DNA of 44,055 nt from Granulosicoccaceae bacterium (GTDB lineage Bacteria; Pseudomonadota; Gammaproteobacteria; Granulosicoccales; Granulosicoccaceae). The notes below the pieces were generated by a model. The model saw only the letters and a program-made list of their open reading frames with translations, did no database searches and was not told the origin of the DNA. The stretch covers positions 1 to 44,055 of the forward strand of contig JAHDCO010000030.1 of the NCBI GenBank assembly GCA_020629835.1, written 5' to 3'. Positions 1 through 44,055 of this stretch are shown in pieces (positions within the stretch are counted from its first letter, which is position 1; each line of letters opens with the position of its first letter). Made by a program: the position numbers and the translations under genes.

Positions 1-29
1 CAAACCCAAACCCAAACCCAAACCCAAAC
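1..29. repeat. AAACCC hexanucleotide repeat (telomere-like), cut by window edge
   Basis: Four perfect AAACCC units follow the first base, and a fifth decays to AAACT. The array starts at the window edge, so its true length is unknown. The minus strand reads as four GGG runs separated by TTT loops, which fits the general pattern for an intramolecular G-quadruplex. It lies downstream of the minus-strand gene that ends at 89. Whether it does anything (transcription end, replication pause, variable tract) cannot be told from this sequence. Confidence 0.85.
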
Positions 30-88
30 TCGACACACCCAACAGTTTGAATACTCGCTCTATCTTTGTTAGCCATGCCGGTGCGAAG

Positions 89-562
89 TTACCGCCAAGG
101 TGAGGGTAGCGTTGTTGCGCGTTGGTACAGTGGATGAGCGGGGCTACCGTCTGAATTCGCGGCTAGACAACTCAACCTGCCGCTAAAGCGTTTTACCAAG
201 CGTTCATCCTGCGCCAGCCACCGGCCGTCTCGCCCCCAACAAGCAATGATCAACTCAGATGCGTTTACAACGTTGGTGACATGCCGCGTGTTGTATGGCC
301 CGATGGGGTCGGCAGCGGCTTTAAGTTCCTTGGGGTATGGCGTTCTGAACGCGAACAAATTGACCACACTGAGTGCATTGAAACCCCAACGCTGGCTGAA
401 GTCCATGCATCGCCTGATGGTCGGGTCATCCACTCGATGATCCGCGGTTGATGGGTTCAAGCCAATGAAGGTAACGCGGCGTTCGGTTTTGCCGTCGTCC
501 CATCGCCGGTTAAGTGCATAACGGAAGGTGCCGCATCGGGAGAACGAGGCAGTTCTGTGCAC
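89..562 (-). CDS. DUF1643-type protein of unknown function
   Basis: The core reads FRYALNRRW, then FIGLNPSTAD with a following DDPTIRRC, then VVNLFAFRTPYP, a CWGRDGR segment and a C-terminal HPLY. From memory these are the conserved blocks of the DUF1643 family of small cytosolic proteins, whose biochemical activity is not known to me. The reading frame stays open upstream to a GTG at 704-706, but those extra 48 residues resemble no family member. I prefer the GTG at 560-562, which gives 157 residues, close to the usual length. No convincing ribosome site supports either start. It is not obviously co-transcribed with the aquaporin gene upstream, from which it is separated by about 260 bases (or about 120 bases if the upstream start is used). 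Confidence 0.75.
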   Translation of the reverse strand: MHRTASFSRCGTFRYALNRRWDDGKTERRVTFIGLNPSTADHRVDDPTIRRCMDFSQRWGFNALSVVNLFAFRTPYPKELKAAADPIGPYNTRHVTNVVNASELIIACWGRDGRWLAQDERLVKRFSGRLSCLAANSDGSPAHPLYQRATTLPSPWR

Positions 563-823
563 TTGCAGTGGCGGGGAGCTGGTAATCACGGGCAGATACG
601 TACGTCGAAGCAGGGAATAGGTCAGTGGATAAAACTGCGAGCACGACACTGCGGTATACGTGAGTGAATTGCAAGTACCTAAACGAAAAACTGACCCAAC
701 AACCACGCGATGAAAGCCGTGACTGCCGGGCCAGTTGTTTATGGTTCAGGCGGGTATCTAATCAGGTGTCTGGAAAATAGACACACGCGAACCCTCGCAT
801 TGCATTCGCATGGCGTTACTAAT

Positions 824-1633
824 TTAAGACTCTACCGCTTTGCGACTGGTACCTGCTGAAGCATCTGTACGCACAATGTCCTCATCCAAGTCAGCGTTTG
901 AGTCTAAGCACACGCGGTAGAAAATGGCACCGATGATCGCTCCAGCAATAGGTGCTGCCCAGAACAACCATAATTGTTGCATCGGAACGGTGACACCCTC
1001 ACCAAACATCGTGGCAATCAAAGCCTGAGAGGTTGAACGTGCAGGATTGACACTGGTGTTGGTGACGGGGATGCTGATGAAGTGAATCAGCGTCAAACAC
1101 AGGCCGATCGCCAAGCCACCCATAGCAGCGGAAGCCCGCTTTGCCGTTGCACCCATAATCACAACCAGGAATACGGCGGTCAACACGACTTCAACCAACA
1201 GGGCGGCCAAAAAGCTGTAACCACCGGGCGAACCTTCCGTCCCGTAGCCGTTGGTGGCAAAGGTGCCAGCACCTGGTGTGATGGCAAACCCTTCCTGACC
1301 ACTAGCGATTACGAAGACCAGATAACCGGCAATGGTTGCACCAATCACTTGCGCAATGATGTAGCCAACAGCTTGGGTAGCGGGGAAGCGACCACCGAAG
1401 ACTAAACCCAATGTGACTGCGGGATTAAAGTGCCCACCGGAAACGTGGCCAACTGCATAGGCAGCGGATAAGACCGTGAGACCGAAAGCCAGACTGACAC
1501 CGATGAACCCTAGCCCTAAACTGGTTCCGTTATCACCAGTGCCGTAGAAAGCGGCGAGTACAGCAGAGCCACAACCTCCCAGTACTAACCAAAAGGTTCC
1601 GAATGTTTCAGCAGCGAGTGCTCTTCCATACAT
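824..1633 (-). CDS. aqpZ: Aquaporin (MIP family water channel, AqpZ-like)
   Basis: A six-helix inner-membrane channel of 269 residues. Both NPA boxes are present, at N70-A72 (in [12 protein letters not shown]) and N196-A198 (in NTSVNPARS). The predicted aromatic/arginine filter is F50, H184, T193 and R199, with the same spacing as F43, H174, T183 and R189 of E. coli AqpZ. This points to a strict water channel rather than a glycerol facilitator. The protein is longer than E. coli AqpZ because of an enlarged loop after helix 3 (about residues 112-138) and a polar C-terminal tail after about 245. The ATG is preceded by AAGAGGAA, a good ribosome site. The gene is probably a single transcription unit. 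A short imperfect hairpin without a T-run (766-784) lies beyond its stop codon. Confidence 0.93.
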
Positions 1634-2279
1634 AATGACGTTCCTCTTAATTCAAATAGCGGTTTACACTTAACGATCGCGTTAAGCGCAAAACCACTAT
1701 AGGTAGTGCAATTGTTACAAACAGAGAATTGTTGGCTTATAGCAATCGTCGCTAATAGAAAAGTGCAGTGCACCGATGACTTTGTTACAAACTATGTATG
1801 CACACGCGAACATCGGCTCGATTAAAAATTGATCAAAAAACTAATTGAAAATACATGAAATAATTTCTAAGTTGGGAGCAGAATGACGAGTGTATTTCGT
1901 TAAAAAGAGGCATTCTTTTGCGGTATTTTTTGGTGTTTTTTACATTTCGTAAGTTATCTATGAATACGCTTAAGTGGTGGGTGCTGCAAAATTTATTACA
2001 TAGAAAGAAAATACATAAATTCATTGATGGCTTAACTAAAACTGTTCCGGTACTACCTAGCCAGATTGAAAATGTAAAACAGTGTTTATCGATGCTTGTT
2101 TGCTCAAAGAACGTATATTCGCAGCGGCTAATTTATACAAAGGTATAAGCTTAGAGTCGCGTCTTATATTTCATCTGGGCTATTCATTTTGGGAATTTGC
2201 AACCGGTCATAATTAGAACCGTACTGCGTGAGTTGAACAGGCTTTTAAGAGTTAATTTTCAGCGAGCTAAAGCAAGAAT

Positions 2280-2309
2280 AAAAACAAAAACAAAAACAAA
2301 AACAAAAAC
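2280..2309. repeat. (AAAAAC)5 hexanucleotide tandem repeat
   Basis: Five perfect AAAAAC units are followed by degenerate A-rich units to about 2331. One reading frame encodes alternating Lys-Thr, then Lys-Arg, but that frame has no supported start or family and is probably not a protein. Such short tandem arrays can change length by slippage. No gene or promoter sits clearly next to it. Confidence 0.85.
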
Positions 2310-2540
2310 AAAACGAAAGCGAAAACAAAAAATGAAGATGGCGACACACGAAGTCTTTGACATAACAAACTTCGGTACGGGTGATAATTATCGTGCGGCG
2401 ACTGCGGCCAGGTACTGAAGCGCTGAATCTGTGTTGGTTACTTGCAGATCGCAAAGAACACTAAGATTAGTAACGTACCGCCCCTCCGTCTTAAGAGACG
2501 CGTGGGAAGCATTGATGGGAGCCAAACGTTTGGTGGGATG

Positions 2541-2565
2541 CCCCGACAGCGAACGGCTGCCGGGG
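2541..2565 (-). terminator. GC-rich hairpin downstream of ssrA (possible terminator)
   Basis: On the minus strand CCCCGGCAGC and GCTGTCGGGG form a ten-pair stem with one G-U pair and a CGTTC loop. It begins 6 bases beyond the CCA end of the tmRNA. No T-run follows, so it is not a standard intrinsic terminator. It could instead be a processing or stability hairpin that protects the precursor until 3' trimming. Confidence 0.45.
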
Positions 2566-2571
2566 TGAGTT

Positions 2572-2946
2572 TGGTGGAGCAGGGGGGAGTCGAACCCCCG
2601 TCCGAAAGCACTCTGCCTTTGGTACTACATGCTTAGTTTAGTCATTGGCTTTAATCTTCTAACCGAGGACTAGCACCCTGAAAGAAGACGAGCTCATTAT
2701 TTATTTAGCGATCCAGTGCAAGAGCGGCCCTTCACGCGATCCTGTGGCTGTTGCCCCAAGGTCCGAGTCACAGGCAAAACGGACACAAGGGTAGAACTGA
2801 ACAACTAGACGTTAAGGTCTAATTATGCAGCCAATGCGTAGTTGTCGTCGTTGGCAACTATAAGTTATCAGCTGGTTTAACGAGGTAATCTGATCCTCGG
2901 CATGCACCTCAGGGTTTGTCACTCCCGTCGAAGCCATGTCTGCCCC
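2572..2946 (-). ncRNA. ssrA: tmRNA (transfer-messenger RNA)
   Basis: This RNA rescues ribosomes stalled on broken messages and tags the nascent protein for degradation. The 5' end reads GGGGCAGACATGGCTTCGACG and the 3' end CTGCTCCACCA. GGGGCAG pairs with CTGCTCC as the seven-pair acceptor stem, with one G-U pair, and the CCA is encoded. The T-arm GGGGGTTCGACTCCCCC is intact, as is the conserved GGTGCATGCCGAGG segment near the 5' end. The length of 375 bases is normal for a one-piece gammaproteobacterial tmRNA. It is divergent from purL. The 3' end at 2572 is fixed by the CCA and the 5' end at 2946 by the acceptor stem. Confidence 0.97.
2823..2855 (-). CDS. ssrA: tmRNA proteolysis tag ANDDNYALAA
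   Basis: Inside the tmRNA the resume codon GCC is preceded by TAGTT, the usual context. The frame then reads ANDDNYALAA and stops at TAA. It differs from the E. coli tag ANDENYALAA only at the fourth residue (Asp for Glu). The final LAA is the ClpX recognition end and the N-terminal AND part is where SspB binds, so ClpXP and SspB targeting are expected to be conserved. Confidence 0.95.
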   Translation of the reverse strand, partial: ANDDNYALAA

Positions 2947-2970
2947 AGGGGTGTGGAAACACCAGTACGT

Positions 2971-2999
2971 AGTATGAGGTGGGTGGGGCCTAATTACAA
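2971..2999 (-). promoter_or_regulatory. Candidate sigma-70 promoter of ssrA
   Basis: On the minus strand TTGTAA (2994-2999) and CATACT (2971-2976) are separated by exactly 17 bases. Each matches the consensus hexamers at four of six positions. Transcription from here would start about 15-20 bases upstream of the mature 5' end, which fits the known need for 5' trimming of tmRNA by RNase P. Confidence 0.45.
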
Positions 3000-3187
3000 G
3001 GCACCTCGGATTGTGTTCGGGGCTGCATTCCACGGTGGCGTGCAAGTAGGTGGAACTCGCGCCCTGAAGCTCTCAGCGGCGACCCTGTGGGGCCTATCCA
3101 ATCAGACAGACTGAATTTCCACTCGCCCCCTTGGAACGCCCATCGGCAGTGGTTACCATGCGCACTGTTTCACACTGGGATCCGTTG

Positions 3188-6100
3188 ATGCTCTGCTTGT
3201 CCGGTTCATCCGCTTTATCGAGTTTTCGCGTCGACGGCTTGCTGGAGCGCTTGCGTGTTGTTGACGATTCGATCACGCGGGTCTCAATGACGCACGTTTA
3301 TTTAGCGGACATCGCGGATTCCGGAAATTGGTCGGACCGGGATCAGGCGGTTTTGATGGATTTGGTCGGCGCTAGCGCGGTGGTGGACGTATCCACTGAC
3401 GACGCTATGGCGTCCTTGTATGTTGTTCCTCGGCTGGGAACGGTTTCGCCCTGGTCTTCGAAAGCAACCGACATTTGCCACGCGGCGGGCTTGGCTGGGT
3501 TGGCGCGGGTAGAGCTCGGTCGCTGCGTTCGGCTATGGCGCGAGGCGTCGATGGTGCAAGCCTCTGATGTATCAGACGCATTATCAGCTGAGCTGCACGA
3601 CCGCATGGTGGAGAGTACCTTAAGCACACTGACCAGCGCTGAGGCCTTGTTTGAGCACGGTGAGCCGCAACCCTTGAGTACGGTTCCGGTCATCGCTGAA
3701 GGTGCTAGCGCTTTAGAAGCTGCGGATGCGCGATTGGGGTTGGCGTTATCCCCGGATGAAGTGAGCTACCTGGTTTCCAGTTTTGAACAGCTCGAACGGG
3801 ACCCTACCGATGCCGAATTGATGATGTTTGCTCAGGCAAACTCAGAGCACTGCCGGCATAAAATCTTCAACGCACAATGGACGCTGGATGGGGTTGAGCA
3901 ACCGCTGTCATTGTTCGGCATGATCCGCAACACCGCCAAAGTGACCAACACCGGATTGCTGTCGGCGTATCACGACAATGCAGCGGTGATCGAGGGCTAT
4001 ACCGCGTCTCGCTGGTTACCGGACGCCAGCGGCGGGTACACGACGTTTAAAGAACCCACCCACATCCAGATTAAAGTTGAAACGCATAACCATCCCACTG
4101 CCATCTCACCATTTCCGGGCGCGGCTACCGGTGCAGGTGGTGAAATTCGTGATGAAGGCGCAACGGGCAACGGGTCAAAACCTAAAGCAGGTTTGTGTGG
4201 GTTTACCGTTTCTAATTTAGAAATCCCCGGTTGGGAACAACCGTGGGAACGAACCATCGGCAAACCGGATCGCATCGCTAGTGCTCTGGACATCATGATC
4301 GACGGGCCGATTGGGGCAGCAGCATTTAATAACGAGTTCGGCCGGCCCAATTTAGCCGGATACTTCCGCACCTACTGCGAACAGTTTGACGATCAGGCTC
4401 GCGGTTATCACAAACCGATCATGATCGCCGGTGGCCTGGGCAACATTCGCCCGGGCAACATTGATAAAAAGCCGATTGTTGAAGGCGCGGTGTTGGTTGT
4501 ACTGGGTGGCCCGTCTATGCAGATTGGGTTGGGCGGAGGCGCGGCATCTTCGGTAGCCAGCGGTAACCTGGATGCCGAATTGGATTTTGCTTCTGTGCAG
4601 CGCGGTAACCCGGAAATGCAACGCCGCTGTCAGGAGGTGTTGGACCGTTGCATCGCGTTGGGTGATGACTCTCCCATTTTGTCGATGCACGATGTGGGCG
4701 CAGGTGGAATCTCAAACGCGTTACCCGAACTTATTAACGATGCGGGCATGGGTGGTCTGATTGAGTTGCGCGCGGTACTTAATGATGAGCCGTCCATGAC
4801 GCCACTGGCGCTGTGGTGTAACGAATCACAAGAGCGCTACGTGTTAGCGGTCAATGCCGAAAAGCTGGATGAGTTCGAAGCCTTGTGTGCTCGCGAAAAT
4901 TGCCTGTATGCACTGGTGGGTGAAGCTACACGCGAACAACATATCGTGGTCAACGATAAACACTTTAATAACAAACCGGTGGACTTACCGCTGAACGTGT
5001 TGCTGGGTAAGCCACCTAAGCTAGCTATTACAGCCAATCACCAAACGCCTGCGACCAAGGCGTTTAGTTCATCCAACGTATCACTGGATGACTGTGTTCA
5101 GCGCGTGTTACAGCTACCATCGGTGGCGTGTAAAAACTTTTTGATCACGATTGGTGACCGCACGGTGACCGGGCTGGTTGTTCGGGATCAGATGGTGGGT
5201 CCGTGGCAGATGCCGGTGGCGGATGCGGCCGTTACCGCGGCCGACTATGTGGGTTTTACTGGTGAAGCGATGGCGATGGGCGAACGATCCCCAGTGGCTG
5301 TAATCGATGCGGCTGCCTCAGCCAAGTTAGCCATTGGGGAGGCCATTACAAACTTAGCCTGTGTGCATGTGGGGTCTATCAGCAATATTAAGTTGTCCGC
5401 CAATTGGATGGCCTCAGCGGGTAACCGACCAGATGATGCGGATCTATTTGATGCGGTGCATGCTGTTGGTATGGAACTGGCGCCGGCCTTAGGTTTGGCC
5501 ATTCCAGTGGGTAAAGACTCGTTGTCCATGCGCACCCAATGGTCGGATGGCGAACAGGAACGCATCGTTACCGCGCCAATCTCGGTAGTTATTAGTGCGT
5601 TCGCGCCAGTTGAAGATGTGCGCCGTGTGGTGACCCCAGAGCTACGTCAAGACTGTGGGGCGACTGAACTGCTGTTAATCGATTTGGGGTTAGGTAAAAA
5701 CCGCTTGGGAGGTTCTGCGCTTACGCAGGTGCATAACGCCACTGGCACAGTCGCGCCAACGGTGGACGATGCTGAATTACTAAAAGGGTTTCATAACGCA
5801 CTGCAAGCACTGCATGAACACGGGTTGTTATTGGCCTATCACGATCGTTCTGACGGTGGTTTGTTTGTCACCCTGGCAGAAATGGCGTTCGCAGGGAATG
5901 TTGGTTTAACCATCCAGATTCAATCCTTATCGCAGGATGCCGTCGCGGCTTTATTTAATGAAGAACTGGGTGCGGTTCTGCAAATACGTCAGTCGCAGTA
6001 CGCTGAAGTGATGGCTGTGCTGGAGCAGGCGGGGCTAGGCGATGCATTGCATACGATCGGTACGCTAAACACCGAAAAACAGTTGCTCATCCAATCCGGT

Positions 6101-7069
6101 CGCACCGTACTGTTTAGCGACACCATTAGCGCGTTACGCACCGCCTGGTGGCAAACCAGTTACCAAATGCAAAAGCGACGCGATAACCCCGCGTGCGCAG
6201 AAGCTGAACTACAGTGCATCAGTCGGGAGGACGACCCGGGTATTACTCCGGTGGTTACGTTTGATCCGCAACAGTCGGTGTTGGACACGCCAGGCATTTT
6301 AAGCCACAAGCCGAAAGTTGCCATACTGCGTGAACAAGGCGTAAACAGCCACGTTGAAATGGCAGCGTGTTTTTCTGCCGCTGGCTTTGAACCACTGGAT
6401 GTGCATGTAAACGATTTGGTGCACGGCAACGTGTCATTTGACGACGTGAAAGGCTTGGTGGCCTGTGGCGGTTTTTCATACGGCGATGTCTTAGGTGCCG
6501 GTGGCGGTTGGGCAAAACGCGTTTTATACACACCAAAATTAAAAGATGTGTTCGCTGAATTTTTCCATCGGAGCGACACATTCAGTTTAGGCGTCTGCAA
6601 TGGCTGCCAGATGATGTCGCAGTTAAAGTCATTGGTGCCTGGTGCTGAGCATTGGCCGAGCTTTGAACGCAATGCATCCGAACAGTACGAGGCGCGTTTA
6701 TCTACGGTAGAAATTTACGAATCGCCGTCGGTGTTATTGACCGATATGGCAGGCTCACGATTGCCTGTTGCGGTTGCGCACGGGGAAGGGCGCGTTCAAT
6801 TGAACGCACCAGATCAGTTGCAGAAACTGCAAGTGGCTGTTGGATTCGTGGATAACCATGGGCATATGACAGAGCAATACCCGTTAAATCCTAACGGCTC
6901 GCCTCATGGGATTACTGGCGTGTGTTCAAATGATGGCCGCGCTACGATACTGATGCCTCATCCGGAACGCGTCGCACGCAGCGTTACACACTCGTGGAAG
7001 CCCCCTCAATGGGGAGAGCGTGGGCCCTGGTCTCGCTTATTCGACAACGCTCGTGTGTACGTGTCGTGA
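3188..7069 (+). CDS. purL: Phosphoribosylformylglycinamidine synthase (single-chain PurL)
   Basis: Catalyses the fourth step of purine synthesis, FGAR + glutamine + ATP to FGAM, in the cytosol. The order is typical of the long form: N-terminal domain, two AIRS-like ATP domains (THNHPTAISPFPGAATGAGGE, FNNEFGRP, HDVGAGG, later HDRSDGG), and a C-terminal class I glutaminase with the nucleophile C1137 in LGVCNGCQMM and a terminal MPHPERV. I start at the ATG 3188 because MLCLSGSSALSSFRV aligns with the E. coli start and gives 1293 residues (E. coli about 1295). The frame also offers ATG 3158 and TTG 3131, neither with a strong ribosome site. It is divergent from ssrA and overlaps the next gene by four bases (GTGA). 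No PurR-type operator was recognised upstream. Confidence 0.97.
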   Translation: MLCLSGSSALSSFRVDGLLERLRVVDDSITRVSMTHVYLADIADSGNWSDRDQAVLMDLVGASAVVDVSTDDAMASLYVVPRLGTVSPWSSKATDICHAAGLAGLARVELGRCVRLWREASMVQASDVSDALSAELHDRMVESTLSTLTSAEALFEHGEPQPLSTVPVIAEGASALEAADARLGLALSPDEVSYLVSSFEQLERDPTDAELMMFAQANSEHCRHKIFNAQWTLDGVEQPLSLFGMIRNTAKVTNTGLLSAYHDNAAVIEGYTASRWLPDASGGYTTFKEPTHIQIKVETHNHPTAISPFPGAATGAGGEIRDEGATGNGSKPKAGLCGFTVSNLEIPGWEQPWERTIGKPDRIASALDIMIDGPIGAAAFNNEFGRPNLAGYFRTYCEQFDDQARGYHKPIMIAGGLGNIRPGNIDKKPIVEGAVLVVLGGPSMQIGLGGGAASSVASGNLDAELDFASVQRGNPEMQRRCQEVLDRCIALGDDSPILSMHDVGAGGISNALPELINDAGMGGLIELRAVLNDEPSMTPLALWCNESQERYVLAVNAEKLDEFEALCARENCLYALVGEATREQHIVVNDKHFNNKPVDLPLNVLLGKPPKLAITANHQTPATKAFSSSNVSLDDCVQRVLQLPSVACKNFLITIGDRTVTGLVVRDQMVGPWQMPVADAAVTAADYVGFTGEAMAMGERSPVAVIDAAASAKLAIGEAITNLACVHVGSISNIKLSANWMASAGNRPDDADLFDAVHAVGMELAPALGLAIPVGKDSLSMRTQWSDGEQERIVTAPISVVISAFAPVEDVRRVVTPELRQDCGATELLLIDLGLGKNRLGGSALTQVHNATGTVAPTVDDAELLKGFHNALQALHEHGLLLAYHDRSDGGLFVTLAEMAFAGNVGLTIQIQSLSQDAVAALFNEELGAVLQIRQSQYAEVMAVLEQAGLGDALHTIGTLNTEKQLLIQSGRTVLFSDTISALRTAWWQTSYQMQKRRDNPACAEAELQCISREDDPGITPVVTFDPQQSVLDTPGILSHKPKVAILREQGVNSHVEMAACFSAAGFEPLDVHVNDLVHGNVSFDDVKGLVACGGFSYGDVLGAGGGWAKRVLYTPKLKDVFAEFFHRSDTFSLGVCNGCQMMSQLKSLVPGAEHWPSFERNASEQYEARLSTVEIYESPSVLLTDMAGSRLPVAVAHGEGRVQLNAPDQLQKLQVAVGFVDNHGHMTEQYPLNPNGSPHGITGVCSNDGRATILMPHPERVARSVTHSWKPPQWGERGPWSRLFDNARVYVS

Positions 7070-7974
7070 GTACATCGATATCCACGGCCGATGCCATTGC
7101 CCGTTACATCGCGGTTCGGCATCGATTGCCGCAGGCGCCACAGCCTGCGAAAACAACCTACGTTAATAACTTATCCGACTTGGTTGATGAGTTCGATTTG
7201 TTTGTACTAGACGGTTTCGGTGTGCTGAACGTCGGTGCGGATCCCGTGCCTGGTGCCACCGAGCGGGTCAACAGTTTGCGAGATGCAGGCAAACAGATGG
7301 TGGTACTAACCAACGGCGCAACAGCACCGACTTCGGTTACCGTTGAAAAGTACTTGAAGTGGGGTATGCACTTTGAACCCATGGCGGTGGTATCAAGCCG
7401 GGATGCTCTGCTTCAGGCGTTGCAGGATGATAAGTACGTGAAAAAACGCTGGGGTGTAGCAGCGACATCGTTTGCAGCTGTGGATACCATGCCAGGCCTT
7501 TGCCATCTACTGGAAGATGACGACGCAGCTTATGAGGCTTGCGATGGCTTCATTTTATTAAGTGCCCTGGATTGGACCGAGCAGCGCCAAAAACGATTAG
7601 TACAGGCTCTGCAGAAAAGCCCACGGCCGGTGCTGGTTGGTAACCCGGATCTGGTAGCCCCACGCCCGGAAGGGTTATCGTTAGAACCGGGTTGGTACGC
7701 ACATCGGTTGGCTGATGAACTGGGTATTGAGCCTGTGTTCTACGGCAAGCCGTTTAAGAATGCCTTTGATGTGGTAACACAGCGTTTTCCAGATTATGAA
7801 CCGCACCGGATAGCGATGGTCGGCGACTCGCCACATACGGATATTCTTGGCGGTGCGGGTGCAGGTTGGCGTACGGTGCTGATTCACGACCATGGATTGT
7901 GTAAAGGCCACGATGTAGAAACAGTTTTTTCAAACGCCGGAATTCGCGCGGATTTTGTCGCCAATACCACCTGA
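7066..7974 (+). CDS. HAD superfamily IIA (NagD-like) phosphatase-like protein
   Basis: A cytosolic HAD-fold protein of 302 residues. The nucleophile motif reads FVLDGFGVLN with D49, followed by the capped-subfamily pieces VVLTNGA (motif II), FYGKPFKNAF (motif III lysine) and MVGDSPHTDILGG (motif IV). The usual second aspartate of motif I (DxD), the general acid/base in most HAD phosphatases, is F51 here. This occurs in some HAD-IIA subgroups, so activity is likely but the substrate is unknown. The GTG start at 7066 overlaps the purL stop as GTGA, so translation is probably coupled. An open frame continues upstream to 6994, but only inside purL. The 3' end overlaps the convergent kinase gene by 45 bases. 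A role in sugar-phosphate or nucleotide housekeeping is only a guess from purL linkage. Confidence 0.85.
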   Translation: MSTSISTADAIARYIAVRHRLPQAPQPAKTTYVNNLSDLVDEFDLFVLDGFGVLNVGADPVPGATERVNSLRDAGKQMVVLTNGATAPTSVTVEKYLKWGMHFEPMAVVSSRDALLQALQDDKYVKKRWGVAATSFAAVDTMPGLCHLLEDDDAAYEACDGFILLSALDWTEQRQKRLVQALQKSPRPVLVGNPDLVAPRPEGLSLEPGWYAHRLADELGIEPVFYGKPFKNAFDVVTQRFPDYEPHRIAMVGDSPHTDILGGAGAGWRTVLIHDHGLCKGHDVETVFSNAGIRADFVANTT

Positions 7975-9780
7975 ATGCGGTGCTGCGTTCAGCATTTGAA
8001 GAATCTTGCTGTTCAATAAATCGGTGTCCACGGGCTTGTGCAGCACATCAAAACCTGATGAGGTGAGTTCACTTACGCGTGCCGGTGAGGTATCACCGGT
8101 AACAATCAGTGCGGGTACTTGTATTTCCACCGCATCGCATAAGTCTTCGATGGCCTGTGTGCCCGTCATATGATCTCGAAGTCGATAATCCGCAATAATT
8201 AAATCAGGTGCCAGCTGAGAGTCTGCGAGTTGTTCAAGCGCATCGTCGGTGGTCTCCGCACAAATTGGATGAAAATTTAACTGTTTAAGCACAATGTGCA
8301 TCGCTTCGCGGATACTACTGTCATCGTCAATAACCACAATTACCGTTTCTTCGTCTGTGGCTGAAAATGGCGTTGTACTGACTAAGGTGTGCGGTGCCTG
8401 ACGGGGAAGCTTTTTACCCATGGGAACCACCAAACTGAACGTGGTTCCTTTACCGGGAGTTGACTTCATTTGTAAGTTCACGCCCAATAAATCGCTCAAG
8501 CGCTTCACAATAGATAAACCTAATCCCAAGCCCTTCGAACGGTCGCGTTCCGGGTTGCTGAGCTGGTAGTACTCTGAAAAAATAGCCGCATGTTCTGCTT
8601 CTGGAATACCTCGGCCGTTATCGGCGATGCGGATTCTATAGCCACCTTTAACTTGACTGTATTCGATGGAAACCAAGTTGCCTTCGCTGTGGGAAATAGC
8701 GTTTTCCAGCAGATTGCGGATAATACTCTCTAGTAATAAGGAATCCGTTTTCGCGTAGGCTTCGCCTCCTGTCAGTTGCACTTCTACGCCTTGCAGCGCA
8801 GCGGTGGGTTGAATTTGTGAGCGGATGTTCGTTAGCAATCGGGCCAAATCAAATTGTTCTTCTTCCACTTGAACCACGCCCGCGTCAAGGCGAGATAAAT
8901 CCAGCAAACTGTTGAATAAGCGGTTCAGTACTTCCTTACATTCAATTGCTTCATTGAGCGCGCGCTCCCCATCGGGTCTAACCGACGTTTTTAAGGTATT
9001 AAGAAATAACCCCAGTGCATGCAGGGGCTGACGCAAATCGTGGTTTGCTGCGGCAATGAAACTATCCTTGGCTTTTTGCTCTCGCTTACCACTGCGTAGC
9101 TCATCGACTGTTTGTGCCAACTCGAGTTTGGCTTTTTCCGCTGCATCGAACAGGGCTTTCGTGCGGGAATTTGATCGCACAATTAACCAAACACCTAAGC
9201 CGCCCGTCAATAACAGTAGCGCGGTGAATAAACGAATGTATCCGGATAGATTCTCAATCTGCAGCATGGCATCGTCGGTTCGAAGCAGTGCTTGCATGTA
9301 ATACCCGTGACCCAGCTGACGTACACCAGATGAGACTTTGCGTGTACTTGCTACCAACTGATTAACATCATCAAGCGTTAATTCATGGTTTGGGTCCATC
9401 AAAGATTCAGTTTCTTCGATGAACTTATCCGATATCTGAGCAAACTTATCGAGTAAAGGTTTATCGGTATTTTCAACAGGGAACTGAAAATTAAAAATTG
9501 ACAAGGCGCTCCACAGTACGTCGTAACGTTTTTGAGCGTATTGAATTCGTTCCTCGGAAGCCATGCCGGTTTGTATTTTTTCTAGTTGCAAAGCACGTAG
9601 CGATGCAATGAACTCATCAATATTTGAATCCGACTGCAGCAGATAGTTGAGCGCAGCTGGTCCTTCTTTTTCTTCAATCGTATCTTGGGTGTATGAAATA
9701 TGCGATTGCACTGTCCACATCATCATTGCGCTCAGTGCCGCGCAGATGAGTAATATGAATCCGAGTATGCGCTCTACCAA
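7930..9780 (-). CDS. Hybrid sensor histidine kinase with C-terminal receiver domain
   Basis: An inner-membrane signalling protein of 616 residues. Helix 1 spans about 5-24. A periplasmic or extracytoplasmic region of about 155 residues follows, then helix 2 at about 184-201 and a short coiled linker. The HisKA site is in NHDLRQPLHALG with H247. The ATPase domain shows LLENAISHSE, DNGRGIP and GLGLGLSIVKRL. A receiver domain (about 480-605) has acidic pocket VIDDDSS and phospho-acceptor D531 in IIADYR, with the lysine in VLHKPVD. No DNA-binding or cyclase output is attached, so another regulator must act downstream. The start is TTG with AGGCG ten bases before. It lies 16 bases after the exported sulfite-oxidase-fold gene, suggesting that protein is its periplasmic partner. 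Confidence 0.92.
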   Translation of the reverse strand: MVERILGFILLICAALSAMMMWTVQSHISYTQDTIEEKEGPAALNYLLQSDSNIDEFIASLRALQLEKIQTGMASEERIQYAQKRYDVLWSALSIFNFQFPVENTDKPLLDKFAQISDKFIEETESLMDPNHELTLDDVNQLVASTRKVSSGVRQLGHGYYMQALLRTDDAMLQIENLSGYIRLFTALLLLTGGLGVWLIVRSNSRTKALFDAAEKAKLELAQTVDELRSGKREQKAKDSFIAAANHDLRQPLHALGLFLNTLKTSVRPDGERALNEAIECKEVLNRLFNSLLDLSRLDAGVVQVEEEQFDLARLLTNIRSQIQPTAALQGVEVQLTGGEAYAKTDSLLLESIIRNLLENAISHSEGNLVSIEYSQVKGGYRIRIADNGRGIPEAEHAAIFSEYYQLSNPERDRSKGLGLGLSIVKRLSDLLGVNLQMKSTPGKGTTFSLVVPMGKKLPRQAPHTLVSTTPFSATDEETVIVVIDDDSSIREAMHIVLKQLNFHPICAETTDDALEQLADSQLAPDLIIADYRLRDHMTGTQAIEDLCDAVEIQVPALIVTGDTSPARVSELTSSGFDVLHKPVDTDLLNSKILQMLNAAPHSGGIGDKIRANSGV

Positions 9781-9796
9781 GGTATTCGCCTACGCA

Positions 9797-10342
9797 TCAT
9801 TGAACAATGAGATGAGTTAACTGCCAAACACTGGAGGCGTTGTTTTTCTTGGTTAAAAGTTCTGGGTACTCGTCCCAAGGGAAAATTATCCATAACGGTC
9901 CCAGCTCACGAATGCTCATAGGCTTGCCGTTTTTCTGGAAGGCCACAATGATTGGGTAGGTCTGGCTATTCAGCTTCTCAAGATCAAACCAGTAGTTGTC
10001 TTCGGCTTCCGCTCGAATCACCACTTCATCGGCAACAACACCAGTTTTCGCAAGTAGTTCGTTAAACCGAACCCCGGTGAATTCATCCGGGCCGTTCGGT
10101 GTCCAAGGTGTTTTGGTTGTAACGGTGGTTAGGGGCATGGATTCGAGCATTGCGCGGTCGAACTCGGCAACCGGCTCGCCGTTACGTTCGGCATTGCCAT
10201 GAACAATGCTGCCGCTGATGATCAATAACACTTCACCTTCAGCTGGCTCAAGCGCGAGTGCGTTTGTCACTGCCAGTAGCGCGGACAAACCAACAATAAC
10301 GAGTCGTTTCGCTATTTTTTCAACCATCTTCTTCGTATCCAT
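9797..10342 (-). CDS. Exported sulfite-oxidase-fold (molybdopterin-binding-like) protein lacking cysteine
   Basis: 181 residues with an N-terminal signal peptide: a basic start, a hydrophobic stretch at about 14-28 and likely cleavage near ALA-LEP. The rest matches the small Oxidored_molyb (PF00174-like) domain: LIISGSIV, a TPWTPNGPDEFTGV segment corresponding to the substrate-entry region, FNELLAKTGV, a DNYWFDLEKL segment, then GKPMSIRELGPLWIIFPWDE. Full enzymes of this fold bind molybdenum through one cysteine. This protein has no cysteine at all, so it probably is not a normal molybdoenzyme. It is first in a two-gene minus-strand unit with the hybrid kinase, which suggests a periplasmic sensing role. 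An AT-rich TATATA lies upstream at 10400-10405, but I see no matching -35 box. Confidence 0.82.
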   Translation of the reverse strand: MDTKKMVEKIAKRLVIVGLSALLAVTNALALEPAEGEVLLIISGSIVHGNAERNGEPVAEFDRAMLESMPLTTVTTKTPWTPNGPDEFTGVRFNELLAKTGVVADEVVIRAEAEDNYWFDLEKLNSQTYPIIVAFQKNGKPMSIRELGPLWIIFPWDEYPELLTKKNNASSVWQLTHLIVQ

Positions 10343-10465
10343 TCGACCACGGAAGCACGCACCCCAGCGTTTATCGTGCTCACGATGTGCAACATACCCT
10401 ATATAAACGACGAAATCATGGCCGAATTCATTGAGTCACCGTGCAGTGAGCTCAGCCTTGCATCC

Positions 10466-12514
10466 TCAGGCAATATTCAAGCGATCAACAATAGCGTCGA
10501 TGTCCAATGACTGTTGGGTAGCGGTTTCGCTGGCTTGTTGCAACCAGTTGAGTGTGTCTACAATCGCTTGAATCTCGGTGTTGCGTTCTTTCAAGTGCAA
10601 ACGGATACGCCTTTCGGCATCGGCCACGGCGGCCTCGGTTAGGCCGTCCGCGCGGGGCGTACCTGGAAAACACGCCAAAACATCGGCGGCGGTTTTCGTC
10701 GTGTACGCGGCCAGGTCCAATTCTGGTGCGCGCCAACTTTCCAAATCATTGGCCAATAAGGTGGCTCGGGTAACCAGTTTGTCTACGACCGTATGACGTT
10801 GAGCGGTTCCTAGTACTCTTAGCAACTTGCGCATAGCATCAGCGGCGCTTTGTAGTTGATCAAAATCATCCATGTACAGCCCCTGGCTACTCTGCCAATT
10901 TGCCAGCAGTCTGGATGCAACGGTCTCAGATTCCACATGGTCGGATAGCTCAATGGCGTAGTCCACCATGCTCTCCAGTTCAGCCCATTGTGTTTTCATA
11001 CCCCGGTACCCGGGGCCGAGCGCTAAGCGGTACTCGGTGTTATTGATGAACAACTCGCGAAACCGCAGAACCTTGGCCAGCTGGCTGAGCAGGCGCCGGT
11101 GTTCGATGGTTAGATTTGCCGGTTTGTCCACGCTGAATTCCATGAACTGCCGGCGCGCGTTGAAGTAATCGGCATCCACCACATCCGGTTCGCTCCAGTT
11201 GTTGCCTCCAAGTTCTTCTATGAGATTCAACAGCTGCTTTTTTGATGGAATGCGCTCTAAGTGAAAATGTGCCTGTAGATCCTGTAGCTCTTGTTCAATT
11301 AACCGCGCCTGATGATGTGCGCGTCGCAGCAGAGTTCGGGTAGATCGGTACGCCAAATGAGGGTGGATGTAACTCTTGAAATCCTTTGGCTGACGGTCAA
11401 CCAACTCCACCATGGAAGACAAACGCACCAATTGCAGCGCTGTTAACGATCGGTCGTTATCCAGTTTGTTGAGTATGGGGTTTTTAAGCGTGTCTCGAAC
11501 GCAGTCACTCCAGGCGTGCAGGCGTGTTGGCAGATCATCGAGGTGTTGGAATTCCACTTGTTCAAGTCCAACATCGGCCAATCGCTTTGCAAGTTCGTGT
11601 ATCTGTGAGATGGGGGCTGACGTATCGTTGGCAGCATCTTCCAGAAAGCGATGTGAATTCGTCTGGTCCGGTTGACCCATCAATTGCATGATAGTGGTCA
11701 GTTCGTCCAGGTTTAAATCCTGGGCAATCGCCATAGCCAGTGGGGCATCAAAATGATCGGGGAGCTCTGGTAACCAGGGTTGCCCATCGGCTAGTTCGGT
11801 TAAATGTTTTGGAGGGCAGGCGGTACCTACTGCGATATCTAGTTGCAATGAAATGCCGCTAACGCCCCGAATGCTTTCTGCGACATTGCCAAACCAATTG
11901 GATAATGGCTCACCAACGTTGTAGTCGGGCAGCCGAATTTGCCATTCGTTTAAGGCAGTGTCGATGAGCTCCAAATTGACATCGGGAGTGCAACCGTCCA
12001 TGCGTAATTCGTAACGGCGTTCCGCACACGCTTGCTCATCGGTTCTGCGCGCGAGTATGGCGGGGAATAAAAGCAGTGGCGCACGAGCCATGTGCGGGCT
12101 GTTGGGTTTTTGCCATTGCAGGAAACCAGCGGCTAAATATAAGCGCTGAATCCCGGGTTGTTTCACCAGCGCGTTCATAACCTGAATTTGTTTGCATCGC
12201 TCGTACAGTTCTTCAAGCGAGTGACGCGTCAGTAAGTTGGCCTTTGTGCGCTGCTTGCTCGGCGGCTTAGTGCGCTTTAAGGGCGCTACGGTGTCAGTTT
12301 CTTTAACATCCGGTAAGCCTATGGCGTCAGGCACCAAGTCCAATCGGCCATCGGGTTGAGTCAGGATGTCCGAAATAGCCAGTGGAGAATGCGGGTGAAC
12401 ATCGATGTCGCCCCGGCGTGTGGCCCACTCAAGTGTTCGGTGCCAATTCTCGTGGGCGTCGCGGCGGCGGCGAGACACAGCATTTTCATTCGGTGGTGGG
12501 GTTACAACATTCAC
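10466..12514 (-). CDS. Stand-alone DUF4011-type protein without helicase motor
   Basis: 682 residues, predicted cytosolic, no signal or membrane helix. Residues about 97-240 read like the DUF4011 domain: EELYERCKQIQ, LYLAAGFLQWQ, ARAPLLLFPAIL, then an LPDYNV segment. From memory this domain starts very large superfamily I helicase proteins. The C-terminal half is helical and includes LGPGYRGMKTQWAELESM, resembling a segment found between helicase motifs in those proteins. No Walker A (GxxxxGKT/S), no Walker B and no nuclease motif is present. It may therefore be a scaffold or a reduced descendant of the helicase. The start is GTG, with no strong ribosome site. It stands alone on the minus strand, divergent from msrP and about 120 bases upstream of the kinase pair. 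Role unknown; defence is possible because related large proteins occur in defence loci. Confidence 0.7.
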   Translation of the reverse strand: MNVVTPPPNENAVSRRRRDAHENWHRTLEWATRRGDIDVHPHSPLAISDILTQPDGRLDLVPDAIGLPDVKETDTVAPLKRTKPPSKQRTKANLLTRHSLEELYERCKQIQVMNALVKQPGIQRLYLAAGFLQWQKPNSPHMARAPLLLFPAILARRTDEQACAERRYELRMDGCTPDVNLELIDTALNEWQIRLPDYNVGEPLSNWFGNVAESIRGVSGISLQLDIAVGTACPPKHLTELADGQPWLPELPDHFDAPLAMAIAQDLNLDELTTIMQLMGQPDQTNSHRFLEDAANDTSAPISQIHELAKRLADVGLEQVEFQHLDDLPTRLHAWSDCVRDTLKNPILNKLDNDRSLTALQLVRLSSMVELVDRQPKDFKSYIHPHLAYRSTRTLLRRAHHQARLIEQELQDLQAHFHLERIPSKKQLLNLIEELGGNNWSEPDVVDADYFNARRQFMEFSVDKPANLTIEHRRLLSQLAKVLRFRELFINNTEYRLALGPGYRGMKTQWAELESMVDYAIELSDHVESETVASRLLANWQSSQGLYMDDFDQLQSAADAMRKLLRVLGTAQRHTVVDKLVTRATLLANDLESWRAPELDLAAYTTKTAADVLACFPGTPRADGLTEAAVADAERRIRLHLKERNTEIQAIVDTLNWLQQASETATQQSLDIDAIVDRLNIA

Positions 12515-12723
12515 AGGTTTCTAAAGGCCTATGTGGATTCATCAATCGGTGGTCACCGGGTAATTCAGGAATCGCGCCAAGGCCTAGTTCAATAAGCAAC
12601 TTGTGACGTACATAGAGTGGGTACGGCCTGAAATTGGCAGGCGTTACGGAATTATCTATCCGTTTGTGGGTCTACACTCGGGTAAGCAAAGTGAATGCAA
12701 CGAACACGAAGGTGGTGGTAAGA

Positions 12724-13689
12724 ATGCGAGATTGGATGAAATTGGCGGGAATCCGCTCCAGTGAGATAACCGATGAAACGGTGTTCAAACAACGACGCCA
12801 ACTCATTCAAGCCGCAGCGGTTGCTGGAATGACGGGGGCCATTAGCGCTGAAGCATCGGCCACCACCCCTAAACTTTCCATGCCAATCAAATCCACCGAT
12901 TACACCGTCGATGGCGAGTTAACCTCAGAAGAAACGGCGACTACTTACAACAACTTTTATGAGTTAGGTACGGACAAGGGAGACCCAGTCAAAAACGCGG
13001 GCTTTCTAAAGACTGAACCGTGGAGTGTCGTGATTGATGGGGAGTGTGATGCGCCAGGAACGTACACACTGGAAGACATTTTAAAACCCCATGACATTGA
13101 AGAGCGCGTGTACCGTTTGAGATGCGTGGAGGCTTGGTCGATGGTCATTCCATGGAACGGTTTCGCTTTGGGGGATTTGTTGAAGCGCTTTAAACCGAAC
13201 AGTAAGGCCAAGTACGTAGCGTTCGAAACGGTGAGTGATCAAAACCTTCCGGGTATGCGCAGCCGTGTGTTGGATTGGCCTTATCGAGAAGGACTTCGTA
13301 TTGATGAAGCGATGCATCCACTATCTTTCATGGCCATCGGTATGTATGGCAATGTCATTCCCAACCAGAACGGAGCACCGCTGCGGTTAGTGGTGCCATG
13401 GAAGTATGGTTTTAAAAGCATCAAGTCGATTGTGCGAATCAGCTTTGTGGAAGATACACCGCCAACCAGTTGGAACATGTCTGCCCCGCATGAATATGGG
13501 TTCTACAGTAACGTTAACCCAGAAGTCTCACACCCTCGTTGGAGCCAAGCCAAAGAGCGACAGCTGACCGGCTCAACTAGCGGTTTGGCTGCGCTGTTCG
13601 CCTCTAAAACGGAAACCGCTTATTTGAACGGCTATGCCGACGAAGTAGCCAGCTTGTACGCTGATATGGATTTAAAGAAGTACTTCTAA
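12724..13689 (+). CDS. msrP: MsrP, periplasmic methionine-sulfoxide reductase catalytic subunit
   Basis: A molybdopterin enzyme that repairs oxidised methionines in periplasmic proteins with electrons from quinol via MsrQ. The 321 residues follow E. coli YedY/MsrP closely: NNFYELGTDKGDP, then RLRCVEAWSMVIPWNG with the Mo ligand C134, AMHPLSFMAIGMYG, PQNGAP-like NQNGAPLRLVVPWKYGFK, and EYGFYSNVNPEVSHPRWSQA. The N-terminus has a twin-arginine signal (KQRRQLIQAA) for folded export. I start at ATG 12724 because AAGGTGG lies about eight bases upstream; an in-frame TTG at 12634 would add 30 residues unlike any family member. msrQ follows two bases after the stop. Divergent from the DUF4011 gene across about 210 bases. 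Confidence 0.97.
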   Translation: MRDWMKLAGIRSSEITDETVFKQRRQLIQAAAVAGMTGAISAEASATTPKLSMPIKSTDYTVDGELTSEETATTYNNFYELGTDKGDPVKNAGFLKTEPWSVVIDGECDAPGTYTLEDILKPHDIEERVYRLRCVEAWSMVIPWNGFALGDLLKRFKPNSKAKYVAFETVSDQNLPGMRSRVLDWPYREGLRIDEAMHPLSFMAIGMYGNVIPNQNGAPLRLVVPWKYGFKSIKSIVRISFVEDTPPTSWNMSAPHEYGFYSNVNPEVSHPRWSQAKERQLTGSTSGLAALFASKTETAYLNGYADEVASLYADMDLKKYF

Positions 13690-13691
13690 CG

Positions 13692-14357
13692 ATGGAGACC
13701 GCTGCAACAGCCACAACAGCCGTGCCAAAATCCAAACGCCGCAAAGCTTCCCGGTGGACGTGGGTGTCCTGGTTGAAGGTTGTGGTGTTTATCCTGGGGC
13801 TGGTGCCTGCTGCGGCGATTGTTGGGTCGGTTGTCACCGGTAAGGCAGGGCCTAACCCGATCGAATTTATCACGCATTCAACCGGTGAGATGGCGCTGCG
13901 TTTGATGTTACTTGGCTTGTTACTGTCACCCATGCGTTGGTGGTTCAAGTCAACGGTGCCTATTCGTTTTCGACGTATGGTGGGGCTCTTTGCGTTTTTC
14001 TATGTGATGTTGCATTTTCTCACTTACGCGGTACTTGATCAGCAACTGGACATCGACGCATTGCTTGATGATGTGCTGAAACGCGAATACATCATCGCAG
14101 GCTTTGTGAGTTTGCTGATCCTTATTCCATTGGCCGTGACGTCAACCCAGTCTATGATGAAGCGCCTGGGTAAGCGTTGGGTGTCTCTGCATCGCTGGGT
14201 GTATGTGGCGGCAATTGCTGCCGTTCTGCATTACATTTGGTTGGCCAAAGGCGATCAACTGGAGCCGTTGATTTACGCTGCGGTATTGGCCTTACTACTG
14301 GGCTTGCGAATTTGGCGACATTTTTCGCGCAAAACGAAACGTGTAAAGCCTGCATAA
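13692..14357 (+). CDS. msrQ: MsrQ, heme-binding membrane subunit of MsrPQ
   Basis: The inner-membrane b-type cytochrome that passes quinol electrons to MsrP. It has 221 residues with about six helices. Family landmarks are the GPNPIEFITHSTGEMALRL segment, PMRWW, RRMVGLFAFFYVMLHF, and the RLGKRWVSLHRWVYVAA segment ending in LHYIWLAK. The histidines in these helices are the expected heme ligands. The N-terminus carries an extra basic, Ala/Thr-rich cytoplasmic stretch of about 22 residues. It starts two bases after the msrP stop, so the two are co-expressed. It ends at a hairpin shared with convergent mdh. Confidence 0.95.
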   Translation: METAATATTAVPKSKRRKASRWTWVSWLKVVVFILGLVPAAAIVGSVVTGKAGPNPIEFITHSTGEMALRLMLLGLLLSPMRWWFKSTVPIRFRRMVGLFAFFYVMLHFLTYAVLDQQLDIDALLDDVLKREYIIAGFVSLLILIPLAVTSTQSMMKRLGKRWVSLHRWVYVAAIAAVLHYIWLAKGDQLEPLIYAAVLALLLGLRIWRHFSRKTKRVKPA

Positions 14358-14391
14358 AATGCGCCTTCTGCGTTCCATACGCGCATAAAAA

Positions 14392-14421
14392 AGCCAGCGC
14401 GAATGCTCTTTCGCGCTGGCT
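14392..14421. terminator. Bidirectional intrinsic terminator between msrQ and mdh
   Basis: AGCCAGCGCGAA (14392-14403) and its perfect complement (14410-14421) form a twelve-pair stem with a six-base loop. On the minus strand the hairpin is followed by TTTTTT, a full intrinsic terminator for mdh. On the plus strand only CTTTAA follows, so termination of msrPQ may be weaker. Confidence 0.9.
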
Positions 14422-14442
14422 CTTTAACGCTTCGGATACCTA

Positions 14443-15423
14443 CTAGCTGAGTAAGTCTTTAACGGTGTCACGCTCTTCGTGAAGCTCAGCCTGGCTGGCC
14501 AGCATCTTTTCCTTCATCGCATCCGTCACCGTCAGATCATCGATGATGGTGTAGTCGCCGTCTTTGCAGGTAACAGGAAATGAGTAGATCAGACCTTCTT
14601 CAATACCGTAGCTGCCGTCGCTGGGCACGGCCATACTGACCCAATCACCATCGGGTGTACCTTGCACCCAACTGGCCATGTGATCTACGACGCCGTTTGC
14701 CGCAGATGCCGCACTGGAGCTGCCTCGTGCATCAATAACCGCCGCACCTCGTTTTGCCACCGTAGGGATAAAGGTGTCATGTGCCCAAGCGGTGTCAACC
14801 AGATCTGTTGCAGCTTTGCCGTCGACAGTAGCCCAGGTGATGTCAGGCACCTGAGTGGTGGAATGATTTCCCCAAATAACCATCTTTGTAATGTCGCTAA
14901 CCTTTGCGTCTGTTTTGGCGGCCAGTTGCGAGATCGCTCGGTTGTGGTCAAGACGCGTTAGCGCGGTGATGTTGCGCGGGTTAATGTTTGGGGCGTTCGC
15001 TTTTAAAATGTAAGCGTTGGTGTTAGCCGGGTTCCCAACCACGACCACCTTGCACTCCGGGCTACCGACTTCGTTCAGAATCTGGCCGAGCGAGCTGAAG
15101 ATCTTACCGTTGTCGCTGATCAGGTCTTTTCGTTCCATGCCAGGGCCACGAGGTTTCGCGCCGACAAACAACGCAGCGTCAACATCGGTTAACGCAACTT
15201 TGGGGTCATCAGTGCATACCACGTCGTGCAACAGCGGAAAGGCGCAATCGTCCAGCTCCATCTTTACCGCTTCTAGAAGACCCAGAGCCGGTGTGATTTC
15301 GAGCAACTGCAGGCTCACTGGCTGATCTGGACCGTAGATGTCTCCATTGGCAATGCGAAACAACATGGAGTAGCAAATTTGACCGGCGGCACCGGTTACC
15401 GCGATGCGTTTTGGTTCGCTCAT
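14443..15423 (-). CDS. mdh: Malate dehydrogenase (NAD-dependent, 'cytosolic-type' family)
   Basis: Interconverts malate and oxaloacetate in the TCA cycle. 326 residues: the nucleotide loop TGAAGQI near the N-terminus, the LEITPAL segment closing the NAD site, the mobile loop [11 protein letters not shown] with substrate arginines, [11 protein letters not shown], the LTRLDHNRA motif, and catalytic histidine in [11 protein letters not shown]. The length and [11 protein letters not shown] start match the group that includes cytosolic eukaryotic and many beta/gammaproteobacterial enzymes, not the 312-residue E. coli type. No good ribosome site precedes the ATG. It is divergent from nrdR across about 140 bases and convergent with msrQ. 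Confidence 0.96.
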
Positions 15424-15566
15424 GGCAGGGTAAATTCTCTAATGTGTTGACGAGTTGAACACCGAACATCTAAACAGGAGTATGCCGGCGGCAGATAACT
15501 CTAAAATGGTAACACAGGGGCATGTGCTACCCTCCGCAGCGCTGAACGATTAACCGAGTGAGAACC

Positions 15567-16079
15567 GTGCGTTGTCCTTTTTGTGGTGCCATCGACACCC
15601 GAGTGGTTGATTCGCGCTTGGTAGGTGACAGCGACCAAGTGCGTCGCCGTCGCGAGTGTACCGAATGTGAAGAACGATTCACCACGTACGAAACGGCCGA
15701 GTTAAACCTGCCGCGTATCGTTAAATCCGACAATAGTCGTGAACCATTCTCGGCCGCAAAGCTGTACAGTGGATTTCAGAAAGCGCTCGAGAAACGGCCA
15801 GTCAGTGTGGAGTCGATTGATGAGGCCGTGGCCAGAGTCAAGCATCGCCTGCTTGTTGCTGGTGAACGAGAAGTGCCATCTCGACAGCTGGGAGAGTGGG
15901 TGATGGACGAATTGCGCAAGTTAGACCAGGTCGCGTACATTCGCTTCGCATCGGTATACCGGCGTTTTGATGACGTGGCTGAATTTCGTGAAGCGATCGA
16001 GGTACTAGAGCAGCATCCAGCCAGCCCCGAATCCGCCAATCAGCTCTCATTGCTTAAAGACGATGCGGAAGAACCCTGA
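15567..16079 (+). CDS. nrdR: Transcriptional repressor NrdR
   Basis: Represses ribonucleotide reductase genes when dATP is high. The Zn ribbon is formed by C3, C6, C31 and C34 (CPFC and CTEC), with [15 protein letters not shown] as the DNA-binding part. The ATP-cone follows: [34 protein letters not shown] and the end motif [17 protein letters not shown]-terminal tail of about 20 residues goes beyond the E. coli length. I favour the GTG at 15567, which places CPFC right after the start as in the family; another GTG lies in frame at 15558. E. coli nrdR heads the rib/nus operon, but that is not the arrangement here. NrdR boxes near rnr genes cannot be checked because none are in the window. Confidence 0.96.
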
Positions 16080-16208
16080 CCTTGAGCGCACTTCCAGCCG
16101 ACTCATGCCCGGATAGCAAGGTGCTTTGACAATCCGATCGCAACACCGGGCGCGGCGCCGTGCCACACTTCGAGCCTGGTGTTTCTTAATTGAAGTGAGT
16201 GCAAGACC

Positions 16209-16778
16209 TTGTCAACCATCGTTGTGGCCCGAAAGGGCAATACCGCCTGTATCGCCGCAGATACATTAACCACGTTCGGCGACATCCGTTTGGGTTCAAA
16301 GCTGGATTGCCACCACTCCAAAATCCAGACCTTTGGCAAGACGCACCTTGGGATTGTGGGTAGCGCGGCACACACTCTGGTGGCTGAGCGCGCGTTCCGG
16401 GACCCCGAGGCTGAGGCCGATTTTTCAACGCGAGACACAACCTTTGATTCATTGGTGCGATTGCACCCCATCCTGAAAGAGAAATACTTCCTGAACTCTA
16501 AGGATCAGGAGGACGATCCTTACGAAACCACGCAGATTGACGCCGTGTTCGTTAACCCGAATGGAATCTTTGCGCTGTATTCGCTGCGAGAGGTGTACGA
16601 ATACACCCGGTTCTGGGCTGTGGGGTCAGGTGCTTGTTTTGCGCTGGGGGCTATGCATGCGGTTTATGACAAATATAAAAGTGCAAAAGACATTGCCAAA
16701 GCCGGCGCTGAAGCCGGGGCCGAATTCGATACATCGTCGCATTTGCCCTTAAACATCAAGACTGTTCGTCTGCAGTAA
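16209..16778 (+). CDS. Proteasome-like N-terminal nucleophile peptidase (BPH/HslV-related)
   Basis: 189 residues of the proteasome beta/HslV Ntn-hydrolase fold. The start reads MSTIVVARKGNTACIAADTL, and removal of Met would expose Ser1 as nucleophile, followed by Thr. D17 (mature numbering) is conserved as in HslV, and K30 or K37 may be the basic residue. The middle VGSAAHTLVAERAF segment, the LHPILKEKYFLN and DDPYETTQI segments, and the GSGACFALGAMHAVYD motif separate it from classical HslV. They resemble what I recall of the bacterial homologue named BPH, a ring-forming peptidase without hslU. No ATPase gene is near; its neighbours are nrdR and ndk. The start is a TTG, fixed because a stop lies just upstream (16191). 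Substrate and partner unknown. Confidence 0.82.
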   Translation: MSTIVVARKGNTACIAADTLTTFGDIRLGSKLDCHHSKIQTFGKTHLGIVGSAAHTLVAERAFRDPEAEADFSTRDTTFDSLVRLHPILKEKYFLNSKDQEDDPYETTQIDAVFVNPNGIFALYSLREVYEYTRFWAVGSGACFALGAMHAVYDKYKSAKDIAKAGAEAGAEFDTSSHLPLNIKTVRLQ

Positions 16779-16850
16779 GCGCAGGCGCGGGATCTGCAAA
16801 CACGCTAGAATGGGGAGTTAACTTAATTCATCTTTACGGAAAACACCCCA

Positions 16851-17282
16851 ATGGCTGTTGAGCACACTCTGTCCATCATCAAACCTGATGCCGTAGGCAA
16901 TAACCACATTGGCGAGATCTACGCGATTTTCGAAAAAGCGGGCCTGAAAATCGTGGCTGCCAAAATGATGCACTTGAGCGAAGAGCAGGCAGGCGCATTC
17001 TACGCCGTGCACAAAGAACGTCCGTTCTACAACGATCTGGTTGCTTTTATGACATCTGGGCCGGTTATGGTTCAAGCGCTGGAAGGCGAGAATGCCATTG
17101 CCAAGCACCGCGAAGTGATGGGCGCTACCAACCCCGCTGAAGCTGCGGAAGGCACAGTGCGTAAATTATTCGCCACTTCTATCGATGAAAATGCGTGTCA
17201 CGGTTCGGATGCCCCCGAAACTGCCGCTGAAGAAATCAAATTTTTCTTTGGTGACGACGGCATTTGCCCGCGCACTCGATAA
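16851..17282 (+). CDS. ndk: Nucleoside diphosphate kinase
   Basis: Transfers the terminal phosphate between NTPs and NDPs through a phosphohistidine, balancing dNTP pools. 143 residues: SIIKPDAV at the start, the Kpn-loop region [14 protein letters not shown], then [12 protein letters not shown], and the active histidine H117 in ENACHGSD. The C-terminus [13 protein letters not shown] matches proteobacterial enzymes. ATG start with no clear ribosome site; a -10-like TAGAAT lies about 40 bases upstream without an evident -35. Placed just before rlmN as in many gammaproteobacteria. Confidence 0.98.
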
Positions 17283-17313
17283 GCGCTAAGCGTTTTCGAA
17301 AGTTTCTAACACT

Positions 17314-18450
17314 GTGACCCAAACCACCGTGACCGGCAGCGCTGTACAGCCTGTTAATTTGTTCTCATTTGATCGCCATGGTTTGGGCGAGTACCTGCAG
17401 AGCCTGGGTGAAAAGCCGTACCGGGCCAAACAGGTGATGCAGTGGTTGTATGCCCGAGGCGTGCGAGATTTTGACGAGATGTCTGACATCTCTAAATCGC
17501 TTCGGGCACAATTTCATGAGCAATGCACCACTACCTTGCCAACGGTGTCCGAAGAACATTTGTCCACTGACGGCACCTGTAAGTGGTTGTTCGAATTGCA
17601 CGATGGCAACCGAATAGAAACCGTCTACATCCCAGAGAAAGATCGGGGAACCTTATGCGTATCTTCGCAAATCGGATGTGCCCTGGATTGTTCGTTTTGC
17701 GCCACCGCCAGGCAAGGGTTTAATCGTAATCTTTCGGTGGACGAAATCATCGGGCAGGTGTGGCTGGCAAATAAGCTGTTATCCGCACGACCAGAAACTC
17801 GCGGCCAGAAAGTGACAAACGTTGTGATGATGGGTATGGGCGAGCCCTTGCTGAACATGTCAGCTTTGGTCCCGTCTCTGTCTTTGATGATGGACGATTT
17901 GGGTTATGGATTATCAAAACGACGCACAACGGTTAGCACGTCTGGCGTGGTACCGGCGATGGATCGATTAACCGATGCGATTGATGTGTCTCTGGCTGTG
18001 TCTTTACATGCGCCCACAAACGAGCTGCGTGATCAATTGGTTCCGATTAACCGGAAATATCCCATTGCCGAATTAATGGACGCTTGCTGGCGCTATGTGA
18101 AGGAAGGCAGCCGAAAAAAGAGTGTCTTGTTTGAATATGTCATGTTGGATGGGGTGAACGACAACCCCGCAGAGGCGCGGGCTTTGGCAAAGTTATTGCG
18201 CAACTTTCCCGGAAAAGTGAATCTGATTCCGTTCAACCCTTTCCCGTCGTCGGGTTACCAACGATCCAGCCGCGCGCGAGTTGAGCGATTTCAGTCTATC
18301 TTGAGTGAGCAAGGCGTATTAACGCTAACGCGAACCACACGGGGTGACGACATCGACGCGGCCTGTGGCCAGTTGGCTGGCCAGGTTGATGACCGAAGTC
18401 GCCGTTACGTAAAGTTTGCGGAGCCGCGTTTCGGAGAACAATTCAGATGA
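17314..18450 (+). CDS. rlmN: Dual-specificity 23S rRNA/tRNA m2A methyltransferase RlmN
   Basis: A radical-SAM enzyme that methylates C2 of A2503 in 23S rRNA and A37 of some tRNAs. 378 residues. The cluster cysteines are C122, C126 and C129 in [11 protein letters not shown]. The mechanism's other cysteines are likely C115 (TLCVSS) and C351 (DIDAACGQL). GMGEPLLN and [10 protein letters not shown] are also characteristic. The start is GTG at 17314, 31 bases after ndk; a second in-frame GTG at 17329 cannot be excluded. The stop overlaps the pilW start as ATGA. Confidence 0.97.
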
Positions 18451-19220
18451 ACACAACTTGGACCCGATGGTTTCGTGCCAGCGTGTTGTTGGTTTTGGTT
18501 GCCGCAACCAGCGCTTGCACCATCGTAACGACCACCCCAAAGCGAACCACGGACGATCAAGACGCTTCCACCTTCAATGCCAAACTCGGCGCCCAGTATT
18601 TGCAACGGGGCAACCTTGAGCTGGCCAATGAGAAGCTCTTGAAGTCGTTGGAGCAGAACGATAAAAACCCTTTGGCGCATATCACCATGGCTCGATTGCA
18701 GTTCGCAATCGATAAAAACGAGGTAGCCAGAAAGCACTACAAACGTGCGGTGGCGCTGGAGCCTGATAATGCCGACAACCGCAACGCCTACGGCATATTT
18801 TTATGCAGCACGGGTGATGTTGCAGGTGCAGAACGCGAATTCAAAGAAGCGGCTGAAAACCCGTTTTACGATACCCCGGAATTTGCCTTGGACAACGCCG
18901 GTGTTTGCATGTTGGAAGTGGGGCGTTTAGAAGATGCAGAAACGTATTTGATAAAAGCACTTCAGCGTAATCCCCAATTCGGTAATGCGTATTTACACCT
19001 TGCCGAACTGCGTTTCAGAGAGCGCCGGCTAACCATTGCCGAATCCTACTTATCGCGCCACCACGACACCAGCCCAATATCTTCAGCCAGCCTATGGCTG
19101 GGCGTTCAGATTCACCGCGACCGGGGTAACCGCACGGCGGCTGATTCGTTCGCCAAGCGCTTACTAAACGAATTCCCCAACTCGCTGGAAGCGGGTGAGT
19201 ACCTCGCTCAGGCGAATTAA
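18447..19220 (+). CDS. pilW: Type IV pilus biogenesis lipoprotein PilW/PilF (TPR)
   Basis: An outer-membrane lipoprotein that acts as pilotin for assembling the PilQ secretin. 257 residues: a signal peptide with a slightly atypical lipobox ending TSA-C24, then about six tetratricopeptide repeats ([21 protein letters not shown], then [26 protein letters not shown] and so on). The gene overlaps rlmN by four bases, the usual rlmN-pilF linkage. In many gammaproteobacteria rodZ and ispG come next; here hisS follows directly after 39 bases. The C-terminal pilZ and this gene together suggest functional type IV pili, though other pil genes are outside the window. Confidence 0.92.
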
Positions 19221-19259
19221 CTTCCCACAACACTTTAACCACGCCAACAGGCCTGCAGC

Positions 19260-20555
19260 ATGAAAGCCGTATACAAACACCCGCGTGGAATGCCCGACAT
19301 ATTGCCCGGTGATATCGGTACCTGGCATCGCGTTGAGCGCGCGGTGCGCCACACCATGCATGCGTACGGCTACGGCGAGATTCGTACACCCATCGTCGAA
19401 AAAACGGCGTTATTCGAACGTGGGATAGGCGAAGCGACCGATATCGTTGAAAAAGAGATGTACACCTTCCCCGATCGCAAAGGTGAGAGCCTTACGCTTA
19501 GGCCTGAAAACACGGCCAGTTGCGTAAGAGCTGCGGTAGAAGGTGGCTTGTTGCAGCCGGGCAGCGTGCACAGAGTTTGGTATCAGGGCCCGATGTTTCG
19601 ATACGAAAGGCCTCAGTTGGGTCGCCAGCGTCAGTTTCATCAAACCGGTGCGGAAGTGTACGGGGTTGCCGGGCCTGCCATTGAAGCAGAACTGATTTTG
19701 ATGACGGCGGCCTTATGGCGACGCATCGGGGTATTCGAGGTAGCCCAATTAGAAATAAACACCTTAGGTTCCAGCGAAGATCGAAGCGCTTATCGCAGCG
19801 CCCTCGTGGAGTACTTTCAGGCCCACCACGAACAGCTCGACGACGATAGCGCCCGCCGCTTGTTAAAGAACCCACTACGAATTCTCGACAGCAAGAATCC
19901 AGACTTGGCTGAACTGATTAGCCGTGCCCCTCAAATGGCTGATCACCTGTCGGATGAATCCAAAGAACACTTTTCAGCGCTGCAAACGTTGCTGGCGAGC
20001 AACGGCATAAGCGCTGTGGTCAATCCGCGGTTGGTGCGTGGGCTCGATTACTACAGCCACACCGTGTTTGAGTGGACAACCGATCGATTGGGTGCGCAGA
20101 GTGCCATTTGCGGCGGCGGTCGTTACGATGCGATGCTGGCCGACTTTGGAGCTAAAAATACCCCGGGTGTTGGTTGGGCGATGGGTATGGAGCGGATTGT
20201 GGCGTTGATGGAAACTGTTCAGCAGGAAAACGCAGCATCCTCGGACGCGGAACTGGTGCCCGATGCGTTTATCGTTTGCACAATCAAAGATGATCAAACC
20301 TGGCCACTGCAAATTGCCGAACAGCTTCGAGCCGAGTGTCCTACCTTACGGGTGGTTCAAAACACGGGCTCTGCCAACTTGGGTAACCAGTTGAAACGCG
20401 CTGACAAATTGGGGGCGCGCTGCGCAGTCATTCTGGGTGACGATGAAAAGGCGCAGCATAAGGTCACAATAAAATTACTGACAGGAAATTCAGAGGCGCA
20501 ATCAGTTCCGGTTGCTGAAGCGTCTCAGGCACTGTCCTCTATACTAAGCCGTTAG
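19260..20555 (+). CDS. hisS: Histidyl-tRNA synthetase
   Basis: Charges tRNA-His; a cytosolic dimer. 431 residues. Landmarks of class II and of HisRS are MPDILPGDIG near the start, TLRPENTASCVRA, motif 2 as FRYERPQLGRQRQFHQTGAE, the HisA peptide LVRGLDYYSHTVFEW, the SAICGGGRYD motif, and motif 3 with GWAMGMERIVAL. The anticodon-binding domain follows at about 335-431. ATG start, 39 bases after pilW; yfgM follows after 28 bases, as in E. coli. Confidence 0.98.
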   Translation: MKAVYKHPRGMPDILPGDIGTWHRVERAVRHTMHAYGYGEIRTPIVEKTALFERGIGEATDIVEKEMYTFPDRKGESLTLRPENTASCVRAAVEGGLLQPGSVHRVWYQGPMFRYERPQLGRQRQFHQTGAEVYGVAGPAIEAELILMTAALWRRIGVFEVAQLEINTLGSSEDRSAYRSALVEYFQAHHEQLDDDSARRLLKNPLRILDSKNPDLAELISRAPQMADHLSDESKEHFSALQTLLASNGISAVVNPRLVRGLDYYSHTVFEWTTDRLGAQSAICGGGRYDAMLADFGAKNTPGVGWAMGMERIVALMETVQQENAASSDAELVPDAFIVCTIKDDQTWPLQIAEQLRAECPTLRVVQNTGSANLGNQLKRADKLGARCAVILGDDEKAQHKVTIKLLTGNSEAQSVPVAEASQALSSILSR

Positions 20556-20583
20556 TCGCTCTGCACGAGCTGGAGATACAAGA

Positions 20584-21219
20584 TTGAGTTACGAAACAGA
20601 AGAACAGCAAGTCGAAGCCATGAAGGAGTGGTGGAACGAAAACGGCAAAGCTGTGATGTTGGGTGTGGGCTTAGGCGTCGCTGTGATTGCAGGTTGGAAC
20701 TTCTGGCAGCACCGCACCGAACAGGCAGCCATTGCCGCCTCTGATTTGTACAGTCAGTCGGTGGACGCGCTGCGTTCCGGTGATACCGAACAGGCGCAAG
20801 CGCTAGCGCTGTCGCTCAGCGAGTCGCACGGCGGCAGTCTGTACGCTAGCTACGCTCGTATGGCAGCCGCTCGCGCTGCGATCGAAGCGGGTGATGTTGC
20901 CGCTGCGGAGGAGCACTTGCAATGGGCTGCGGACAACGCCGATCACGAAGACGTTAAAGTCATTGCGCAAATACGTTTGGCTCGAGTCAAAGCTGAATTG
21001 GGCGACCCGGCTGCCGGGCTCAACGCGTTACCGAGTTCAGCCCACGAGGCATTCACTGGCATGGTAGAAGAGGCCCGTGGCGACTTGCACCTGTTAGCTG
21101 GCGATACCGCTGCGGCTCGGGCGGCCTACGAAGCGGCCGAAACTGCAGGCGGTGTTTCAGACCCTGCTACCTTGAGAATTAAATTAAACGACTTAGCCGA
21201 AGCTACTGATGCCAGCTAG
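20584..21219 (+). CDS. yfgM: YfgM, periplasmic TPR chaperone of the SecYEG translocon
   Basis: 211 residues: a short cytoplasmic start SYETEEQQVEAMKEWW, one membrane helix at about 22-38 (VMLGVGLGVAVIAG), then a periplasmic alanine-rich helical domain of TPR type. In E. coli YfgM works with PpiD at SecYEG and hands over exported proteins; the same position between hisS and bamB supports this. Start is TTG at 20584. The 3' end overlaps bamB by eleven bases, so translation is probably coupled. Confidence 0.93.
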   Translation: MSYETEEQQVEAMKEWWNENGKAVMLGVGLGVAVIAGWNFWQHRTEQAAIAASDLYSQSVDALRSGDTEQAQALALSLSESHGGSLYASYARMAAARAAIEAGDVAAAEEHLQWAADNADHEDVKVIAQIRLARVKAELGDPAAGLNALPSSAHEAFTGMVEEARGDLHLLAGDTAAARAAYEAAETAGGVSDPATLRIKLNDLAEATDAS

Positions 21220-22348
21220 CCGATGCGCCCAGTGGTGCACCATACTCGCAGCGATCGTGCTGGGGGCTTGCACCACTGAACCGCCACCTATTCCGCCGGA
21301 AGAGCTTCAGACGTTAACGCCAAAAGAACGTCTCGACACTCAGTGGAAAAAATCCGGCTTTGATACCGGCCGCAGTCAGCTTCAACCCTGGCCAATGGAT
21401 GATGCGTTGTTTGTCGCCGCACGTGACGGTGTCGTTCAACGACTTGATAAATCGTCGGGCAAGCGCACGTGGTCGGTTAACGTTAAACGCATTTTGGGTG
21501 CGGGAATCACCGGTGACGACGCGCAGATTTACTTCAGTACCGAAGACGGCGAAGTATTCTCACTGGATGCGCAAACCGGTGAACAACTGTGGACTCAAAA
21601 AGCATCATCCGAGGTGTTATCGCCGGCTGTCGCCGGGTTTGGCGCGGTGGTGGTAAGAAGCGCCGATGGGCGCGTTGTAGCGCTTGAGCCGGATACCGGT
21701 GCTGTACGTTGGTCGGCGTCGTTTACGCCGCCCGCGCTAACGCTTAACGGCTACAGCTCGCCCGTGGTGGTTGAGGGCGGTGTGCTGCTCGGGCTGGACG
21801 ATGGACGCGTTATTGCGATGGCGTTGGATACGGGCAGGGTCATTTGGGAATCGATCGTGTCGGTACCCAGCGGTCGGTCGGAAGTTGAGCGGCTTGTAGA
21901 TATCGACGGCGATATTCAGATTGATGACGAAGCTATCTACGTGGCCAACTATCGAGGTCGTCTGGTTCGAATAGAGCCTGGACAAGGCAACGTGCAGTGG
22001 TCCACGCCGATGTCATCCACCGCCGGCGTTTTGGTTGGCAGTGACCATGTTTACGTTGTGAATGAAGAAGACGCGGTTTTGGAAGTGGATAAAGCCACAG
22101 GTCGTATTGGTTGGGAACAAAAAGCGTTACGCGGGCGGAAGTTAACTCGGCCGGTTTTCGTGGATGAAAACACCTTATTGGTCGCGGACTTTGAAGGGTA
22201 TACGCACTTGATTGACGCGGTAACTGGTGAACTGGTGGGTCGAAGTCGAGTAGGCCGGGACGCTATCCAAACCACACCCACTCAAGTTGACGACATTACC
22301 TTTATTCAATCAACGGACGGGGCGGTTGCCGCGGTTCGACTACGCTGA
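21209..22348 (+). CDS. bamB: Outer membrane assembly lipoprotein BamB
   Basis: Part of the BAM complex that inserts beta-barrel proteins in the outer membrane. 379 residues: lipoprotein signal with lipobox LGA-C21, then an eight-bladed PQQ-type propeller seen as repeats such as GEVFSLDAQTGEQLWTQK, RVVALEPDTGAVRWSAS, RVIAMALDTGRVIWES and AVLEVDKATGRIGWEQ. Order hisS-yfgM-bamB-der is the standard gammaproteobacterial one. The ATG lies inside the end of yfgM. Confidence 0.95.
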   Translation: MPASRCAQWCTILAAIVLGACTTEPPPIPPEELQTLTPKERLDTQWKKSGFDTGRSQLQPWPMDDALFVAARDGVVQRLDKSSGKRTWSVNVKRILGAGITGDDAQIYFSTEDGEVFSLDAQTGEQLWTQKASSEVLSPAVAGFGAVVVRSADGRVVALEPDTGAVRWSASFTPPALTLNGYSSPVVVEGGVLLGLDDGRVIAMALDTGRVIWESIVSVPSGRSEVERLVDIDGDIQIDDEAIYVANYRGRLVRIEPGQGNVQWSTPMSSTAGVLVGSDHVYVVNEEDAVLEVDKATGRIGWEQKALRGRKLTRPVFVDENTLLVADFEGYTHLIDAVTGELVGRSRVGRDAIQTTPTQVDDITFIQSTDGAVAAVRLR

Positions 22349-22357
22349 GCCAGAACC

Positions 22358-23875
22358 TTGAAACCCGTCATTGCGTTAGTCGGTCGGCCCAATGTGGGCA
22401 AGTCCACACTGTTCAACAAGCTGACAAAAACGCGTGATGCGCTGGTCGCAGATTTTCCGGGTTTAACGCGTGACAGGCAGTACGGCGACGGTCGGGTCGG
22501 CGGTTTTGACTATCTAATTATTGACACCGGCGGCCTATCCGGTGAACCAGAAACCCTGGATGCGGCGATGGCCGATCAGACATTGCAGGCTGTGGTCGAA
22601 GCAGACCTCGTCGTGTTTTTGGTGGATGGTCGAGATGGCGCAACATCGATAGATGAAGACATTGCAGACGTGTTGCGTCGCATGGCCAAGCCCGTTTTAC
22701 TGTGTGTCAATAAAACCGACGGTATCGGGGACGATCAAGCGTCACTGGATTTTTACAGTTTAGGTTTTGACAAGATGGCCAGCATTGCCGCGGCCCACAA
22801 TCGGGGCCTGGGCAGTTTAATGGCGGAGGCGGCGAACATTTTAAATGTTGAGGTTGCTGATGAAGCTAAGCGACTTTCGCGTAAGCAGCGTCGTCAGTTA
22901 GCCGAACAAGCTGAAGCGTTAAAGGCCCTTGAAGCGAGTGCTGATGAGGATGGCACAGCAGACGCGAGCACTGCAAAAGATCCGTTTGTTGAACGTGATG
23001 AGCTTTCAGCGGAATTACGCATTGCGTTTGTTGGTCGACCAAACGTAGGAAAGTCCACGTTGATTAATCGCCTGGTAGGGGATGATCGCGTAATCGCTTA
23101 CGATCAACCAGGCACCACACGAGACTCTGTACATGTGCCGTTTACTCGCGGTGGCAAAGAGTACACCTTGGTTGACACTGCCGGTGTACGTCGGCGAGGT
23201 AAGGTGAGCGAAACGGTTGAAAAGTTCAGCATCATCAAAACGCTGCAGGCTATTGACGACAGTAACGTTTGCGTAATGTTGCTAGACGCCACAGACGGTG
23301 TAACCGAGCAGGATTTACATTTACTGGGTCATATCATTGAAAAGGGCCGAGCTCTTGTGGTTGCTGTCAATAAGTGGGACACGCTGAACTCGGAAGAACG
23401 CGACAATGTGAAAACGGTATTGGAACGCCGGGTTGAGTTTTTAAAGTTCACGCGTATTCACTTCATCAGTGCGTTGCAGGGCTCGGGTGTTAATGATTTG
23501 TTTAAGTCAGTGAATCGTGCATACAGTTCTGCATTTGCAAAGTTACAAACGCCACGATTAACTCGCTTACTGGAAGTCGCTGTGCAACAGCATCAGCCCC
23601 CACTCAAAGCGGGTCGCAGAATAAAACTTCGCTATGCGCATCAGGGAGGTATGAATCCTCCGGTCATTGTGGTGCACGGTACACAGGCGTCAAAAACGCC
23701 CGTTGCGTATCAGCGATATCTCATCAACCAGTACATGAAATCACTGCATCTTTTTGGTACACCTTTGCGTCTGGAACTCAGAGACGGTGAAAACCCGTTT
23801 GCCAAAAAAAAGAAACGGTCAAAACCCTCTAAAAAGCCTAACGCCGCACACCCCAAAACACCGCATCAGAAATAG
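22358..23875 (+). CDS. der: Ribosome biogenesis GTPase Der (EngA)
   Basis: A double-GTPase needed for 50S subunit maturation. 505 residues. The first G domain carries G1 GRPNVGKSTLFN, G3 DTGG and G4 NKTD. The second starts at about 224 with GRPNVGKSTLIN, DTAG and NKWD. A charged linker of about 45 residues separates them. The C-terminal KH-like domain ends with the basic tail KKKKRSKPSKKPNAAH. Start is TTG at 22358, nine bases after bamB. Confidence 0.97.
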   Translation: MKPVIALVGRPNVGKSTLFNKLTKTRDALVADFPGLTRDRQYGDGRVGGFDYLIIDTGGLSGEPETLDAAMADQTLQAVVEADLVVFLVDGRDGATSIDEDIADVLRRMAKPVLLCVNKTDGIGDDQASLDFYSLGFDKMASIAAAHNRGLGSLMAEAANILNVEVADEAKRLSRKQRRQLAEQAEALKALEASADEDGTADASTAKDPFVERDELSAELRIAFVGRPNVGKSTLINRLVGDDRVIAYDQPGTTRDSVHVPFTRGGKEYTLVDTAGVRRRGKVSETVEKFSIIKTLQAIDDSNVCVMLLDATDGVTEQDLHLLGHIIEKGRALVVAVNKWDTLNSEERDNVKTVLERRVEFLKFTRIHFISALQGSGVNDLFKSVNRAYSSAFAKLQTPRLTRLLEVAVQQHQPPLKAGRRIKLRYAHQGGMNPPVIVVHGTQASKTPVAYQRYLINQYMKSLHLFGTPLRLELRDGENPFAKKKKRSKPSKKPNAAHPKTPHQK

Positions 23876-23885
23876 GCGTTAAATT

Positions 23886-23916
23886 ATTCGCACATAACGT
23901 TTTTTAATTTGCGAAT
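23886..23916. promoter_or_regulatory. Inverted repeat ATTCGCA-N17-TGCGAAT upstream of acyl-CoA synthetase gene
   Basis: Perfect 7-base arms at 23886-23892 and 23910-23916 flank an AT-rich centre containing AACGTT. It lies 45 bases before the acyl-CoA synthetase start and 11 bases after der. It could be an operator for a dimeric repressor. It does not match PsrA or FadR sites as I recall them. It is not followed by a T-run, so it is not a terminator for der. Confidence 0.3.
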
Positions 23917-23960
23917 CCGCCGAGGAACCGGTACATTGTTGAAAAACGCGCGGAGGTGTT

Positions 23961-25790
23961 ATGAACGGCTCAATGATGACCCAGGCACTTACGGTTCCGT
24001 CGCTGTTAGATCATGCGAATCGTTATCACGGCGGTACTGAAGTCGTATCGGTTGCAACCGGTGGCGGTATTGAACGGCACACATGGCACGACATCTGGGT
24101 GAATGCCCGAAAACTGTCGAACGCTTTGCGAAAGATGGGCCTTCCACCCGGTTCGCGCGTCAGCACGATTGCCTGGAACAACCACCGACACCTGTCAGTT
24201 TATTTTGGTGTTGCAGGCGCAGGCATGGTGTGCCACACCATCAATCCGCGGTTATTTCCAGATCAGTTAACTTACATCATCAACCACGCCGAAGACGCTG
24301 TGTTATTTGTTGATGAAACGTTTTTGCCGCTGGTAGCAAAAATTCGTCACGCGCTAACCACCGTAACCCACGTGGTTGTCATGAGTTCCAGTGCGCCAGA
24401 CGAAACCTATGATTTGGACGTGGTGCTTTTCGATGATCTACTCAAACACACCTCTGAACATGATGGCTGGGCTGACATCGATGAGAACCAACCGTCCAGT
24501 TTGTGTTACACATCGGGCACGACAGGTCATCCCAAAGGTGTTCTGTATTCTCATCGATCCACCGTTCTGCACACCTTAGGCGGAAATCAACCTGATGGCT
24601 TGGCCATCAGTGCCCAGGACTGCGTGTTGCCCGCGGTGCCCATGTTTCACGTTAATGCCTGGGGCGTGCCTTATGTTGCTGCGGCGACAGGCTGCAAATT
24701 GGTATTGCCTGGCCCCGGGTTAGATGGCGCGAGTCTGGTGCACTTAATTGATGATGAGCAAGTCACACTAGCGTTGGGCGTGCCCACCATTTGGCAAGGA
24801 CTACTCGGAGCATTGGAGTCACTGGGAAGTAAAGCAAGCAGCCTGCAAAGAACCATCGTCGGTGGTTCGGCTCTACCGCCCAGCATGATTCAAACGTTCA
24901 GAGACGAGTATAACGTTCAGCTCGTACACGCCTGGGGTATGACCGAAACCAGTCCATTGGGTACAGTCAATAACTTACTGCAGAAGCACACACAACTCGA
25001 TGACGATACGCAGGCGATGTTGCGTTTAGGTCAAGGTCGACCACCGTTCGGTGTAGAGCTCAGACTGGTGGATGAAAAAGGTTTTGAGCTGCCGAACGAC
25101 GGCAAAACGCATGGCCAATTGCAAATTCGAGGGCACTGGATCGTCGATACGTACTTTCAAGCAGACGACTCGGCTTTAAGCCCGGGTGGTTGGTTTGATA
25201 CGGGCGATATTGCAACGCTAGACGACGATGGTTACTTGGTCATTCGTGATCGCGCGAAAGACATCATAAAGTCTGGTGGAGAGTGGATCTCTACGGTAGA
25301 ACTTGAAAATATCGCAATCGGGCATCCGAACATTCAAACTGCCGCGGTCATTGCAGCGCGTCATTTAAAGTGGGACGAACGACCTATCGTATTAGCGGTG
25401 ATTAAAGAAGGCTGCGAACTGGATGAATCCAGCTTGCTGCAATTTTACGAAGGCAAAGTAGCCAGTTGGCAAATCCCAGACAAGGTAATCTTTGTGGACG
25501 TTATTCCCATCGGCGGTACCGGCAAAGTATTAAAGACTCGGCTTCGAGAAGAATACTCAGGCGTCCTGGAAGAAGAAGCCAAAGCAGCAGAGGAGTTAGC
25601 GATCAGTCGCGGCAAAGCCGAAAAGAGTGCGGCCGCAACCGCAACGAACACGACAGCAAAAGCAGCACAAAAAGGCACCAGCAAAGCGGCGCAGGAAAAA
25701 ACCGTGAGGAAGGTGGCTGCGCAACAAAACGAATCGGCAGAAGATAGCCTACCGAAAAACAAAAAAAAGAGTAAAGAAGAACCCGCATGA
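23961..25790 (+). CDS. Acyl-CoA synthetase (AlkK-like, AMP-binding) with Lys/Ala-rich C-terminal tail
   Basis: Activates fatty acids to acyl-CoA through an acyl-adenylate. 609 residues. Motifs in order: P-loop YTSGTTGHPKG at about residue 185, the MFHVNAWG motif, GGSALPPSM, AWGMTETSPLG, GWFDTGDIA, and DRAKDIIKSGGEWIS; the catalytic lysine is in GGTGKVLK. This set is typical of the AlkK/medium-to-long-chain group, which in E. coli terms is FadD-related. After about residue 550 comes a low-complexity tail of about 60 residues (for example TAKAAQKGTSKAAQEKT, ending KKKSKEEPA) like histone H1 or phasin tails. The ATG has an excellent ribosome site (GGAGGTG). It overlaps the next gene by four bases (ATGA). 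Confidence 0.92.
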   Translation: MNGSMMTQALTVPSLLDHANRYHGGTEVVSVATGGGIERHTWHDIWVNARKLSNALRKMGLPPGSRVSTIAWNNHRHLSVYFGVAGAGMVCHTINPRLFPDQLTYIINHAEDAVLFVDETFLPLVAKIRHALTTVTHVVVMSSSAPDETYDLDVVLFDDLLKHTSEHDGWADIDENQPSSLCYTSGTTGHPKGVLYSHRSTVLHTLGGNQPDGLAISAQDCVLPAVPMFHVNAWGVPYVAAATGCKLVLPGPGLDGASLVHLIDDEQVTLALGVPTIWQGLLGALESLGSKASSLQRTIVGGSALPPSMIQTFRDEYNVQLVHAWGMTETSPLGTVNNLLQKHTQLDDDTQAMLRLGQGRPPFGVELRLVDEKGFELPNDGKTHGQLQIRGHWIVDTYFQADDSALSPGGWFDTGDIATLDDDGYLVIRDRAKDIIKSGGEWISTVELENIAIGHPNIQTAAVIAARHLKWDERPIVLAVIKEGCELDESSLLQFYEGKVASWQIPDKVIFVDVIPIGGTGKVLKTRLREEYSGVLEEEAKAAEELAISRGKAEKSAAATATNTTAKAAQKGTSKAAQEKTVRKVAAQQNESAEDSLPKNKKKSKEEPA

Positions 25791-26398
25791 CGTTAAACAT
25801 CACCCATGTTTTGTTTGACTTGGGTGGTGTTGTGGTTCGGCTCGGTGGCTTGCCCATAGAACCGGATTGGTTTGATGAACCAAAGCCGGCCGAAGAGGTG
25901 TGGCGTATTTGGCTAACGAGTGAAGCACCGCGACAGTTTGAATCTGGAAAGATTGATCGACATCGCTTCTCTCGCGACGTCATCACCGAGCTTCAGTTAA
26001 ACACCACACCTGAACAGTTCCTGGCTCACTTTAGCGAACTGCCCGAAGGGGTGTATGCGGGTGTGAAGCCGTTACTGTCAACTCTAAAACAACGTTACGC
26101 CACAGCGTGCCTGTCTAATTCCAATGAGCTTCATTGGCAGGGAATGATGGAAACCATGGGGTTGGAGGCGTACTTTGATTGGCAGTTCTCTTCTCACCTC
26201 ATGGGGTTGATCAAACCGGATGCCGATTGTTTTGAATTTGTATTGCGCAAAATGGGTGTACAACCCGAGAACACGCTATTTCTAGATGACAATCAATTGA
26301 ATGTTGATGCTGCAAAAGCCCTTGGTATGCACAGCGAGCGTGTGATTGATTTCGAATCGGTTACGCCACTGTTGCATCAAGCTGGCGTAATCACGTAA
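25787..26398 (+). CDS. HAD-IA family hydrolase (YihX-like)
   Basis: 203 residues, cytosolic. Motif I is VLFDLGGVVV: the nucleophile Asp is present, and the second Asp is replaced by Gly as in YihX-type proteins. Motif II is ACLSNSN, motif III sits in GLIKPDADCF and motif IV reads TLFLDDNQLNVDAA. A helical cap lies between about 20 and 90. YihX is a sugar-phosphate phosphatase, but the substrate here is not predictable. ATG overlaps the acyl-CoA synthetase stop, so both are probably translated together. Confidence 0.88.
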   Translation: MTLNITHVLFDLGGVVVRLGGLPIEPDWFDEPKPAEEVWRIWLTSEAPRQFESGKIDRHRFSRDVITELQLNTTPEQFLAHFSELPEGVYAGVKPLLSTLKQRYATACLSNSNELHWQGMMETMGLEAYFDWQFSSHLMGLIKPDADCFEFVLRKMGVQPENTLFLDDNQLNVDAAKALGMHSERVIDFESVTPLLHQAGVIT

Positions 26399-26434
26399 AC
26401 CGGTAACTGCAGCAAATAGGCTGACGTTTGTGAA

Positions 26435-26689
26435 GTGAATAGCGTTTGCCGCATGACGTTCATCAAAGAACACCACACACTGCACTTAAGACGGGTAAAG
26501 CCAAACCCGTTACCCCTGATTCAGCGAGTCATAAACCTTCTTCCAAGTAATACGAAATTGGTTGGTGGTAGTCGAATGCAAATGACTTTGGAGTGTGAAC
26601 GGACGCGCAAATTGATGCGCTTTCTCACTTTAAAGTTGATAAAGCAATCAACTAATCACCCGATATCGTTACCGAGAGTCGCGCAATAG
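26435..26689 (+). CDS. Doubtful small basic ORF
   Basis: 84 residues from a GTG, rich in Arg, Lys and Leu, with the segment MRFLTLKLIKQS near the end. It fills most of the 303-base gap between the HAD gene and the ankyrin gene and ends 12 bases before the latter. I recognise no family, the GTG has no ribosome site, and codon use gives no clear support. It may be non-coding; apart from it I see nothing in this gap. Confidence 0.25.
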   Translation: MNSVCRMTFIKEHHTLHLRRVKPNPLPLIQRVINLLPSNTKLVGGSRMQMTLECERTRKLMRFLTLKLIKQSTNHPISLPRVAQ

Positions 26690-26701
26690 ACGGGCAGTAC
26701 T

Positions 26702-27733
26702 GTGCAAAATTATTGGCTGAATTGGGACAAACAAACGAGCAACGTCGTCGTTGCTTATCATGACCGTGTGTGCGTTGGCAGTTGTGAAAGTCATGAGCTT
26801 TTCGCCGTCGATCAGGCGTTGTCGGCGGGTAAACCGATCGCTGTTGCCATTCCTAACGGACAAGTGGAGTCAATCACACTCAAGTCTCTGAACTCCTTAC
26901 GACATGCCCAGAATGAACGAACGGTGGTTTTGCGTTCACGGCGCTGGCTTTCGATTAAGGAAATCGTATTGGAGTTTGGGGGTGATGACAAAGCTGAAGA
27001 GTTTGTTAATGCGCTAAGTCAGCAGGTAGGTAAGCGCATGAAGAAAACCACCGGTGACGCGCCTAAAAGTTATGGCTCAGTATTAATGGTCTGCAGTGTA
27101 GTTTTTTCGGTTGCTTTTTTACTAGCGTTTTTCCACAAGTTTCGATACGTAGCGATCTCAGTGCCGTTACTGTGTATGCTCGGTATGGCTGCTTATGTGT
27201 TGTGGCTGGAAACGCGTCAGCGAAAGGTTGTGCGTTGGACCAGCGAAGCCAACACTGCGTTTCTAAACGGGCCGGCGCTCAGAGCGTTAGTGGCCTGCAG
27301 TGTATTCAGTACCGTACCGCTGGTAGCCAGTCCATATTTTGATGATCGACACGGCATAACAGCGTTATTGAATGCGGCGAAAAACGATACCTTGGATGGA
27401 TACAAAGTGTCGCAGTTTTTGGAGAGAGGATCGTTGGTCAATCAAGCCAGCGAAAATGGTAGGACACCTTTATGGTGGGCGCTTAAACACAAAAATTATT
27501 CAGCGGCAATCGCGCTGATTGAAAATGGCGCCGATGTGAACGCCAGGGATGGCAGCCTGTTAGAACACGCGTTAACGCATGATGCACCTGAACGCGTGAT
27601 TCACGCCATGATGCGGCGTGGTGCGTTAGAGGTGGCTGAGGTAATGGCAGGGTTTGATACCAAGCATCATATTGATAAGAACACCGGTAATTTTGCGGGC
27701 ATGTATAACCGGTATCGCAGCGCGCCGCGTTAA
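26702..27733 (+). CDS. Membrane-anchored ankyrin-repeat protein, unknown function
   Basis: 343 residues. Residues 1-120 form a soluble domain of beta-strand character ending in an acidic/basic helix (GGDDKAEEFVNAL). Two clear membrane helices follow at about 125-144 and 149-169, and a weaker third at about 191-210. The C-terminal part has two to three ankyrin units (GITALLNAAKND, GRTPLWWALKHKNYSAAIALIENGADVNARDGS is split here between residues 252 and 285, then a degenerate third). The N-terminal domain is of no family I know; a PH-like fold is a guess. Start is GTG at 26702 with no strong ribosome site. It is convergent with the M23 peptidase gene, 30 bases away. Protein-protein binding through the ankyrin part is likely. 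Confidence 0.72.
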   Translation: MQNYWLNWDKQTSNVVVAYHDRVCVGSCESHELFAVDQALSAGKPIAVAIPNGQVESITLKSLNSLRHAQNERTVVLRSRRWLSIKEIVLEFGGDDKAEEFVNALSQQVGKRMKKTTGDAPKSYGSVLMVCSVVFSVAFLLAFFHKFRYVAISVPLLCMLGMAAYVLWLETRQRKVVRWTSEANTAFLNGPALRALVACSVFSTVPLVASPYFDDRHGITALLNAAKNDTLDGYKVSQFLERGSLVNQASENGRTPLWWALKHKNYSAAIALIENGADVNARDGSLLEHALTHDAPERVIHAMMRRGALEVAEVMAGFDTKHHIDKNTGNFAGMYNRYRSAPR

Positions 27734-27763
27734 CACCTTTTATTGCGACACGGCTTTTACCAC

Positions 27764-28615
27764 TTAGGGTGTTACGACCAACATAGGGTCCACCCAACTG
27801 CCGTTAAGACCAACCGACCAGTGCAAGTGCGCACCAGTCACTCGTCCGGTGGCTCCTACCGTACCAATAGGGTCGCCTTGCTGAACAACGTCACCAGGCG
27901 CAACGGTGATGCTGTTCAGATGTGCATAGAACGTTTGAATGCCCAGACCGTGCTCAATAAAGATCGACTTACCATTAAAAAAATAATCACCGGTGTCTAC
28001 CACGGTGCCGTGCGCGGGAGCAACAATTGGCGTACCGGTGGGTACGGCAATATCAATACCGCCGTGTGGGTTTCTGGGTTGGTCATTAAAAAAGCGACGT
28101 AAGCCAAACGTACTGCTTATGCGGCCTTTAACTGGCCAAATAAAATTGGTTGCAATTAAGTCCTCAGAACGTAACTGCTTTACCCGTTTAAGCTGTTGAG
28201 CTTCGGCGTTGATGCGTGCCATATCCATGGCAGGCGGATTCACTTTACGATCGTTGCTCAGCGTAATGCGCTGCTCTTGGTACTCGTAGGGTCTTACGGA
28301 AAAACTGACCGGGTATTGCCTATTATGGGTAATGACATCAATCGCGTTAATCCCCGGCTCAACAGACAAGCCAATACCCACCAACGCGTGCCACTCCGCC
28401 CCCAATGAAACCACGGCTACTGATTTGTCAAACCAGCGAACCTGCGGTTTTGCCTGTGAGGTAGTAACGCCAGTAGGCAGTATGGCTATGCCACCTGGTG
28501 TACTTCGGTGCGTAAATGGCCCCCACTGTTTGACGCCCAGTGGCGCGCTGTTGATTGGCCACGCGAGCGCAAGCCAACAAACAAACACAAAAAGCATTTG
28601 ACGAGCGGCGCTCAT
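27764..28615 (-). CDS. Exported M23 (LytM-type) metallopeptidase
   Basis: 283 residues with a signal peptide (hydrophobic 7-20, cleavage near NSA-PLG). The N-terminal domain to about 115 is beta-rich, then a helical linker, then the LytM domain at about 160-280. Zinc ligands are H184 and D188 in NPHGGIDIA and H265 in GAHLHWS, with H232 and H263 as catalytic histidines. All ligands are present, so it is probably an active peptidoglycan endopeptidase in the periplasm, not a degenerate EnvC-type activator. Its ATG overlaps the cysZ stop (ATGA), so the two are co-translated, although no functional tie is obvious. Confidence 0.92.
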   Translation of the reverse strand: MSAARQMLFVFVCWLALAWPINSAPLGVKQWGPFTHRSTPGGIAILPTGVTTSQAKPQVRWFDKSVAVVSLGAEWHALVGIGLSVEPGINAIDVITHNRQYPVSFSVRPYEYQEQRITLSNDRKVNPPAMDMARINAEAQQLKRVKQLRSEDLIATNFIWPVKGRISSTFGLRRFFNDQPRNPHGGIDIAVPTGTPIVAPAHGTVVDTGDYFFNGKSIFIEHGLGIQTFYAHLNSITVAPGDVVQQGDPIGTVGATGRVTGAHLHWSVGLNGSWVDPMLVVTP

Positions 28616-29370
28616 GCCCGGTGGCCTGCCTTGAATTGCTCAACCCATAAAGCGGTTGCTGCGGCTACCGAAACTGGCATCACGAAGAAGTTAACCACCG
28701 GTATGCTGCTGATCAGCGCGACCACTGAGCCAAAGCCAAATGCGGCTGGTTTGTGTTGTCGAGCGTGCGCCCGGACTTGGCTGAATACCGCACCCTCGTT
28801 GCCCATCGGGTAGTCCCAATATTCAATGGCAAACATCCAGGCACCGAAGGCGAGTAGTAGGAAAGGCGCAACAAAGTTGACGATCGGTATCCAATGCAGC
28901 ACCGCTAGCATGAGTAGCATCAATGCAAGATAGATTAACTTTCGCACTTCGGACGCCAGTGTTCGGGGCAGCGTTTTTATCAGGGCCATGACCGATGAGC
29001 CCTCTAGCGCTGGGCGCCCGGTTAGATGGGCCGCTACCTGTTCAGCCAACAGGCCGTTGAATGGTGCCGCCAGTAAGTTGGAGCACAGCGACATGAAAAA
29101 TACCAACAAGGCGAAAAGAGCGATCGCCATGGCAATCCGAATGGCTTCAACCAAAACATTCAGAAAGGGCACATCCTGCGCCCACTGAATAATCGTAAAG
29201 CTCGTTAGCCAGTCGATAAATGCCGCATAGGTCAACCACCCGATAACGCCGAATACCGCGATATTGATCAAAAGTGGTACAACGACATAGCGTCGAAGCC
29301 CTGGAGTGTTCACCAATTGAACACCTCGTGCCAAATAGCTGGCTGCAGTTGCAAACGTTGGGTGGTTCAT
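28612..29370 (-). CDS. cysZ: CysZ/EI24-family inner-membrane protein (sulfate transporter)
   Basis: 252 residues, close to the 253 of E. coli CysZ. It starts FATAASYLARGVQLVNTPGLRRYVVVPLLINI, split here for length: the PGLRR-VVPLLIN block is the family signature. Several membrane helices follow, then the LAAPFNGLLAEQV motif and YWDYPMGNEG near the C-terminal third. CysZ supplies sulfate for cysteine synthesis. The frame extends to 29442, but ATG 29368-29370 (MNHPTF) gives the family length. It is divergent from smc by 100 bases; in E. coli the same gene is divergent from zipA, so smc has been placed between as in Pseudomonas-type order. Confidence 0.9.
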   Translation of the reverse strand: MNHPTFATAASYLARGVQLVNTPGLRRYVVVPLLINIAVFGVIGWLTYAAFIDWLTSFTIIQWAQDVPFLNVLVEAIRIAMAIALFALLVFFMSLCSNLLAAPFNGLLAEQVAAHLTGRPALEGSSVMALIKTLPRTLASEVRKLIYLALMLLMLAVLHWIPIVNFVAPFLLLAFGAWMFAIEYWDYPMGNEGAVFSQVRAHARQHKPAAFGFGSVVALISSIPVVNFFVMPVSVAAATALWVEQFKAGHRA

Positions 29371-29470
29371 ACAACAAGAATAGCGCTCAGGGAGGCTTTC
29401 GCACAGGATAAAAGCCAGTACAATAAGCGAATCAGATAGCATGATGCTGCGTTAGCGAAGACACCAATTA

Positions 29471-32400
29471 ATGCGGTTGACACGAATCAAGATCGCGGGT
29501 TTCAAGTCATTTGTAGATCCCACCGACCTGAAAATGCCCGGCTCGCTGATCGGCATCGTGGGGCCAAATGGCTGCGGTAAATCCAACACTATCGACGCCG
29601 TTCGATGGGTCATGGGCGAATCGTCGGCGAAGCATTTGCGCGGCGAGTCAATGGACGACGTTATTTTTAACGGCTCGTCGCAGCGAAAACCCGTAGGCAA
29701 AGCCTCGGTCGAATTGATCTTCGATAACAACGAAGGCCGGCTGGGGGGCGAATACGCCCAGTACGCCGAAATCTCGATCCGTCGTGAGGCCTCTCGCGAT
29801 GGTCAGTCAAAATACTTCCTCAACAACACGCGCTGCCGACGCAGAGATATCCGCGATATCTTTTTGGGTACCGGTCTGGGACCACGCAGCTACGCCATTA
29901 TTGAGCAGGGCATGGTGTCTCGGCTCATTGAGGCTAAGCCTGAGGATCTTCGCGTCTACCTGGAAGAAGCTGCGGGAATTTCCAAGTACAAAGAACGCCG
30001 GCGCGAAACGGAAAACCGCATACGACACACGCGCGATAACCTGGATCGGCTGAACGACCTGGTTGAAGAAGTCGACAAGCAGCTGGATAAGCTGAAACGT
30101 CAAGCCAACACGGCAGAACGTTTTCAGACAATGAAAGCGGAAGAGCGCACGAAGAAAGGTGAGCTACTTTTGCTGCGACGCCGTGAATTTGAAAAAGTAC
30201 AACACAGCCAAAGCCTGTCGATAGCAGAGAAAGAAAAAGAGCTGGAAGGCATCATCGCTGAATTGCGAGCTGAAGAAACGGCGATTGAACGTACTCGAGA
30301 ACAGCGTGAATCGGCCAATGAAGAATTCAGTCGTGTACAAGCCGACTTCTACCGTATCGGCGCTGATGTGGCAAATATTGAACAACGTATTGAGCACACA
30401 AAGGCCACGCGATTACAACAAAATCAAGACTTGGCAGACGTCGAACGCTCATTACAAGAGGCCACTGAACACGTGGCTGAAGATGAAAAGCGCATTGCTG
30501 AAATTGACGCCAGCATGGCGGTCGATGAGCCGCAGTACGATGAATTAAAAGACAGCCAGAAGGTCCAGGCCGAATTGCTGCAACGGGCTGAAACCGAGCG
30601 TGTTCAGTGGCAGAGTCGAAACGATACCCACCGCGCTCGAAGCGCAGAATTTGCGCAGATTGCGCAGGTGGAACGCTCGCGCATGGATCAGATAGAGCGC
30701 AGTATCGAGCAAAATGAAATTCGCCTGGCACGGCTGGAAACCGAAACGGAGTCGGTAGATACCGACTCCCTGGAAGCAGCCATTGCGCAGGATATTCAGG
30801 ATGAAGTAACCGCTGCCAGCACCGAGCAAACGCTAAAGCTGCAAAGTGAACAAAGCGGTGAGAAGCAACAGATTCTGCGTGAAAAGGTGCGTCGCAAACA
30901 GGTGGAGCTTAACGAAACCGCGACCAAACTACAGGCATCACTCGGCCGGCTGGCGTCACTGGAAGCCCTGCAACAAGCCGCTCTTAATAGCGATACCAGC
31001 GCCGCCGATGCGTGGCTGGTGATGAACGAACTGGATAGCGCACCGCGTTTGGCACAGCAACTCACCATTGAGCCTGGCTGGGAAAAAGCGGTGGAGCTGG
31101 TACTGGGGCCGAACCTGGAGGCCGTGTGCGTAGACGACTCAGACATCATCGTGCGCTGCCTTGCCGATTTACCCGCTGCGCAACTTACGTTGCTGATGGC
31201 GGCTGAGTCACCCTCAGGTTCTGAAGAAACATTGCTTTCGAAAGTGGGCAAAGCCGGGGCGGTTGCCAGTTTGCTGAAAAATGTCAAGGTGGCTCAATCG
31301 CTCGGCGACGCTCAGCAGTTACGAGCAACGCTGGCTGAGGATGAATCTGTTATCACCCAAGATGGTGTTTGGCTCGGCAGGCATTGGTTGCGAATTGCAC
31401 GAGCCGACGCTGAAGACAGCGTACTCGTTCGCGAAAACGAAATCGCTGAACTGCGCGAGACGATCGATAACATCGAAACGCGCTGTACCGAGCAACAACA
31501 AGAGCTGCATGAATTAGAGCAGCAGGTGTCTGACCATGAGGCGCGTCGCGATACGCTACAACATGCGTTCAATGATGCGGTCAGGGCCCTAGCCGATGTT
31601 AAATCCAACCTTCATGCGCGTCGTCAAGAACTATCGCAGCTAACTGCGCGGCAGCATCAAATAGAAAGTGAAGGGTCTGAACTGCAGTCGCAACTGCAAG
31701 AAGAACGGCGCGCGCTGGCAGACGCTACTCGAGCTCATGCTCAGGCTGCTGAAGCATTAGAGGCAATGGCCAGTGATGATGAGAAACTAAAGGCTGAGCA
31801 ACATGAGATTGAGCAGGCTCTGCATGAGGCCAAGCAGCGGGTAGAGCAGCAGCGCGATGCCGGGCAGGAAATTGCCATACGCGTTGAGTCGATGCGCAGT
31901 GCTCGGGTGGCGACGCAAAACAACCTGGAGCGCATGCAGAACCGCATATCGTCGTTGAGCGAGAAGCGCGAGTTGCTCAACAGCCAGATGGTTCAGGATG
32001 AAGTGGACCCGTTGATAGCGCTGGAAGCGTCGTTGAACGATATGTTGGCCACACGCACCAGCAGCGAAGCGTCATTGGGTGTCACGCGCCAAAGCTTACA
32101 GGACACCGAAGAGCGACTGCGCAATCACGAACAAACCAGGGTACGTCACGACCAGCAAGCGCAAGTGGCCCGTGATGCATTGCAAGCTGAGCGCATGGCC
32201 ATTCAGGAGGCGGTTGTCCGTCTAAAAACACTGGATGAACAATTAGCTGAACAAGAGTACGACGTTGAGGCTTTAGCGGCAGGCATCTCTGATGAAGCGA
32301 ATGTGCCGGACTGGGAACAACAGGTTCAGCAACTGGAACAAAAAATTTCTCGCCTCGGACCGATTAACTTAGCGGCTATTGATGAGCATGCTGAGCAACT

Positions 32401-32968
32401 GACGCGAAAAACCTATTTGGACGAACAGCATGCTGACGTCACCGAGGCGTTGGCAACGCTAGAACGTGCGATAGCCAAGATCGACAGAGAGACGCGAGCG
32501 CGATTTAAAGATACTTACGAAGCGGTCAACGCTAAGTTTGAGTCGTTTTTTCCACGGCTGTTCGGCGGTGGTAAGGCATCTTTGCAACTCACTGGTGATG
32601 ATTTGCTAAGCACCGGTGTTAGTGTATTCGCACAGCCTCCCGGAAAACGCATCAGTAATTTGCAACTGTTATCCGGTGGTGAAAAAGCTTTAACAGCCGT
32701 GTCACTGGTGTTCGCATTCTTTGAATTAAACCCGTCGCCGTTTTGTATGTTGGACGAAGTGGATGCGCCTTTAGATGACGCGAACGTAGGACGCTTTTGC
32801 GAATTGGTGCGCGACATGTCCGAGCGTGTACAATTCATTATCATTACGCATAACAAGGTGACGATGGAGTTGTCTGAGCAACTGATGGGCGTCACCATGA
32901 ACGAGCCTGGCGTATCCAGGCTGGTTGCTGTGGATGTTGAAGAAGCCGTCGAACTTGCCGGTGCCTGA
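29471..32968 (+). CDS. smc: Chromosome partition protein SMC
   Basis: The condensin ATPase that loops and segregates DNA. 1165 residues. Walker A is G31-S38 (GPNGCGKS). Two long coiled coils (about 170-500 and 670-1000) enclose a hinge at about 515-640. The C-terminal head has the signature LSGGEK at 1067-1072 and Walker B FCMLDEVDAP with D1095 and E1096. The R-loop GESSAKHLRG is intact. Gammaproteobacteria have either SMC-ScpAB or MukBEF; this shows the former, though scpA and scpB are not in the window. ATG start. The stop is 32 bases before zipA, suggesting one operon with zipA and ligA. Confidence 0.98.
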   Translation: MRLTRIKIAGFKSFVDPTDLKMPGSLIGIVGPNGCGKSNTIDAVRWVMGESSAKHLRGESMDDVIFNGSSQRKPVGKASVELIFDNNEGRLGGEYAQYAEISIRREASRDGQSKYFLNNTRCRRRDIRDIFLGTGLGPRSYAIIEQGMVSRLIEAKPEDLRVYLEEAAGISKYKERRRETENRIRHTRDNLDRLNDLVEEVDKQLDKLKRQANTAERFQTMKAEERTKKGELLLLRRREFEKVQHSQSLSIAEKEKELEGIIAELRAEETAIERTREQRESANEEFSRVQADFYRIGADVANIEQRIEHTKATRLQQNQDLADVERSLQEATEHVAEDEKRIAEIDASMAVDEPQYDELKDSQKVQAELLQRAETERVQWQSRNDTHRARSAEFAQIAQVERSRMDQIERSIEQNEIRLARLETETESVDTDSLEAAIAQDIQDEVTAASTEQTLKLQSEQSGEKQQILREKVRRKQVELNETATKLQASLGRLASLEALQQAALNSDTSAADAWLVMNELDSAPRLAQQLTIEPGWEKAVELVLGPNLEAVCVDDSDIIVRCLADLPAAQLTLLMAAESPSGSEETLLSKVGKAGAVASLLKNVKVAQSLGDAQQLRATLAEDESVITQDGVWLGRHWLRIARADAEDSVLVRENEIAELRETIDNIETRCTEQQQELHELEQQVSDHEARRDTLQHAFNDAVRALADVKSNLHARRQELSQLTARQHQIESEGSELQSQLQEERRALADATRAHAQAAEALEAMASDDEKLKAEQHEIEQALHEAKQRVEQQRDAGQEIAIRVESMRSARVATQNNLERMQNRISSLSEKRELLNSQMVQDEVDPLIALEASLNDMLATRTSSEASLGVTRQSLQDTEERLRNHEQTRVRHDQQAQVARDALQAERMAIQEAVVRLKTLDEQLAEQEYDVEALAAGISDEANVPDWEQQVQQLEQKISRLGPINLAAIDEHAEQLTRKTYLDEQHADVTEALATLERAIAKIDRETRARFKDTYEAVNAKFESFFPRLFGGGKASLQLTGDDLLSTGVSVFAQPPGKRISNLQLLSGGEKALTAVSLVFAFFELNPSPFCMLDEVDAPLDDANVGRFCELVRDMSERVQFIIITHNKVTMELSEQLMGVTMNEPGVSRLVAVDVEEAVELAGA

Positions 32969-33000
32969 GTAACCTTACACCGACCATTGGGGTCCTTTGC

Positions 33001-33909
33001 ATGGAAATGTTCCGTTGGATTTTGATCATTGCCGGTGTTGCCATACTGGCTTTACTGTATTTTTCAGGTCGCCCCAAGCGTCCGCTTGATCAACGGGAAG
33101 CGCTGGACACCGGGCTTCGTGCATCGGGTCAGTCGAATGAATTGGTAGATCCTTACCCGCAAGCCGACAACTACGACGACTTAGCCAACGCACAAGGGCA
33201 GTATGCGCCCAGCACGGATCCACTGCTGGCAGAGCCTGCACCCAGCGGCAATCAATTTGAAGATCTCGCCAGCCTGGATCCGGATGATTTTGTCCGTCCC
33301 GGTACCGGTGAATTACCGCCGGATGCGTTGGAGGCCGAAAGCGTGCAACGGTCATCCATTGCGCAAAAAATTGAAAGTTTCAGCAGTCGATTATCGCCGA
33401 AGCGCAGCCAGCGTGTTGCAGATGCAGGTCAAAGCCGAACCGCTGAACCCGCAGGTAAAGGTCAATCGGAAGGGCTCAGTAAGATTGTTTCGGTGCATGT
33501 CGTTGCACCGCAAGATCAAGTATTCAACGGCCCGACGTTATATGAGCTTTTTGAACAACGGGGTTTTCATTTTGGCGAGATGAACATCTTTCACTCGATG
33601 CACCAGCAGAAGAAAGTGTTCTCCATCGCCAAGATGGTTGAACCCGGTTACTTCGACATCGAAGACATCAACACCTTCTACACACCGGGTATCACGTTAA
33701 TTTTGCAGCTTCCCGGGCCGGTCGCAGCGGACGTAGCCTTTGAAGTGTTGATCAGTGAAGCCCGGGGCTTAGCGCAACACCTAGGTGGTGTTGTGCTTGG
33801 CAGTGACAGAAGCACGCTGAGTAATCAAGCGGTATCACACATGCGCGAAGATATTCTTGAGTACATGCATCGGCAACGTTTTTTCGCCAGCGCGAAAACC
33901 TATTCGTAA
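33001..33909 (+). CDS. zipA: Cell division protein ZipA
   Basis: Anchors FtsZ to the inner membrane at the division ring; found only in gammaproteobacteria. 302 residues: N-terminal helix at about 5-22 (WILIIAGVAILALLYF), an unstructured acidic/proline linker to about 155, and the C-terminal FtsZ-binding domain from about 160 (IVSVHVVAP, LYELFEQRGFHFGEMNIFH, FSIAKMVEPGYFDI, TLILQLPGP, ISEARGLAQHLGG). The linker is less Pro/Gln-rich than in E. coli. ATG start; ligA begins nine bases after the stop. Confidence 0.95.
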   Translation: MEMFRWILIIAGVAILALLYFSGRPKRPLDQREALDTGLRASGQSNELVDPYPQADNYDDLANAQGQYAPSTDPLLAEPAPSGNQFEDLASLDPDDFVRPGTGELPPDALEAESVQRSSIAQKIESFSSRLSPKRSQRVADAGQSRTAEPAGKGQSEGLSKIVSVHVVAPQDQVFNGPTLYELFEQRGFHFGEMNIFHSMHQQKKVFSIAKMVEPGYFDIEDINTFYTPGITLILQLPGPVAADVAFEVLISEARGLAQHLGGVVLGSDRSTLSNQAVSHMREDILEYMHRQRFFASAKTYS

Positions 33910-35955
<2,046 letters not shown>

Positions 35956-36023
35956 CCCACCCTATGAAACGTCACCGCCGTGGTATTCTTTCGGGCTAAA
36001 TTTTCCCAAGTCACGCACACACT

Positions 36024-36842
36024 ATGACCACCGCCGTCGCCATACACGGCGCTGCCGGCCGCATGGGCCGACAGTTGCTGCAAGCTGTTCACGAACACGC
36101 CGATGCCAAGGTGAGCCATGCGTTCGAACAGGCAGGCTCTGCTGCGATTGGCCAGGACATAAGCCTGTTGGCAGGTGGCGGTTCTCAAGGTGTTTTGGTT
36201 GAAGACACGCTTGAGCCACAGACCCAAGCTTTTGACGTCATTGTGGACTTCACGGTGCCGGTGGCGACCTTAGGGTTACTGGATACCCTGGCAAACAGCC
36301 AAGCGGATGCACCGAAAGCCATCGTGATTGGCACCACCGGGTTCGATGATGCCGGGCTGCGGGCATTGCGCGAGCACGCCACTCGCATTCCAGTCGTGTT
36401 TGCGTCGAACTACAGCGTTGGGGTGACTTTGTCCTTGCAGCTACTAAAAGACGCAGCCATGGCACTGGGTGATGACTACGATGTGGAAATTACCGAAGCG
36501 CACCATCGACATAAAATCGATGCACCCTCGGGTACCGCTTTAAGTATGGGTGAAGCGGTGGCCGAAGCCCTGGGTCGGGACTTGAAGACTGACGCGATCT
36601 ATGGACGTGAGGGCATCACCGGTGCACGCGAAACGAAAACCATTGGGTTTTCGACGGTACGAGCGGGCGATATTATCGGTGACCATACCGTTCTGTTTGC
36701 CGGCAATGGAGAACGTTTAGAGATTACGCATCGTGCGGTTGATCGTATGACCTTCGCTCGGGGCGCAATTCGCGCGGCGTGTTGGTTAACGAATCAACCC
36801 CCCGGGCTGTATGACATGCGGCATGTGCTAGGTATCGCGTAG
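36024..36842 (+). CDS. dapB: 4-hydroxy-tetrahydrodipicolinate reductase
   Basis: Reduces hydroxy-tetrahydrodipicolinate with NAD(P)H on the way to diaminopimelate and lysine, which feeds peptidoglycan. 272 residues. The nucleotide fold begins AIHGAAGRMGRQL; IVIGTTGF and ASNYSVGV follow. Catalytic histidine and lysine are in EAHHRHKIDAPSGTAL, and the C-terminus reads GLYDMRHVL. ATG start, 68 bases after ligA. It lies upstream of the fatty-acid genes, whereas dapB is elsewhere in E. coli (beside carA). Confidence 0.97.
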   Translation: MTTAVAIHGAAGRMGRQLLQAVHEHADAKVSHAFEQAGSAAIGQDISLLAGGGSQGVLVEDTLEPQTQAFDVIVDFTVPVATLGLLDTLANSQADAPKAIVIGTTGFDDAGLRALREHATRIPVVFASNYSVGVTLSLQLLKDAAMALGDDYDVEITEAHHRHKIDAPSGTALSMGEAVAEALGRDLKTDAIYGREGITGARETKTIGFSTVRAGDIIGDHTVLFAGNGERLEITHRAVDRMTFARGAIRAACWLTNQPPGLYDMRHVLGIA

Positions 36843-36882
36843 CCGCCTGAGAGTTGGTTTAACGAAGCGCTTAAGGACATTT

Positions 36883-37836
36883 ATGACATTTGCGGTGGTA
36901 TTCCCAGGCCAAGGCTCGCAGAAGGTGGGCATGCTCAGTGAGCTTGCAGCTGAACACCCGGGCGTGGCTGAGGTATTTGCTGAAGCCAGCAACCTATTCG
37001 AACAAGACCTTTGGACATTGGCGCAAAACGGACCGGCAGAAGCTTTGGCGGATACGCGCGTGACACAGCCTTTGATGTTTACCAGTGGTGTTGCGGTGTG
37101 GCGCTGTTTGCAGGGCAGCGGGCTCGGTGAACCTGTGGCGGTGGCAGGTCACAGCCTAGGTGAATTTGTGGCTCTGGTTGCTGCTGGTGTTTTGTCGTTC
37201 GCTGACGGCTGTGCGCTCGTTAAACAACGAGCTATGTTCATGGCTGACGCCGTACCAGAGGGTGAAGGGGGTATGGCGGCGTTGTTAGGTATGGACGACG
37301 AAGACGTAGTAGCTCTGTGTGAAGAGCTCAACGGTGAGCGTGTGGTGCAAGCTGCTAACTTTAATTCACCCGGGCAAGTCGTGATTTCAGGCCACCTCGA
37401 TGCGCTGCAGCGTGCCGTGGAAGCGGCTAAAACGCGCGGTGCTCGCAAAGCGATGATGGTGCCGGTTAGCGTGCCGAATCACAGCGCATTAATGCAGGAT
37501 GCGGGCGCTAAGCTGGCCGAGTTGATGGATGGATTAACCTTCAACGAACCCCAGTTTCCCGTTGTGCAAAACGCGCAGGCTACAGCGCCTGCAGATCAAG
37601 CGGCGTTGTTATCCAGCTTGAAAAAACACGTTTTCAGTCCGGTACGGTGGACGCAATCGGTGCAGGCGCTGAAAAACGATTACGGTGTTTCGGCACTGGT
37701 TGAAGCGGGCCCAGGAAAAGTGCTGACTGGCCTGTCTAAACGCATCGATAAGAGCCTGCCGTGTTTACCGGTTGATAGCGCAGAGTCGTTAAGTGCTGCC
37801 GTAAACGCCATACAATCACCTGGAGCGGGTGCATGA
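36883..37836 (+). CDS. fabD: Malonyl-CoA:ACP transacylase
   Basis: Loads malonyl groups on ACP for fatty-acid synthesis. 317 residues. FPGQGSQ at the start, nucleophile S91 in GHSLGEF, KQRAMFM, a core arginine in QRAM, the FNSPGQVVISG segment and catalytic histidine in VPNHSALM. ATG start, 40 bases after dapB. plsX and fabH, usually upstream in this cluster, are absent. It overlaps fabG by four bases (ATGA). Confidence 0.97.
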   Translation: MTFAVVFPGQGSQKVGMLSELAAEHPGVAEVFAEASNLFEQDLWTLAQNGPAEALADTRVTQPLMFTSGVAVWRCLQGSGLGEPVAVAGHSLGEFVALVAAGVLSFADGCALVKQRAMFMADAVPEGEGGMAALLGMDDEDVVALCEELNGERVVQAANFNSPGQVVISGHLDALQRAVEAAKTRGARKAMMVPVSVPNHSALMQDAGAKLAELMDGLTFNEPQFPVVQNAQATAPADQAALLSSLKKHVFSPVRWTQSVQALKNDYGVSALVEAGPGKVLTGLSKRIDKSLPCLPVDSAESLSAAVNAIQSPGAGA

Positions 37837-38579
37837 GCGAAAATACAAACCCTATTGTGTTGGTCACTGGCGCAAGCCGAGGTATCGGTGCGGCCATCTC
37901 AGATAAGTTCGTGGCATCGGGTGCAACGGTGATTGGTACGGCGACCAGTCAGGCGGGTGCCGATAAAATCTCAGAACGTTTCGCCGCGGCTGGCGGTACG
38001 GGCGCAGGTTGGGTGTTAAACGTAACCGAAGCCGATGCTTGCGAGGCGACATTGAAAGCCATCGCTCAAGAATATGGCGCCTTGTCGGTGCTAATTAATA
38101 ACGCCGGCATCACGCGGGACACGCTAACGATGCGCATGAAAGAGGGCGACTGGGACGCCGTGATAGACACCAACCTTACCAGTGTCTGGCGTTTGTCCAA
38201 GCTTGCTATAAAACCGATGATGAAACAGCGCTTCGGGCGCATCATTAATATTTCATCGGTTGTTGGTCACACCGGCAACGCAGGTCAAGTAAACTACGCC
38301 GCAGCAAAAGCCGGGTTGTCAGGCATGACGAAGTCCATGGCATTGGAGCTAGGCTCGCGTGGTATTACGGTGAACGCGATTGCGCCCGGGTTTATTCAAT
38401 CCGATATGACTGATGAGCTTTCCGATGAGCAAAAAAGTGCGCTCATGGGTTCGATCGCTCTGGGTCGTTTCGGTAGCCCCGACGACGTCGCTGCAGCGGC
38501 TGAATTTCTAGCCTCTGACAGCGCGGGATACATTACAGGCCACACCTTGCATGTCAACGGTGGCATGTATATGGGCTAA
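37833..38579 (+). CDS. fabG: 3-oxoacyl-ACP reductase FabG
   Basis: NADPH-dependent reduction of 3-oxoacyl-ACP. 248 residues. A short-chain dehydrogenase: TGASRGIG nucleotide site, NNAG, Ser in SSVVGH, catalytic Y155 and K159 in NYAAAKAG, and the C-terminal GHTLHVNGGMYM that is typical of FabG. Starts within the fabD stop (ATGA). About 200 bases separate it from acpP, and I see no other gene there. Confidence 0.97.
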   Translation: MSENTNPIVLVTGASRGIGAAISDKFVASGATVIGTATSQAGADKISERFAAAGGTGAGWVLNVTEADACEATLKAIAQEYGALSVLINNAGITRDTLTMRMKEGDWDAVIDTNLTSVWRLSKLAIKPMMKQRFGRIINISSVVGHTGNAGQVNYAAAKAGLSGMTKSMALELGSRGITVNAIAPGFIQSDMTDELSDEQKSALMGSIALGRFGSPDDVAAAAEFLASDSAGYITGHTLHVNGGMYMG

Positions 38580-38725
38580 TTTGTTCCGGATGTTGCGGTT
38601 GAAAGCAGCAACCAGAGCCCTATATTCGAGCAGAATTTGTACAGTTGCGAGGTATCTACCGGGTAACTGGGTAAAACGCACAGCGTCGCCGGCAAAATTG
38701 CGTGGCGCGCTGACGGTGGTTTCAC

Positions 38726-38731
38726 TACAAT
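38726..38731 (+). promoter_or_regulatory. Possible -10 box upstream of acpP
   Basis: TACAAT, five of six matches to the consensus, lies 47 bases before the acpP start in the 199-base fabG-acpP gap. No good -35 is at 16-18 bases, so this is weak. acpP needs far more product than its neighbours, so a promoter inside the gap is plausible. Confidence 0.3.
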
Positions 38732-38778
38732 AGCGGCGCGACGGATGTGTCCGCTAATTTTTTCGGAGTTTACCTACG

Positions 38779-39018
38779 ATGAGCAGTATCGACGAACGCG
38801 TCAAAAAGATTGTTGTCGAGCAATTGGGTGTTAAAGAAGACGAAGTCACCAACTCGGCTTCTTTTGTTGAGGATCTCGGTGCTGACTCACTCGATACGGT
38901 CGAGCTGGTCATGGCGCTGGAAGAGGAATTTGAATGTGAAATTCCTGATGAAGAAGCAGAAAAGATCACTACGGTGCAGCAAGCGGTTGATTACGTAAAC
39001 GCGCACCTAGAGGCATAA
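38779..39018 (+). CDS. acpP: Acyl carrier protein
   Basis: Carries acyl chains on a phosphopantetheine arm. 79 residues, strongly acidic. The prosthetic serine is S37 (counting Met) in [10 protein letters not shown]. The sequence [18 protein letters not shown] and the end part VNAHLEA are classical. ATG with CGGAG upstream. Followed by a strong hairpin before fabF that may set the ratio of acpP to fabF. Confidence 0.99.
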
Positions 39019-39041
39019 ACCTCACATTGTTTGGATGAAGC

Positions 39042-39065
39042 AAACCGGCGCACAGGCGCCGGTTT
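39042..39065 (+). terminator. Hairpin between acpP and fabF (partial terminator or stabiliser)
   Basis: AAACCGGCGC and GCGCCGGTTT form a perfect ten-pair stem with loop ACAG, followed by GTCGTTTAG. The T-run is short, so termination may be incomplete. It sits 23 bases after the acpP stop and 54 before fabF, which fits partial termination or message protection that keeps acpP expression above fabF. Confidence 0.65.
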
Positions 39066-39119
39066 GTCGTTTAGCCGTTAAAAAACCGCGTGCGATCTGT
39101 ATCGCAGGGCGAGGAAATC

Positions 39120-40367
39120 ATGTCTTCTAAAAGACGCGTTGTGGTGACAGGGTTGGGGCTTATTACCCCGGTTGGTAATACTGTTGAAAGCGCCTGGCAG
39201 GCGATACTTGCCGGACAGTCGGGTGTGCAAACCATCGACTTTTTCGACGTAGAGCCATACGCCACCAAGTTCAGTGCTTCAGTCAAAGGCTTTGACCCGC
39301 TGGAGTATTCGGCCAAAAAAGACGTTCGGAAAATGGATACCTTCGTACACTTTGGCGTCGCTGCGGGCGAACAGGCCATTAAGGACGCTGGGTTGGACGA
39401 AGCCGATGGAATCGATTTAGAACGCGTTGGCGTGGCAGTGGGCTCTGGCATCGGTGGACTGCCCAACATCGAAGTGCAACACCAAGCGATGTTGAACGGT
39501 GGCCCGCGTAAGGTTTCGCCGTTTTTTGTACCGTCAACCATCATCAATATGATCAGCGGTAACATCTCTATAAAGCGCGGCTTTAAAGGGCCGAACATCT
39601 GCATTACTACCGCCTGCACGACCGGCACCCACAACATCGGTGATGCGGCTCGCATCATTGAATACGGTGACGCCGATATTATGATCGCCGGTGGCGCCGA
39701 AATGGCTACGTGCCCGCTTGGTTTATCCGGTTTCGGTGCCGCACGAGCGCTGTCTACTCGCAACGATGACCCGGCTGCTGCTTCCCGGCCCTGGGATGAA
39801 GACCGTGATGGTTTCGTGTTAGGTGACGGTGCAGGCGTTATGGTGTTGGAAGAATACGAACACGCGAAAGCGCGAGGTGCCACCATCTATTGTGAGTTAG
39901 CGGGTTATGGCATGTCCGGGGATGCGTATCACATGACGTTACCGGCAGCCGGTGGTGAAGGCGCAGCCCGTTGCATGAAAGTGGCCTTGAAGAACTCAAA
40001 TCTTGAACCTTCTGATATCAGCTACATTAATGCGCACGGTACGTCCACACCCGCAGGTGATTTGGCTGAAACTGAAGCGGTCAAGTCGGTATTTGGTGCT
40101 CATGCGCAGGATGTTTTAGTGTCATCAACCAAGAGTATGACCGGACATCTGTTAGGTGCAGCCGGCGGCATTGAAGCGGTGTTTAGTGTGTTGGCATTAC
40201 GTGATCAGACTGCGCCTCCCACCATCAATTTAGATAACCCCAGTGACGGTTGTGATCTGGATTACGTTCCAGGTACCGCCAGAGCGGCCAAGCTCACGGC
40301 GGCGTTGTCCAACTCATTTGGTTTTGGCGGCACAAATGGCACCTTAGTGTTTAAGCAGGTCAGCTAA
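39120..40367 (+). CDS. fabF: 3-oxoacyl-ACP synthase II (FabF)
   Basis: Condenses acyl-ACP with malonyl-ACP, and sets unsaturation response to temperature. 415 residues. [14 protein letters not shown] at the start; nucleophile C166 in [12 protein letters not shown]; histidines in [11 protein letters not shown] and [12 protein letters not shown]; glycine-rich end FGFGGTNG. The frame continues upstream to 39090, but ATG 39120 is preceded by GAGGAAA and matches the family start. mltG follows after 10 bases; pabC, which often lies between, is missing. Confidence 0.98.
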
Positions 40368-40377
40368 GCCTTAAACT

Positions 40378-41385
40378 ATGTGGCGTTTTTTTCGAAACCT
40401 GTTTCTGCTCGCCGTTGTGGTTACCGGTGCAGCGGCATTCTGGGCGTATACGGACTACCAAAGTTTTCTTCAGAGAGAGCGGGTACTCAGCGAAGCCAAT
40501 CAATCGTTTACCGTGCAACGAGGTTGGTCTGCTAAACGCGTTGCGAATGAGTTAAACAGTCTGGGCGTAATCGATAAGCCGCATTGGTTTGAACTGTATG
40601 CGCGGCTTAGCAACCAGGCACCGGCAATCAAATCGGGAGAGTTTGATTTACCGACCCCTACAACCGTGCCGGAGCTGTTGTCCATCCTGGTAGAAGGTAA
40701 AACGGTTCAGTACACACAAACCATCATCGAAGGCCACAATTGGCGGCAAGTGCGAGATCAAGTGGCTAACGCACAGGATTTGGTACAAACGCTTAATGGC
40801 TTAAGTGATGATGAGTTGATGGCCGAATTAGGCTTGGAAGGACAGCATCCCGAAGGGTCGTTTTTTGCCGATACTTATGCCTTTCCAAAAAACACCACGG
40901 ACGCTGATTATTTAAAACGTGCAAACGCGTTGTTAACTTCTGTACTGCAAGAAGAGTGGGAGGCCAGGCAAGAAGGTTTGCCGTTTGAATCGCCGTATGA
41001 AGCGTTGATCTTGGCATCCATTGTTGAAAAAGAAACGGCCGTCCCGGAAGAAAGACCAGAGATAGCGGGGGTGTTTGTATCGCGCTTAAGAAAAGGCATG
41101 CGGTTACAAACAGACCCAACGGTGATTTATGGAATGGGTGAAGCCTACGATGGCAATATTCGCCGCAAAGACCTGACCACCGATACGCCTTACAACACCT
41201 ACACGCGCGGTGGTTTACCGCCAACACCAATTGCCATGGTAGGGCGGGACGCCATCAACGCGGTGATGAATCCACAAAGCACCACCGCCTTATACTTCGT
41301 TTCCCGCGGAGATGGCACACATAAGTTTTCGGATACACTGGAAGAACACAACGCGGCTGTGCGCAAATACCAGTTGAAACGATAG
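40378..41385 (+). CDS. mltG: Endolytic murein transglycosylase MltG
   Basis: Cuts nascent glycan strands and may end their elongation. 335 residues: N-terminal helix at about 7-25 anchoring it in the inner membrane, a LysM-like part, then the YceG domain. The catalytic glutamate region is LASIVEKETAVPEERPEIAG with E217/E219, followed by FVSRLRKGMRLQTDPTVIYG, the TDTPYNTYTRGGLPPTPI segment and ALYFVSRGDGTHKFS. ATG start. Overlaps tmk by one base. Confidence 0.97.
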   Translation: MWRFFRNLFLLAVVVTGAAAFWAYTDYQSFLQRERVLSEANQSFTVQRGWSAKRVANELNSLGVIDKPHWFELYARLSNQAPAIKSGEFDLPTPTTVPELLSILVEGKTVQYTQTIIEGHNWRQVRDQVANAQDLVQTLNGLSDDELMAELGLEGQHPEGSFFADTYAFPKNTTDADYLKRANALLTSVLQEEWEARQEGLPFESPYEALILASIVEKETAVPEERPEIAGVFVSRLRKGMRLQTDPTVIYGMGEAYDGNIRRKDLTTDTPYNTYTRGGLPPTPIAMVGRDAINAVMNPQSTTALYFVSRGDGTHKFSDTLEEHNAAVRKYQLKR

Positions 41386-42017
41386 TGACTACACCAGGCA
41401 AATTCTTATCACTGGAAGGCCTTGAAGGCGTTGGCAAAACGACCAACTTAGCGTTTATAAAAGAGCGAGTGGAAGCGGCGGGCTATGAGCTTGTGGTTAC
41501 CCGAGAGCCTGGAGGCACAGAACTCGGGGAAGCACTACGAGACGTGTTACTGCACAGCCATCACAGCATGCAAGCCGAAACTGAAATGCTCATCATGGCC
41601 GCATCTCGATCGGAGCACTTGGCATCAGTGATCTTGCCGGCACTTGCTGATGGAAAATGGGTATTAAGTGATCGCTACCTGGACGCCAGTTTGGCTTACC
41701 AAGGTGGTGGCCGTGGCATAGGCGTACAAACGGTGCGTCATGTTCATCAGTTGGCGGGCGTAACCCGATTGCCAGATAAAACCTGGTTATTGGACATGCC
41801 TGTAAACGTTGGGCGCGAGCGTATACAAAAACGCGGCAAGCTCGATCGTATCGAAACCGAGAACGTCGCTTTTTTCGAACGATGTCGGGAAGCCTATCTG
41901 GCGGTGGCGACAGCCGAACCTGAACGTATTGATGTCATTGATGCCAGCCAAAGTATTGCTGAAGTTCAAGCGGCAATCGATAAAAGCCTTGCGCCACTGC
42001 TGCAGCGTATCGATTAA
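41385..42017 (+). CDS. tmk: Thymidylate kinase
   Basis: Makes dTDP from dTMP for DNA synthesis. 210 residues. P-loop SLEGLEGVGKTT near residue 10, TREPGGTELGE with the DR-like arginine, and DRYLDASLAYQGGGRG, as in proteobacterial TMPK. The lid region has RIQKRGKLDRIE. The GTG start uses the last base of the mltG stop. Confidence 0.97.
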   Translation: MTTPGKFLSLEGLEGVGKTTNLAFIKERVEAAGYELVVTREPGGTELGEALRDVLLHSHHSMQAETEMLIMAASRSEHLASVILPALADGKWVLSDRYLDASLAYQGGGRGIGVQTVRHVHQLAGVTRLPDKTWLLDMPVNVGRERIQKRGKLDRIETENVAFFERCREAYLAVATAEPERIDVIDASQSIAEVQAAIDKSLAPLLQRID

Positions 42018-42019
42018 CG

Positions 42020-43048
42020 ATGGCTAAAACCGACGATGAACAACCACAAGCTCTGCGCTTGTCCAGCCGTTGTCCACCGTGGTTTGCATCGTCGTTTCAA
42101 CACTTACTAAACAGGCATCGGCAAGGCAGGCTTCCACATGCGCTGCTGCTCAGTGGTGCTGCCGAGGTGGGTAAGCGGTGGTTCGCTGAGCACTTAGTCA
42201 AAGCCTTACTGTGTCGAGCGGATACGAATAGCGTACCCAGCATCCCTTGTGGCCAGTGTGCGTCGTGCGCGCAGTTGCAATCCGGTTCTTCCTCGGAGTT
42301 TCGTTACTTAACCCCTGCCGGTAAGAGCATGACCATCCGCATCGATCCGGTCAGAGAGCTTGTTGATTGGCTGCAACTCTCAGCCAGTGCCGGGCGTTAT
42401 CGAATCGCCCTTATCACGGGTGCTGATTCCATGAATCGCGCCGCGGCTAATGCCTTATTGAAAACACTGGAAGAACCGGCTGCCAATAGCCTGTGCATCT
42501 TGGTGGCGGATAAGCCGGCGCTGTTGCCAGCTACCATCATGAGTCGATGCCAAAAGATGGTGCTGTCGATAGAAGAGCCGCAACAGGCCGTGGATTGGTT
42601 GCAGCCGCAATTATCGACCAACGTATCCGCCGGTGCAGCGCTGGACGCCGCTCGTGGTGCTCCACTTCGTGCGCTGCGAGAGACACAACCGGAGTGGCAA
42701 AGCCAGCGAGCGGTCATCGATGCGGCCTGGTGGAATTTATTACTGCACAAGCGCAGCGTCGGTGCGATCGTGGAGTCGTTGAAGGATGTGCCGCTAGAGA
42801 GTTGCTTGTCGCGTTTTATGGCGCTGTGTGCGGATGCGGCCAGAGTGCAGGTTGGCGCCTCAGCTCTGGCCAGTGCAGAACCTTTGTCTGAGGAACAACG
42901 TGCCGCTCATCAGCGATTGAAAAGTGAGCAGTGGTTCACAATTCACGATCAACTTTTGAATTTGTACCGAATCGACAGTGCCAGCTTTAAGACTCAGACT
43001 GTGCTTGAGGGATTTCTTGCCGATACCCGTCTTAAGTTAAACGGTTGA
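42020..43048 (+). CDS. holB: DNA polymerase III delta-prime subunit
   Basis: Clamp-loader subunit. 342 residues. The P-loop AAEVGKRW is degenerate, as expected for delta-prime. The zinc module has cysteines C64-type in LLCRADTN and in PCGQCASC. Sensor-like LLKTLEEPA and SRCQKM complete the AAA module. The ATG lies two bases after tmk. Order tmk-holB-pilZ is conserved in gammaproteobacteria. Confidence 0.95.
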   Translation: MAKTDDEQPQALRLSSRCPPWFASSFQHLLNRHRQGRLPHALLLSGAAEVGKRWFAEHLVKALLCRADTNSVPSIPCGQCASCAQLQSGSSSEFRYLTPAGKSMTIRIDPVRELVDWLQLSASAGRYRIALITGADSMNRAAANALLKTLEEPAANSLCILVADKPALLPATIMSRCQKMVLSIEEPQQAVDWLQPQLSTNVSAGAALDAARGAPLRALRETQPEWQSQRAVIDAAWWNLLLHKRSVGAIVESLKDVPLESCLSRFMALCADAARVQVGASALASAEPLSEEQRAAHQRLKSEQWFTIHDQLLNLYRIDSASFKTQTVLEGFLADTRLKLNG

Positions 43049-43058
43049 GATAGAGCCC

Positions 43059-43406
43059 ATGACCGGCGAAGCCCGTAAAGGCATCATTGCATTTTCCATC
43101 ACCGACCGCGGTGCGTTGTATTCCTCGTACATGCAGTACGTGCAGAACGGTGGAGTATTTGTACCTACTGCCCGTAGCTACAACATTGGCGACAAGGTTT
43201 TCGTACTGTTGAAGCTTATGGACGATACCGTCCCACATCCTATTGAGGCCGAAGTGGTTTGGATAACCCCACCTGGTGCTCAGGGAAATAAAACCCCTGG
43301 CGTGGGTGTACAGTTCAGCGACGGTAATGACGGATCTGCAAAAAACAGCATCGAGCAGCATCTAGGCGGTGTGTTGCAATCAGAGCGCCCAACTCAAACG
43401 ATGTAA
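43059..43406 (+). CDS. pilZ: Type IV pilus protein PilZ
   Basis: Promotes pilus extension; the founding PilZ-domain protein. 115 residues. Motifs ISLT-like SITDRGAL, NGGVFVPTARSY, VWITPPGAQGNKTPGVGVQF. The RxxxR motif and DxSxxG of c-di-GMP-binding PilZ domains are not seen, as in the true PilZ, so it likely works by protein contacts. ATG start, ten bases after holB. Confidence 0.94.
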   Translation: MTGEARKGIIAFSITDRGALYSSYMQYVQNGGVFVPTARSYNIGDKVFVLLKLMDDTVPHPIEAEVVWITPPGAQGNKTPGVGVQFSDGNDGSAKNSIEQHLGGVLQSERPTQTM

Positions 43407-43499
43407 CTGAGCCGGATTCCAGTACTTTCGGCCGTAGTAGGGTGCACGGGTCTGATAACATTCTGCATTCATTTTGCAACGCTTGCTAAGTAAGTTCTC

Positions 43500-43859
43500 A
43501 TGACTAAATCGCCTTCAGCATCAGGTGCCAGCCAGCGCACTCGCCAGCGCAGCGGCAAACGTCCTAGCGATGTATCTGATTTGGTTTACGTGGCCGACAG
43601 CGACATTCATGGCAAAGGCATGTTTGCCGCCGTCGACATAAAGAAGAACACATTGATTGGCGAGCTAGTCGGTACGCCCACACGGGAAGACGGCATTTAC
43701 GTTTTGTGGATAACCAAGAAACTCGGTTTGACGCTGAAAAACGATTTGAAATACATCAATCACGGCAAAAAACCCAACTGCGAACTTTCCGATGTGGATG
43801 TAGTTACCACGCGAGCCATAAAAAAAGACGAAGAACTGCTGCACGATTACGGCTGGTGA
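43500..43859 (+). CDS. Small SET-domain protein (putative lysine methyltransferase)
   Basis: 119 residues. A short basic, Ser/Arg-rich N-terminal tail (about 1-25) is followed by one SET domain: YVADSDIHGKGMFAAVDI, a LIGELVG strand, YINHGKKPNCEL in place of the usual NHSCxPN, and EELLHDYGW with the catalytic-type Tyr. There are no pre- or post-SET cysteines. It is therefore a bacterial-type minimal SET protein, possibly an enzyme, with unknown target. ATG start, 93 bases after pilZ; its stop overlaps the apbE start. Confidence 0.85.
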   Translation: MTKSPSASGASQRTRQRSGKRPSDVSDLVYVADSDIHGKGMFAAVDIKKNTLIGELVGTPTREDGIYVLWITKKLGLTLKNDLKYINHGKKPNCELSDVDVVTTRAIKKDEELLHDYGW

Positions 43860-44055
43860 TGTTTGCACGGGTGCAGCGCAGGGCCTGCGGGCTAAGCGCT
43901 GCTCTGGTTTTAATGACGTTGTTCATGGGCGGGTGCAACCGCGATGTCGAAGACGAACAGCAACGCCAACCCATCGCTCTGTCGGGTCCAACGATGGGTA
44001 CCCAATGGTCGATAACCCTGGGTACAGAGAACATTCAGTACCAAGAGCTCTCCAA
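43859..44055 (+). CDS. apbE: ApbE-type FAD:protein FMN transferase, 5' part only
   Basis: The first 65 codons of a gene cut by the window end. A lipoprotein signal ends at C26 after MGG, then SGPTMGTQWSI, the typical ApbE start of mature protein. ApbE attaches FMN to threonine in Nqr/Rnf and other flavoproteins in the periplasm. The target genes are not visible here. The ATG overlaps the SET-gene stop (TGATG), so the two are co-translated. Confidence 0.85.
   Translation, partial: MFARVQRRACGLSAALVLMTLFMGGCNRDVEDEQQRQPIALSGPTMGTQWSITLGTENIQYQELS

Follow-up and report, generated by a model that had tools for sequence, protein, structure and literature searches.

What does a small exported protein with the sulfite-oxidase (SUOX) fold report when its gene lies directly beside that of a membrane-bound hybrid histidine kinase? 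The question is raised by a locus in a 44,055-nucleotide stretch of a Granulosicoccaceae genome (GenBank assembly GCA_020629835.1, contig JAHDCO010000030.1), hereafter the window. An earlier note on this DNA had suggested a two-part periplasmic sensor, perhaps for a molybdenum cofactor, sulfite or oxidised methionine, and had linked it to the nearby msrPQ genes by analogy with HprSR control. We instead arrived, with high confidence, at a reading of the gene pair as a PruR-DTB pterin-sensing system; by analogy with characterized PruR proteins, a small pterin, and not one of those three candidates, is the most likely signal. Feature coordinates are collected in Table 1.

The main source on such systems is a 2026 review, "Emerging roles of pterins as signaling molecules in bacteria" (PMC13259868), whose survey spans more than 5500 unique sequences; in the literature collection searched by full text, no other paper was listed as dealing with PruR signalling. 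According to this review, pruR genes form two-gene operons either with the gene for DcpA, which carries c-di-GMP domains, or with one for a sensor kinase that has a DcpA-like periplasmic domain. The latter arrangement is termed PruR-DTB (DcpA-TorS-BaeS), its cores being TorS/BaeS-like with an optional receiver. The part of DcpA that PruR targets is its periplasmic domain, and Ruegeria pomeroyi DSS-3 (WP_011045932.1) provides an example of PruR-DTB (PMC13259868). Since this source describes PruR-DTB, the arrangement of pruR with a kinase is already known.

Table 1. Coordinates of the pruR-kinase locus and adjacent genes in the window
Feature	Position	Strand	Basis and remarks
pruR-like gene	9797..10342	-	181 aa, ATG start; predicted exported SUOX-fold pterin-binding protein
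Sec-type signal peptide, residues ~1-30	10253..10342	-	By inspection of the translation
W80 codon, invariant Trp of T-x-T-P-W	10103..10105	-	52/52 PruRs
Y117 codon, equivalent to A. tumefaciens PruR Tyr104, pterin contact	9992..9994	-	7kos alignment
W173 codon, equivalent to A. tumefaciens PruR Trp160, pterin contact	9824..9826	-	7kos alignment
DTB-type hybrid sensor kinase	7930..9780	-	616 aa, TTG start; 16 bases downstream of pruR, co-directional
Predicted helical periplasmic region of kinase, residues ~24-180	9241..9711	-	AlphaFold; boundaries by eye from hydrophobic stretches
N45-x3-Q49-x3-N53, at the place of DcpA/DTB WX7E	9622..9648	-	Multiple alignment
HisKA; presumed phospho-acceptor H247 in NHDLRQPL	8878..9069	-	Pfam
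HATPase_c	8419..8745	-	Pfam
Receiver domain; presumed phospho-acceptor D531	8002..8340	-	Pfam
DUF4011 protein	10466-12514	-	682 aa; upstream of pruR, also beside pruR in L034 and L035
msrPQ	12634-14357	+	2.3 kb from pruR; NCBIfam

The small exported protein is a PruR

The small protein contains no cysteine among its 181 residues, and by inspection its N-terminus is of the export type, with a basic n-region, a hydrophobic core and ALA before the presumed cleavage site; residues 3-25 form a helix in the AlphaFold model (mean pLDDT 93.1, pTM 0.83). Against the Pfam profile PF00174 it scored below threshold (21.7 bits versus a cut-off of 24). A phmmer search of all PDB sequences returned four distinct sequences at E <= 1, every one a PruR, and these represent the solved PruR structures: 7kos/7kou (8.8e-21), 7kom (1.7e-18), 7rkb (4e-18) and 7kp2 (5.4e-17). 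We then used a profile built from 46 of the order's 52 PruR ORFs (alignment A1, leaving out the over-long L038, L041, L076 and L077 and the truncated L080 and L083). It matched 7kos at 1.6e-53, 7rkb at 5.3e-50, 7kom at 5.8e-36 and 7kp2 at 2.5e-35, with the next hit and first enzyme, sulfite oxidase 6y0k, at only 0.0059.

Structural comparison gave the same picture. PruR crystal structures occupied ranks 1-7 of the Foldseek search with the AlphaFold model, the 7kos chains matching at E-values of 9.1e-15 to 4.7e-14 with TM-scores of 0.90-0.94 on the target; the best enzyme, sulfite dehydrogenase 2ca4, reached 8.9e-7 at an rmsd of 7.9 A, and the bacterial oxidoreductase 1xdy reached 2.9e-4. With 34% identity to crystallised PruR, and with a length and fold in keeping with the SUOX-type proteins of about 170 aa that define this family, the protein is a PruR, a periplasmic pterin-binding protein, and lies far nearer to PruR than to the molybdenum enzymes.

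The pocket residues point the same way. In Agrobacterium tumefaciens PruR, the pocket includes Tyr104 and Trp160 (PMC13259868), and the window protein shares both the fold of the PruR from its PruR-DcpA system (7kos, 7kou) and these two residues, as Y117 and W173; in the 46-sequence profile alignment, both positions map when 7kos chain numbers are shifted by the same 19 residues relative to full-length numbering. Across the order, the Y117 column holds Tyr in 49/51 PruRs and Phe in the other two, and the W173 column holds Trp in 49/51. At the column equated by eye, from two motifs, with the molybdenum-ligand cysteine of the enzymes (T76 in the window protein), none of the 52 PruRs has Cys (44 T, 6 I, 1 S, 1 V). 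By the same visual equivalence, the window MsrP reads C-V-E-A-W where PruR reads T-x-T-P-W; hhalign of the PruR family profile against this MsrP yielded no usable alignment. The standard molybdenum ligand is therefore missing from the protein, as the earlier note had stated, though complete absence of cysteine is not a rule of the family: beyond residue 20, Cys is lacking in 24/52 ORFs of the order, the window's included, and present in 28/52, counts in which several ORFs probably start too early. These observations agree with the description of PruR as lacking the Mo-ligating Cys and having a truncated site that likely cannot accommodate the molybdenum cofactor, small pterins being bound instead, with tetrahydromonapterin preferred over dihydromonapterin (PMC13259868).

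The partner is a hybrid sensor kinase

The regulator downstream of pruR, separated from it by positions 9781-9796, carries HisKA, HATPase_c and Response_reg domains by Pfam. AlphaFold models residues 1-240 as all-helical (mean pLDDT 92.1; helices 2-38, 41-71, 76-99, 107-124 and 136-229), about 160 aa of which make up the helical periplasmic domain. A fold search of the PDB with this periplasmic model found no match at E <= 0.001; XylFII-LytSN appeared at rank 31 (E 0.23). In systems of the TorT-TorS and XylFII-LytS type, a kinase whose sensor domain is helical likewise takes its signal from a periplasmic binding protein, the fold of which is probably unrelated to that of PruR.

In alignment A2 of the 49 partners, the H247 column is nearly invariant and the D531 column invariant, the latter being meaningless for the seven GGDEF-EAL proteins that A2 includes. 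The kinase core matched the TorS model TIGR02956 (1.8e-42; 145.5 bits, below its cut-off of 676.5) and the NahK-type model NF041832 (3e-81, below cut-off), and with its Pfam domains it has the TorS/BaeS-like core of PruR-DTB. No PAS domain is detected by Pfam in the window kinase, in contrast to the Ruegeria example (PMC13259868). Within the order, the partner kinase at L084:2712-4961 carries a PAS domain, unlike the other partners. A separate subgroup of kinases (L060, L064, L067, L072 and L075) has a common insertion, GYWLDE, after FDxxWS of the periplasmic domain. The end of the window kinase ORF overlaps by 45 bases (7930-7974) with a convergent HAD-phosphatase ORF (6994-7974, +).

PruR is consistently paired with a membrane regulator

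A single-sequence search at E <= 0.001 across 48 genomes of the order recovered PruR in 35, comprising 52 genes including that of the window and up to four copies per genome. Partners could be sought at 49 of the 52 loci, the window among them, as L044, L061 and L080 lie at contig ends without a downstream gene. At all 49, a large membrane regulator follows pruR on the same strand, with gaps that, counted from the first start codon, range from -100 to +45 bases, and by this gene order the window pair, too, has the two-gene layout expected of a putative PruR-DTB system. By Pfam, 42/49 partners combine HisKA, HATPase_c and Response_reg, and 7/49 combine GGDEF and EAL; eight of the 49, among them those only weakly similar to the window kinase, were scanned one by one (kinases L069, L070, L073, L074 and L084; GGDEF-EAL proteins L081, L082 and L083). 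The order thus holds both output types, and at least four genomes encode both. Kinase and GGDEF-EAL partners occur together in genomes with three or four PruR genes: G020 (L037, L063, L074, L078), G043 (L054, L073, L079), G044 (L065, L070, L076) and G045 (L059, L069, L077).

The earlier note had asked whether linkage to hybrid kinases recurs among homologs. It does, in 42/49 cases, with membrane signalling proteins in 49/49, and this linkage supports its proposal of a two-part periplasmic sensor in which a SUOX-fold protein devoid of cysteine is teamed with a membrane hybrid kinase; the exported protein of that fold and the hybrid kinase 16 bases away were likewise borne out by the model, the translation and the Pfam domains. 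Among the 42 kinase pairs, PruR distances correlate with periplasmic-domain distances (r = 0.81; maximum of 1000 permutations 0.20). The correlation with kinase-core distances is nearly equal (r = 0.76), so that this co-divergence indicates joint inheritance, not contact.

PruR is sparse outside the order. In an even sample of the class, a profile search at E <= 1e-10 found it in 12/369 genomes, three of which are the window's own genome and two of its genus. A class-wide single-sequence search, which is a weak search, gave 3/185 genomes including the window's own, and a single-protein search of genome contigs gave one locus, L103. Among the class-level matches, L124 appears by eye to be an ordinary SUOX-type protein, L116 is on a short contig where no partner could be read, and the matches at L121-L123 are weaker.

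Candidate sources of the pterin

GTP cyclohydrolase I is present in the genome (249 bits versus a cut-off of 27), and dihydropterins can therefore be made. No FolM-type dihydromonapterin reductase reached cut-off in any of the 48 genomes of the order (45 candidates were scored in the larger genomes). In the window's own genome, the best score for the FolM-type model NF005066 was 89.6 bits versus a cut-off of 249 and that for the pteridine reductase model NF006598 was 154.3 versus 288, both at the level of general short-chain dehydrogenases; the NF006598 test is weak in that no control genome reaches its cut-off. Pteridine reductases carry the motif TGX3RXG, which was seen in none of the dehydrogenases at 17 loci found with E. 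coli FolM. One product of the FolM search, the window ORF at 37833-38579, was rejected as a pteridine reductase: it is a FabG 3-oxoacyl-ACP reductase (NCBIfam 369.9 bits versus a cut-off of 332). As the genome is 97.13% complete, absence of PruA/FolM is likely, not proven. A precedent exists in Vibrio cholerae, which has PruR-DcpA pairs yet no PruA (PMC13259868).

The WX7E site differs in the kinase partners of this order

A WX7E motif is conserved in the vast majority of PruR partners, making it typical, not universal, and the DcpA-type periplasmic domain that serves as reference spans about 190 aa (PMC13259868). The strict motif is absent from the window kinase, which reads N45-x7-N53 at its place. 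N45 is at least 90% conserved among the 36 kinase partners of alignment A3 (36/49, leaving out the seven GGDEF-EAL proteins and the divergent kinases L055, L069, L070, L073, L074 and L084) and is found in 34/45 in the alignment of all 49 partners, in which 33/49 retain Q49 and 25/49 retain N53. With moderate confidence, we regard N45-N53 as the site probably equivalent to WX7E, an equation based on a multiple alignment of helices, which can slip. Within the first 230 residues, the W-x7-E string occurs among the 42 kinase partners in L084 only, at residue 118 and hence at another place. The GGDEF-EAL partners L076-L079 carry it at residue 48 and L081 at residue 28, while none was found in L082 or L083. 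As nearly all PruR-kinase pairs of the order lack WX7E, the change represents a lineage variant and not the decay of one gene. The motif is variable beyond the order as well, given that, partly by eye, only three of seven readable outside partners have W-x7-E (L103 WHITQLQLE, L117 WAGYQFDRE, L118 WQAYQLERE), with W-x7-D in L125, W-x7-Q in L120 and neither in L119 and L121. Because WX7E is typical and not universal, its absence lowers the case for a canonical DTB, not that for a PruR-kinase pair.

These differences bear on a variant of the PruR-DTB reading that we consider possible, if rather doubtful, namely that docking of PruR on this kinase has departed from the standard mode and that the system uses a different interface or a different ligand. 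Besides N-x7-N and the failure to find PruA/FolM in the genome, it draws on the replacement of A. tumefaciens PruR Asn102 by Asp115, the residue also found in PruR groups C and D, a change potentially involved in pterin specificity (PMC13259868). However, Asp is the commonest state at this position in the order (39 D versus 12 N, n = 51), WX7E varies among the seven partners read by eye outside the order, and the available sections of the review do not establish a role for WX7E.

msrPQ and the surrounding genes

The msrPQ genes of the window are genuine: MsrP scored 449.1 bits against NF003767 (cut-off 207) and MsrQ 185.3 against NF003831 (cut-off 130), so the earlier note was right to place a true enzyme pair of this type near the locus. 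Their proximity to pruR invites the reading that the pair senses molybdenum cofactor, sulfite or methionine sulfoxide and controls msrPQ, which the SUOX fold and the retention of msrPQ in L034 and L035 would favor, but which we judge very unlikely. The closest structures to the small protein are crystallised pterin-binding PruRs, and the truncated PruR site likely cannot hold the molybdenum cofactor (PMC13259868). Moreover, of the 51 other loci only two, L034 and L035, have an msrP or msrQ match close to pruR (about 5 kb searched on each side where the contig allowed); these are the best two PruR matches and come from the closest relatives. The block purL-HAD-kinase-pruR-DUF4011-msrPQ-mdh is common to these two and the window, and its retention in the two closest relatives fits vertical inheritance. 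MsrP itself occurs in 41/48 genomes of the order, 40 over cut-off, and, counted by hand from two tables, in 30/35 genomes with PruR versus 11/13 without, one of the 11 being a fragment below cut-off. We therefore found no sign of a functional tie between msrPQ and PruR, the link being local and the co-occurrence neutral, and the suggested HprSR-like control draws no support from these data. On the combined grounds of the PruR site, the two of 51 loci and the neutral co-occurrence, both the proposed signals and the control of msrPQ were rejected in favor of the PruR-DTB reading. That the small gene is a decayed SUOX enzyme beside the kinase by chance, as its sub-threshold PF00174 score might suggest, we consider negligible and rejected on the 49/49 linkage, in addition to the conserved pocket and the 34% identity to crystallised PruR.

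Among the scanned neighbors (HAD phosphatase, DUF4011 protein, MsrP and MsrQ), none is a response regulator. A scan for promoters and terminators gave nothing above chance (one promoter-like site versus 3.0 expected; two terminator-like sites versus 2.9).

Proposed mechanism and relation to known systems

The window pair resembles PruR-DTB in its gene order, with pruR followed by the kinase; in its PruR, which is exported, SUOX-like, about 170-180 aa long and devoid of the Mo-ligand Cys; and in its kinase, where the periplasmic domain is helical and is joined to HisKA, HATPase and a C-terminal receiver. Relative to A. tumefaciens, where the partner is a GGDEF-EAL protein and a PruA reductase is present, the window has a hybrid kinase and no recognised PruA. 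For ligand, docking and output, we infer from the A. tumefaciens system that PruR, either pterin-loaded or empty, would bind the neighboring kinase directly, docking on its helical periplasmic domain. Docking would presumably alter the kinase/phosphatase balance, and phosphate would pass from His247 to Asp531 and on to a phosphotransfer protein or response regulator encoded elsewhere.

More speculatively, and in our estimate improbably, the kinase partners of the order may form a distinct PruR-DTB branch, in which WX7E has become N-x3-Q-x3-N with Asn best kept at the place of the Trp, and whose ligand, as no PruA/FolM was recognised, may be a dihydropterin or a pterin that neighbors produce; it may feed a NahK-like phosphorelay in place of c-di-GMP. 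In genomes with both output types, one pterin could drive two outputs per cell. The new content of our analysis is small and consists of the altered motif, the many pruR copies in the order, and the coexistence there of kinase and c-di-GMP outputs. The PruR pair is common in this additional order (35/48 genomes), mostly kinase-linked and altered in its signature motif, which makes the order a useful place to ask what pterin is sensed without PruA. It also corrects a tempting misreading, as small "molybdopterin oxidoreductase" annotations beside kinases can be pterin sensors and not molybdoenzymes.

MsrP/YedY and sulfite oxidase enzymes share the core fold of the window PruR, which differs from them in being much shorter and lacking the Cys ligand; its signal is Sec-like by inspection, in contrast to the twin-arginine type of MsrP/YedY. 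The third PF00174 protein of the genome (G000:C51:6910-7395, L001; 175.3 bits, in a 440-aa frame) is probably a true sulfite-oxidase-type enzyme.
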